From: Lasiosphaeris hirsuta
Taxonomy: Eukaryota; Ascomycota; Sordariomycetes; Sordariales; Lasiosphaeriaceae
Reading direction: 5' to 3'
Length of the DNA: 64,000 nt
Assembly (NCBI GenBank): GCA_030549175.1
Contig: JAUKUA010000007.1
Coordinates: forward strand, 124,001 to 188,000
Shown here: positions 1-64,000 of the stretch, one piece after another
Layout of the letters: each line of letters begins with the position of its first letter
How positions within the stretch are numbered: the stretch's first letter is position 1
The notes under the pieces: model-generated
The model's input: the letters and a program-made list of their open reading frames with translations, nothing else
Told to the model about the DNA's origin: nothing
Databases searched by the model: none
Made by a program: the position numbers and the translations under genes

Positions 1-1026
1 GCCCTCTTCCCAGCCGGGACGGGGGACGGCCAAGCTTCCGACGCGGCCCTCCTAGACGTGCTGATCATGGGGCTGGACCTCGACGCGACCGATCCCCGCG
101 ACAAGCTATTTGCCATGCTGCAGTTCGGCCGAGAGACCAGCGAGCTGGACCGGCTCCCTCCCGACGCTGCCGTCGACTACACCCGGCCCGTCGCCGAGGT
201 GTTTGCCCGCTTCACCAAGTGGTGGATTGCCGAGCACAAGAGCCTGCGCATACTGTCGGCCATCCAAGCCCTGGAGGGAAGAACGTGGCAAGCGACATGC
301 CTCGACCCCCATAGCAACGACGACACCACCACCACCACCACCACCACCACCACTACCACCACCACCACTACCACCACTACCACCACCACCCCCTACCTCC
401 CGACGTGGTCCTGGGGCTACCGCGGCCGCAGCAACTGGGCCGTTGGCCTGCTGGGCCTGTCTTCCCAGTACCGCGCGTCCCATGCCTCCACGCCAGACAT
501 CACCACGTCGTCCCCCTGGCGCGAGCTAGCCCTGCAGGGCGTCCGCGTCGCCACCATCGCTTCCATCACGCGGTACCCCTACTTCGCCGACCCCGCCACC
601 CGCGAGGGCCTGCACCGCGCGTACGTCGCCCTGTTTGATCCGCTAGACCTGACGGGCAAGTGGTCGGAACGGCTGTGGCCGAGCCGGGTCGAGACGTATG
701 TCATGGATGATGACGAGGCGCTGGGGAGGAGTCACTTTTCGGCGCATTATGAGTCGGCGGGGGGGACGACGGCGTTAGAGTGTCATAGTCCGTGTTTTTT
801 TCGGACGGGGGATGGGGTCGAGGGGCTGTGCCCGGTCCGGGCGGGGGTGGGGGATTGTATTGTGGTGCTGTATGGGGGGGCGGTGCCGTTTGTTCTGAGG
901 GAAAGAAAGGGGGAGGGTCTGTGGGAGTTTGTGGGCGAGTGTTACTTGGAGGGATATATGCAAGGCCGGGCGGTCGAGGAGCGAGGGGGGGGTTGTGCCC
1001 TGGCTGAGACGTTTGTTTTGGTGTGA
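1..1026 (+). CDS. HET-domain (heterokaryon incompatibility) protein, C-terminal part, cut by window edge
   Basis: The frame is open from base 1 to a TGA at 1026 with no upstream stop, so the gene begins before the window; the N-terminal HET box is not seen. What is visible is the usual second half of HET proteins: a DATDPRDKLFAMLQFG block (the ATDxRDKxxALLG signature), a PPDAAVDYTRPVAEVF segment, then LRILSAI. Near the end come the common C-terminal stretches GDCIVVLYGGAVPFVLR, FVGECYLEGYMQG and ETFVLV. HET proteins trigger programmed cell death after fusion of unlike hyphae. An (ACC)n microsatellite at about 324-390 encodes some 22 Thr in a row inside the protein, an insertion absent from typical members. 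Family assignment is firm; partners and specificity are unknown. Confidence 0.85.
   Translation, partial: ALFPAGTGDGQASDAALLDVLIMGLDLDATDPRDKLFAMLQFGRETSELDRLPPDAAVDYTRPVAEVFARFTKWWIAEHKSLRILSAIQALEGRTWQATCLDPHSNDDTTTTTTTTTTTTTTTTTTTTTTPYLPTWSWGYRGRSNWAVGLLGLSSQYRASHASTPDITTSSPWRELALQGVRVATIASITRYPYFADPATREGLHRAYVALFDPLDLTGKWSERLWPSRVETYVMDDDEALGRSHFSAHYESAGGTTALECHSPCFFRTGDGVEGLCPVRAGVGDCIVVLYGGAVPFVLRERKGEGLWEFVGECYLEGYMQGRAVEERGGGCALAETFVLV
324..390 (+). repeat. In-frame (ACC/ACT)n microsatellite encoding poly-Thr
   Basis: About 22 consecutive ACC/ACT triplets lie inside the HET-domain reading frame and translate to poly-threonine. Length change in triplet steps would keep the frame. Confidence 0.95.
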
Positions 1027-1417
1027 TGGCTGTTCAGTTCGTATGCTTCATCCAACGTCGACCTGAGAAACTCGGTGGGAATTATTGGCGTCTCCTAATA
1101 TCTCTCACGTCCGCCGCCCCACTGTCCGAGCCATCTTTGACAACCGAGAGACCTCGACTAGGTCTTAGGTTAGGGATGTAGGGTTCAAGTTACTCTTACC
1201 CCTGAGGTAAACATGGATGTCAACAGAAAGTTGAAAACAGAAAGTTAACGTCGCAAGCCACTAAACTCTTCCTCCTCAATTCGGTTTCCAGTCAAAAAGC
1301 CCGTTGAGGATGTGGAGAGTCACCTGGGACTTAAAGTTTTCAACGGTATTTATGTATTTCAACAATCGTTCGAATCTTCAAACCTTTTTTTTTCCTGACC
1401 ATCTCCGACTCTGCCAG
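1027..1417. other. Intergenic spacer / putative 5' region of next gene
   Basis: No reading frame is supported. The end (about 1385-1417) has a T-run, a CTGAC branch-like site and a CCAG end, resembling a 3' splice acceptor for the gene that follows. Confidence 0.5.
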
Positions 1418-3277
1418 TCGACACTTGGACGGGAACCCCGACCTGATAAGGGACCATATCATCTCAAATCTGCCAGATATTTCGTGGATAATTCCATCAC
1501 TTCCAACACTTCCAGCGCTACCAGACGTCTTAGAGACGCTCGGGCTTCCACCCCCGCCACCACTCCCCTCATTCCCGGACATTTTCTCGATTTTTCGACC
1601 TGCAAATCTACCGACCGCGACTCCGACATCATATCCAACGCGCCCCGAACTCGCAAGACTTCCAACACCATCTCGACCGGCCAACCCTCGTCAACCTACC
1701 ACCCTCCCTCTCGAATCCCTCCCCGCCAACCCCCCTCGATCCACCACCACCACCAGACCACCCATCCCCTTCGGCCTAGTCCCCAACGCCGCCATGGTGC
1801 CCCAACCACGAGACGACATGGCCCTCGTCCCCCTCCAATCCTCCTCCACCACCACCACCGACGACGACGACAAGGCCTCACCCACCTTCCACCTCTCGGC
1901 CCCCCGCCCCCGCCTCCACTCGCGCCTCCTGGCCAAATCAAAGCAAACCCTCCGCCGCACCCAGCACCCCCTCAGCGTCCTCCTCCCACACCTCCACCTC
2001 CCGCTCGCCATCCTCGCCGGCTGCGCCCTAACAGGCGGGACGACGTACCTCGTCGCGCGGCACATTGTCGAGCGCCGCGCCGCGGCGTCGGTCGACCCCG
2101 ACCCAGCCACGTGGATCGCGCTCGCGCGCCGCGTCTATGATGCGTGCTACCTCGGGTGCGAGGGGTGTGTGGACGTCGGGTATGCGTGGGAGGCGTGTGC
2201 GCGCACGGCCGAGATGGCGGCGGTCGCGTCGGCGGGCGGGGAGGGGGGGATGGGCGGGTGTGATGCGAGGAGCATGTGGAGTTGGAAGGAGAGGTATCCC
2301 CTGCGGTGCTTGGAGGGGGTTGGGGGGGTGTTTAAAGCGCGGGCGCTGGAGCGGGAGAGGGACAAGGTGTACGTGCGGCTGCTGCTGGTTTTCTTGACCG
2401 TGTTGGCTGGCGTGTCGGGGGGGTGGGGGGTGTTTTGGGGCTGGGGGAGGTTGACGAGGGGGTGTGCTGCGCGGGTGGAGGAGTGGAGAAGGGAGGAGGA
2501 GGAGAGGAGGGAGGCCCGGGAGAGGATGGCCTGGCCCGGGCTTGTCGGGCTGCCGCACCGGTCCGAGGGGCGGCGGTCCGGCAAGGCGCCGTGGGTCGTG
2601 CGGCTCCTGGCCCTGCTCGGCCTTGGCCTCCCGGCGAGCGCGTGGCCTTGCGCCGTGGGCACCCCGTATACGGCGTATTTCGCCGACGCCGGCCGGAATG
2701 TTACCGGGGTTATTTACGGCGGGCTCGGCAGGTGCTACTGCCAGGAGCACTTCTACCTCGAGACGGTCACAGAAAATCATGGGAAAACCAGTTACGCAAT
2801 CCGCTACTACTACACGACCGAGATCTCGGCAATGCCCGTCGACTTGGTCGAGGACATGCTGCCGAGGGTGGAGCAGTGTGGCTTTTCCGTCTTGGCCCCC
2901 ACGAAGAAGTGCCGGCACCCAAGCGGGTAGCGAACCCGGGCATCGAGAGGAGGTGGTGGGTGACCATCAAGGTGAATGACTTTAATGTCACACGGGAGGA
3001 CGAGACGGATCCGGCAGTACTCTGTCTGTACGACATCGGGGGTACGCATTCAGTATGGTAACACCCGCGATGCCATTGACCAGGCCCGTTTCCCGCGTGG
3101 TGCCTGATGCTCGAGGGCTTTGCAAGGCTGAACGAGTTGACGAGAAGAGTTTGTTTCCAAGATACAATACTCCTAGCGTGGATCTTTTTCAGGAGGCACG
3201 TTTTTCAAACCAGGGAGAATTGCAACTTTTCTACAATCTCTAGGGCGAACGTTGAGCAAACGTTGAGCAAATGTTGA
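1418..3277 (+). CDS. Hypothetical multi-pass membrane protein, 5' end uncertain and frame broken near 2.9 kb
   Basis: I do not recognise this family. Frame 3 is open from 1335 to a TAG at 2930. Its first ATG in frame is at 1794, in a perfect GCCGCCATGG context, but the preceding codons (IRDHIISNLPDISWIIPSLP, then a Pro-rich part) look coding and follow a good acceptor at 1417, so an unseen 5' exon is possible. Hydrophobic segments are encoded near 1990-2055, 2370-2440 and 2595-2650, with a Cys-containing loop and a charged RREEEERREARER stretch between them. After 2930, frame 2 continues with coding-like sequence (WWVTIKVNDFNV, TREDETDPAVLCLYDIGG). It can join across a 42-nt GT..AG intron (3042-3083) to CLMLEGFARLNELTRR and DTILLAWIFFRRHVF, ending at TGA 3277. 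The switch needs either a ~77-nt intron (2876-2952) or a frameshift. Extent is inference. Confidence 0.5.
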
Positions 3278-3291
3278 GCAAGCGTTAAGCA
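3248..3291 (+). repeat. 11-bp tandem repeat, four copies
   Basis: Four copies of an 11-mer close to AACGTTGAGCA, with one to three changes per later copy. The repeat overlaps the proposed stop codon of the preceding gene (TGA at 3275-3277). Confidence 0.85.
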
Positions 3292-4190
3292 AAAGAATCA
3301 CACTGGCGGTAGATAGATAGTATGTGCCACAAGATATACAAGTCACAATGTCATACTATCACGGACTAACCCAAGCTCCCATTGCCCTAGCTGCCGATTT
3401 CCCCGTCCGAATCCTGCTTCGCGGCAGGACTGGGGAAAAGAAATTTGCCTGCTGATCCAATGAGGCAATCTTACCCTTTTTGTTCTCCGACGGACACTTA
3501 CATGAACAACGGCTGGCAGACGCCGCGTTTGGACCCTTCCTGTCGGCACATGGCCCGGGGGGACTGCTCTCTGATCATGTACGCTCATGCGCACCGTCCC
3601 TGTCCGCTACGCGCAAGACCGAGGGTACCCGGGCAGACACGACCAGACCTCCTGCAGTCAATGGTCTGATGCTTGGCCGTCCCAAAAGTCTTGTCAAAAA
3701 AAAAAAAAAAAAAAAGAGGAAACAACGGCTCCGAGATCGGAGCACTCACGACGGTTCGCACAATCCCGCGTGCCGGCTGCGACGGGTCTGGATGCGGGCG
3801 CATGTACGACGGCTGCTGTGTCCTACCAGACGTGGGAAGCCAATAGAATGTAATGTTACAGGAGCACGTCGTTACGTGCGTCTGTCCCCCCCCCCCCCCC
3901 CAAACAAATAGCCTGGAGTCCAGCCCGGGTTCACAATCTGCACGCTGTCACTGGCGAGAAAGAGAAACGGAGAGCAGGTTGAAAGCAGGCAGAAGAAATG
4001 CATTCCGTTGGGAACTCCGGCCGTCTAAGTCTACGCGTCTGGGCCCGCAGGTATCGATTCGATTAGGTCCCCCCTTATCCTCTGCCCCCTATCATCCGCC
4101 CCCTCTCCTCCGCCCCCTATCATCCGACCCCTATCCTCTACCCCCTATCATCCGCCCCCTATCATGCGCCCCCCTCTCCTTTACAGAAAA
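3292..4190. other. Intergenic, simple-sequence rich
   Basis: Contains a 20-base A run (3696-3715), a 16-base C run (3886-3901) and the pyrimidine-rich minisatellite listed separately. No gene supported. Confidence 0.6.
4070..4180 (+). repeat. C-rich minisatellite, unit about 14 bp
   Basis: Degenerate tandem array of CCCCCTATCATCCG-like units, with TATC/TCTC variants. It ends about 10 bp downstream of the stop codon of the minus-strand SnoaL-like gene, so it lies in that gene's 3' flank. Confidence 0.85.
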
Positions 4191-4978
4191 TCACGTCTGC
4201 TTCTCCCAGAACAGGTCAACCGGCTTCCCGTCGAGCCACTTCTCAATCTCGCCGTACATGCGCGTCCACAGCTCGTTGTTGTGCGGCGTGGGCAGGCTGA
4301 CGTCAATCTCGTAGCCCAGCCGGGCCTGGGCAGCACCGAGGTAGCGGTAGCCCTCGGGGTACTTGGCCAGCTCGTCGGGCGCGAACCGCGGGGCCGTATA
4401 CCCATCGACGGGCACGACCTTGTCCTTGTCGTAGAAGAGCTTGACGTACTTGGCCTTCCAGGCGCCCGTGTCGGCCTGCTTCTCGCAAAAGAAGATGAAG
4501 CGGCAGTCGCAGTCGACGTCGAACTGCGACTCGGGGAAGGTGAAGCGGTGCGTGATGGTCGCCTTCATCTTGCCCACGGCCCGGCCCTGGTCGGCCGCCA
4601 GCTCGGCCAGCGTGCCGCACTCGCGGTGCATGATGAACACGCCCGCCTCCTTGCCGGCCTTTGAGATGGCGATGAAGTCGTCGACGTGGCGCGGGCCGCT
4701 CCAGGCTGCACGCGCTTGTCAGGGGTGTGCCGTTCGGAGGGAAAGAGAGAAAAATACGTACTAGTCCACACGGTGCCGTCCGACGTGAACAGCGACCGGT
4801 AGTTGGCCCACTCCGAGGCATCGCGGTACACGGGCCAGCCCTTGCAGAGCTCCGACACGGCCAGGCGGTCGAGCAGCTCGGCCGTGGTGCCGTTGACGTG
4901 CGAGTAGCTCTTGGCGTGCGGGTCCAGCGGGGACGTCACGGTGGACGGGACCGGGACGAGCGGCGTGGTGTTTTCCAT
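4191..4978 (-). CDS. SnoaL-like domain protein (NTF2-fold, polyketide-cyclase/dehydratase type)
   Basis: Two exons, complement(4762..4978) and (4191..4705), with a 56-nt intron (GTACGT donor, CCCCTGAC branch, GTGCAG acceptor) that joins GTVWT to [12 protein letters not shown] in frame. The product is about 243 aa. The pattern of an early helix ([14 protein letters not shown]), a [22 protein letters not shown] stretch, then [32 protein letters not shown] and [14 protein letters not shown] is that of fungal SnoaL_4-type proteins, an NTF2-like fold used by hydratases, cyclases and many proteins without a known reaction. The chosen start, ATG at 4978, gives MENTTPLVP. An in-frame ATG at 5197 would add about 73 residues, mostly Thr/Ala encoded by a CAA/CAG-type repeat, which I read as 5' UTR. 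Substrate unknown; it may work near the P450 downstream, but nothing proves that. Confidence 0.8.
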
Positions 4979-5020
4979 AGTGGGCTTCTGCGAGTAGGGC
5001 GTGGGTGCTTGGGTTGTGGT

Positions 5021-5074
5021 TGCTGTTGTGGTTGTTGTTGTTGTTGTTGTTGTTGTTATTGTTGTTATTGTTGT

Positions 5075-5109
<35 letters not shown>

Positions 5110-5130
5110 TTGCTGCTGCTGTTGTTGCTG
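5021..5130 (+). repeat. (TTG)n/(CTG)n triplet repeat upstream of the SnoaL-like gene
   Basis: Mixed TTG, TTA and CTG triplets on the plus strand, i.e. CAA/CAG on the minus (gene) strand, just upstream of the preferred start codon. Probably in the 5' UTR. Confidence 0.85.
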
Positions 5131-5197
5131 GGGTCACAGTATCTGGCATCAGCACCGAGGCGAGGCCCCCTTTTATACCCGCGTCGTTGATGACCAT

Positions 5198-8100
5198 GTT
5201 GATGGTTTAGAAGCGGTCTGCACCTCGTGCGTGTCAGGGTTGGAAAGGGAGGAGGAGGAGGGATTGGGCTGGGGCTAGAATGACTTGTCGGCATGACAGG
5301 CCATATTCAGACAAAGGTCTTGGGGGAAATTGTGGGTTTTGTACCTGTCCGCTGGCAACCACGGCACAGGCGGGACCAAGCTCGCGTCATCGCCGAACCG
5401 GACGTCGTGCCACTGAGATTCCACGGTCCCACGGTGAGACGGGCGGCCCGCAGGGTGCATGGGCAAACACGGCATCATGCCTCGATTTCCCTGGACCCTT
5501 TCTGCCTTTTCCCCAGGGCCCCACGCCATGTTCAAACACAGTCATGAGTCTGCATTGCTCTTCCTTATTCCTCCGCCGGTGGGACCGACCCCGTGGGCCC
5601 CCTCAGGCCCCCCTCAGCTCCCCCCCCCTCCCCCTTTTTTTTTCCTTCCCAGGAAACGGGACAATTTTCATCGAATATTACCGGCGTCCGCGCCCAAGGT
5701 ATGACGAGTCAGTCTCTAGCAGGCCGACACGCATGTGTCGTGATTGTCGAGAGCAGGAACTGGAATCTGGAAGACGCTTGCGGTGAGCAGAGCCTCGCTG
5801 TCATTGGGTTGCATATGCATCGAGAAGCCGCAGGCGCACCGGAATGCCTGGGTGCGGCAGTGAGGTGCAGCGAGCTACAGCAGACCCGCAGCGGGCGTGC
5901 ATGCGAGCCCAGAGAGAGGCCCGGGTCAAGACGGAATCGGGCAAGGCCCGTCGCTGTCACTGGCACCTTACTGGCACCTCACTGGCACCAGACCTCTTGA
6001 CCGCTCGTCCCCAGTATCCCGCCGACTTTTTTTTTTTTTTTTTGGTTTCCTCTTATCAATAAGCAACCGCCGGGGACTGAGGCAGATCCAAACATGTCAG
6101 GTGTTGTGGACTCCAACCCGATTGGGCACCAACGAAGCCCCCTTCCATCCTCCATGGCCAGCCCCCATGGCCAGCGTCCCACGTCCTCCCACGCCAATGG
6201 GTCATGGGCCCCATGGGGACAACTCATCCCCGTTTCCCACATGGACCTGCGGCGTCCTCCATAAGGCGTCGCTTGGAAGGAGAAGAAAAAAAAAAAAAAG
6301 GGAAAAAAATTTTGTTACTGGGCACCCTGCTGCTGCCCTGCTGCTCAAGCTGCCTATCTCGGCAATGCCCTCGGTAAGGTGCGTACGTGCCTTACATGGA
6401 CATATATGTACAACTGAGGTGTGGGTCGAGGTAAAACCCAGAGGGTTGAGTCAACGACACGCAAACGGATACCGTCGGTGCGTGTCCCCTCCCCCAATGG
6501 CCTCGGGCCTTACAGAGGGCGTTCCCCAGCAGCCACTTGTGAGTGGCTGGAAAAGAAAAGCAGCAAAAAGGAATATGCCAACGTCATGATGAGCATCAGA
6601 CCACCACACATTGCACACATTGGCACCGTTGTGTCTGCCCGCTCTTATGCGCTTGTGGTTGCGATGACTGATGTATGTTTTGTACCTCTAGGGGGGTGAC
6701 AGGGACCCCCAAGGGGGAACCCGTCGCAAGGCGGTAAGCCCCCAAGGGGTAAATCATGGGGGGGGGGGGACCCGGGGTGCCAGCACGACCCACCTGAGAC
6801 CTGTTTTAGTCACCTTTCCACCGACTCTCCTCTGTTCACAATTCGAGTATCGAAATGAATACCTAACTGCATCACTGGATTCCCTGGATTCCTTGGATTC
6901 TCTGGACTCCCTGGATTCCCTGGACTCCCTAGACTCCCTGGACTTCCACGATTCCAACGACACCACCATGTCCTGAATCGAGCCGTGTTGCCATGTTGCG
7001 ACACAGACCCCAGTCTTGTTTTGGCCCAATAAGAGTGCCAGAATCGGCTTGGAATTGAGCAAATCGGACAATTCTTCGGTTTCTCGAGAATCCAGTGACA
7101 AGCCCAATCGAGTTCGTTTTATTTCCGACGACTCTCGTCAAATGCACGTCAACCAGGCGACTGCATGCAAACAAGCCCCTGAGGAAAGCAAAAGACATTT
7201 TCCTACATGCCCCTTCGCACACGGTTTACTCATCCCCTGCTTTACCCTGCGTACCTTGACAGGCGGGCAGATCGTCCATGTCTAGCTAGAGCGCTGAATG
7301 GAAACTGCTAGCGATGCTCGCTGCAGGTATTTATTGAGCTGATTGCTAGCGTCCGAAAACAACTGGTGACGAGGTTCCAAAATGGTCGCAAATGGCGTCA
7401 GAGATCCCTTGACTGCAAAGACAAAAACACCATGCAAATTATTCATGGCTAGTCTCGAGAGCCAAATAGGTAGGTATTGGCAATTATGCTCAGACAGAGT
7501 AAACTACGAACAGGCAAAATGTTCCCAATGGCAACTTGAAGCACTTTGGCGTCGACGGGCCCCCACCCCGGTATTTCTAACCCAAAGGCACAAAAAGCGG
7601 CTGCAGTGGCGATGCAAGCCGTTGCACAAAGCTTTTGCTGGCCAGACAGACACACAGAGTGAGATCTTGATTCTTTCGGCCCGTGCATGCATTGCGACTC
7701 TACAGCGTGGCCTCGTGTTTCTCAAAGGCCTTGCTGCCTGCCTTAGTGTCTCTCACGCCGGTCCAGTCAACACCGCCGTGCAAACGCCCTACAGATGCCA
7801 CAGAGCAGCAGGCGATATTAATAGTCAGATGAAGCCCCGGCCTCTTTTCCTTTCCCAAGGGCTGATGCACCTCTTTCTCATTTTTCTAGACATGTCGAAG
7901 ATGGTGGTCCTGCAACAAGTGGTTGCGGAGGTAGGTGGGCATGACTAAGACCCCCCCCCTTTTCGCGACAGCGCAGCTGTAAGCAGTCCCAGCCCAACGT
8001 GGAAGAGCACTAACACAAAATGGCCGTTACTGCTGACGATCTTGTTTACCTCTGGCAACCAACCGCCGTGGGCTAAACAAGCTGCCAGTCTCGAGGCTCG

Positions 8101-8789
8101 CTGGGGTGGCACGACACCTACATGTACTAGTACCCAGCTCCACGCCCTGTCAAGCACAAATCTCTCTCCCTTATTAGGGTCTAGCCCCCCCCCCCCCCCC
8201 CCCAAAAAGCTGGAAAGTGCAGAAACTGATGGGATCCCAAACTGATTCCATTGCAGTTCTATCACAGGCAAACATGCCCAAGTTCCCTAGCAAACATGGA
8301 GCTTGGCCAAATGGGGTTTGGTATATCTGGAGCACAGCTTAAGCCGTATCTGTTGTTTCTGGCTCAGCTGAGAGTTAGCCACCACGCAAACACCATATAG
8401 CCTCGGCCCAATAGGCTCGCCGTCGGGACAACAGCTCCCGTTTTTGGTTGGTAAAGCCTAGTAGTATGGATACACACAACTCTCGGTCCGCAGCTCGATT
8501 GTGCCGCAATCAACGCCCCAAGGGGCCACCGAGCCCACCGAGCGAGTGCATCGGATACTTTGATACGAGCAGCCTCTTTCGGTGGCGGTGATAGGAATAG
8601 CGAGTCTAGGTGGAGGACATGCCAAAAACAATTGTTATAAGCCTCGGTGGGCTGAGTTGCACACTGAGTAAATGATACGTGACATATATATATATATATT
8701 ACGCCTGGTTTCTTTGCAGCGTCCAGACCCAAACTTGAGGAATTAAGGACTCTTGCTCTGGTTACACTGTGCGGCATAGAACAACAGCC
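5198..8789. other. Gene-poor spacer
   Basis: No convincing reading frame in about 3.6 kb. Holds T, A and C runs (for example C at 8185-8203) and the 9-bp tandem repeat near 6.9 kb. Confidence 0.55.
6875..6947 (+). repeat. 9-bp tandem repeat (CTGGATTCC-like)
   Basis: About eight degenerate copies of CTGGATTCC/CTGGACTCC in tandem in non-coding sequence. Confidence 0.85.
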
Positions 8790-10389
8790 ATGGCATTCAA
8801 GCTTCTCGGCGGGCTAAACCAAGCCGAGGTTTTTGCTGTTGGCATCTCGTTGGTACGTGAGGCCGTCCCTACCTACCTATGCAGTCTCGACCCCTGAGGT
8901 AGACGACTAACAAGTTCAATAGCCTCTCCTCCTCCTCCTCCTCCTCCTCCTCCTCCTCCTCCTCATCTGCGCCCGCTTTGTGTACAACATCTTCTTCCAC
9001 CCCCTAGCAGCCTACCCGGGCCCGATCCACCACCGCGCGTCCGACCTCCCCCGACTCATCCAGGAATGGCGCGGCACGACGGTGTACAAGTGGGCCGAAC
9101 TGCACAACCGCTACGGCGACGTCGTCCGCATCTCGCCCAACCAGCTCTCGTACATCAACGCTGGCGCCTGGCGCGACATCTACGGCGCAAGGGGCACGCT
9201 CCCCTCCGGGACGAGCTCCAAGCACGGCGCCCCCCCGCAGATGCTCAAGACGGAGCTCGAGTTCCCCGGCGACGACTTTGAGTTCTTCGCGCCGGCCAAG
9301 CCCATGATCTCGTGCGATGCCGCCAACCACGCGCGCCACCGCCGCGCCGTCGCGCCCGCCTTCTCGGACCGCGCCCTGCGTACGTACGAGCCCGTCATTA
9401 CGCGGCACGTCGACCTGATGGTCGACAAGCTGCGGGCGCGGGCACTGGCGCGGCAGGGCGCCGGCGCCGCCGTCGACATGGTGGACTGGTTCCACTTTGT
9501 CATGTTCGACATCACCTCGGCCCTCGTCTTTGGCGCGTCGTTCGGCAACCTCGACCGCGCTGGCTTCCACCCCTGGGTCGCCCGCGTCTTCCCCGGCATG
9601 AAGCTCATCGCCTGGAGCCAGGTGGTCGCCGCAGTGCCCGGCCTAGGTCGGCTGGTCTCCTGGCTGCTCCCGCGCCGGCTCGTCGCCGAAGCGCGCCGCC
9701 ACATGCAGAGCATCGTCGCCATGACCGACACCCGGCTCGCCGGCGCCCCGGCCCCGACCCAGCCCGACTTCCTGTCCCACATCCTCCCCGCCCTCTCCAA
9801 AAAATCTCCCGACTCCGCCCTCTCCCGCGAGGAACTCTACCTCAACGCCCAGCTCCTCTGCATCGCCGGCTCCGAAACAACCGCCACCCTCCTCGCCGCC
9901 ACCCTGCACTTCCTCACCCTCTCCCCGCCCCACCTGACCGCCCTCACCCGCACCCTGCGCACCACCTTCCCCACCGCCTCCCACCTCACCCCATCCGCCC
10001 TGGCCGCCCTCCCCCTCCTCACAGCCGTTCTCCACGAGTCCCTCCGCCTCCACCCCCCCGGCGCCATCAACATGCCGCGCACCGTGCCCCCGCCCGGCGC
10101 CGTGGTCGCCGGGCGGCACGTCCCGCCCGGCAGCGTGGTCGGGTTCGCGCAGTACGCGGCCTACCGCGACCCAAGGGCGTGGGTGGATGCGGGGGCGTGG
10201 CGGCCCGAGCGGTGGATGGACGGCGGGTGGGAGGGCGATCGGCGCGGCCGGGACGGGTGGCGGCCTTTTAGCTGCGGGCCGCGGGGGTGTCCGGGGATGG
10301 GGTTGGCTATGGCGGAGGTGAGGGTTGTGCTGGGGCGGTTGTTGTGGTGGTTTGAGGTGGGGAGGGAGGAGGGGGGGAGGGGTGGGTGA
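8790..10389 (+). CDS. Cytochrome P450 monooxygenase, C-terminal frameshift
   Basis: Exon 1 (8790-8852) begins at an ATG and encodes MAFKLLGGLNQAEVFAVGIS. A 70-nt intron (8853-8922, GTACGT, GACTAAC branch, ATAG) is followed by exon 2. The N-terminal membrane anchor is largely a Leu run encoded by a (CTC)n microsatellite, then FVYNIFFHPLAAYPGP, the usual proline-rich hinge. P450 marks are the I-helix AGSETT (about 336-341), ExxR as ESLR (393-396), WRPERW, and the heme loop FSCGPRGCPG with ligand Cys about 477. It resembles the fungal CYP65/isotrichodermin-hydroxylase-like group of ER enzymes. The frame stops at 10389, soon after the heme loop. The usual C-terminal strand continues in another frame (WVSQTVFLGWV, then GLIVRL) up to a TAG at 10499, so a one-base indel in the G-rich tract 10362-10388 has probably broken the gene, unless it is a sequencing error. 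Confidence 0.9.
8926..8964 (+). repeat. (CTC)n microsatellite encoding the P450 membrane anchor
   Basis: About 13 CTC triplets directly after the intron acceptor translate to poly-Leu, forming most of the N-terminal transmembrane segment. Confidence 0.95.
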
Positions 10390-11411
10390 GCCAGACGGTT
10401 TTTCTCGGGTGGGTAAAGGGGGGGTTGATTGTTAGGTTGATGGAGAGGGAGGGCGTTGCGGATGATGGAGATGTAGATGGGGGTTACGAATGTAGCTAGT
10501 GGTAGGATAGTTCACCAAAAATTGACTTGGGACTCTGCCATTCTGCTTGGACATTGGTGTACGGGTATTGTATTGAGTTCTTGACTGAATTCTCCGAGTT
10601 AGGTTCAAGTCTGCTCCCCTATTCCTATCCTCCTTATATCCGCCTAGCACTATTCAGACCCGATGACTGTCAAGCACAGCTACAATACATGGGCTAGAGA
10701 TGTGATATATTTCAAGCTCTCTAAGGCTGTCGGTGGTTCTAATTATTTTCTCGGCTACATCAGAGTAGCGCAGAAGCTATGATAGGGGCTTTCAGGGGAA
10801 AAGAAGGCATTCAATGCCCTCTGGCATGCAAAACATGTTACCACTGTGAACTTGAACATATTACCTCGGTCAATTTTCTGCGCAATTCAACCTGAGCTCG
10901 GAGGGCTAACTGTCTACAATTACGCTATAGAGTTCCAAAGTGGCGACTTGCGATTCTACGATTCTACGCACCTCTTAGGGGGCTAGGCGCATTGGAAGCG
11001 GGATTTGTGTCCACCCGTGATAGTAAACAGAACTGCAAAGGGTTTGTTCTCCTACCTGAGGGTTTGTAGGTACCAGAACTATATCGAGACCCAAACCTAA
11101 AGCCGGCTCCCATGACACTCGGAAACAAGTTGATCTGAAGCAACTGCCATCTGGCGGTGCTAGGAATGTTCCGCCGTCTCGGCAACATCAACACGAGATT
11201 TGGAGAACTCATGGCACTTGGAGCTTCGGTATAACCTCTCGACTACTAGTATGCTTAATACCTTGGCTCCTCGGGAGTCAAATTACCTTCGTATGGGCAC
11301 TAATCCATAATGTATCCACAAGGCAAGCCCCAAGCCATCCGCCGCCACGTTGGAGTCCAAGACAAAGTTTTGGCCTAGGACCCTCACCTTCTCAATCTTT
11401 ACCCCAACAAC

Positions 11412-11940
11412 ATGGCCAAACAACAGCTCAAGTGGAGCGATCTCTCTCACTCAGACTCCACCCAGGCTCCAGCACCGAGGTTATCCCTCCCTCCACGCCA
11501 ACCCACAGCCAAAGAGTCGTGAGGCCACAACACCCCAACCTCACACGATCAGCACGCAGTACACACAACACACACAGACATTACAACAAAGGAGCTAAGG
11601 GCGAAGATCGAGCACCACGAGCCGCACCAACTCAGACCCAAGCCGACGCAGACGTGTACTCGGACCAAGGCCCGAGGAAGCCCCGAGGTATCCCGGCATC
11701 CGACCAGAACCTCTGCGCCGGACACACATGCTCCCTACTCCGGATCACTGTCAAACCCACCTTTGTCCCCCCAGAGAACATGGCAGGACGCCCCTGCCAC
11801 CTTGTTCAATCCCATCATGTGTTCGCCCAACGACACAGGACCGTCCTCGGACATTACCAACTCAGCCCATGCTTCTCACCCAACTGCTGTATCAGCGACC
11901 GCATCGGAGGCAGCCGGCGGCGCTCACACTCCCGGTAGTA
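11412..11940 (+). pseudogene. Possible broken coding patch
   Basis: An ATG in good context (AACATGG) starts MAKQQLKWSDLSHSDSTQ, which stops after about 37 codons. Further on another frame has coding-like composition (QRTWQDAPATLFNPIMCSP). No family recognised; it could be a decayed transposon ORF1 or chance low-complexity sequence. Confidence 0.2.
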
Positions 11941-14900
11941 AAAGATGACCTGATCCTGGAGGACGTTTGCCGGTGCTACTGGTAGTTGGTATCACCTGTT
12001 TCACAAACACCCTCAACTCATATCCCACTGGCAATCTCTTCAGAGGCAATCATCGCGTCCCCAAATTACAGTGGAGGAAAGAGAAGATTCGTAGCACCAC
12101 TCTATCGGCAAAAAAAAAAAAAAAAAAAAAAAACCGTTATCACACACCAAAGCAGCAATACCTAAAGCCGTGGTGCACAAAGTCAAACTCAAAAAACTCG
12201 GCCTCTTGCCTCGGGATGATGCATCACCCCATCGCGCGCACTGTGCCGCCTACGGCATGCGGTTAGCGCCCTATTAATATCGTCCCCAACCGAGCCCACC
12301 ACAGGGCGTGCAGGTGCAAAGATAGGGGAGGGGGCTCTACAGTGCCGACCCGCCAGTCCGACGGTACGGGCTTGGACGTATTTTTGGGATCATAGATGGT
12401 ATCATGGGTTATCTATCGCCCCGTGGGCCCCCTCGATCATCCAAGACTCGAGCCCATCGTTTGACACTCTGCGCCTGGGAGGCGGGACAATGCGGCCGTG
12501 CCAAGACGACCAGAAATGTTCAGTGTGCCGAGTGCAGTCTGCCCGCAGGATACCTACCTGCCTCACAAAGCTCTCGTCGCTTTGCGGGGGGCAGGCTGTG
12601 GTGGTCGGGCACTTTGCTCCTGATTGAGGGTCGATTACGAGATATACTATGTAGATGGGCAGCGCAGGGGCTCTGGCCTCAGATGAATCAGATGGCCTTT
12701 CTCGAATGCGCGGCCAGCGCAATTTCGGGGGCGGCAATACCGGTCTTGTCAGCAGAGGCCAAATCCAATATGTCGCCCATATGCCCATACATGTCCCTCG
12801 GGCTTTGCTCCTGCACTTGCATATGGTTCAAGGTGCTGTGTGTTTTGCGAATGGGCCGCCATCCCTGCTGTGCCGTCTGTCTCCCCGTCGCGCCCGTGTG
12901 TCGCTCTGCCGTAACGCCCAGTGCAGATTCCATTGGCCCAGATCCCGCCGAGGGGGGACGCGATTCCGCTTCGCGTGCTTCCGAGGCAGCAGCAGCAGCA
13001 GCAGCAGCAGCCAAGTATCGATGCCCATATGATGGAATCATGGATCGATGGGGTTCCTAGAGGTCGTCCGCGAATACGATGGCGTGGGTGTCAGCCTCCA
13101 GCCCCTCCCCCCGGAGCACCTGGCAGCGAGCCGGACGGGGAGCCAGAGAGAGGTGTGTGAGTGGAGAGAGAGGCCCGATGTCTGATGTCTGAGGGCTGCT
13201 GATGAAAGCACCACGACGCAGCTTCGCACGCAGCAGCGTGCGACAAAGCGAACCTGGCAGCCCCACCGCTGCTCCAGTCCCACTGCCAGTCCATAGCAGC
13301 CTGTCAAGCCTGAGTGGGCGCGCTCGTGGCTTCTGGTGGATCGCCCTGCGACCCTTCTCAGGCTCTCCCTCTGAGCCACACACACTTCTCACTTCTCGCA
13401 TAGCTCGGCATCATGTAGTTCTAGGCGGCAATACGGATATGCCTTGCTCGGGACCTTTTGCCTGCGCAGTAGTGCGCTGTAGCGCATGTTTTGCGAGGCA
13501 GTCACGGCAGTAAAAACCAAACCGGAACCGACTGGAAATACCTCTTCACACGGCGAAGCCCCGCACCGAGCTCGACCAAGGCCATGCATGGATGGCGACC
13601 TCTGTCCGAAGGCTCCACCAAAGCGTCAAGAAGTGGTTCGCCCGTGATATTGACGCCACAAGGGTACTGCTGGCGAGCTCTCTACCGCACGTTGGACACA
13701 TGTATTTCGTGACCTGCAGTCGTAACCCACACGATAGTATGACTGGAGGGGCGAGGGAGACGAGGGGAGAGAGAGAGAGAGAGAGAGAAAGAGACATTAT
13801 ACATTATGCATTTTTGCGATGCTGCGGCACCATAGGGAGCTGGCCCGCGATCTGATTCCAAACTGCAATCCATCATGGATGGACAGCCCAACGCAAGTTC
13901 TGCAAAAGGCCATTCCGTGCAGGACCAGGACCGGACCAAGCGATTTGGGCGCTGCAGGCACAACGGCCGTCATGGATGCTGCAGCGGATGCCACTGGATG
14001 CGAAATGCTGCAATCGAGGGCCATGTCTGCGGTGCTTTCCTGACCAGATTTTGAGACAGCGACGGAGACGACAGCTGCGGTACCGCCGCTCATTGGGCGC
14101 CGTTGTGGCACAAGCGCATCGAGGCAGGCGGGAGGCAGCAGGGAGGCAGCAGGGAGACTGAGGCAGGAAAGGTAGGAGGGCAGCAGAAAGGCAGCAGAAA
14201 GGCAGGCGGGCGGGACTGATCCAAGCCGGCTGCAACCAGCTCGCTCCACGTGAGCCATGTCTCTCATGCTCGCTGAGACCTTGCGCCAGGCTCTGCTTCC
14301 TTCCTTGTGCTTCTGATGATCCGATCCAACATCCCGAGCAGCGGTGCAGCTCTGGGTTCGGCGGATTCGAGTTCGAGATACGGCTTGTGCACGAGCGAAT
14401 GAGCGGGCGAAGAAGCGAGCGTCGGGGCACTCGAAACCAAGAATCAAATTAAGCCAAAAGAGGGAAGGTTGGGATGAGGGTAAGGAGCGGGGTGGGCAGG
14501 CGCGCAGGCGGGCAGGCGAGCAGGCGGGCAGCGGGGTTCCTTTTCTTCAGCTTGGTGCCAGCTCCATTTTTGGGGGCCCAACCAAGAGGAAATCGGAAAT
14601 CGGAAATCCCAAGTCGAGTTTGAAGAAACCACAAACGCCCCGGGAACGCCAAAGCCCTCGACATCAATCATCCCGTCATCCGCCTGCTGTTGGCCCAACA
14701 CTTGACCGCCCAACCTAACAGTCCGTCACTCCATGTCAATCAACTGGGCGGCATCGCAAGGCAAGGCAAGGCAAGCAGGCAAGGCAAGCGGGCAAGGCAA
14801 GCGGGCAGAGCAGGCAAACGACAATGTCGGTCTGCACCTTCTCAGCATCTCACCATACCATGCTAAATGCCATGGATGCCGGGGATGCCATCGTCTTGGC

Positions 14901-15538
14901 CTGACTTGACCGCTAGTACGGGAAGCGATTGCGGTACCTCCTCCAGCGTATCGACATCTTCCTAGTCGCGAACCACAAATGGACCACATACCGTGGACAT
15001 CACTGGCAGCCTCCTCATTCAGTCTCCGGCAGATCTGGAGTGAGTATGGAGTCTGGAAGGTGGCTGTCGCTCAACACTGTGACACTGAGGTGGACACCGC
15101 GAGCAATGGACAATGCCGCGCTGCCATGGCTGCACAGTTTGGCTGAGACTGGTCAGTTGCGCCGGCTTCGAAGTGGCCCACCCCCTCGGCGTGCAGCTGG
15201 ACAGCATGGAAGATGTTCACACAGTGTGCTAGAACCCGCCCAAGGGCTCCGGCGGCACTGGCGCACTGGCTCGGGACTTACGCGGCGGGCCAATAACGAG
15301 CTGAGACACATAACCGAAAAGGCACCTTCTTGTCGTCCAGGCCACGATGCAGCTCCAGCGAACCACCGACGCCCTAGCTAGCTAGCCCAGCGCCCGCGCA
15401 TCGCCTGAAGCAGATAGAGACTTGACCAGAATCTCAAAATCAATTTAACGCGAAGGATAGGGCGCGCAGCCCGAACGCCCGAACGCGCTGCCCCTGTCCC
15501 GGAAACGCCTCGACCGTCGTCGGCCAACCCTCAATCAA

Positions 15539-15540
<2 letters not shown>

Positions 15541-15572
<32 letters not shown>
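15541..15572 (+). repeat. Long poly-T tract (32 T)
   Basis: An uninterrupted 32-base T run, the longest homopolymer in the window, in non-coding DNA. On the minus strand it is poly-A, possibly the tail of an old retroposed copy, although no gene precedes it. Confidence 0.9.
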
Positions 15573-15574
<2 letters not shown>

Positions 15575-18500
15575 AGCCTTTGCCTCTTCGATCGGTGGGT
15601 CGCCTAGCACTCAGCGGAGCAGCGCTCGTGAGTTACTTTGCGACATTTTTGCTTCAAACACCGTTTCCGTACACCTCACAGCCAGCCCAACGCAGTTGGT
15701 CCGTGGCGATCCTGGCGCCCATCTGTGTCAATAATCCCATGCTCAACGTGAATCTCGTTGCGGCATCGTCTTGTGCGACGCCCTGCCCCTTTTCGCCCCA
15801 GCCGATGCAGCACGCATGTGTAATGTGGTAATGTACCTACCGGTAAGCTCCATGACGAACGCGATGCACGCCCAGCCGCCGTCGTGGTTGGCCCGGATGC
15901 CTTCAGACAGGAGAATGCCAAAAAGGACCATGACGCAACCCGACGCCTGCTCTTGGTTTCCGTCTGGTGCTGCCGCTCGTGATCTTGGAACGCCAGGCTG
16001 GGGGCGGGGGCACAAGGACTTTATCAACCGCAACTTTGCTGTCATCTCTGCATATTCGCGTGTCCGGGGGCATAAAATCACGGGTTTGGCGGCGGGGTTG
16101 ACGAGTTTCGAAGGGGAGCCAAGGAGCGAGCCCCCTCGACCCTCTCTGTCTGATTGGCTCGAGGGCAGACAGCTGCTCACGGCCGAAGGAAGCAACGGTG
16201 GGAAGCACGATTGATGTGCTCGCCATCTCCATTTCCCTTTCCATTCATTCCATTCCGCCCGTTCCCGTTCCCGCCCCAGCCTAGCAGAAAACCGAACTCT
16301 CGATATTTCGGCTGCGTGGGCCATTTGCCTATCGCGTCGACCTTTTGCCATGCCGGGTCGCTTGTGATGCCGTTTTACCCCCCCCCCCCCCCCCCTTCCT
16401 CGCAAACGAAGCGCGGCGGGTCACACTGGCGTCACACGCGTTCGCTCGTTCTCCGGATGGCAATGTACACTACGGTTGCCCATCGCCATCTGATCAGCAG
16501 CACCCCCATTCGGCCTATCATTGCGGCCTCGAGCCGATGAACAGGCCCGCACTAAGGATGCTCGCCCAACCGAGCTCGCCGAGTGGCCAAGCGGAACGGA
16601 CAGCCGGCCGGCCACTTAGCAATCTGCAATCTTTCCCGAATTGAAGGGACGCCAGAGGGCGCACAGCAAGCACTCTGAGAACGTGCCTCTCTAACCCCTA
16701 GACTAGTGTGGTGTGCTAAACCGCTGCTTTGCGGCGAGCCGTATCTTTGCCCCTCTCTCCACCCCACGGGTGGGTGCGGTGCGATGCGGTATGGGATGCA
16801 GTCTTGCGGTCTAGTGGTACAGAGCACACAGGTCAGGTAGTAGGTAGCACGCCCATCAAGCCACAAAAAGAGCTGCAGACATGGCTGGCTCTGCTGGCTC
16901 TCTCTCTCTCTCTCTCTCTCTGTGTGTTGTGTTGGCTGGTGACCGGGTCTGGAGCAGGCTTGCGGCATCGATGGGTGTCCATCCCCGGAATCCCATCAGA
17001 TGCGACTTTGTGCTGACTTTGTGTATGTCGCGGTCGCATTCGTTTTCATTGGCACCTTTCCCTCCGGCGGGGCCCTGACCGACCGTCTGCATATCAGACG
17101 AGTGCTCATCGCAGATACCCCAAAGGGTTGGGGAAGAAGGGAGAACCCCGTTTGGTTGGTGATGCCCATGCAATATTCCCAACCCTGGAGGAGATGCGAA
17201 GAAGGAAAAAAAAAAGACTGGCGTATCTCTCCTTCTCACGGCGCACACCCCTCCTTGGCCCGACGTTATTGCACACCCCCCTTCCCTACATACCTTCCCT
17301 AGCCTGGCAATCTGGAGCGGCTGTGGCCACTCGATTGGCTCAAATTCGCCCGGCTCACTCCGCTTCCAATGAGACTGGAGTCGCTCAGTTGGCAGCGCAT
17401 GGTGCAAAGCAGGCGGACCCCAGAGGGCTCTCCGGCTGCGACACCAGCGGAAAGCCCAGCGGCCGACCGGGCGGACCACACACCTGCGCCCGCCCATTCG
17501 AGTTGCAATTCCTGCGGCACAGTGCGGACACGGCTGCGACAACCAGCCCTGGTCTGGCCCTGGATAGGAGAACAGAATGTCAGACCCCATTCCATACCTT
17601 ATCCCGCACACGAGGCTTAGGTGTTTGATATCAGATATCAGGATGATGCTGCTCAAGTCTACCGGCCGAAACTCGAACCAGAGATTGCCCGGAATTTTGA
17701 AGGGGATGTGACGCTTGCATGGTGGCAGGCAGGCTTCCTATGGATAACTATCGAGAATTCCAGTCCAGTCGGCAAAACCCCTAGCGTTTCTCCTTGGCAG
17801 GTAGGTTGTCCCGGGAATCTGGGTGGCGATGAGTCTGATTGGCTCAAAGGAAGCAAAGAAGCTTTTTTTTATTTTTTATTTTATTTATTTTGCTGGGTGA
17901 CAGAGCAGTTTGACCGATGACTTTCACTTTTTATTGATATGCTGCCCCGTCATGATATTTACCAGCATCAATTGTTATACATGCATTTGAATCAGTTGTT
18001 GAGCGACTGTAAGGGCCAGATGCCGCCGCCGCCTCTGTTTCTAACACAAAGGGGGCTCCCCTAGGCTTCAAGATGCCGCCGGGTTCCAACACGTAACGAG
18101 GCACAACACCAAAAGCGGCAGGCCAGGTTGAGTGAGGTAAATAAAATACGGATAGCTTTGGTATATTCGCTTGCCGCTTTGAGTCAATTGAACGGATCGA
18201 TTATCCGCTCCTCTCAAAGGCAGACATGGAGGTAGGCCCCATCCCGTGTTGCACCCCCGCCTCCCCCCCCGCCCCCCCTTCGCACTCGAGGCCAAAGTAT
18301 CGCCAATGTCGAACACGGACCCCATTTTGCGAACGTTGTGCGAGTCGTCGGACAGAGAGAGAGTGTGTATGTGTGTGTGTTTACAGGCATGGTCAAACAC
18401 ACATCGCCCATCCCGCCATCCCTGTCAAGGTAGTGGCAAGCAACCTGTGACTTGAAGCTTGTTCTCCTCTCCATCAATCTTGTGCGCATCCCCGACCGAC

Positions 18501-21500
18501 TCATATGGGGTCATGGCCCTGTCATTTTGGATTCATTCAGAGGGGGGGGGGGGGGGGGGAAATCGGGTTTCCATGCCATGCAGAACTCGGTCGGGCGTGG
18601 GGACACAAGATACCGATTAACTTTTGAATGAAAACAAAATTTCAAGGTTCCCATCCCCTTCGAACCCTCCAACGGTCGCGTAGTCGGCACGCACTGTGGG
18701 CAATGGCGTGGTTTTACCTGGCGGATATTGCGGTGCCGCACAGTACAGTGTGTGCCTCAATTCGCTGTTACCAACCCCCTCCCTCCTTCCATCCATCCTG
18801 TCTGGGGTCCAACAGGGAAAAGGAAAAACACAGTTTCTTCAATGTCATGCTAACGCAGCGTCGGGTCCCCTGTGCCAGCCTATAATTGACTTTTTAGCGC
18901 CTACCCTAATCGGTGCGCCACTACGACCTGTGGTTTCCGCGGCCGAATCCCTGATCCATTGGCGCGGGGTTTTGCTCTGGACAACTGCAAATGGAGAAAT
19001 GGAGCTCGGCATCAGCTCGCAGGAGTCTGACTCCTTTATGTTATCTCCTTGCAACGACCCCTCAGGCTCGCACTCGACCAAGATTTGCCTCGTCGGCTGT
19101 GAGTGGGGAATGAGCGAGATGCAACGAGATGCATTTACCTGACAGCGCTCGAGACACACTTCCCTTGCCTCGCTCGGGGACAAAAAAAAATATTTTATTT
19201 TATTTTCATTTTTAAATTTTTATTTCTTTTAAAGAGTCCGACATAGCGGCCGGGGCCTGAAGGGGAGTGGAGACTCCCCGGAGAGGGAGGCAAAGCCTGA
19301 CCAGCAGGTGCCGTATCCAAGAAGTTGGAAACAAGTAACAAGAACGTCCATGCTCCTGTCCGTCGGCGCTGGAAAACGCATCCGGATTACGACTTCAGGG
19401 ATTCAAGACTGTTTTAGTTTTGCCCGACCCGCTAGCACCTCTGCTTTGACCGTGCCCCCGTCCGCCCTGACAAGGAGAGACAGGAATGAATTGATGGGGA
19501 CCAGTGTCGTGCCCAAAGAGTCGATTCAACCCTTGACCCGTGCAGAGCAAAGAGCAAGAGAGAGAAAAAAGAATGACCCCACGGCAAAGCATACGCACCT
19601 TGTAACCACACCCTCAAGAAGTGGTAACCTTGGGAGAGGAAAAGGGGATGCAGCCAATAGCGCGACCCACCGGGTTTCTTGTCTCTGCCTGGCTGGGGGG
19701 GGAAGGAAGTTACCACAGCGCTCCGGTTTGAGGAGTGCGTGTCCAGCGCTGAAGACTTTTTGCTTGCCTGCTTGGTGCTGCTTGTTTGGGGGTGGATGGA
19801 TTTATTGGAAATGGGCAAAACCCTTACGGATAGCACCAAGCCCGCTGATGGCTGATGGTCCCTAATCCTTGTTTGGGTCAGATCAAATCGGCGACCGCCT
19901 GACTCTGTCCCCCTATTCTCACATTGGGTTGGCCGTTGAGCAAAGACAGGAATGGCTGATGGCCCATACTGTACCGCCCGTGTCCGATCCCGATGGAGAA
20001 AAAAAAAGTAGGGCGGAGAACTTTGAACCGTGTGTGAGTGTGTGCAAGTGTGATGGCTTTCACTTTTTTTGCCCCTCCATTTTTTTGTTGCTTTGTGTCA
20101 ACTCGGCTTCCCTTGGTCCAGACCGTATCGCAATCCATACTATGGCAGACATGTAGACATGTGCCCCAAAAGGCTGCTGCCTCCGGCCGGCATCTCGGGG
20201 GAACGACAAATGCAAAGGCATATGCAAGCAAATAGTAGCAAACAACAGCAAATAGGAAGGCGACTCGCGGGTTGGGTGCAGAGCCCCGGGGCTTGCGGGC
20301 TGGCGAGGCGGTCCTGCAAGGCGGAGGGGGGTCTGACCTGGGATGGAGAGGGAGGTGAGTGAGCGGATGCGCGAATCCAAGACTTGTGAGCGAGTAATTC
20401 AATGAATGCGTGACTTTTGTCTCTTTTTCGGCTTTGGGTGGCGGGTGCTGGTTGCGTTAGCACGTTTGGTTGCCGGTGGTTGCTGGTGCGGCAGGGCAGG
20501 AATGGGATTGAGAGCAGAAGCAGGAAAGCGCTGTGCGTTCTGTGTTTCCCTGTGCCGAGAGCCACGGGCGGTCACGGTGTCAAAGTGCGGAAAGTGTGAA
20601 AGCAGAAAGTGTGGTGAGCCTGCGGCGGCGGCGACGGATGGCATGCACCGAGCAAATGAGAGGAATGAGAACATGACGACCTGACTGGGAACCAACTAGG
20701 ATGGACCCACTGAAAGTGAAGCCCAGACTGTCCCAGGCCGTGCGCTGCACTGTCTTGTGCTCCCAAAGCCTTGGAGCCCTGCCTCTTCTGGTTTCCTCTG
20801 CCGCTTGCTGATTGCTGCTGCGCTGCATCGCCATGTGCTGCTTTGCTCTCCATGCTTTCCTTTCCATGCCTTCCATGCTCCCTCCTCCCTCTTTCCTGCT
20901 TCTACTTGGGGGTGGGGTGGGGTGGCATGGAAAATCCCCTCCCTGGCCGTATGTCCTCATTTGGTGGCAAGCCGACCCTGGGACCAACCTGGGGCCTGTT
21001 TCGGTCCATTTGGCCATTTGGCATTCGGCCATGCCAATCCCAGGCAAAGTGCAGCGTGAAGTGTGAAAGAGCAGGAGCGGAGTGTGCGGAGTGCAAAAAT
21101 GCGCCTGCGCTGCGAATGAGACGCTTCGACGCTTGACGCTTGACGCTTCGACACAATGCCGAGATAAAAAAAAAATTAATGGACAAACGGGCCTAAACCG
21201 CAAAAGGGCCCCACATGAAGAGAGTAAGAGGGGGGATCACCCCGCCGACGTACCCTGGATCCGGTGAATGGTGAATCGCTGGGGAGCGGCCTTCCCTGAG
21301 CGAGACTCAGCGCTCAGCACTCAGCGATGCTTGGATGGGCTCGGATGGGGGTAGTCGATGGGGATCAGCTCAGAACTAAGCGAGCGATATCAGGCAATCG
21401 AGTGGCTGGATTGGCTGGGCCGGGATCAATTGTGGGGATGCCTTGTGCATGTGGCAGCCAGGTACCTTGGATACCTCCGTATTTTCCTTTTTTTTTCTCC

Positions 21501-22675
21501 TTGCCTGAAGGGGATGGATGTGAGTACAGCCAGTGCAGCCAGTGCGGCCGGTGCAGGACCAGCGCCCCCCCCCCTTCCCTTGCAAGCAGCCACAAGCAGC
21601 CAAACGCAGCACAGGACGAGCGCGGCGGCAGAACAGCCCACTGCGCAGCACCAGACCAACGACATCCACCAGGGACAAAGTAAATTAGCAGCACTTGCGG
21701 CGACCAGGACTAATACGCAACTACGGATACGCAACTACGCAACCACCTCACATGGATGCGTGATGGTATGGATGTTTTCATCTCTTGGGGATCTTACTCC
21801 TCCTCAACTCCTCCTCCTGCAACTCCTGCAATTCTCGCAACTCCCTCACCTCCCCCGTGGCCCTCGCACCCGCCCCCCTCGATCTCGTCGTCGCTCTCGT
21901 CCTCACCCTCACTCCCCCCCTCGCCCGGTCCAACTCCGGTCTCTTCGGCCCACCCCTCGAGACACTCTCGCCGTTGCCCTGCCGTCAGTCCTCCCTCGGG
22001 ACGAGCCCCGTCGTATATGACCACGGCCCAGCGACGGCCCCCCTGACCTGAGCTGGAAGCTGGCTCCTAGCTGCATTGGCAACACTGATAACCTCCCCTT
22101 CCGACCTGGACCTCGACGGCCAGCTCTGGTGAAGCTTTTGCCCCTCTTGTCCTCGACACAAAGAGTACCTGGAGCCTCGGCCTCCCCTACCCCTCGACGA
22201 CCGAACCTGTAGCTCTCGAACTCGAATTAAGCTTCGGCCACCACACGGATCCCCTCTGTCTGGTACCTGAGGGCTGCAACATTGGAAATTTGGCTTTTTG
22301 AGTAAGGAATTGGGTCGTATCGGAGATAGGTGCAGTTTTTATCTGCGGTCGACTTGCGATCTCAGCAGCCGGCATCCACGGATTTCTGGAGTGCCGCTGC
22401 TAGCCCCCGGTAATACGGACCCCGACATGGCTCAGACATTGAGTAGGTCCAAGTGATATATTACTGCGTTAGGACAGCAACGGTGGAAAGAGCGAACTGT
22501 GAGACGCATTTGGGCGATCAGCAGAGCAATTTGAAGTGCCGCGGAAGGTACGATCCTACGATAGCGACGCAACACAACGAATTCTCGACTCACTTTGTTG
22601 CCGCCGACGCAATTCCCTGCACGAGCAACCCACTGAGCACCCACCTAATTTCTCGAATTATCTACGTATTGCTCC

Positions 22676-25084
22676 ATGTATTCAGCTGTGGCTCCCTCGA
22701 CCTGGACCCATCGCCCGACCTTCCTCCCCTCTCCAGTCTCGTCAGGGTGCAGCCAGAACATCCAGGACAAGCAAAACCTGCAGCCGCAGCTTCCTCGTTC
22801 CTGCCCTGCCAAAGACGCTTTTGCACAAGGCGGCCTCCGCACGCCGCCGACGGACGAGAGCATGGGGACAACATACCAGATGCCAAACATGGCGTCGTAT
22901 GAGAACCACCTTCACCACCACTCGACCTACCCGCCGACTGCACCCACTGATCGCGCACGACCCGCCCTCAACGAGCGCGCAGCCCCGAATGACCAGCTCT
23001 TCAACCCGAACTCACGGTGTCCCGCGTCGACACAAGACTACCAGCACGCGATAACCCTCCCACAGCCTCGGACCTCACTTTCCACGAGCACTGCCCCAGC
23101 GCCATTCCGCCCGTCCCGGCAGCATCCGCAACAGCAGCAGCAACAGCAGCAGCAGCAACAGCAGCAGCCGCAGCCCAAGCACCCGCAACAAGCCCCCTCA
23201 CGCCAATCGACCCAGCCGTCGACGCCGACGTCGGGAGGCGTTATGGCGGACAAGGAGCTGTCAGCAAGAGATTCAGCAATGGTGTTACACAGCCTGCAAA
23301 TCCCGCAGTGCATCAGTGCTAAGGGGGGGAATCTGGCCGACCTGGTGGCCGAATTGACTGCGCTCTTCTGGTTCGAGTCAATTCAGGTGCTGGAGGCGGC
23401 CGACAAGATCCGGACGCTGCCCTCGGGCGCACCCGTCCGGCGGATAGCGGAGGGTGCCAAGTCGAGTCGGCATTTCAAGAAGTGGGTTCATTCGGTGCTC
23501 ACGACAACTCAGGTGACTCAAAATGTCATCCTGCTCGCCTTGATGTTCATTTACCGACTCAAAGTGGTCAATCCGAGTGTGAAGGGCCGGCCAGGCAGCG
23601 AATATCGCCTTCTCACGGTCGCACTGATGCTGGGCAACAAGTTCCTGGACGACAACACATACACTAACAAGACATGGGCCGATGTGTCGGGAATTTCGGT
23701 CAACGAGATTCACGTGATGGAGGTGGAGTTCCTCAGCAACATGCGCTACAGCCTGCTGGCATCCAAGGAAGAGTGGGAGGAGTGGCTTGTGAAGCTGGCC
23801 AAGCTGTGGGAATACCTGGACCGCGCGCAACGATCGGCCTCACCTTCGCCGCTGCTGATCCCGTCGCCGACGCACCGCGGCTTCGTCTCGCCGTTGCCGT
23901 CGCCAACTGGAATGCTGCAGCTGACACCGACACTGCAGACGACACCGCAGCACTCGTACTCACCCAGCTCGCATGCTTTTGGTAGCAACAGCAATCACAA
24001 TGTCAGCAATGGGCAGAGCTGGCCGTCGTCGTACGCACAGAGCAGCGCCATTTCGCCGCTGGCCTTGAAGCCAGAGCCTGGACATTTCTTGCACAGAAAG
24101 CGGAGTTTCCCCGAGGATGACCCGACGGAGCCCCCTGCCAAGAGATTGACGCGCCTTCCTCCGGCCCATTCGCAGATGCCTTCGCAGATACCTGTCCAGA
24201 TGCCCTCGCAGGCCATGCCTCGCCCTCAAGGTGCGCAGCCACAGGTCGCCCACGTTGCCCACGTCGCCCACGCGACCTCGCAGCGCACTGCCATTCTCCC
24301 GCCTACCCAGTTGCAGCCTCCCCATGCCGGCGACCAAGCACGGCTGCCCGTCCCCAACCTGACGCTGAACACAGCTCACGGCGCCACCGGCCCAGCGCCC
24401 AACCAGCCCTACCCAGGTGTCACCTATGCGCCGCCCCAGGCATCCCCCCTCTCGCTGCCCCCGCTCGTTCCCGGTGTGCGGGCCATGTCGACCGTCTTCC
24501 CTACGACATCAAACACCTATGCGCCGCCCCAGCACTCGGTCATCAATGGCCTGCCCCCCACTACGTCCTCCATGACCCCGACCACGGCCTTCCCACCACC
24601 GCCCAACTACGGCACGCCTACGAAGCGCATGTCACCTCAGAACATGACTCCGGCAGCCCTCTATCCCGGATCTTCTCCCCTCACCGATCCGTTCCACAGC
24701 CACCACGCTGGGACACCAATGGGCAACGCGGGCAGCGCCAGCGGCATCCATACTCCGATCTCGCATTCTCCTTCCATCTATCTGCAGCAGCGCAACAGCC
24801 CTTACAAGCCTATCCGACACGTCAACACCCTTCTCTACCCCCCGCCCTCGGCCTTCCTCCAGCAGTACCACTTTGCCAACTCGGTCCCGCCCGCTCAGAT
24901 GCACTACCAGCCCCTGGGACGACGGAACGATCTGCGCACCGGCATCGTCCCCGAGTTCGCCATGGCTCGCTCCGGCCAGCACCACGCCGTCACACCTGGT
25001 GTGTATCCGCCGGGATCGCAGGTGTTGCCAAACCCCAATCTGGGACGACCCCACTACGCGCCACCAAATCACCCCTACAGCTGA
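22676..25084 (+). CDS. Cyclin of the Pcl/Pho80 family, Clg1-like
   Basis: A single open frame of 802 codons. The N-terminal 190 residues are Pro/Gln/His-rich and disordered, with a poly-Gln run near 150-166. From about 191 (ADKELSARDSAMVLHSLQIP) begins the conserved part. The cyclin box (about 215-375) has ALFWFES, KSSRHFKKWVHSVLTTTQVT, NVILLALMFIYRLK and EYRLLTVALMLGNKFLDDNT, TNKTWADVSGIS, MEVEFLSNMRYSLL, the pattern of Pho85-type cyclins, and most like fungal Clg1. Such cyclins activate a Pho85-like kinase in nutrient and cell-cycle control. The C-terminal 400 residues are Pro/Ser/Gln-rich with basic clusters (FLHRKRSFPEDD, PPAKRLTR) that may serve as nuclear signals. ATG 22676 has a weak context; the in-frame ATG at 22862 (MGTTYQMPNMASYENHLHHH) has A at -3 and may be the real start. 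Confidence 0.88.
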   Translation: MYSAVAPSTWTHRPTFLPSPVSSGCSQNIQDKQNLQPQLPRSCPAKDAFAQGGLRTPPTDESMGTTYQMPNMASYENHLHHHSTYPPTAPTDRARPALNERAAPNDQLFNPNSRCPASTQDYQHAITLPQPRTSLSTSTAPAPFRPSRQHPQQQQQQQQQQQQQPQPKHPQQAPSRQSTQPSTPTSGGVMADKELSARDSAMVLHSLQIPQCISAKGGNLADLVAELTALFWFESIQVLEAADKIRTLPSGAPVRRIAEGAKSSRHFKKWVHSVLTTTQVTQNVILLALMFIYRLKVVNPSVKGRPGSEYRLLTVALMLGNKFLDDNTYTNKTWADVSGISVNEIHVMEVEFLSNMRYSLLASKEEWEEWLVKLAKLWEYLDRAQRSASPSPLLIPSPTHRGFVSPLPSPTGMLQLTPTLQTTPQHSYSPSSHAFGSNSNHNVSNGQSWPSSYAQSSAISPLALKPEPGHFLHRKRSFPEDDPTEPPAKRLTRLPPAHSQMPSQIPVQMPSQAMPRPQGAQPQVAHVAHVAHATSQRTAILPPTQLQPPHAGDQARLPVPNLTLNTAHGATGPAPNQPYPGVTYAPPQASPLSLPPLVPGVRAMSTVFPTTSNTYAPPQHSVINGLPPTTSSMTPTTAFPPPPNYGTPTKRMSPQNMTPAALYPGSSPLTDPFHSHHAGTPMGNAGSASGIHTPISHSPSIYLQQRNSPYKPIRHVNTLLYPPPSAFLQQYHFANSVPPAQMHYQPLGRRNDLRTGIVPEFAMARSGQHHAVTPGVYPPGSQVLPNPNLGRPHYAPPNHPYS
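23128..23176 (+). repeat. CAG/CAA repeat encoding poly-Gln in the cyclin
   Basis: Mixed CAG/CAA triplets give about 15 Gln in the disordered N-terminal region. Confidence 0.9.
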
Positions 25085-26245
25085 TCAGGATCCTTTTGTG
25101 AACTACACCTTCTCATTCACGTGGCGATGGATATGCACCGCCACTGTTGTACCGATATACTACTTGTTTTGCTTTGTTTCGTTCTTTTATTCGCAGTGCA
25201 TATGCATGGCTTGGCGTTGGGGGGAACAGGAAGATTTCAGGAGTTTCGTGGTATATGTTGACCACGTGTACTAGAGCAAAGTCCTAGGCGTTTGGGCAGG
25301 AGATGATTTGTTGTGGCAATGCATTGGTCTTGCCCAGTGGCCCACACAGCCAGCATAGCATGTACCGCTGGTGGAGTTTATGGTTTTGGTTTGCAGTGTT
25401 TCTGAGGGAGCACGTGTTGAGTTTGTCAGGTGCGGCGGCCATTTTGCCGTCAGGCCATGCTTTGGGTGTGGGCTATTCTAGTTTACGGAAATTGAGTTGG
25501 CCATGCACCAGTCAAGAGTTACCCTTGGACAGGGGTGGATTTGGGGAGTGGAAGCGATGGAGGACTCGGAAATGGTGGCACCCCTGGGGCCGGGTCCGTG
25601 AGCGATCAAAGGAACACGAGCGAGGTGAAGTTTACCTGTGAGATGGCGTTCACCAGCGAAGTCAAGTTACCGTTACCTGCTACGATAGATAGATAAGACA
25701 CACAGTCCAGCTGCAATAATAAGAAAGGCTGAACAAATGTTGCGGACCAATCCTAACTCGAGCCAAAAGTGTGTGATAAATTGTTGAAAACATGCGGATG
25801 GGAGAATGTGAGGGCGAATACTCGAGCCACTTATCCGTGAAGACGGAAGCAAAGCATCAGCATAATATACAGCAAGGCATAACACTGTTCAACTGGCATG
25901 CTTCTCTGCTAGCAGACAAATGGTAGACTCCATAGCATGGACTGTATTCAAGTTTCATTTAACGCCACTGACAGCCCTCCAGAGCCCACCCACGCTGGTC
26001 ATTGTCTTTTTAAGTCACCGAGGCAATCTCTCCACACTGACACATTTCCGCCTGCCGACGTGGTAAGGATAGAGAGAAAAGGGGGAAACAGTTATCCTTA
26101 ACATAGTACATCTAAGGCGGGATCCCTTGTCGACGGTCATCAATGCCAGCTTGCACCCACTGTACCCGCTGAAGCTTTTATTACACCCTGTATCGACTTG
26201 AACAGATAGCTGAGCCCAACGACGGCTGGAGACGGCCAAGGTCCT
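25085..26245. other. Intergenic, 3' flank of the cyclin gene
   Basis: No gene seen. The first 200 bases are T-rich and probably hold the 3' UTR and polyadenylation site. Confidence 0.5.
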
Positions 26246-26995
26246 TTGGCAGAAGCCCAAGGTGATGATGACATTCAGTCAACCGAACCGTACTGCTACA
26301 AGGCTCCCCTAACACACGATTCCGAAGCCGGCACCATCCGCCTGCTGGGACGCTTACATCTGGGTCGATGCCATTTACATCGACCAGGACAACAAGGACG
26401 AGCGCGCGCGCACCAGGTTCGGCTCATGGCCGAGATGTACGCTCGCGCGACCCGGGTTGTCGTCTGGCTGGGGAAGGACGTGCAGGGGGGCGGGAATGCG
26501 CTGGAGGCAATTCGTGCTGCTGCGGTCCGAAGGGCCTTTGGGGAACGGCCTGCCCGGCGGGATAAGGAAGCTGTCCGGCTGTTGCTTGAGCGACCATGGT
26601 CTGAGCGTATCTGGGTATGTGAGCCAAGTCATGATGTTATCAGCACTGTTAGTGCCGTAAAGAGCGGTTGCTAACATGGTCCCCAGGTCCCTCCAGGAGG
26701 TTGCTGCTGCCCGAAACGTCGTCATGCGATGTGGATCTATCGGGATTGATGGGTCCGCATTTTGCTCCGGACTGAAATCGCTTTCGGAGGGGGCCGCCGA
26801 ATCGTATTCGGTCCATCACATACCTACCTCATCGACGAAGCCAGCTCCCGGCCGAGGGCAGGAGCAATCTCGCCGCAATCGGACAGGTTCTCTCGCTCGG
26901 CATACGTTCTCTCGGCGAGCTGCAAACATGAGCACAAGAACAAAGACATGCAGACGGGCCAAGAAACAGACTCATGGAGACGCCGTGATTGAACG
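26246..26995 (+). pseudogene. Decayed HET-domain gene
   Basis: The start keeps a HET-like opening (YCYKAPLTHDSEAGTIRLL) and is followed at once by YIWVDAIYIDQDNKDER in another frame, so the middle of the HET box (the usual ALSYVWG segment) is deleted. After a GCGCGCGC run near 26400-26410 the frame changes again to HQVRLMAEMYARATRVVVWL, then KEAVRLLLERPWSERIW. A regular intron (26615-26686, GTATGT..GCTAAC..CCCCAG) is kept. The following exon needs one base removed to read VLQEVAAARNVVMRCGS. Later fragments TYLIDEASSRPR and SLGIRSLGEL sit in further different frames. At least four frame breaks and no full-length reading are visible. Family is clear from HET motifs; the gene cannot make a complete product. 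Confidence 0.85.
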
Positions 26996-27569
26996 GGCTA
27001 AGCGGAGAGGACTCGAAACTGAGGTTCAACGATTACCACGATTACGTGCATAACAGCTGTCGCGTGGACAACGCCAGCCTATTGAATACGCACTGTTTCA
27101 AAATTGAAGGCAAACCAAACTGGTCTTGGCAAGTCGCACCACTATCAGGTGCCTAACAATTCGATGGCCTCCAGCTCACACCACCACACATACCATCTAT
27201 CCCATACCTAGGTAGCAATATCATCACATTGCTCCCTACAGGCGCAGCTTTGTCTCGTCGAATGAGTAATCGCCGCGACAACCCCACTCCACACCTAGGG
27301 ATAAGCTCCCAGCGCACGCCCACCCCCACCCCCATCCCCACCACAGAGCACACCCGCAAGCAGCAGAAAAAGAGGCTTCACCCCGCCATCCAACCCCCCG
27401 ACCAAAAACATGGACCTAGGCCGCCTTCTCAGCAAGATTCCTGGTGCTGGCATCCTCTCGGGAGCCGCATCTACGCCGACCCCCGCTACCCTGCCCCCCA
27501 TGGGCCTGCGCTCCCATCTCTGTAAGGAGGAGTGGTCCTAGCATCCTCTTTGGAACCGCATCTCTTTTC
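26996..27569. other. Spacer with a short open frame
   Basis: Contains an ATG at 27410 (MDLGRLLSKIPGAGILSGAA..., stop after 43 codons). It may be a leader exon of the next gene, but no intron of normal size links them. Confidence 0.35.
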
Positions 27570-28006
27570 ATGAAGATGGTACCGGCGAAGTGAGTGTTGC
27601 CTTGTATGAGCTAATATTTTTTTTTCTCTCTCTCTCTCTCTTTAGATCTATCTTCCTTGGCGTGGAATATAGTAGGTTCATCGCGGCAAAGTTCGTATGG
27701 GAGCCAGCTGATGGATTGCTCGACCTCATCCTTGACCCCGGTAACCCAGCTATACTCGGCCAATTCAAGCTCCAATTAACACTTGGCAAAGAGTGTGCTC
27801 TTCCCGACAAGAGCCGTTACCATATCAACGATGCCGTTGTTACTAATGACGCCTTCCTGGCTAAGGCGTTTACTATCACGTTGACTAGGGGCCGCTTTCT
27901 TTCACCACATGACGAGCTGGGTGGAAAAAGGTTGGGGACCAAAAAGCTACAACCGTCGCTTCGGCCACAGGAGAAAAGGCCCCTCCCCCGCTACAATTAC
28001 CGTTGA
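27570..28006 (+). CDS. Small hypothetical protein, two exons
   Basis: ATG at 27570 starts MKMVPAK. A 56-nt intron (27590-27645) has excellent signals: GTGAGT donor, GAGCTAAT branch, a long TC tract and TTTAG. Joining gives SIFLGVEYSRFIAAKFVWEP, then a stretch with LLDLILDPGNPAILGQFKLQ and HINDAVVTNDAFLAKAFTIT, about 126 aa to a TGA at 28006. I recognise no domain. It has no signal peptide and no membrane segment; it is balanced in composition until a Lys/Pro/Arg-rich tail. The intron is the best evidence that the locus is or was a gene. It lies just after a decayed HET gene, so it may itself be a remnant of something longer. Confidence 0.4.
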
Positions 28007-28284
28007 CTGCTCAACGCGGCACGCACAAGATGCGCCAGATGCGCCAGACGCGCATTGAGCGAATGGATCGAGGGGGTGTGGAAAGTCGGCAGAAAGACAT
28101 GCGCCCTCTTGGTACAAATATGGAAGATGAATACTTTTGGCTCACGGGTTTTGCGAGTCCTGTGGGGTCAGTTTCTTCCGATGCCACTACACCTTTTGCG
28201 CACTGCTGGCCTTTGTTGGATATGACACACTGGAGTTAACAACAATAATAACTTGGGATGAAGGGCTGGAGACGTAGGAGATGG

Positions 28285-28482
28285 AGCTCGACGTAGTGGA
28301 TGACAAGCTCCTCACAGCATCAATGTAAGTGCCCTCGGTCAAGGCGTGTGTAGTGCCTTACTAGCTGCCGCGGTCCGCCACCGGCGCTATATATAGTGAG
28401 GTGGCGAGATTGAAGAAACCCTATTTCATTTTTTTACTTTCCATCCACAGATCACGAAACCCAAGTAACGTGTTTGCTAGAT
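28285..28482 (+). other. Possible exon-intron-exon remnant
   Basis: ATG GAG CTC GAC begins MELDVVDDKLLTAS. A GTAAGT donor at about 28325 and a pyrimidine-rich CCACAG acceptor at about 28450 would join it to ISRNPSNVFAR and a stop. Splice signals are good but the product is only about 25 codons, so it may be the end of a lost gene. Confidence 0.25.
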
Positions 28483-29956
28483 AGGTACAACTCAGACACC
28501 ATTTTCCGACTAATTAATAAGACGTATAACATTAATATCTTTATCAGACAAAAAACCGTGATGCACTGCGGGGTTTTCCTTCCTTGTGGACCTCAGCCTA
28601 CATGGAGGTGGCTGTGGCCAACATGTATGCCGGTTACCAAAAACGGCAAGGTGTGGATGTTTGGTTCAGTAAGGATAAGCCAACCTCAGCATCTGGATTA
28701 GGAAATCAATGTCGAGTTGTCGGTCGAAAACGATACGTTGAGTGGCCGGCCTGGTGTTCCGAAGGGTTGTGGGCATGGCATCACTGACTGGACTGGCAGG
28801 GGTAACCTAAATATCCGGGAGTACTGGCATATAGCACAGTGAATTCTGAATGCCATTGCTGGGAGCAGCATGAGGGGAGAATCTGCTTTTCTTTAGATAT
28901 GCCATCTTACGAAAGTTCTGGTTGAAGCTGCGGTAAGAAATCCTTTGAGTGGTGGAAGGGTCATGAAGCTTCTGCTTGGTCAGGGCGAAGTCAAAGCTTG
29001 AATAACGAAAGATATAATTAAGACAGCTAGAGCAGCAGCCAAAGCAACCGCAGGGAATTCCCGTTACCATAGCGGACCTGAGGTGGTAGTACTTCTGCTC
29101 GACGCCAAGGGCTAATCAGTTCTAGATCACGATGGCAACAACACTGGCAGGGGGGCCGAACCAAAGCGGATATCTTGTAGATATCAGAAAAATCAGAATA
29201 CTAATATGCGGTATGCCCCCTCTTCAGAGGATGCCAGTCCTCTCTGCTAAGACCATATCGAAGACACGAGGCACCATGATCGGCAGGCAGTAAATAAGGC
29301 CGCCCTACCTCACACCTTGTGCTAATTACGCTAAACACCAGAGAAAAGAAACGAGTAAGCGACGAAAGGGAAGAAGAGAAGAAAAAGAACTCGCGAGGAG
29401 TGCTCCGCCTCAAACTCGGAGTGAAGCCGCTTTCCGAACCGAGAGCACCCCCGCGTCATCCACTTGGATCTACCACTCAAGTGAAATGTCCCGGGTTGAT
29501 GATAACCGAGGAGCTCATGGCGGCCACTTGATAAGACTCGACGTGAATTTCAAGCCATCACGTTTACCCGCGGCACTGAGGTCGCGTCTGCCGGTGGTAC
29601 ATACAGAATGGTGTTGTGGCAGAGGTGGGAGACAAGACATAGGTGAGTCTCGGAGTTGTTGCCCGTGATCCCAGTCCAGAGCCAAGGTGGTAGGGTGCTC
29701 TGCCCCCTGAGCAACTGAGCTAGCTTGTGACACTACCTCTCTGCTTGAACGCGTGTGAGCATATACTCAACGTTGCTATCGATGAAAGGGAAATATTTTA
29801 CCGACTTGGCTCTTGTGCAGTGGCAATATGGACATTAGGACTGGTTGGTGTTGAGCTAGGGAACGAGGAACTTGAGGGGAAGGGTTTGGTAGTTGGTGGA
29901 ATGTTCTCTCTGAGGAGGGGCTGAGGGTTGTTGGTACCTATGAGTGTGGCCGGGTC

Positions 29957-29991
<35 letters not shown>

Positions 29992-32900
29992 GAGAGGTTA
30001 CCTTTGGGATGTGTTTGATGGTCTATGGAACGTCGTTTATGACAGAAGGTTGGGGGGATTGTTGGTGCCTACCAACGAGAGTCAGGTAGCTTGGGCGGGA
30101 TTTGGGCTGATTTCGGGAAAAAGGGGGTGACCCCCCGTGAACCCTGAAAACGGATGAACCCCTGAGAGCCATGTGGGAAGAAGCGAGATAGCGTGGGATT
30201 ACACGCATGAGCGGGTAAATTTAGCACTTTGTCGTGTGCCGTTGAGGTTCGATTTCTTCATCACCCCTTTTTTCAGGGGGTAAGGCAAGTAAAGCTGGCC
30301 GCGCTATGGGTACTCCCGGGAGTTCGATGCTGATGTCGAGGTGTCGAAATTGAACATGCTTGTGTCCGGGCCAAGAACTTGTTCAGGGAGGATATCCCGC
30401 CGACCGAAGTTTCAGTATTGGTCGCTGCCGGCGCACAGAACTGGTTGATGCCCGTGAGCTGAGGTGTGCTGTTCAAGGGTCTGGCTGAGATCGGCGATCT
30501 TGTTCTTGTCGAAGAGGGTCTTGGTTCCTGTGGCGTGGAGATGTGGGACCCCTGGACAAGAGAAGGAGGCATGGAACGATGTAAGAATTCGCGGGAAGGA
30601 TGATGACGCGACGGTACCTACGTGAGGGTGTAAGATAAATTTAGCACTTTCATGCTGTGGCACTGGAGGGCTGGGCTGCTTTCAAGGCACGGGAGGGCAC
30701 GGTGGCATGGTTTGGGGCTGTTAACGTGGCCGGGTAGCTAGGCGGCGAGGAGCCCGAGTTTTCAAGCTGAGAATGGGGATAGGAGGTTGGTTGGTGGAGA
30801 AAGATTAGGCCGTTTTCGTTTTGACAACTCATTTCGGGCCGAGGGCCACCTCGAAATGGAAAGTTGTGACCGAGGGCACATCGAGACAGCAGTCGGGGAG
30901 CGAGATAGATTGAGCCTGATGATAACTCAGAAGGCAGACTTTTGAATACGTACCCGCTGTTAGAATCGCAAGTTCGGATGCTAGTTAATCATCAGACAGA
31001 TACTTGGGACCATCCGATCAGCACATGGTGATCGGGTAGGGTACCTTTGCCAAGGTACCACAACATGTACCCTTGCATCCGTTCATTGATGCATAGTTTC
31101 AGCGTTGATGATACTCCTGATACAGAGCTAGTTTGGCCCCGGAGTAGCCTGCCTACCTTGTATCAATCTTGTGTGGTGTATTCGGTCCTTGATTACAAGG
31201 TACCATCACCAGCTTCTATCAGACCACAAACACTTTGCGAAGACTTGGGAATAGGAACTAGAGGTTCTCGAATACTTTCATCATACCTTTCTTTCGGTAC
31301 CAGTCCTTGCATATACAAGCGATATAGAGTAGAGTATTGTTATCGCAGTGACGATGAGATGTCTATGATAGCTTCAACAGCTCCTTGTCCGTCAAAAAAA
31401 CAGCGTTATCAAGGGATCGCCTTCACAAAGATACTTAGCTAGAACCTAATTCAAAGTCCCACAACACGCTTCTCGAACCATGTTCAAGACCTCGGTGTAC
31501 CTTCTAGAACCTCGGAACCACGACAGCTCCCTCCCTCTTTTCCGCCTCCAAAACCGAAGTGATCATGACTCGTAAACCACCACGCCTCCAGATAACCCGG
31601 GCCCCCTTTCATACCAATCAATCATTCCCTCTCTTCCCCGGCAGCCTGCTCGGTTTCAAATCACGCAGCTCCTCATTTTCAAACAACCGTCCTCTCCTCA
31701 TCACGGAACGTCCCCCCTCTTCCCGTCCGAAACCCATCGGCGTTGCTACACAAGTTCCCTACCCGGAGCCGTGGTAATCGGGGTCAACGGCGTGCATCGA
31801 GAATCTGGCAGAAGCCCCGGGGCCCGGGCCGGGCTAGCGGTGGTGAAACGGGGAACAGGGGGGACCGCATGAGGGGGCACAACGTCGAGACACAAGCTTT
31901 GAGTCATTCCCACGCTTCCTGTTTATATGGTGACAGCGTCACAGCGAGCGCTGCCATGCCCCATCTTGACCCCCACAGCCGGGGGGACAGTTGGCAGGGC
32001 GCCGCCGCGGGGCTCGGAAGGCGACCCCACGGGAGCGGTGTCTGGGCTGGCCTGGTTGTGTTGTTACTACTGTGCGTGTGGCTTTGTGGACCCCCACTTG
32101 GCGCTGGCTGTGAGGTCTGGATGGAGGCACGTAGCTGACCTAGGGCATCCCCCACCTGCAGGCCGCTGGTGTGGGATATCGGGGAATGGGAAGATATCCG
32201 GGACGGACGGATGATGGCGTCTGGGGGGGATGGCGCGAGCTTATTGCATCGGCAATGGGCTCAGCACTGGGGATAAGGTTTTGTTGTTGTTGCTGTTGTT
32301 GTGCTACACCAGGCTTGGCGATTGGCTGCTCCCCGATGACTCGTCTGCTGTGTCTACAAGGCCCACGTCTAGTGGCCCCAGGGAACCGGATGTCCCACGT
32401 CCCGGTGCCGAAAGTCTACAGTTGCCCTCGGCTCCGGCACCCCGAGCGCAGCGAGACGCCGGACCAGTGCCCGGCAACATGCTGGTTCCAGATCACACAA
32501 CATGGCCCGACACGGCTTGTTTCTGCAGAAGCATATCAAGATTATATCGCTGGCTAGTCAGGTCGCGGTGCCTGTGCCGCTCCAGGACTGACGACACTCT
32601 TGCCACCCTGCATGTAGGTATCGTGAGAGCAACACACGTAGTCAACAATTACACTTCCGTCAACGCGGCTATGGGGGCGTAGGGCGGTGGGCGGTGTCGG
32701 CGAGTGGCTGGCCGCCGGGCGCTGCCAATCCGGTGCCAATGCGGGCCCGTCGTCACTTTCTGGAGCAGACTGGGAGGCAGACTGGGCTGCAGAGACTGGA
32801 GAGACTGGGGGCGGCGGCAAGACACTAGAAAACACAGCAGCAGACTGGATCGGGCAGGATCACACTGCACTGGACCAGACACTCCTGTGCGGGCCGAAGC

Positions 32901-35900
32901 GGAGCCCCGTCACGCAAGCAAGCAGCCATGGCGCGTTCAAGGCCAGAAGCGGGAGGCGATTGGGGGTTGAAGGGGGGGTTGCTGGGGAGCAGCAGCGTCT
33001 TATAGACACGGAGGCTGGGGCTGCTCTGCCTGTGCTCGCTTGTGGTCTGCGGGTGGTCTGCGCGGACCTGCGCGGGGCCTGCGAGTGGTGTCGCCGTTGG
33101 TGTGCGACTGACTCTGTGCAGAGCCTCAGGGGGGCTGGATTGGGTTTTGGGCAGGATCGCAGCGCGATCGCGATCCATCGGTATGCGGCGCAGCTAGCGA
33201 CGTCAGAGACGTGCCACGACACTGAGGCGAGGGCGGCATGTTCGGGTGGCTGCTGGAAAAACTGCCTTGGCGACGATGACATGTCGCGCTCTGGGTCGAC
33301 GAGCCCTCAAACACGCGCTAACTCCCGCTTTCCTCGCATCTGGCCGTCGTCATGAGATTCCGAAGGCCTCCTGCGGCCACTGGCTGCCGATTTGGAATTT
33401 GCTGCATTTTCTGCATGTATCAGCATTTTGGGGCCTTCTGAGAGGCCTGGACGTCGGGAGTTTTGGCAGGGACGGACCCTAGATTCCGCGCGCGACTTCC
33501 ATCTCTTGGCGCGTGTTTTGTGTGTTTTGCTCAGGGGCACTTTCCCCGGGTTCCCGTTCCCGGGAGTCCAGAAGGGGAAGAAAGGAACGAGGGTTGGAGA
33601 GGGGGGGGGGGTAGGGAAGGCTGGCTGCAAAAGGGCCGGGCCGCTCACTCACCTCACCCACACCTTCCCAGTTGGACCCGTCCCCTCGGTTCCGATCGGC
33701 TGATCTCACCGAGACGACAGGGGAGCAATTTCGAGCTGCAGCAATTCTGCCCAGGTGAGCAAAACGGCCGCATCGGGCAATTGCCAACAACAGCAACTTC
33801 GCCCATTTTCCATGTAAGAACTTTGATTCTTGTGTGAGACGGCTGCTCAGGCCGCAACCGACCGTCGTCGCGCCAGGCCGGAGCCTCGACATCGAACGAG
33901 GACGAGGACGAGGAGTAGGCCTCGCCTACAGCTTACAGTGTACAGCCTGAACTGAGGGAATTTCGAAGGCCAGTCAGTCTTCCGTTGGTCACGCGAGTGC
34001 AACCTCTCCATTTCCATTTCCTTCTTTTTTTCATCTACCGCATATACAAAACGACAGACACGGCTGCTGTCACAACGGTGCCCAAACCTACCAGCGGGCA
34101 CCCCCAACCCCAAACCTCAAACCCCAAACCCCGCGTTTGCCTCTGCCCTGCGGCTGCAACGGGAATGACTGGGCCCCAAGGTCAGGCAGCGTTTGAGGCA
34201 AAGCCTGTGACTTGGCCCCGACCTCTGACTTGTCCCTCACCGTGGCGGCCAGGTCACGGCGGCTGGGGAAGGGTGAGGCTAGCCTGTCGCAGCAGCGCAT
34301 TTGCTGGCCAGGCCGGGGCAGATGTGAATGCGTGAGATGAACGATCGAGATGTATGTGGTGTTGCTGCCATAAGAGCCAACAACTGGCCAGGCAGGGCGG
34401 CATGGTGTCCATCAGGGTAAAAAAAAAAAAAAAAAAGGAGGGGGAGGCCTGCAATGACAGCGCGACATCCAGGGATCCGCAAGGAGGCTGGGAGTCTTCG
34501 AGTTTAGCCCATGGGAGTTGGGCATCCAATCCCGAGCTCTGTTCCAATTTGCATCGATCGCTGCAATGCATTTTGGGGCATTTTCTTCAATTTTCCTCTT
34601 TTCCATTTCGCATTTCACCCTGCCTCCCAGCTGCGGGCAAGAGGAGGGGGGGGGGGCTCTGCGCGGGGAAGCCAAATGGTGCAGGACCACGTTTGCTAGT
34701 GTTGCTGCCCAACGCTGCCCAACGTCGAGCTCGTGCCCTGTCGCGCGCTGCGATTGGCAGCCCGGGGGGCCGCAAAGGGCCGCTGAGGAGCGCTGAATGG
34801 CTGCGAGGGCGGCGAGAGGAGCCGCTGACGTCTATTTCGGGCCTTTGATTGAGTGTCTTGAGTCCTGGGTCTCTCTGTATTTTTCCATCACTTCGGAAGG
34901 CGCATGCAGGGCGAAAATTAGCAGAGAGAAGTGGGTGTGTGAGTGATGGAAATGCCCGGGCGGCTTGGCTGCTTTCCCTGGCTGCTCTGCTGCTGCTTGT
35001 TCGCTACTTCCCTGGCTGCTGCTCTCCACTCAGCTGGCCCGGCTGCTGTGGGCTGCTGTGATGGGGGCCGGGTCTCAGGTGCACTGCTTGGCCTCTGTGC
35101 CTCCAGCCATGGATGTCTCCTGTCTTTCTCCTGTCTCTCCTGTCTCTGTGTGCCTCTCTGTGTGCCTCTGTGGGCCTCTGTGGGCCTCTGTGTGCCTCTT
35201 GCCGCTTCCCTGGACTCTTGCACTTTTTGGGTGTGCACTTTGGCCGGGGCCAGTGGCCGTCACTGTCGGACGCCATGCCATGCATCCCTCGTTCCACGGC
35301 CGTCCACTCGATTTCCGCACTCTCCTCGTTCTCGGGCTCGCTCCGTCAACACCCTCCCCAGCCCGGCCAGGAAAAGCAGCAGAGGGCGGCAGGACAAACA
35401 GGCGGCCAGGGTGTGTGTTTGGTGATTTGGCAATGGGGTGGCGAGCAGCTCCCCTCACCCGCCGTTGCGTTCAGTGTGTCCAGTGTCTGCCCGACTTGAC
35501 GCAGGCTGTCTGACAACGCAACCCGATTTGACGTCGTCACCGTGACGCCGCCGTGTGTGCCCAATGCCGGGCGCCGCTGCTCAGGACTTGCTGCCACCTG
35601 CTGGTGCTCACTGTCGCTGCTCGGGGGCTGCTCTTACCCGATTGAGCCCTCAGCGAGGCTGACTAGCCAGATCGAGCGTGACTCACTCAGGTTCAACGTC
35701 CTGACGATCCGGTTCTGCAGCGCAATTTTGGAGTTGCAGTCGTTGCAATCTCGCTGCTGCCCGCTGCTCTGTGCTTCTGCCCTGTGCTCGGTGCTACTGC
35801 AGAGGCAACCCGGCAGGCGACATCAAAACCAGCGTCTCCTGCACCCCCGACTCGCCCGCCGCCCTGCTTGTCTCCCTCAATTGCATCACACCTAATGCCG

Positions 35901-36176
35901 TCTACTGTCTCACGCGCACACTAAACAATTCTCGTCTAGGCTGAGAATTGCTACCCGCCATGCTCGCCTGTGACAGCACCAACTTCAGCTCACGTCACTA
36001 CCAAGACCCAGCGACCTGAACACCACCCAACAACACCACCACCCACCACCAACTTCATCTTGTTCACTACCCAACAACCAACAGCCAGCAACCATTCAAA
36101 CCACCACACCAAAAACAGATACAGATACAACTCCAAGAGACACATCTCCAAGACACAACCCCAACAACTACCCACC
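28483..36176. other. Gene-poor region before the coiled-coil gene
   Basis: About 7.7 kb without a supported gene. Holds a (TTG)n repeat near 29957-29992, a duplicated 15-mer at 30216 and 30636, an A run at about 34420-34437 and, from 32 kb on, GC-rich sequence. The last few hundred bases are CA-rich and are probably the 5' UTR of the next gene. Confidence 0.5.
29957..29992 (+). repeat. (TTG)n microsatellite
   Basis: About 12 perfect TTG triplets in non-coding sequence. Confidence 0.95.
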
Positions 36177-39100
36177 ATGGGAGACCGCCAATATCTCCGG
36201 CCGAGGATGGGCGGCACCTCGACCACCATCTCGGACGACAGGTACAGCACCAGGTCGTCCGAATGGCCCGAGAGGGAGAGGGACAGAGAGCACACCTCGC
36301 AGTCGCGAGAGCTCCAGCCGCTGCCCATCAAGTCCATACTGCGGAAGACCCGGCCCTCGCCGCCCTCGCCGTCCCCGTCGACGGCGACGGCAGCGACCTC
36401 ATCCACCCTCACATCCGTATCCACATCCACCACCACCACCACCACCACAAGGCCACGGCGCAACTCGGACACCTCTGTCACGTCGTCCAACCTGGCCGCC
36501 ATCGGAGCCACAGACTCGGAGCTGAGCAGCATCCGCAGCTTTGCTAGCAGCATCAGCAGCAAGCTTGCCCCCAACCCCACCCCTTCGACCGCGTCAGGGA
36601 CCCTCCCCCGCAAGGTCTTCAAGGCCAAGTTCCAAGGCATCCCGGCAGAGAGACAAGGCGTTGTCAATCTCCGCCCGTCGAGAGCAACGTCCTCGAGCGT
36701 CACTTCGAGCTACCATGTGCCCCCAGTCCGGTCTGTTCTCTCACCCCAGTACATGCCCGACAACAACAGGTACATAGAGCACCATGAGCGCCGTGACCGC
36801 GAGGCCCGGGAGTCTCGCGAATCCCACGAGCGCCACGAATCCCGCGAGTCCCGTGAATCACGAGAGTCTCGCGAGTCTCGCGAACGCCACGAGTCCCGTG
36901 AGCGGGAGCGGGAGCGAGAGCGAGAGCGTGAGCGTGAGCGTCTCGCATCGCGCGACCGCCACAGCTCTCGGGATCGCCACGACTTCACAGACCAAGACCC
37001 CGAGACGGAGTCGGTATCGGAGTCGGCGTCCGACCTCTCGTCCAGCACCCAAGTAACAAGCGTTGCCTCGGCTTCGGTCATCTCAGACGACGACATGGCC
37101 TCCGACGTGACACCCACCGAGACAAACACAAAGTCAGCGCCATCGGTCCGCTTCACCCCCAGCGTCGTGGGCTCCGGCTCCAGCGTCGCCAGCTCCACCC
37201 CCTCTACCCGCCGAGTCAAGCCACGGCTCGGGACCCGGGCCCGCCCCCCTTCCGAGGCCGACCGCACCGTCGCCAAGAGCGGAAGCCGGACAGTGCAGAT
37301 GAAGCTCCTCCCGCCGATCATGGGCTCGGGCTCGGGCTCAGACGAGATCAGGTACATCCACAGGGAAGCAGACAAGGCCCAGGAGAAGATACAGAAGGAG
37401 CGGGATCGGAGTCTGGACCGGAGTCTGCTCAACAAGGTCGAGGAGCTCGAGGCCGAGGCGCAGAGGCTGCGTGAGAGCCAGGCGAGGCTCGAGAGGGAAC
37501 TCGACGACACCACAGTGCGGCTATCCACGGCCGCCCAACAAAGGGAAACGGCTGAGAGGGAGCGCGACATGGAGCGCTGTAACAAGGAGGGCATTCGCGC
37601 CAGCCTGCAGGAGCAAAAGGCCATCCTCGACGAGTACCGCAGCAATTTTGAGCTGCAAAAGGGCTTGCTCGAGGATCTCGAGAGGGAGCGCGAGGCCGAC
37701 CGCGCCAAGAAGGCCGAAATGCAGGCCAAATTGAACACCTCCAAGGAGGTACTCGAGAGCTTCAGGTGCACACTGGAACAGACCAAGGCCCTGGTCGCCG
37801 ATGCCGAGAAGCAGCGTGACGAAATCAAGGATGCCAGGGACAAGTCCGCGGACAAGTTTGCCCTGATCGAGAAGGATTTCACCAAGTATCAGAGTGACCG
37901 TAAGGAGCATGAAGTCATGCTCGTACAGCAGATTGCTGCGTTGGAGATTACCCGGGACTCGCTCCAGCAGCAGCGCGACAGCCGCGATAAGGAAATTGTC
38001 GATGTGTCTGCGACTCGTGACCTGCTCAAAACCGAGACGGCCACCCTGACTGTTCAGTTGGCAGCAGTCGCCGAGGAAAAGAGGTCGGCCGAGGAGGAGC
38101 TACAGAAGCTCAAGGACACTATCGCCCATGACAAGCAGAAGATCATTGACGATGCCGCCGCCGAGCTCAAGAAGACCAAGGATTCCCTCGAGGAGCAGAT
38201 GCAAAAGATCAAGGATGCCGCCGAGGGGGACAAGGCTGCCATCAAGAAGGCCACCGAAGAAGAGACGGCGACCCTGAAGCAAGCGATCGAAGAGGAGCGC
38301 GCGTCCCTCCAAAAGTCAATCGAGGACGGCCAAGCAGCACTCGCAGCTCGTGTCGCAGAGCTCGAGAAGGAAAGGGACGGCCTCGACCAGGCCAAGACGG
38401 CCCTCGAGGAAGAAAAGACGACCCTCCAAGCCAAGCTTGACACAGCCGAAGGCGAGATCACCACTCTCCAGTCCCAGGTTGTGGAACTCGAGACGTCGAC
38501 GACAGACCTCACCACCAAGATCGCCGGCCTGGAGGAGGAAATCACAGCCCTCAAGGCCGAAGGCGCTGACCTCAAGACACAAGTTGAGGGTCTTCAATCC
38601 GACAAGGCCGATCTTCTCAAGCAGGTCGAAGACTTGGAGGCTGTCAAGGTCGAGAAGCAGAGCCAGCTCGACACCCTCAACACCGATCTTGCGGGTGCCA
38701 AGGCCGCCAACGTGTCGCTTGCGAGCCAGAAGCTCGACCTCGCTGCCGAGATGGCCATCGTCCAGGACTCTTTGGATTCCGCCAGGGCCGAGGGTTTGAG
38801 GCTCATGGGCGAGAAGGCTGCCCTCCAAGCTGAGGTGGACAAGATCCCCAGTCTGGAGGCCGACAAGTCCAGCCTCGAAGCCGCCAAGGCTGATGTTGAC
38901 GCCAAGGCTGGCGAGCTCGAAGGCAAGGTTTCGGGCCTCGAGGGCAAGCTTGCGGAGCTGCAGGCCGAGGTGGACAAGATCCCCGGCCTGTCGGGCGAGA
39001 AGGAGGAGGTCGAAGGCAAGGTGGCCGAACTGGAGGACAAGCAAGGCGAGCTCGAAGCCAAGATCTCGGCGCTCCAAGCCGAGGCCGACAAGCTGCCGTC

Positions 39101-39756
39101 TCTCGAGGCGGCCAAGGCCAAGCTCCAAGGCAAGGTGTCGGAGCTCCAGGGCAAGATCGCGCAGCTCGAGGTGGAGGTTTCCAAAGACCCGGACTCGGCG
39201 GCGGCGGCACTGCGGGCCGAGCTTGAGGCCAAGAGCGGAGAGATTACGAGGCGCGTCGACGAGATCACGGCACTGACGGAGGGCAACACGACACTTTCGG
39301 CACAACTCGGCGCGACCCGACAGCAACTCAGCTCGGCGCAGGCATCCCTCGACAGCGTGACGCAGTCGTACAACTCGGCAACGGGCCAGGTCATTGAGCT
39401 CCAGCAACGGATCGAGCAGCTCATTCTCAGCCCGCGGTCCCGACGCGCCTCGCGGTCGCGCACGTCGTCGCCGCAAAAGAGCAGCGGCGCCAGCACTCGC
39501 GAAAAGAAGGATAAGCAACTCGTGGTGGTCCGGAATCCGAGCGACAGGGGGGCAGTGTCAGTCTTGCTTCAAATCGCAGCCGGCATTTGATGAGAGAGAT
39601 CCGCAACTTATTTTTCTTCCTCGTTACAGGCAATTCGTCCGGAAGTGCGACTTGCATCACTCCAAGAACCGCACCGGCAGCCGAAGCCCGACCTCCTCTC
39701 CGCGCTCGTCGACGAGCTCCGTTACCAGTTCCTCCTCGCGGGCCGGGTCGGTCTAA
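36177..39756 (+). CDS. Long coiled-coil protein with disordered basic N-terminus
   Basis: ATG 36177 sits in CACCATGG after a CA-rich leader. Exon 1 runs to 39556; a 73-nt intron (39557-39629, GTCAGT..TTACAG) joins RGAV to QFVRKCDLHHSKNRTGSRSP, ending at TAA 39756, about 1168 aa in all. Residues 1-400 are Ser/Thr/Arg-rich, with poly-Thr and a run of RES and RE repeats near 200-260. From about 390 to 1080 the chain is one long heptad coiled coil (many L/E/K/A, few Pro). In its last third a block LQAEVDKIPSLE recurs (LQAEVDKIPGLS, LQAEADKLPSLE), each probably a small break in the helix. The tail is Ser/Arg-rich (SPRSRRASRSRTSSPQKS). No enzyme domain is seen; a structural or tethering role is likely (inference). 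Without the intron the frame would end at 39590. Confidence 0.85.
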
Positions 39757-42343
39757 GTGTTTTTATTATTTGTTGTTTGCTTTCCCTCCCACGAGACGAG
39801 ACGACCGATACGGCGATCGGTTTGACGCCCTCCTTCTTCGGCGTCGGATTGGGGGAGGGGAAACAGCGAGCTCCCCGAGTGGATGGGTCGGGGCGGCGTT
39901 GGGAGGATGGCGTGTTGGATGATGGGGAAATGATATGATGTGCATGGATGAAGCTTGTGCAGTGTCTTTTTTCCACCGGATTGGATTGTTTTGCTGTTGT
40001 GTGTTGCATCTAGGATACCTTTTTCTTTGCCTGTTTGTCTACATTGTTTTGTTTTCCCGTCCCCAATCGTGTGTTTCCTTGCATGTGCTAATCCATCTTG
40101 TCGCTCGTTTCCTTGTTTCCTTGACCTTGGGGACCGGTTTACAAAAAGTTTTTGTTTCTCTTTGGTATGCATGCATGCAATGGGTCTACAAAAGAGGGAG
40201 CCGCATTTTACACACACAACGAACATTCATGTACCACGACACAAAATTTGTAAGGGCTGGCTTTGCATTATTAGACACGGGCCGCGGTGGCACACAGCTT
40301 TATTCATGATTTGCATGATTTGACGACGGGGCTGGGAAAAGGCTCCGACTTTTGGGCACATCGTCATGGTGGCATTGTTAGCATTTTTGTCTTTTTAGTG
40401 TAGTTATGGGAGAATTTTGTTGGAAGGGAAGTTAGAGTGGGGGATTCAATAATGGTAATGGGGTTTCCAATTGAATATTTTTTTTTAAAAAAAAAAATTA
40501 CGATCATGATGGTGTTGTGCAATGCAGTACAGTGGCTTGTGAATGTAAAATGTCGAGACCCTATGATTACCCTGAGGCTGTAGAGTTCATGTCGCCAGCC
40601 TCAGTTTGCGATGGGTGTGATGTCCCTTGCATGCCACCCCCGATCTGCAAATTGCATCTCAAACATGGGACTTTTTGCTCAAGACAGTGTGTGAAACCGG
40701 GGGGGGGGGGGGGGGTTAGGGTTGGACTCCGACAGCGAAGCAAGTCAGTATCACGGCCTCCGAGTCGTCCAGTTATAAACACTCCGCTGTCTTCCTATGG
40801 CCGCTTACTCAATGGGTGAGCTGTTCGACTGGCGCTCCCATATCCAACCCCGCAGGTGGCGTCGACAGAAAGCCGTCCACCCAAATTACCGGAGAATGAA
40901 GCGCGTTCCTCATAGGCCCCTAGCACCCGAGTCCCCAAACGGCTTTTCCCGTCCAGTCCGTCCACGCGCAGCCGATTCGTAGCAAAACCCTTCAAATGGT
41001 GGCGTGTTGATGGTCGGTTTGCTGTTTTCAGCAAGAGTTGACTGCGAATCGCTCGGGTGTATGCGGGGGCGTATGGGATATTACTTGAGAAGCTGAGTGA
41101 GGTGCGTTTTTTGCCCATGTCAGATCAACCGATTCGTGGGGGAGGGGAGATGAGAGAAAGGCGGTCTGATGTGTCTCGGAAGGAGATCTGGACCCTTTTT
41201 TTTTCTTCCTTTTTTTTTCTTTCCTTTCCTGCGGAGGGCTTGTTTGGCTGGCAAATTTTGGGCCTGTCATTCCATACCTTGCAGGCGGGACTTTGGGGGT
41301 GTCGCACTCGGTAAGGGGGTGCATTGTTTTGAATGGGCGGAGAGAAGGCGTGGAGGTGAGCTAGGTAAGTGCCGTCATGTGGTGAGCTGTCGGTCGATGC
41401 GCAGGTGTGGCTGTGTGGCGTAAGGGGGTGGCGCGGCCAATCAGGGGGAGTGGTGGTTGATGCTTTGGGGGAAAGGGGGGAGGTTGCAGTTGATACATCA
41501 CAAAATTGGGCTTGGACTAAAGGCTGATTTGGGAACTGTGGGCATATTTACTTGTCATGTGGGTTGCTCTGCGTTGCAAAGTCGTGGTGGAACCAGACCG
41601 CATCTTGGCTCTGTGGACGACAGCTGTACAATGCGAGGATTGCCATGTCATGTCTTCCGAGCGGGGATGAAGTGGCGGTATTGGTGGTTCGGAATCTAGA
41701 ATTGTGAAGGAGGAGATAACTTTACGGGAATACGGGAAATGCAACTTAGTGCCACTCTACTTACATCCGATACGCAGATAAACATTGCGGAACAATCCAT
41801 CAGGGGAGCCACGAAGTGAGAGAGCGAGAGAGCATTTGGGCAAGATGACAGGTTTTCCGTATGCCTCACCAATTCTAAGTGCGTAACGGTCAAGGGGTGC
41901 AGTTGGCGTTTGTCAGTAAACACAGAAGTGCATTGAAAGTAGGTAGTGTGATCTGATCCGACACTTTGACTTCCATCACACAACTCGGACCATGAGTTCA
42001 AAAGGCAACTTCCCCAGGCTAAGCCCCACCGTTTCAATCACAACCACCCAAACAGACATGACCTCAAACATGTGGCCACCTTCTCCATCTCCCAAGCCGC
42101 AACGTTCAAGTCCCATCAGACCACGTTGTCACGCACAGCATCAAAACACGCATCCACCCTCACCTCGCCCACTGCCCCTTCCCCGACCTCTTATCCTCGC
42201 AACACTGATACGACCATTCTCACCTTCGGGAGGTTAGAAATGATAACTCACCTTGGAGTCATCCCTCATCCCCTCATGTCAACCAAGCACCCTCCAAGCC
42301 ATCGATGCACTCCACCACTGCCGATCCACTCGTTAACAACACC
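39757..42343. other. Intergenic
   Basis: 3' flank of the coiled-coil gene (T-rich to about 40330), then spacer with an A/T run near 40480-40497 and a G run near 40700. No gene supported; a short plus-strand ATG frame at 41992 lacks recognisable features. Confidence 0.5.
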
Positions 42344-42922
42344 TCACCCACGAGCCAGCCACGCTTTCTTCCACGTCTCCCCTTGCCCCTCCCAAACCGA
42401 AACAGCCACACATCCCTCCTCATCTGCTTCCCCGTCCGCAAATGCCACCAATACCCTAGCATCCTCTTCTTCCTCCGTCATCTCGTGCTCCAGGACGAGC
42501 ACGATGTGTGTTGGGTCGGTCGTCTCGGTGTGGTATGTCAATATCGGCGATACACGCGCTAGCTGTAATGGTTTTTCGGTGAATGATTCGGGTGATGCAA
42601 ACACGGAAGAATAAAGCTCCCCGGCGAGCTGGCTGACGACGGGGGAAACAGCAGCGACGATCTCGACGTCGGATTTCCTGGGGGTTTCTGAGGCCGAGTC
42701 GAGCCTGTACGGCTCGATGCGCGGGTCCAGGTTCGCAGCGAGGTGGAACGGGAGAAATACCACGACGCGGGTCGGCCCGGCGGGGCACAGCGGGAAGACG
42801 AGCGGTTCGGCGGGCGTCAGAGTGCATTCGAGGGTCGAGAGGACGCGGCGCCAGAGGGGACGCGCGGGCGAGACGGGCCGGAGGAGGATGCGCGGGCCGT
42901 CGTGCTTGGTCACGGTGGCCAT
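42344..42922 (-). CDS. Hypothetical protein, about 192 aa
   Basis: Single exon on the minus strand starting at ATG 42922 in a good context (AACATGG). The frame is open further upstream, with an ATG at 43102 that would add 60 residues of less conserved-looking sequence. The product is a compact, soluble-looking protein: RILLRPVSPARPLWRRVLST, then LECTLTPAEPLVFPL, TRVVVFLPFHLAANLDPRIE, DVEIVAAVSPVVSQLAGELY and an acidic EMTEEEEDARVLVAFADGEA. No known domain comes to mind. The even mix of residues and GC-rich third positions over the whole length support coding. It ends about 1.2 kb before the end of the arrestin gene on the same strand. Confidence 0.6.
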   Translation of the reverse strand: MATVTKHDGPRILLRPVSPARPLWRRVLSTLECTLTPAEPLVFPLCPAGPTRVVVFLPFHLAANLDPRIEPYRLDSASETPRKSDVEIVAAVSPVVSQLAGELYSSVFASPESFTEKPLQLARVSPILTYHTETTDPTHIVLVLEHEMTEEEEDARVLVAFADGEADEEGCVAVSVWEGQGETWKKAWLARG

Positions 42923-44108
42923 GTTGGTATCCTGCGGGAGAGGAGTGCTTGGTGTGGTGATGGCGGGCTTCCGCGAACGAAACGAAAAGGAACGGCGAAC
43001 TGTTGGTAATAAACCCTCGAGGTCACTTCCTTTAGCCCTTCTCTCCTCAACCTGGTCGCCGAGTTGGAACGCAGTCCCGCCCCCAACCCTCTCTCCCATA
43101 TCCCGTGGCAAAGCAGCGGCGCCGATATGAAACACAGCCGCGCCGCAGAGAATACCAACAACTAATCATGAACCAAATCCCATGTTGCTAAAATAAGCCA
43201 AAAAAAAAAAAAGGGATTTGGAAATCCAACTTGTGTCTATTTCCGTCGTCATAATTCCACAAAAAAAAACCTTAGAGGCCCAGAACAGATATTAAATGTT
43301 TGTCCCCATTGAAAATCAACAAGCTGACTTCGTCCAATTTGCCTGACAGCCTCCCTGATGACCAAATCTTACCCCGGGGCATTGCACTATGCTCCTCGAG
43401 ATTCAATGGATACAATTCAATGACTACTTGTTGGTAAATTGTCAAAAGACCAAACTCAACAGGCATGGTAACAATCAATGCCCCACAAAGTCACATTAGC
43501 ATGAGTGTGCTTTACGGTAAGCTGCGTCGTGTTGCCCTTCATCACTTGAATTACCGGAAAGGTACATAGGTGGGTAGACTATGTCAGCACGGCAGTAGGT
43601 ACCTGCCGAAGATGTCCGAGTCTTCTGTCTAGACGCATCTAATATCTCCAATATACCAGTTGACCACCCGCCAGCCCGCCCTTTGACACAGCCCTACACG
43701 CCCTGTCACACTGACACCGTGTTCAGAACACACCATGTCCAAGTTTCAGTACCGGTTGATGGTAGAGTACCCAGTGGTAACATACACAATATGCGGCATA
43801 TAAGCAGCAAAAGACATGGCAAAAGTCATTAGGTTGGTATCATTCTGCCCTCCAACCGCCATGCATCCGGGTTCCAAACGCCGTGTAAATGAACTACCAT
43901 GTTGAACACGAAGCTCGTGTCGCCGTCAGTCATGTGGTATGCCCAATCATGCACCGTAGACTCATTCCTTGCCGTACATCATTCCCCTTTTTCGTGTCTA
44001 TACCGCCAAAACGCCGAGTCTGATAAGACTACACCGCCGTTCAAACAAAACGATAAACGCCTCTATCCAGATGCTTCAAGCGGACCGCCAACCTTTCGTA
44101 TTTACAAT
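42923..44108. other. Intergenic
   Basis: A-rich short runs near 43200 and 43261; no gene seen. The right end is the 3' flank of the arrestin gene. Confidence 0.5.
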
Positions 44109-47100
44109 TCAGCTCAGCTCACCCCGTCGAACAACCCCGGTCATATCCAGCCTCATCACAGGCCGTTCAATCTCAAGACTCCTGCTTGGGACGAGCCGCC
44201 CTCCAGGAGTCCTCGGGTTCACCACATTCACCCTTCCGCGCCGATGCGGCCGTGCCGGATCCTCGTCTGCGCTGTCCGATGAGTAGTCGTCACCGGGCAC
44301 GCTCGGAGTTTCTGGTGTTGCAGGCCCCGCGCTACTCATCGGGTCAACTTCTGCGAGCAACACGCTGGCCGCGCTGACGACCCCAGCACTCGGGCCCAAG
44401 GGATCTTCCTCTATACCCCCGAGGCTGATGACGCTGGTTTGCCTCTGGCGTGGTTGCCCAGGGCCCTCGTACACTGCCAGACGTGCAAAGTAGTCGGCAA
44501 GGCCGTCAACGCTGGGAGTTCCGACAATGGCGTCGTAGTTGGGCGGTGGGGAAAACATGTCTGCCGGCAACGGAGGGGGCGGCTCGTCGGCATCAAACGC
44601 CGGCGGGTTGAAAGACGGGTGCCGCAAGAGGTGCATAGGCCGATCACGCTCAAAAGGACTCGGCGGTTCTTGATTCCGGGATCTCGACTCGGGCATAGCA
44701 GGTCGTGGCGAGGCGCCGCTGAGCCTGGCAGGCGACTGGAGATGAGCGGCGCGGGGAAAGTTGGGAAGGATCGAGGAATTGACAGAATCGAGGCCCGGCC
44801 GGATCACATTGGGGGACGAGTTGTCCTGCTCGACTAGGGCGAGATGTGCCGACGAGCTGGAGGGGCTCTTGTTGATGGCCTGGGCATCCGGGCAGCCGCA
44901 TGACGTCTGGCGTCGCTCCTCAGGGATGTTGCCATCGCGACCGCAGTACTGCGGCAAAGCAGTGTTCGCCTGGGTAGCGCGGCAGTTGAGGACAGTAAAG
45001 GGGCTATCGATACTGATCTCAAAGTGGCGCCGCCGTTTTCCAGTCGGGTCATCGGGGTCCGCGCGAGAGATGCGCATGACAATCTGCAGTCGTTAGTCTT
45101 CAGATTCAGCTTCTTGGACGGGGGGGGGGGGACCAACCTTGATCCAATGGTAAACATTGACATTCTTCCAGCTGCAGTCGGGATGCAACCGCAGCGCCTT
45201 ATCCCGCGCCACCATCTCGCACGTGGGAATCTGCACGTTCATCTCGATCTCGGTGCTTCCCCAGAAAGTTTCAAGGCCAAGATCAATATCGCCCAGGAGG
45301 TTGTCGCAGGGTTCCGGCAAGGGCGCGGGGATCCCGTTTGTCCTCACTGCCTCGGCCACCCTCCTTGCGGTGGCAGCTCGTCTCGCCTCCTCACGCTGCT
45401 CTGGCTGCAGCTCCCCGCCGTTCAAGACGCGGATCTCGCTCGAGCTGTACTGCTTGTCCAGCGGCTTCCCGGCCGTCTTTTCCAAGAGCAGAATCTTACG
45501 GCCCGAGTCCTTGCGTGTCACACGTCGGTCGTTGGTCCAGTACTCAATGCTCTCCGTCACAAACACCTTAAGCTTGTGGACCTGCACCTTGGCGAGCGGG
45601 GTGAGTTTGAAGGCAATGGGGATCTTGGTGCCAATGGGAAAGCTCTTTCCCGAAATCATAATGTCGTAGTGCAGCTGGTCCTCCCATTGGCGGCTAATGG
45701 AAATGGGCTCCGACATCTCGAGCGACATTTGGTCGGGCAGCCGAACAATCGATACCTCCTTGGATCCATGAAGGTTGGGCTTGAATGCACCCGCGCGCTC
45801 GACCGTAGTCTCGAGATCCCAACGCACTGAGCCGTACTGCAGCTTCGTAGTCTCCAGCTGGTTATGATCTATGGGGAGTTCGAACGTGTACTCGTACATG
45901 CCGGGCGCGAATATCTTGTACCCCTTGGCCTGGACCTGGTTAGCCAGGGGCGAGTCGCCCTTCCCGAAGCTCCGGGAGTTGACCGACTGGAGGGAGAGTC
46001 GCTTAAGCTCCTTGGCCGTTAGGTTGGCAGAATTCCGGGGTTTGCCCGGGAGGTGGAGCGAGTGGTTCGAGTGGTTTGAGTAGAGGGAATTCCTGATGCT
46101 GTTGCTGTGGGTGGGGCAAGGTTTCAACGAGAATGTACATTGGCTCCCGTACTCTGTCTCCCACATCCCTTCGTGCATGGCGTGGAAGAATACTAGCGAC
46201 TGCGTGCGCAATGTCTGGTCCTCAAACATGTCGACCTTGAGAGGCGGGATGCCTTCAGGCCATTCTGTCCTTGCCTTGCCGACCAACCTCAGCGTCACAG
46301 ACTTGATCTTGACATTCTTTGACACGTTGAGCTGGAGCTTACCGCGCAACAGGGCGCTGGTGTGCTGGCTCTCATGGCGGTTATGCGAGTCGTGCTCGAA
46401 ACCGGAGAGAAAGACATTGGGCTCCGCCAGGATAATTGAACAAGCTAGGCCGCTGCCGGACGCGACGGGTTTTTGCACCTCTGTTACCGACGAACTTATC
46501 ATGCTCTTGGCCGATCGTATTGATATCATGCTATTCCTATTGGTTTGGTTTAGGGCCACCGGGGGGCGGGGGTTCGCGGCGGTCGCCATGGTGGGCCGCT
46601 GCTGATCGGGTTCCGGCTGGGGTTCCGGCACGGCCACTTCTTCGAGTGTTTCTTGGGCGGGCACTTGCGCCGCTGGTTGCGACAGTGGCTGCACGAGGTC
46701 CTCGACAATGGGGTCAATTCGAGACAGTCGCCGAGCAAAACTGATGAAGCTGGAAGGCCGTGATTGTCTTGGCGTTGGTGTGGTCGAAACCCGAGCCGGC
46801 GATTTGGGGGTTATGGAGAAGACAGCAAGTATTTTGCCGAGCACTCTGCTCACCCGCTCTCCGCCAGCCGGAAGCGACCGGATCGACCTCCGCTTGTCAG
46901 ACTTCTCGCGCCTCGCCTTCTCTTCGGCTTTTTTCTGCTGACGGTCTTCCTTCTCTTTTTTCCTCCTACTGTTATTCTCGACAGGGGCTCTAGTGCTCGG
47001 TGACCGTTGCTGGTTCGGGCGGAGGTCGTGGGGGATAAAGCCCGGGGGGTAGGATACAATGTGGATGGAGTGGGGTCGTCGCTGGCGGGGCTGTATTAAC

Positions 47101-47270
47101 GGCGGCGGGAAGCTCGGAACGCCTGCGCGGCGTCTTCGGTCGGCTGGGTGTCTTGGCGTGTAGTAGACGGAGCCGTGTGCTGACGAAAAGTAGGGCTGGG
47201 GACGGAGGCGGTCGTGTTCGGAACCTGCAGTCGGCATTGTGCCCCGGTTAGACAAGACGCGTAACGACAT
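44109..47270 (-). CDS. PY-motif alpha-arrestin (ubiquitin-ligase adaptor)
   Basis: Two exons, complement(45138..47270) and (44109..45083), with a 54-nt intron (GTTGGT.., CTAACGACTGCAG) that joins YHWIK to IVMRISRADP; about 1035 aa. After a basic, Pro/Arg-rich N-terminus (a KKEKEDRQQKKAEEKARREK stretch near 104-123), the arrestin N-domain runs from about 277 (LACSIILAEPNVFLSG, GKLQLNVSKNVKIKSVTLRL, PGMYEYTFELPI, VRWDLETTVERAG). The C-domain runs from about 520 (LHYDIMISGKSFPIGTKIPI, KLKVFVTESIEYW). The long tail holds a PPNY motif at about 891-894, the site by which such proteins bind WW domains of Rsp5/HulA-type ligases and direct transporters to endocytosis. An acceptor-like CTAAC..CTGCAG lies at 47228-47255 on this strand, so the true first exon may lie further upstream. 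Confidence 0.85.
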
Positions 47271-50200
47271 GCGGGCGGACGAGCAGCCAGGGCAGAGGAG
47301 AGACGCATGGAGACGAGCACAGCATGGGCAAACTGAACAGACGGAAAAAAAAGAGACAAGAAGAATGCAGGGGATAAGAACACACAGCAGCCGGGCATAA
47401 AGGGTACTGAAGTATCAGCTAGCTCCAGCAGCCCTGTGGAGGTAAAGCTAAATGAGGAGAGTGGCTGCAGCGTGTGGCCGGCGACAACGTGGTGCTGCCG
47501 CGAAATAAGGTCCAATGCGTTGGCAGCCGAAGATGAGGGTATCCATGAGTGCGGGCGCCCACGGGGTGGAGCTGCGTGACGATGATCTCGATAGGCCATG
47601 GTGGACAGGCATGGTGGGTGTATGGATACAGCAGCACACGGTGTCACTTGCCCTGTGAGAGACAAAAGAGACGGAGGACAGGAGAGACAAGTCCGGGGAA
47701 GTGGTGGAGGAGATAGGAAGCAGATAGCAGCCTCAGGTCAACTGCTTAAGCAGTCGACGGGGCAGCGAGTGGGAGGCACATAAGACCGAGAGACAGGAGG
47801 GAGGTACGGGGTAAAAGGGCTGATGGATAGGCAAAGAGCACGTACCTGCTGCACCTGAATCATAGCACCTTCACTATTACTTGTGTGTATAGGCGCGGGT
47901 GTGTGTCCACGGGTGAGACTCTCTGTCGGGGTGGCAGGTGTTGGGTGGTAGCGCAAAGACAGGATCCAATCTCCAGGATCAGGCAGGCAAGGACGATCAG
48001 GCGGATTGCCTGTTGTGGCCCGTTGCTGGATATTTCAGGTCAGAGCAAGTCAGACAATTCAGCGGCGGCCAGACTCAGCGCCACGGGCAGCAGAGGGAGA
48101 GAGACGGGCAAGCGGGGAACCTTCGCTGCCAGGCTAGTTGCTGAGTGAGGTGTGCAGGTTGTTGCGTATTCGTGCGGGTTGGGATTGCGGAGCGCGGATT
48201 CAAGAGCGTCGCGTACCGCGCATGTGGATGAGGGGTGCCCGTGTATGTGTATGTGTATATGTGTGTAGTAGTTTGTGCGCGAGCAGCAAAACATCCGGGC
48301 CGGCCGTCGGGTCCCAAGTCCTCGAGCGCTCGCCCTAAGTCGAGTCCACAGCCCGCTCCAGACGTCGCGGCTGTCTCAAATGGTCGCAGCGGTGCGAAAT
48401 GGTCGCAGTGGTCACAGGGCCGGGCACACGCCACGGGAACGCTGCAGCGGGCGGCGGCAGGAACTGGCAGGCTGCCAACGCCAACGCTGGTTCCGGTCGA
48501 AGGATCGAGGGGTCGGGGCGGTCGAGGGGTCGGAGTCGTCTCGCAGTTCGCACGGAACTTGGAGATGGCTCGCCTCTCCGCACACCTCCAGGGCTGGCCT
48601 GTGCAGCGTTGGCTCGCTTGTCGCTTGCTCCCTGCTCAGCGGCTCGCTTGGGGTCGGCAGGAGTCGCCAACGGGAATAGTAATTTGCGTAGCAGGTATAT
48701 CGTGTAGTATATTGGGAATAGTAATAGTATTGCACATCATATCGCACTGAGTCGGCCGCGAGGAGGGACCTGGACGGCAAGGCAAAAAGTTGGAGAAGCC
48801 ATGACCGGCGCAGGCCATGGTATGATGTATTTTGCGACGCCTGATCCCTGCATTCGTCGCAGCCAGGAGGCAAGGCCAACCTGGCAGCGAGCCGGGCAGC
48901 GATGGTGGATGGAAAAGGTGGGCAGGGTGGGCAGGGTGGGGCAATCAGTGAGGAGCCCAATCACAACTTCAGACCCCCGATTCAGGGCGCATCGCCATTC
49001 ACGCAATTCTTCTTTTTCCCCCTGCGCCTTCCTCCGCGGATCCAGACCTTTTTTGATGTCGGGCCATGTCGGTGTTTCCCATTTGCTGATACTACCAGCT
49101 GATGCTGTCGTCTTGCCGTTTCCTTCCCGAGCTTCGGCGCATATTCAAGGAAGATGGAAACACAGAACAGCCCAAAATAAACAAACGAAGTTATCCGTAT
49201 GCCTGACAGTGACGACGCTCCGCAGGTTTAGTCAAAAGCTTAGCCTAGCCCTTCAGCTTCCTGCCAAGGCACGCGGGCTCAGAGCCAGTGGCCAAGCAGC
49301 TCGCTCGAATCAGGGAATGCATCTCGAAGCAAGTAAAAATCAGGGCAGCTGACGCTAAACCAGCGGCAGCCTCGAGTTGCTCCTGCCAACAGCCAGGCAC
49401 ATCTGCGACAATGAAGCTAAAGCCCAACAATTCCAACAATGCGCGCTTCGGTTGCGAGGCCGGCAGGGTATGGACAGCCTTTTTTTTCCCTCTCTTCTTC
49501 TCGGCCAGTGGCCGCGCTTACTCACTAGGCTAGACGGCCGAAAACTCCAGGGGACCAACGGCTCCACCAAGAATGGCACTAGAGCAACCCGACGCATCTT
49601 GGGATTCGTGGGGAGTCACGGGATGGCCCTTGGATCTCACATGCGACTTCCCCAGATTCCGAGTCCCCATTTTTGGCTTTATTGCCTTCTCTCAAGCTGT
49701 CAAATGTTGACTTCTGCGCACCGTATGGACTGCATATTAGTGCTATGTAACACGTACCTCAAATCGTCAGTTGCCAGCAAATAGCCCAGGCGAGCATCCC
49801 GAGGGAATTCCCAGACTGAAAATGCCCAACCAGAAAAAGGCGATGGGCGCGAGTTCGGCAATCTCGGCAGCCAACAGCAAAGCGAGCGCCACCGATATCA
49901 TACGTCACCAGCGGGGTTCCCTCTTTTTGCATTTTTGCTCTCCCTTTTTGCTCCAATCATTTCGCCCGCACTCGCCTCGGAAGCCCAATTTCTCAATTGT
50001 CGCATAGCAATACGCGAACCGCAATTAGCTTCGCTGATTCAGTGCAAGTTGCTCACTCAATACTCTTGCCACACCAGGTTCAGCCCACCGCACATACTTG
50101 GAGGGGCGGGGGATTGAGGGATCAAGGTGAGCTAGGCGACACCAACCGCGACGGTCGCGCCACGTCCGGTCCCTGGCGATCACCCGTCGCATGTCGCCTA

Positions 50201-51589
50201 TCGCCTCAAGCTCCGTCACTCGCCCTCTCAGTCCAACCGCAGCCCAACCGTCGCTATGCGACCCCGGCAGCCTCGGCTTTTGGGTCGTCATGGCCTAACA
50301 TGACACTTTCGCTTTGATCCCATCTCAAAAGACTCATTGGCTTGTTCTGCCAAAGGTACTCCAATAGCACTGCAACTGACTCAGCGGGTTGGTTGGTTGC
50401 ACGGCGCAGGGACCGCTTCTAGCTTGCTTCTATGTTGGGTGACAGGTGGAGCGAGGTGTCATTGGCGCTGGACTGGAATCAACAGAGACCTCTCACAGCC
50501 CACCCCTTGCCCGCCGCAGCCACGACGCCGCCAACGTCGAGTTATAAGTGAGATGAAGCCCAACATTGAGACTCGACTCCAACTGAGCAGCCATATTTGC
50601 GTGATACTGACTCTGGCTGTTGGATGTCATGGCCGCCTTCGAGAAAACTTTGTGGTTGCTGGCACTTTCCAACAGCCCATTTGACATGACATGCTTCAGT
50701 CAAAGTGGCAATCCAACATCGAGATATTGGCCAAGCTATTTCCTCGGCCAGTCAGCGCCAATGACCCAGCCACTTGCTCCCTTTGAACCCGAGATGCTCC
50801 AGGTAAGAGTTGACACAACGTGTCCCACAACAGAGGAAGCAGTCCTTCCACCAAACCTTTATGGCCCGGATAAATATCCCCCCCTCATGCACCGGGTATA
50901 CCCAGCCTGGCGGTAGCACCATGTCCGCGTCGTATACTCAGCCGAGCTGAGTGACGCGGCCGAACCTGGCCTATGGGACTCGCCGCGGCCGTGGCTGCTG
51001 CGAGTCTGTCTTCTGCCGAGCCCACCACACACACCCGTGGCCGCAGCCGTGGGAGGTCCCGACTCGCTGGGCTCTTGCGGGCCGCGTCGAAGAATCCAAA
51101 ACAGCTGGAAGTGAGTGGGCTGCTTACAGACCACGCGTATTTAGCCGGGGATTGACGGAGTTTGGGTTCAAGTGGAGGTGCGTGGTCACTTGACGACGTG
51201 GTGTTTGATGATGATGATGATGATGATGGTGGTGATGACCTGTCACCTTCACCTGCCCACCTTGTCAATCGGGTCATCTATTCGAGGGGTAAGACGTTTT
51301 GTTCGGGGGCCTTGAGTCTGGGGAACAATATACGCTCCCATTCAGCTATCCGCGGTTGACTCATGTTGCTGCTTACAACATGCCACTCGGAACGGTTGTG
51401 ATACTACTAAATCACACCATTACTAGAATACGTGATATGGACACCCGTGGGCAAAGTTCCTGCCAATGGCAAAATGTCAAGAACCACACCAAAACAAACA
51501 AACCCCTGGCGACGATAGGTATGGGTATTCCGCGTTGGATCCAATTCCGGTCATCACTAAATTCACCTCGCAGGGACCCCTAACAACGC
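47271..51589. other. Gene-poor spacer
   Basis: The first 1-1.5 kb may hold the leader and first exon of the arrestin gene. A TG-rich patch is at about 48235-48270 and an (ATG)n microsatellite at about 51208-51230. No gene supported. Confidence 0.5.
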
Positions 51590-51964
51590 CGTCCAGGTCG
51601 GCCATGTCGTAGTTACGATTGCCGTAGACCCATAGCCAGCCAGGCCCGTCAGCCAGGATATCACGTCCCAATGGCTGGGGGCCCAAGTTGCTCTCGCCAG
51701 TGCCCACCCTGACGCCGAAGCCCGTCTCGCCAGCGACGCATCCACGCCGCGGATGGGCCCGACGTAGTGCAACCCGCCGCAGTCGCTCCACGTTATGCTC
51801 TCTGCACCCAGGCCGGCCCGAGCACAAGGACCGGACGCCAGCACTCGAACCACCACTCGTCCAAGCTCGCCCACCCCCAGTTCCTGTCGCAGCCGGGCAT
51901 GGCGGTGTACACCCCGGGCGACACCGTGACGGGCATCACGTACAGCAAGCCGCCTAGGAACTAG
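51590..51964. pseudogene. Coding-like patch with broken frames, strand unresolved
   Basis: GC-rich segment in which each strand has good-looking pieces in changing frames. Minus: LLYVMPVTVSPGVYTAMPGC, ITWSDCGGLHYVGPIRGVDA, LADGPGWLWVYGNRNYDMAD. Plus: QFLSQPGMAVYTPGDTVTGI before a TAG at 51964. I recognise no family, and neither strand gives one frame, so this is probably a decayed gene. Confidence 0.3.
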
Positions 51965-52880
51965 CCTTGCAACGCGTCAGCGCAAAGTGCGTAGCCATAG
52001 CCACCATGCGGCTGCCAACGTTCTGCCATGCCGTCGGCCTGGCTGAGGGCCCGCTCTCGGTGCCGCTGGCCGGACTGCGCTGGGACCGAGTGGCACCCAG
52101 TCCGGGGCCGAGATGGCGGTGGCGTGCGTCCTGGGGTCCCGCCAGTCGGCTGCGCTGCTCGTCCCCTCAGATGTCGACATGAGGGGACGTTGCCGCCCCC
52201 GGTGGTGCGCGACGTTGTCCTTGGTGCTGGTGAGGCGGCGCCTTGTCCGGGCTCTTGGGCCACGGCCGGTGTAGTTAGGAAGGAGAAGAGTGTGGGGATA
52301 TTGGTTTTGGCGGCCTCGGGGGCGTTGGCGGTCTGCGCTGTGTTTATCGGTTTATTGGTAGGTGTTGGGAGCAGAGGCAGCGATGTCTCGCGGTGAGCCT
52401 CCTAGGTGAGGCGGGCGTCATCTTTCCAGGTGGCAACGGTCCAGTGAGTTGCTGTGTTTCTGACCCGGAAGCAGAGTAGGCGTCACGCCGGTATCTTGAC
52501 GGCCGATGGGGGCGGACCATGAAAGGGGCAAACACGGATTTTACCCGCTTGTGGGATGCATAGCCTGGGGAACAACCTGGGAAATATCGGAGCAGCTCGA
52601 TGGAAATAAAGTCAGTGGAGAAGGTGTTCCTAAAGAACAAACCAATAGAGATGGCGAAATTAAGAGTTGGGTTACTCTATGGATTTAGTTTATATATAAC
52701 TTGAAATATCGAATCGACTTGATGCTGCAAGTCTAGCGTCTGAAAAAGACGGCATGAAAGAACATCCTCAAGTTGAAGATGCACCCTCCACGGCATTCTG
52801 GCATTTCAAAAGGCATAATTGGCACTTTGAAAGGCCATTCCCATCTCCACAATGAGGTTTGGGTCCCGCGCTAATAACTG

Positions 52881-53075
52881 ACAAACAAGGGTTGGATTGC
52901 AGGTATCTACTGTATTATCTACAGAAGTCTCCCTCCTACGGACACACCATCACCACCCACTGCAGAAGATCTAGTGCAGAAATCGCTCATAGATCAGCAG
53001 TTCAAGTTGGTGCCCACCAATGGTGGCTGCCTCACAGCCTGGTTGAACTTCAACTTCTCTCCGACAAAGCGGTAA
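52881..53075 (+). other. Open frame without ATG, possible exon remnant
   Basis: A 64-codon frame reads WIAGIYCIIYRSLPPTDTPS, then AEDLVQKSLIDQQFKLVPTN, and ends in a TAA at 53075. No ATG and no recognised domain; it precedes the STAND relic by 44 bp. Confidence 0.2.
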
Positions 53076-53118
53076 AAAGGCAATATTTCCATCTCTTCAA
53101 CGCCTTAAACATCCCAGG

Positions 53119-53330
53119 ATGGACCCTCTTCGCATGACCGCGAGCATCACGGCTCTCGTCACGATTGTAGCCCAGATGGCGGCGGAAATCAAGCAACTGC
53201 ACGCATTCTAGTCCTCGGTGGCCTACGCCCCAGCTTCGCTGCGGGGCTTGCTTGCCGACATCCATCTTATCCGCGATCTCTTCAACGGCATCGAAGTCCA
53301 GCATCACGTATCACAACACAAGACATAGCA
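53119..53330 (+). pseudogene. Relic of a fungal STAND/ankyrin N-terminal domain
   Basis: ATG 53119 begins MDPLRMTASITALVTIVAQM, then AAEIKQLHAF, a TAG at 53209, and in the same frame SSVAYAPASLRGLLADIHLI and RDLFNGIEV. This is the typical opening of the fungal N-terminal domain of STAND (NACHT/ankyrin) proteins, where an MDPLSITASI-like helix is followed by helices ending in a leucine-rich EL..LL.E...LR..L pattern. The stop at codon 31 and the absence of any downstream NTPase or repeat domain show that only the first part survives. Intact family members are NLR-like immune receptors of fungi. Confidence 0.7.
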
Positions 53331-53451
53331 TCATGGAATTGATGGGCAAGCTGCATAGTACATGCCTTTTAGACCTCGGATCTCTGGTGACGAACAGTTG
53401 GAAAGTTGAAGGTAATGCATTAAAAGATCCCTAAAAAGATACAAACAGGAC

Positions 53452-54694
53452 TCAATCTCGGTTCTCGGCAATGAGACTCTCCAGTGCAGCCTGAGGATAG
53501 GGGAGCACTTTGATGTCCTTGCCGCCGTTCTCCTTAAGCCACTCAGTATCTCTTTCCCGACCTTGGATCGCATACTGAGTAGCAATTGTGCCATCGTTCC
53601 CCCTTTGTCCATCTTTCATCTTCAGTAAGTAATCCTCGGTGATATCCTCCCAAGTGTCGAGCCCTACATAGCCAGAGTTAGGCTTCCCCGAAATTGAGCT
53701 AATGATAAGAGTAGCACGCTCCTTGTACACCCTCAAACGTTTCGGCAGCTTGTTGTTTCTGCGACAGTTCCAGATCATCTGCTTCCAGACGTCGCTTAGC
53801 CAGTGAAGATGCTGGATTTCTGGCTTAGTCAGGGACTGAATGGCGGCGTTCGGGATACGGAGGACAATCATTATCACCGACTCGCATTCGGTACGCCGCT
53901 TTGCGTAGCCTACGTAGTACTCGACGACTTTGAGATTCGGAGTGAAGTAATACAGAAAGGGGCCGTCGCTCGCCACCTCCGTGAGCTGCACCTGCCCCAC
54001 CTCGGCGACCTGTACCCGACCAACCTCGGCGACCTTCACCCGCCCCACCGCCTCTGGACGATCCCGGACATGATACTGCACGCTGGAGCTCCATCTCACG
54101 TTGCCGCGAGGCTCTCTGGATGTCTTGGAGCCCAGAATAGCACATCTTGATCGTATCCCGTACCTGATCTAGGCATATACAGTCAAGCCGGATATCGTTA
54201 AAAAAAAGTGTCTATGATCGCAGCCTGGGTTTTCAGGTTGACACCGTAGGCGCCGAGGGATATATACCACTTGGTGCCGCTCTCTCTAGTCGTGTCAGAT
54301 ATGCCGCTTCTTATCGCGTACCTAACGGTGAAGTCGAGAAAAGACACTTACAGGCCCCCGTCATCACAGTCAGCCTCTCTGCCGGGCCCGTCAGCGGGCT
54401 AGTTGGTCTACGCGCTCTAGATCTGATCGGCTTTGGGTATTGAGAGAATCTAACATGCGTGAGGGTTTCCCGCGGGATGAGGGCGATAGGGATCGTGGTA
54501 AATGCATCTTACATAGCCGACTCGTTCTAGGGGATGTTGAGGGGAATGTTGTAATGTTACTCGTCACTGGACCGGTTCAGCCGCCGCTTGTGAAGCCGGC
54601 GAGATCCTGCCGAGGTACCCTGACGAAGCAGGCCCTCAGCCTGGAGGTTGGACGCGTCCAGGGGGGCGAGGATGGTGCTCCTACTGCTCTCCAT
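53452..54694 (-). pseudogene. Decayed orphan gene with several frameshifts
   Basis: The longest intact piece, the 3' part (complement 53452 to about 54090), has no ATG. It reads FLYYFTPNLKVVEYYVGYAK, IQHLHWLSDVWKQMIWNCRR, LIISSISGKPNSGYVGLDTW and ends with a normal stop. Upstream, coding pieces lie in alternating frames: a start at ATG 54694 (MESSRSTILAPLDASNLQAE), then TGPVTSNITTFPSTSPRTSR, PTSPLTGPAERLTVMTGA, YAIRSGISDTTRESGTKWYI, SLGAYGVNLKTQAAIIDTFF and NDIRLDCICLDQVRDTIKMC. The last two are separated by a run of eight T that shifts the frame by one. A short internal repeat (GRVKVAEV, GRVQVAEV, GQVQLTEV) lies before the 3' part. I do not recognise the family; it looks like an accessory fungal protein. 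At least four frame breaks are needed. Confidence 0.6.
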
Positions 54695-55082
54695 CTTTGC
54701 GTGATGATTGAAATGATTGAAAGATGAAGAACGAAGCCGTGCTTGAGAGGCCAGATATTTATAGACGAGAACCTCGGCTGTAAAGGTTCTCGTTTCCGCT
54801 TCCCCCTTTGACAAAAACCAAAATGTTTGATCTGAACTCTTAGTGAGTCACACTGCCTAGCAGCCGTAAATGTTGTTGGAGATTGGAAGTTGATGGGATG
54901 AACAAACGCAAAGCTGGCAGGTGAGGGGCCGCTGAGCAAAAGGTTTTATTACCTAGACGGCAAAACGGTACATATTCGTGACAAGGTTTTTCCAGTTTGC
55001 CACGTGATTGCCTCCCTCCAGTCGACAGCCTAATCGACTGCATCGTCTTCTCCAAAAGACGTCTCCGAAAGGCGGAGGTACG
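54695..55082. other. Spacer between two pseudogenes
   Basis: Nothing recognised. The first 60 bases could be the former 5' leader of the decayed gene on the minus strand. Confidence 0.4.
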
Positions 55083-55620
55083 CTAGGCTCTCTCACTTTT
55101 TCCTAAAGAGGATAAAGTCCATACTCGGGAGCAAGCGCTCCACTGCTTGTTTGACAGCGCATGCTGTTGACCCAGATCTGGATGAGGACGCCGGGGATGG
55201 CGACGGTCTGGGGCAGCACGAAGGAACCGGGGCCCGAGACCTTGAGCTGGACGCACGCACGACTGGTAGAACTGGGCGCCGAGCACGCTGTAGGCCGAGT
55301 GCAGCGCGATGAGTTCCCGGCACAGGAGGTACTGGCCCGGGGCGAGGTAGGCCGGGACGGCGGCGTAGGCCTAGCCCTTGTTGGCGATCATGTTGTCAGC
55401 GCCCCACTTGCCCGTCGCCGGGTAGAACACACGTCCTCGGAGATCTTGAACCACTTGAGTCCTGTGGTTGCTGATGTCGCCGCGTTGTCCACCCGTGCTG
55501 TGTACGCCGAGATGGGCGGCCCCTTGTGCGACGCCGCGATCGGGTGGTGTTGGGGGGATAGCCCCACATTGAGCCCCCCCCTGCCGGGCCTGTGCCTTAA
55601 CGTATGCAAGGCACACCTAC
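55083..55620 (-). pseudogene. Decayed AA9 lytic polysaccharide monooxygenase (GH61)
   Basis: On the minus strand the text is typical of AA9: SHKGPPISAYTARVDNAATS and GLKWFKISEDV; then in another frame GKWGADNMIANKG, an in-frame TAG at 55371-55373, and AVPAYLAPGQYLLCRELIAL, HSAYSVLGAQFYQSCV. The HSAYSVLGAQFY piece keeps the H-x8-Q-x-Y active-site pattern. After SCV the frame is shifted by a GTGC duplication, after which VQLKVSGPGSFVLPQTVAIP and GVLIQIWV follow. The first part, with the N-terminal copper-binding His, is missing. AA9 enzymes are secreted copper oxidases that cleave cellulose. Two frameshifts, one stop and the missing 5' end make it a clear pseudogene. Confidence 0.85.
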
Positions 55621-56531
55621 ACTAGATAGCTGTTGCGGGCCAGAAAATTCCTGGCTCACAGCAACCTCGCAGAAGACCGTGCAGAACGGTGTCCAGATGG
55701 CAACCTAAAGTTCGTCAGGTTCTATGGAGTTGGTGTGCTTGTTTGTTCTTTTCGCTCCACTCTGACCTTGACTCGCCATCTCAATGACTTGCATGATCTA
55801 GCCCTCCGCCCGGCGGACATCGATGTTTTGTCGATAATTATGATGCCTTTTGGGCTATCGGACAAGATTGTCGACTTGGTTGTTCACTTTGGGTTGGTGA
55901 AGGGTATTGCCAAGGCTTCGCTGTTGTAGGTACCTTCCGACAGTGAAAATGTAGATGGAAATGCCAGTGCTTGATAAAGGTGAGAACCCCGGTGAAGGTG
56001 CTGGCCGAAATGTTAATGCGCTTCTGGATTTCGGGATGGCGACAGAAAGGTGGGATGCAGAGGGCAGCCTGATTGTACAATGCGAACGTCCAATGTTAGC
56101 ATTGTCCAAGTCGGGCCGAGATTCTTGCTTTTGGTGCAGGTTGCTGGAAAAAGGACGAGATGCCACAATGCACGATCCATCCCCCCTGTTAGCGCCTTGG
56201 CAATGGTGCACACGAGCCAACATTGAAAAAAGACCATTATAAGTTCTGGCAATTGTGATGCGGTGTCAGAATTACCCCCAAACATGAGGCTTCGTAATCA
56301 CGGCTAGATCAGGAAATAATCGCGAGCTAATCACCGTCAATGCTTATTGGGGCGGTCTAATCACGATATAATCGTAATTAGACGACCGCTCCGGGTTTAC
56401 TTACGTAATCAATCAGTCAATCCGAAATCCAGCGCCTATATTCAATTCTTTCCCCAAACACTAAACAACTCATAACACCGCGACCATGGGTGGTAACTAC
56501 TGTAAGTCCGTGGGGAAAGGGCAAGGGTGGG
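55621..56531. other. Spacer between LPMO relic and LINE relic
   Basis: No gene recognised. The stretch 56290-56400 is AT-richer and repeats TAATCACG/TAATCGC-like words, perhaps old repeat-derived DNA. Confidence 0.4.
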
Positions 56532-56831
56532 GTCCCATTTGACGGCGCAAAGAGCGAGTATATCCTCTTCACACCAAATAAAGGCTCGCGGCCGGATATC
56601 TTAGTCCAAGGGGTCGTCGCACCTCACAGATAGGCCCTATGGTGGCTAGGAGTATGGTTCGACCCCCTCCTCCACTTGAGAGCCCATGCCAAGGCAGTGA
56701 CGGCCAGGGGTAAGCCTACGGTAGCGCTCCTAGAGCGTATCTCGGGCAAAATCAAAGGCCTAGTGTTAAGGATCACAGAGCACTTGGGAATGGAGTCATG
56801 GAAGAGAGCAGCAAAACAGTTGATGAATTAA
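56532..56831 (+). mobile_element. Fragment of a LINE (non-LTR) reverse transcriptase
   Basis: One frame reads VPFDGAKSEYILFTPNKGSR, PDILVQGVVAPHR, a TAG at 56631, then ALWWLGVWFDPLLHLRAHAK and AVTARGKPTVALLERISGKI, to a TAA at 56831. The order K-x-E-x-I-L-F-T, then WLGVWFDPxLxxxxHxK, then a run of Ala/Lys/Leu is the region just after the catalytic part of the RT in Tad/I/Jockey-like fungal LINEs. No catalytic YADD box or endonuclease is present, so this is a small dead fragment. Confidence 0.7.
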
Positions 56832-56978
56832 TGTTGTCTAACTGGTCTGGAGAGTGCGAGAGGGCTTCTATTATAGGTGTGTGCGTCGGCTCGCATCGGC
56901 CTGTGGCCACGCGGCCTTCGGCAGTCCTAGTGGGGCCTATTAGCTACATCCTCGAATACGGGGTTGCCTTATAAGGCA

Positions 56979-57074
56979 CTGGGGAAGGTAGTCCTTGTTG
57001 GCTGTATCGCCCTTAGCTATCGCCCTTAGCCTTCGGGAATGGGATTCTAGGGGCTTGAGATGCCTAGCTTCCTC
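56979..57074 (+). repeat. Direct repeat, copy 1 (about 95 bp)
   Basis: Shares GGGGAA..GTAGTCCTTGTTGGCTGTA, then GGGAAT..GGATT.TAGGGGCT and TGAGATGCC.AGCTT with the copy at 57511-57600, with scattered differences and a small indel. Probably the 3' part of a LINE or another small element. Confidence 0.75.
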
Positions 57075-57510
57075 CCTTCTTCTCACCTTCCAGGAGCGCG
57101 GGGAGCCGCCATTCGAGAGACGGTTTTTGAGTCTTTGACTGCTCCTTCTGCGACTACGACAACGGGACGCGACCCGACTCACCATCGCCATCTAACGAGC
57201 TAGGCTCACTTTCCAGCGCGCGGGGGGCCGTGGTGGATAGGTTAGAAGAGGGGGTGGAGATCCGGATGAGTGACCCATCTGCCCGGACAGGATAGATGCG
57301 TGTGTCGGTTACCTGCGTGTGGTAGCTTATGGTGTAAAGCAGGGTAATCGGATTTTTCTGTGAAGTGTGGGAACCTCCCTATTATAGTATCGCTCCGCTG
57401 AGGACTGAAGGCTACCTGAAGCAGACACCCGGTTTGCCTGGTGAGCCCGAGGGCGCCTCTGCGGGGGAACCAGAGGTCGGGTCGATTAGATTGAATCTAT
57501 AATATTTATC
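57075..57510. other. Spacer between the two repeat copies
   Basis: No gene recognised. Confidence 0.4.
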
Positions 57511-57600
57511 CTGGGGGGAAAGCAGTCCTTGATGGCTGTACGCCCGACACCCACTCGTGGGAATTGGATTTTAGGGGCTTGAGATGCCCAGCTTTCCTCT
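57511..57600 (+). repeat. Direct repeat, copy 2, in the HET-S 5' region
   Basis: Second copy of the about 95-bp segment. It ends some 40 bp before the ATG of the HET-S homologue, so it probably supplies part of its promoter or leader. Confidence 0.75.
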
Positions 57601-57639
57601 ACTTGTATGTGAGACAAAACGATACAGGAAGAGTAAAAA

Positions 57640-58599
57640 ATGGCAGAAATCTTTGGCATCGACACCTCGGCGCTCAGCATCGCGGGCTTTTTCACCAACT
57701 GTGTCGACTGCTTCGAGTACATCCAGCTCGGCCGGCACTTTGGGCGGGATTTTGCAATATGCCAGCTCAAGCTAGACGTGGCCCGCGCCAGGCTGGGGCG
57801 GTGGGGGCAGGCGGCGCGGGTGCTGGAGGATCCCCGCTTTGCGTTACCCTTTTTAAGCGACGAAGGGGCTGACACATATGTAAAGATTGCGAAAAAGACG
57901 TTTGAGGAGATTGAGGGGTTGTTGATGGCGGCGAGAAGAAAGGCGGAAAAGTATGAGCTTTGCAATGGGTCAGACAAAAAGAAGATGGAGACTTTTGATG
58001 CGGGGAGGGATATGGATGGTGTGCGTGGTGGGTTGCATGAAAGATTGAAGAGGGTGGCGCGAAAGAAGCAGGATACCAAGAGCAGCGGAGGCGGAGGCGG
58101 AGGAGTGAAATTGTACAAGAAGGCGGCGTGGGCGCTGTATGAGGTCAAGGAGTTTGACAAGCTTGCGACGGAGGTGTTAGCGCTGCTTGACGAACTAGAA
58201 GAGCTTTGCTCCGTGCCAGAGGTGGAGTACAAGAAGCTGGTGGAGGTGGAAGTTGTTGAGCTGGGGACTGTCGAGGGTGGGGTCGAGGGTGGGGAGGGGG
58301 TGAAGGAGAAGGAGAGCTTGGAGGTGCTGAAGGGGGTGGCGGAGGGGATGGATGACGTCCTAGTCGATGCGGTCGTTAAGAGGTTGAGGATTGTCGATCC
58401 CGGTAGGGAAGACCGGAATTACGTCCAGCAGCTCAATGTCGGCGACACGGCCCAGGTGCAAGTCGGACACGAGTATGCCGAGACTGTCTTGCTTGCGGCG
58501 GGGGTCATGCCGAGTGGGGTGACGAACGAGGTGGATGTCGTCATGGCCAAGGGGTTGTCAAAGGTTCATGTTGGGAACAGGTTTGGCGTGCGTTTCTAG
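57640..58599 (+). CDS. het-S: HET-S homologue: HeLo cell-death domain plus prion-forming domain
   Basis: A 319-aa, intron-free frame; ATG 57640 has A at -3 and G at +4. Residues 1 to about 240 form a HeLo domain: hydrophobic start (IFGIDTSALSIAGFFTNC), VDCFEYIQLGRHFGRDFAIC, QLKLDVARARLGRWG, DPRF, KYEL, then AAWALYEVKEFDKLATEV and LLDELEEL. Position 33 is His, as in the killing HET-S form of Podospora; HET-s has Pro there. An acid (E90) aligns with the second functional residue, E86. Additions are a Gly run (150-155) and a Gly/Glu-rich linker (210-225). The C-terminus is a prion-forming domain with two pseudo-repeats: N260 to A280 (VQVGHEY core) and N296 to G316 (VHVGNRF core), 36 residues apart as in HET-s, ending F319. 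On amyloid templating such proteins expose the N-terminal helix, insert in the plasma membrane and kill the cell. Frame and motifs look functional. Confidence 0.93.
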   Translation: MAEIFGIDTSALSIAGFFTNCVDCFEYIQLGRHFGRDFAICQLKLDVARARLGRWGQAARVLEDPRFALPFLSDEGADTYVKIAKKTFEEIEGLLMAARRKAEKYELCNGSDKKKMETFDAGRDMDGVRGGLHERLKRVARKKQDTKSSGGGGGGVKLYKKAAWALYEVKEFDKLATEVLALLDELEELCSVPEVEYKKLVEVEVVELGTVEGGVEGGEGVKEKESLEVLKGVAEGMDDVLVDAVVKRLRIVDPGREDRNYVQQLNVGDTAQVQVGHEYAETVLLAAGVMPSGVTNEVDVVMAKGLSKVHVGNRFGVRF

Positions 58600-61500
58600 G
58601 GAGATGCGGATAATGACGGGTATAATCAGAAGGGCAAAATCTATCCCCAGATTTCCTACCAGTTCCATGCTACCATGCCACCCTTGTGAATAATACCCCA
58701 CAGGATAGGCAGAGTTCCAGCACCAGTGGGAGGTGAGGGCCGCTACGCAGGGCAGCCGCAATTCTCTTTTCAGTAAGTGAAACTGATGATAGAAAAAAAC
58801 CAGCACCAGTTGAAGACAGCAAGGTCCAAGTAAAGTAAGGAACAGAGTAGGCAGGTACATACAGCCATTACAAACATGCTCACGATACACCTCGACAACT
58901 CCCCTGAGACCCAAAAAGAGAGAACGCAAGAGAGGACACAAAGGCGAGGACCAATACTTCACGCCCTCTAAAACCACGCGGGTCTCCTACCTCGGAGCTC
59001 TGACTTCGTCTTCTTTTCAAGCAACGCAACCTAGTGGTTCCGTAGCTTTAAGCAGGGCAAGGAACCATGCAATCACAAATATCTTGAACTGTAGGAACTC
59101 GCCGTTTTCAAGTCATTGTCAACTTCAGTTTATTAGTACCTAATGGAGGTTTGCTGAGTCATGCAAACTTGAAGGACCTCATCCGATCAACCACCAGGTT
59201 GTAAGATAAGAGGCAAATCCCTTTTCTCCAGGCCGTGGGGAGTATTCATGCAACCTATGTCATGCCAGTGTTACCAGGTAAGGAGACTTGAGGAGCCTTC
59301 ACCAACCTCAGTATGGCTAGTACCTAGTTCCTGAGGCGGTGGAAGATGGGAATCAGAAAGGCTGAGATTGCGGGACTGAAGTCCTCTACCCAGGTACCTA
59401 GCTTCAGTACAGGAAGCATTTGTATAGAGGCAAGGTATGCCGGTTAGGCTATGTGCTGCCAATACAGTCGACAATTTTCACAACCCTTTTCGTCCATTCC
59501 GTGTAAACTCCATTGTGGGGAGGTCGCTCATCTCTTGTTCTTGGTGCAAAGTCAGATTTAAGTATGGATATCTTCGAGTAGTATCATCGCTATTCTAAGC
59601 GGACTCTGGATGTTTGCTAATTAATACAAAGTCTGCTGGCTACCAAGTGCCTGTACTTTCCTTGCCAGGCAGCTCATCGGCCACGTCAGTCACCCGAGTC
59701 TGCCTTGGCATTGTAATTCACAACCATGAGCTGGAAGTCGCATTATGTGAATAGGTTGCCCGGGTATCTACTACGACTCGTGAGGTTTGAGCAAAGTGAG
59801 TCCAAAGGTGAATGCACCTCTCAATCTCTTAGGAGAAACGTTGGCCGAGGATAAGATACCGGGGTTTCACGCTGCGGCTTTCATGAGATGGACATGTGAA
59901 GTTGTGGGAGTATATGGATGGCTCTTCATGTTCATCGCCATCCAACATCTTAGACTGCAGATGAAATAGTAGTGCATGTATGCGATGATAATAGTAGGTT
60001 CACCAGGACCTTGCTTCACAAACTAGACTAGATTTCCATCTAAACAGACGGATTATTAGTCGGCAACTAGGCAGACAGCTGATGTAAGTAAGAAAGGCGT
60101 GTGAGCACTTACTTATGTACCAAGTAAAGTCGATGTGTAACTAGAAAAGCGACTCCGAGCCTCCATTGACCAGCCACGATGCGAAGTCGGCACTAAACTC
60201 AGTACTTTTAGTTGACTGAACTGTGTGGCATGATTGTGTTAGTTAGTTTGGCCTTTGCCATCAACAACAAAGGTTCCGCGATGTTACGATGTTACGACTA
60301 GTGCACACCGTTGGCGGTCGTATGCCGGGGTTGGGTGCCTGCCATTTGTTGATGGTGCCCGGGGTGGTCGACGGGAAGAAAGGACTGTGGTCGGAAGGAC
60401 TGTGGCCGGAAGGACTGTGGCCGGAAGGACTGCGGCCGGACCGACTGGCACGCTTCAAGTTGCTGTGGGGATATAAGTCAGCAGACGGACCTTGCTATTC
60501 AACAATAAGAACCGCGCGGCGTAGTTGGCTAGTGTTTCATTTTGTGATCTTAGCTAACTCTCTAAACAGGTCCTTGGATGCTAGGGAAGGTTGGACAAAG
60601 CTTGGGTATTCCCCTCGTTTGGATTTCCCCCTACTGACAGGAGCAGATCTCGCATCATGGTAAAAACTTCCCGTTCTTCGAACAGAGGGTCTCACGGTGG
60701 TTCAGAAGGTACGCCGACATCTCCCGTTCGCTCCTAGCCAGCTGTGCCGCAATATTTTTTTGTGTGTTCTTTTGTTTTCATCACAACTTCAGGCCCACCC
60801 AGTTCAGACACATTCGCAGCCTCATCAGACACGCCGGCCAGCTCATCATGGCCCACAAGTTTCTGCACTTGGACCAAAACCGCAAACACGGCCCAAAAGC
60901 AAAAAGTGAAGCCAAAGATATCTCGCATTTGGCGGTATCGTGATACCGGCGTGGTGATTTGGGCCACCAGCACAATTCAGCGCAGCCAACTTGACCCAAC
61001 TCAACCCAATGCAGCCAACAACCAAGCAAAGCCCTACATTTGAAAGATGCTCGCGCAGCCTCTAATCTAGCACATCCGCTTGAAGTATTACATCATGCAT
61101 GACTGGGAGCCTACATTGAAGGGGCTGACTGCAATTCCCACATCAGTCGGCCAGCTTTGCATAATGACATATCAATCGCAGCCTTGAAAGACCTCGCGGG
61201 TTCTTTGTGTGCAGTAGTATATATCACCTCCTTGGGTTCATTGATCGACACGGCCTCGGAATTTGGACTCGAACTCTACCAACATGTGAAACCGTGGCGG
61301 GAATTAGGATATTGAGCTATCTGAAGCCCACGGACTACTCCGTAAAAACCCGGATTTTGATGTCGCAATTCAACTGCTGCGAGGAGTTGAGTTGTTGTCG
61401 TCGCAGGTGTTCAGCTTGTTGATATGGCCAATTGCTGAGCTGCCAGCGCAAGGCAAGACGTCAGTTTTCAGCCCTTGGCACTTGACCAGAAACTTGTTTG

Positions 61501-62213
61501 GGAAGCAAAAGCTGCAGCGGGGGTTACCGAGCCAATGGCCAGCGCTGGCGCCCAAACAGGCTAATTAGGCGAGACGCTCTTGATGCCGGGCCAGGGTTTG
61601 GAGTGGCTTGACCCGTGCGGGCCCCCTGACTTTTCCACGGCAACGCAGCAGTCGCAAAGCGCAGGCGCAGGCTGGTACGAGGTTACTCCGTACCAGCACA
61701 CCAACGGCAGAGCAACGACGTGGGCGCGCGGGCTGGACGACATTGAGGTTCCCCCTCCACTTGGCGCTCCGATACACACTCGCTCGCAAATCTCACAAAT
61801 GTATTGCACACCCTCGTTGTGTCCCTGTTGACCGTCCGACGCTGAGCCCGAAACGCACACGGTCAATTGGCAGGAGAAACGGGCGAGACGGGCGCAACGG
61901 GAAACACTGGGCCGCCAAACCGGGTCTACACATCAATACGAGACAGGTGATCTTGGCCTGCATTCCGCTGAGGCGACGGCATTCCTAGCCCGACAGCTCT
62001 TTTCCCCATCTCGTATTCCCACCACCGACGCCAGCGACCATTTTCCCTCCCGCAACCTCCCAAACAGCTGCCTCTTTCGCGAGCATCCGGACATCCCAAT
62101 CCGAACTCCCGTCCACCAACGTCCACAGCGCCCTCGACCCTCCCCTCGGGGCTCATCCATATCTAGGCCGCTCCCCGCCGGCGAGGCCCTCCCGGCCACC
62201 CCGACTCGCGACC
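58600..62213. other. Gene-poor spacer, HET-S 3' flank to Chs7 leader
   Basis: No gene supported in 3.6 kb. In particular no NLR-type domain or additional prion-like motif was found on either strand. Includes the 15-bp repeat at 60380. The last few hundred bases are C-rich and probably the chs7 leader. Confidence 0.55.
60380..60439 (+). repeat. 15-bp tandem repeat, four copies
   Basis: Four units of AAGGACTGTGGCCGG: unit 1 has T for C at one site, unit 4 has C for T. The units are exact in length. Confidence 0.95.
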
Positions 62214-63292
62214 ATGACGTTCGGCGACTTCATAGACCTCTGCCGCATGGCGCCGCTGCCGCTATGCTCGTCCATCGGCCCCATAACGTCGATTTCGGCG
62301 GGCGTCGGCATCGAGCCCGACTGCTTCGCCCGCAACATTGAGTTGGCCAACACCATCATCTTCCAGAGCGCCGCCAGCGCCATGCACATTGTGGCCCTCG
62401 TCATGACCGTCACTATGATTCTGCACGTGCGGGGGAAATTTACTGCTGTTGGTACGTTGTGTCACTCTCATCTGGGTTTGAGGAGAGACGGAAACACGGG
62501 GGCTGACCGCATGGCGCGCATCCCACAGGACGCAAGGAAATTACGACTTTCTTCTACATCTACATGCTGCTCACCTTCCTCTCGCTGTGCATCGACGCCG
62601 GCGTCATCCCCCCGCGCTCGACCCCGTACCCGTACTTCGTCGCGATCCAGGGCGGGCTCACCTCGTCCCTCGTCACCTGCCTGCTGATCAACGGCTTCGT
62701 GGGCTTCCAGCTGTACGAGGACGGCACGCCGCTGTCGCTGTGGATGCTGCGCCTGTGCTCGCTCGCCGCCTTCATCATCTCGTTCCTCGTTTCCCTCGCT
62801 ACCTTTATGTCGTGGGCCGGCCTGGGCCCGACCAACACGGTCGGCATCTTTGTCGTCTTATACCTGCTCAACGCCGTCCAGCTGTTTGTGTACGCCGTGC
62901 TGCAGATCCTGCTGGTCACGCGCACGCTCCAGGACCGGTGGCCGCTGGGAGACATTGCGTTTGGGCTCTTCTTCTTCATTGTCGGGCAGGTGATCCTGTA
63001 CGGCTTCAGTGCCACCATCTGCAGTGCCGTCAGCCACTACATGGACGGCCTGTTCTTCGCGACGACGTGCAACCTGCTGGCCGTCATGATGGTGTACAAG
63101 TACTGGGACTCGATCACGCGCGAGGACCTCGAGTTCTCGGTCGGCACCCGCATGAACAACTGGGAAGTCAAGGAGCTGCTGCCCGAGGAGGACCGCCGGG
63201 CGACCACGTACAACGACGAGCCCTATGCCCAGTCGAGCGCCTTCGACAACTCGTACGGGCCGAGCCCGAACCGGAGCTCGAGGTATACGTAG
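62214..63292 (+). CDS. chs7: Chitin synthase export chaperone Chs7
   Basis: Two exons, 62214-62451 and 62529-63292, with a 77-nt intron (GTACGT..CCACAG) in the conserved sequence KFTAVG/RKEITTFF; about 333 aa. The N-terminus MTFGDFIDLCRMAPLPLCSS, then GIEPDCFARNIELANTIIFQ, is the Chs7 signature. Seven or so hydrophobic segments follow (for example FFYIYMLLTFLSLCI, FIISFLVSLATFMSW, FGLFFFIVGQVILYG), then HYMDGLFFATTCNLLAVMMV and YKYWDSITREDLEFS. Chs7 is an ER membrane protein needed for folding and ER exit of chitin synthase III. The hydrophilic tail after residue 290 is normal. Length and all blocks fit the family, so the gene appears intact. ATG is in ACCATGA context. Confidence 0.95.
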
Positions 63293-64000
63293 GGCATCGC
63301 CGGTGGTGGGGAGACATGAATAGCGGCTTGTTTTGTCCCAGGCAATGGCATGGCACAGCCCTGTTTCCTTTTCGCAAGCATATCAGCGTGTTGGCTTCTT
63401 TTTATATCATGGCGTTAGCATGGGTGTCAGCGAGCGCGAGACTGGCATATGTGTCTGGGAGCCTTTTTCGGTTTAGACTAGGGTGGCGATATGGGTCGAC
63501 GGGACGGGATGGGCACTCGGGCCGGGTGGGCTCTAAATGGTAATACTCTTTTGCCCATTATTTTTAAAACATAGTCGTACATAGGTAGCTATCGCCATAA
63601 CTGAACCTTGTTCTTCAGTTAGAGTTCCTGGTAGTGAACTAAACCCGTGGATGTGGGACTAGTTTAGTGATTGTGTGGAATGACGAATATGGCGTTGTGT
63701 GATGGAGACTACCTAAGGTTTATCGGTGATGACTATACTTTGACTTTGACAGGAAACCTTTCCCAGGTGATTGGGGTAGCTGACTGAAGGAGGGGGGGGG
63801 CATACAAAAGGCTGTCTGGTTTTTTTCTTTTTTTTTGGAGACTTTTGAGCTGGACCTGCACATCAACTTTACCACCTCCGATACCACCCAACGCCACCGT
63901 TGGCCATCTATACCACTGTTTCTGTCTCTGACTAGGAGTTCCTCAATCGATTCTTGCCGGGTAGGGAAACAAGATGGAAAGATGGAAACTGCAAAGAGCT
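63293..64000. other. 3' flank of chs7 and spacer to window end
   Basis: No gene seen. Contains a G run near 63792-63799 and T runs at about 63821-63836. Confidence 0.5.

What the first reader, a model, noticed from the sequence alone, without database searches (positions are those of the whole stretch)
57640..58599. Intact HET-S type prion-controlled cell-death gene with H33 and two amyloid pseudo-repeats
Seen: a HeLo-type N-terminus with His33, and a C-terminal region where N260-A280 and N296-G316 align with each other (N-x12-V-x-V-G-[HN] core), spaced by 36 residues. Known: in Podospora anserina HET-s/HET-S the prion domain has two pseudo-repeats 36 residues apart, and His33 marks the toxic HET-S allele while Pro33 marks HET-s. 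Inference: this gene codes for an active executioner whose fold can be templated by an amyloid seed. Differences worth study are a Gly run inserted in the HeLo domain, an acidic Gly-rich linker and a C-terminus about four residues shorter that lacks the final Trp.
Basis: partly seen in the sequence, partly recalled or inferred. Interest (0 to 1): 0.88.

Follow-up and report, generated by a model that had tools for sequence, protein, structure and literature searches.

The report
Loop-less HET-S-type fungal death gene
This is a real, intact relative of the Podospora HET-S cell-death protein, of a known family but of a subtype that lacks the tail loop essential in Podospora, with no immune-receptor gene found beside it and with a decayed copy of the usual death-gene/receptor pair elsewhere in the same genome.

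Summary

Corrections. His33 is the common state (111 of 156 rows) and stands here with Asp23, the HET-s residue, so it does not prove toxicity. The short tail marks a subtype (23 of 153 rows) in which the first-repeat Arg/Lys of motif position 15 is absent in 20 of 23, against 14 of 130 looped rows. This link was proposed in 2014 on two sequences; few independent events support it here.

Context. No listed NACHT or NB-ARC match lies in the window. On another contig lies a decayed divergent pair: a looped-type HeLo piece and a receptor-type repeat after an ATG. The window gene has the genome's only PF11558 match over cut-off and the longest end branch of 153 relatives. Amyloid, killing and trigger are untested.

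The parts
57640..58599 (+). gene with one open frame, 319 aa HET-S-type protein (P0001)
   Evidence: identical to the annotated Lasiosphaeris hirsuta protein P0002 except for 13 residues missing there; P0002's contig length 4543247 equals that of contig C12
57655..58269 (+). HeLo domain, residues 6-210
57649..57705 (+). hydrophobic N-terminal stretch, residues 4-22 (candidate membrane segment)
   Evidence: mean Kyte-Doolittle 1.33 over 19 residues; 1.51-1.87 in four relatives looked at; residues 1-7 are modelled with pLDDT under 50
57706..57708 (+). Asp23 codon (as in HET-s; HET-S of P. anserina has Ala)
   Evidence: alignments; D in 99 of 156 rows
57736..57738 (+). His33 codon
   Evidence: H in 111 of 156 rows
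57907..57909 (+). Glu90 codon, aligned with HET-S Glu86 (dimer interface)
   Evidence: alignment; E in 111 and D in 22 of 156 rows; role of E86 from passages of PMC3531502
58087..58104 (+). Gly run G150-G155 in the HeLo domain
   Evidence: of 14 relatives printed, 5 of the 6 nearest have two or more Gly inserted here (P0009 has one) and the other 8 have no such insert
58270..58308 (+). 39 nt GT...AG stretch of the acidic Gly-rich linker, left out of the public protein as if an intron; probably coding
   Evidence: P0002 lacks exactly these 13 residues; 5 of the 6 nearest relatives printed have Gly/acid-rich residues here
58411..58473 (+). repeat r1, residues 258-278
   Evidence: PF11558 stretch 259-316; strands 258-267 and 272-275; r1 profile 26.1 bits, its own row being in the profile
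58519..58581 (+). repeat r2, residues 294-314
   Evidence: strands 294-303 and 308-311; r2 profile 33.1 bits, its own row being in the profile
58582..58599 (+). short tail FGVRF and stop; no Gly-rich aromatic loop
   Evidence: tails of relatives

Best explanation
The gene codes for a HET-S-type death executioner of a loop-less subtype. Shown by sequence and model: an N-terminal HeLo domain with a hydrophobic N-terminus, and a C-terminal domain that can be modelled as a two-rung HET-s-like solenoid. Inferred from the Podospora system: the C-terminal domain is unfolded at rest; an amyloid template with a matching repeat converts it; this unsettles the HeLo domain, frees the N-terminal segment and permeabilises the cell's own membrane. 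In this subtype the solenoid is closed without the aromatic C-terminal loop, and the first-repeat Arg that may hold that loop is given up (Gln272 here). No receptor gene was found at its locus, and the canonical-looking het-S/nwd2-type pair of this genome is a relic, so the trigger should come from an unlinked receptor or from a seed of the protein itself.
Confidence: 0.68

Rival explanations
1. The executioner is driven by an unlinked NLR of this genome that carries a matching N-terminal repeat; only gene adjacency was lost. (This is compatible with the best explanation and concerns the trigger.)
For: 134 merged NACHT-type places (a lower bound) and 18 NB-ARC matches; 34 of the 134 upstream stretches were not fetched, and NB-ARC genes were not read as such. 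Adjacency is common, not systematic: 98 of 155 in PMC4518210, though all species analysed in 2012 had it (PMC3321046 passages).
Against: In the 100 of 134 upstream stretches that were read (20 of them only 700 bases), the joint r1/r2 profile gives at most 7.8 bits against 14.8 for the relic repeat, the r1 profile 7.8 against 15.6; the r2 profile does not separate them (7.5 against 7.2 for the relic). PF17108 found nothing over its cut-off, but it also missed the relic, so it is insensitive.
Confidence: 0.35
2. The gene is a leftover in slow decay: after the receptor pair was lost it drifts, and its solenoid no longer templates well.
For: Longest end branch of 153 rows, 0.92 against a median of 0.099; 15 of 81 conserved columns changed, most of 156 rows, median 5; no inter-repeat charge pair, and the position-6 Lys that its 8 nearest relatives P0003-P0010 keep is Gln263 here.
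Against: Full-length open frame, no RIP-like bias (index -0.72), arch Gly and first Asn pair kept, both domains over cut-offs. Fast change also fits diversifying selection on recognition genes. The tool warns that the place of a long row in the tree is unsure.
Confidence: 0.22
3. It is a HET-s-like, non-killing prion protein.
For: D23, as in HET-s; minimally D23A and P33H are required to turn HET-s into HET-S. The N-terminus is less hydrophobic than in four relatives looked at.
Against: H33, not P33; D23+H33 is the commonest pair in the family (63 of 156), and homologues outside P. anserina are taken as HET-S type.
Confidence: 0.1

Closest known systems
HET-S / HET-s of Podospora anserina (PDB 2wvo, 2wvn, 2wvq, 2rnm, 2kj3)
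   Same: HeLo domain plus two 21-residue repeats 36 residues apart; His33 as in HET-S; Asp23 as in HET-s (alignments)
   Different: no C-terminal aromatic loop; Gln for Arg at r1 position 15; no charge pair at the three salt-bridge positions 6, 11 and 13; Gly run in HeLo and longer acidic linker; no NLR gene found beside it
Loop-less HET-S homologues Fo_CL52-2 and Nh_mpVI-1, named in PMC4055769 (section 13; their sequences were not compared here)
   Same: by that paper, no Gly-rich loop and an exception to the conserved positive charge at motif position 15 (position 13 there)
   Different: that paper says the loop-less sequences come from species that also hold a looped paralogue; here the only looped-type copy found is a relic
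   Same: 44-54% identity over the full length, tail FGV[RK][FY] (FGGR in P0009), r1 position 15 Gln or Asp in 8 of 8; Gly-rich HeLo insert in 5 of 6 printed
   Different: 8 of 8 keep Lys at r1 position 6 opposite Asp in r2; here Gln263
nwd2/het-S two-gene system
   Same: the relic on C1 has its layout: divergent HeLo piece and a receptor-type repeat right after an ATG
   Different: the window gene was not found to be part of such a pair

Membership tests
HET-S-type executioner (HeLo plus HET-s prion domain) | HeLo domain at the N-terminus | tested here: met
HET-S-type executioner (HeLo plus HET-s prion domain) | C-terminal HET-s prion domain with two repeats | tested here: met
   PF11558 48.9 bits, cut-off 32.2; strands at both repeats
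HET-S-type executioner (HeLo plus HET-s prion domain) | Gly at motif position 19 and hydrophobic positions 5, 8, 10, 16, 18 in both repeats | tested here: met
   V/V, L/V, V/A, V/V, V/V and G/G; position 10 is only Ala in r2; features from PMC4518210
HET-S-type executioner (HeLo plus HET-s prion domain) | forms a seedable amyloid; membrane damage on conversion | not testable with these tools
   needs the bench
HRAM1 class | Asn at motif position 3 of both repeats | tested here: met
   N260 and N296; class rule from PMC4518210; the clustering that defines the classes was not repeated
Canonical nwd2/het-S gene pair | adjacent gene for an NLR with an N-terminal repeat | tested here: not met
   none of the matches listed for PF24883, PF05729 or PF00931 lies in C12:124001-188000 (the list is cut short); nearest listed is C12:207905, about 25 kb on
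Canonical nwd2/het-S gene pair | executioner with Gly-rich aromatic C-terminal loop (usual, but missing in a fraction of known homologues) | tested here: not met
   ends FGVRF
[Het-s] allele type | Pro33 | tested here: not met
   His33

The most novel reading that the evidence does not exclude
An orphan, loop-less HET-S that outlived its receptor system: with the looped-type het-S/nwd2-like pair dead in this genome, the remaining executioner works without any NLR and is fired only by amyloid of its own kind met on cell fusion, an allorecognition device made from an immune effector; and its solenoid has replaced the aromatic loop and its Arg clasp by another way of closing the core.
Probability: 0.15. 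Interest if true: 0.7.

Novelty: new variant of a known kind. Interest (0 to 1): 0.42.

Why it matters
In Podospora F286A, W287A and the double R238A/R274A are null as single copies, while single Arg replacements showed normal function. This subtype lacks the loop, and this protein has Gln at the first of the two Arg positions. In 2014 it was proposed, on two sequences, that the Arg may hold the loop. The counts here (Arg/Lys at r1 position 15 in 3 of 23 short-tailed against 116 of 130 looped rows) extend that to a wider pattern, though with few independent events, and give natural proteins on which to test it. The genome also gives a case in which a canonical-looking receptor/executioner pair is dead while a loop-less executioner stays intact.

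Tried and rejected
L004, the only other PF11558 match in the genome (17.2 bits, under the cut-off), lies in a frame with an AAA-ATPase-like P-loop by eye and was dropped as chance. The three PF17108 matches (E 2.05-3.31) are at noise level. The idea that the prion domain of the relic might survive was dropped: tblastn with three proteins found only HeLo-type matches of note there, at most residues 12-137. The 39-nt 'intron' of the public model was judged coding, because 5 of the 6 nearest relatives printed carry Gly/acid-rich residues there; not proved, as I saw no transcripts. Foldseek on the whole model matched only HeLo entries strongly; the prion domain appeared only in the second look, and the prion domain was not modelled alone. 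The tail/Arg association was tested on a HeLo-only quick tree: 7 changes of tail, but only 2 independent pairs on supported branches, so significance is out of reach. Papers: a search for HET-S, prion and Lasiosphaer- gave one paper (PMC9262711, listing and abstract start seen, not opened); one for a HET-S/NWD2 pseudogene or RIP listed 12 papers, of which I read passages of PMC4344463 and, earlier, PMC12258605; one for the C-terminal loop in homologues gave 2 papers. I saw no report of this relic or of a loop-less HET-S in Lasiosphaeris in these, and that is all I searched for it. PMC4601334 is not held. Passages of PMC12881547 added nothing against the reading.

Full report
What is there. The frame 57640-58599 codes for 319 residues without a break. 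The window is G000:C12:124001-188000. A public protein of Lasiosphaeris hirsuta (Sordariales) is identical except that 13 residues are missing, and its contig has the same length as C12, 4,543,247: it is this gene, with a 39-nt GT...AG stretch (58270-58308) left out as if an intron. Five of the six nearest relatives printed have Gly/acid-rich residues there, so I take it as coding.

The described features are there. The likeness of the two repeats to each other is at chance level if the spacing is free (537 of 1000 shuffles), above it if the spacing of 36 is taken as given (20 of 1000); the profile match carries the claim. His33: H in 111 of 156 aligned rows, D23 in 99, both in 63. In Podospora, turning HET-s into HET-S takes both D23A and P33H (passages of PMC3531502). 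So D23+H33 cannot be read as 'toxic' straight away, though it is the commonest state of the family and such homologues are taken as HET-S type in PMC4055769 (section 6 read). Glu90, aligned with the dimer-interface E86, is kept.

A subtype. After the second repeat this protein has only FGVRF. Of 156 rows aligned (P0002 left out as the same gene), 3 were dropped because a repeat did not give 21 residues (P0031, P0085, P0113). Of 153, 23 are short-tailed by my rule (fewer than 7 residues after r2, or FGV[RKQH][FY]). At r1 motif position 15 (HET-s R238; position 13 in the 2014 paper) Arg or Lys stands in 3 of 23 short-tailed and 116 of 130 looped rows; an acid in r1 opposite Arg/Lys in r2 in 10 of 23 against 1 of 130 (the one, P0079, has a long odd tail behind a repeat region like that of the short-tailed P0032). 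Daskalov and colleagues proposed in 2014, on two sequences, that the Arg may touch the loop (PMC4055769 section 13 read). The present counts agree, but rows are related: on a HeLo-only quick tree the fewest changes of tail are 7, those of r1 position 15 are 15, and only 2 independent pairs lie on supported branches; over 200 pairings 1.7 of them on average go the expected way, which cannot reach significance. A telling small clade (support 98) holds two short-tailed rows with Glu/Lys (P0036, P0048) and one looped row with Arg/Arg (P0041). Against the rule: P0104, P0148 and P0153 are short-tailed and keep Arg or Lys; 14 looped rows lack it. The window protein itself has Gln opposite Lys there, not an acid. 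The Gly insert in HeLo is shared with 5 of the 6 nearest relatives printed and the longer linker with 5 of 6, not with the other 8 printed.

This member is divergent. In the window protein none of motif positions 4, 6, 7, 11, 12, 13, 15 has opposite charges in the two repeats; that is so in 10 of 117 rows, it included. It has the longest end branch of 153 rows (0.92; median 0.099) and departs from consensus at 15 of 81 conserved columns, the most of 156 rows (median 5). Loss of the three salt bridges alone need not abolish function: the triple mutant E234A/R236A/E265A still formed prions at 6 of 500 against 13 of 600 for the wild type (table seen).

No receptor found next door, and a dead pair elsewhere. 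In the genome PF24883 gave 151 matches (a lower bound, not all listed), PF05729 66 and PF00931 18; none of those listed lies in the window, the nearest being C12:207905. Of six frames between 53452 and 63289 given to Pfam, only 62564-63289 matched, a Chs7 homologue. PF11558 has one match over its cut-off in the genome, the window gene. HeLo has 28 matches; 15 had loci (about 1.5 kb each side), and in these, with the window and L023, an r1/r2 profile finds repeats only in the window gene and in the relic (the two loci L010 and L017 were skipped there as they repeat the window gene and the relic). On contig C1 (L023) a HeLo piece on the minus strand, 3628-3245, is 68% identical to residues 12-137 of the looped homologue P0025 and 43% to the window protein over residues 12-107; no prion domain was found with it. 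Facing away from it, about 0.23 kb from its first Met, an open stretch of 49 codons begins M-S-T-N and matches the r2 part of PF11558 at 14.3 bits, followed by a P-loop piece matching PF24883 at 13.6 bits; both are below cut-off. The joint r1/r2 profile scores the repeat 14.8 bits and the r1 profile 15.6, the next best in the set 7.8; the r2 profile gives it only 7.2, level with noise. The layout is that of het-S/nwd2 in Podospora, divergent and 0.6 kb apart there. The six 500-base pieces of L023 from 2500 to 5500 have composite RIP indices of +0.29 to +0.76, against -0.72 for the window gene and -0.61 for the window (formula recalled). I read this as a canonical, looped-type pair decayed with RIP-like bias; that it had a loop is inferred from the HeLo likeness, as its own tail was not found. 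In Podospora het-s strains nwd2 is likewise a pseudogene (PMC4344463 passages).

Is there an unlinked receptor? I merged the listed NACHT-type matches to 134 places and read upstream stretches of 100 of them; none shows a repeat over noise. The relic's own NACHT piece was not in the list, and PF17108 missed its repeat, so these searches can miss things. 'Orphan' is therefore a lead, not a result. The 2014 paper says that loop-less sequences come from species that also hold a looped paralogue; here the only looped-type copy found is the relic.

Mechanism. Shown: domains, repeats, modelled fold, gene surroundings. Inferred from Podospora: templated folding of the C-terminal domain, HeLo unsettling, membrane damage. 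Not shown: expression, amyloid, killing, trigger.

Noticed in passing
L023 (C1:4463500-4473400) 3245-4314: Decayed divergent pair: HeLo piece of looped type on the minus strand and a receptor-type repeat after an ATG on the plus strand, with RIP-like dinucleotide bias.
   Followed up: partly
L023 6620-7480, minus strand: A further NACHT-type frame (PF24883, 41.3 bits) about 3 kb from the relic, next to a 311-aa frame with a weak DUF7708 match below cut-off.
   Followed up: no
L023 5260-5781, plus strand: Two adjacent frames that look like a retrotransposon gag remnant by eye; not tested.
   Followed up: no
window 57035-57070 and 57559-57594: A 36-nt direct repeat (92% identical) upstream of the gene.
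   Followed up: no
window 58270-58308: The public protein leaves out 39 nt as if an intron; probably a mis-annotation.
   Followed up: partly
window 62564-63289: Chs7-type chitin synthase export chaperone frame (PF12271, 282.5 bits).
   Followed up: no
window 60380-60454: Direct repeats at a spacing of 15 nt, a short tandem array.
   Followed up: no
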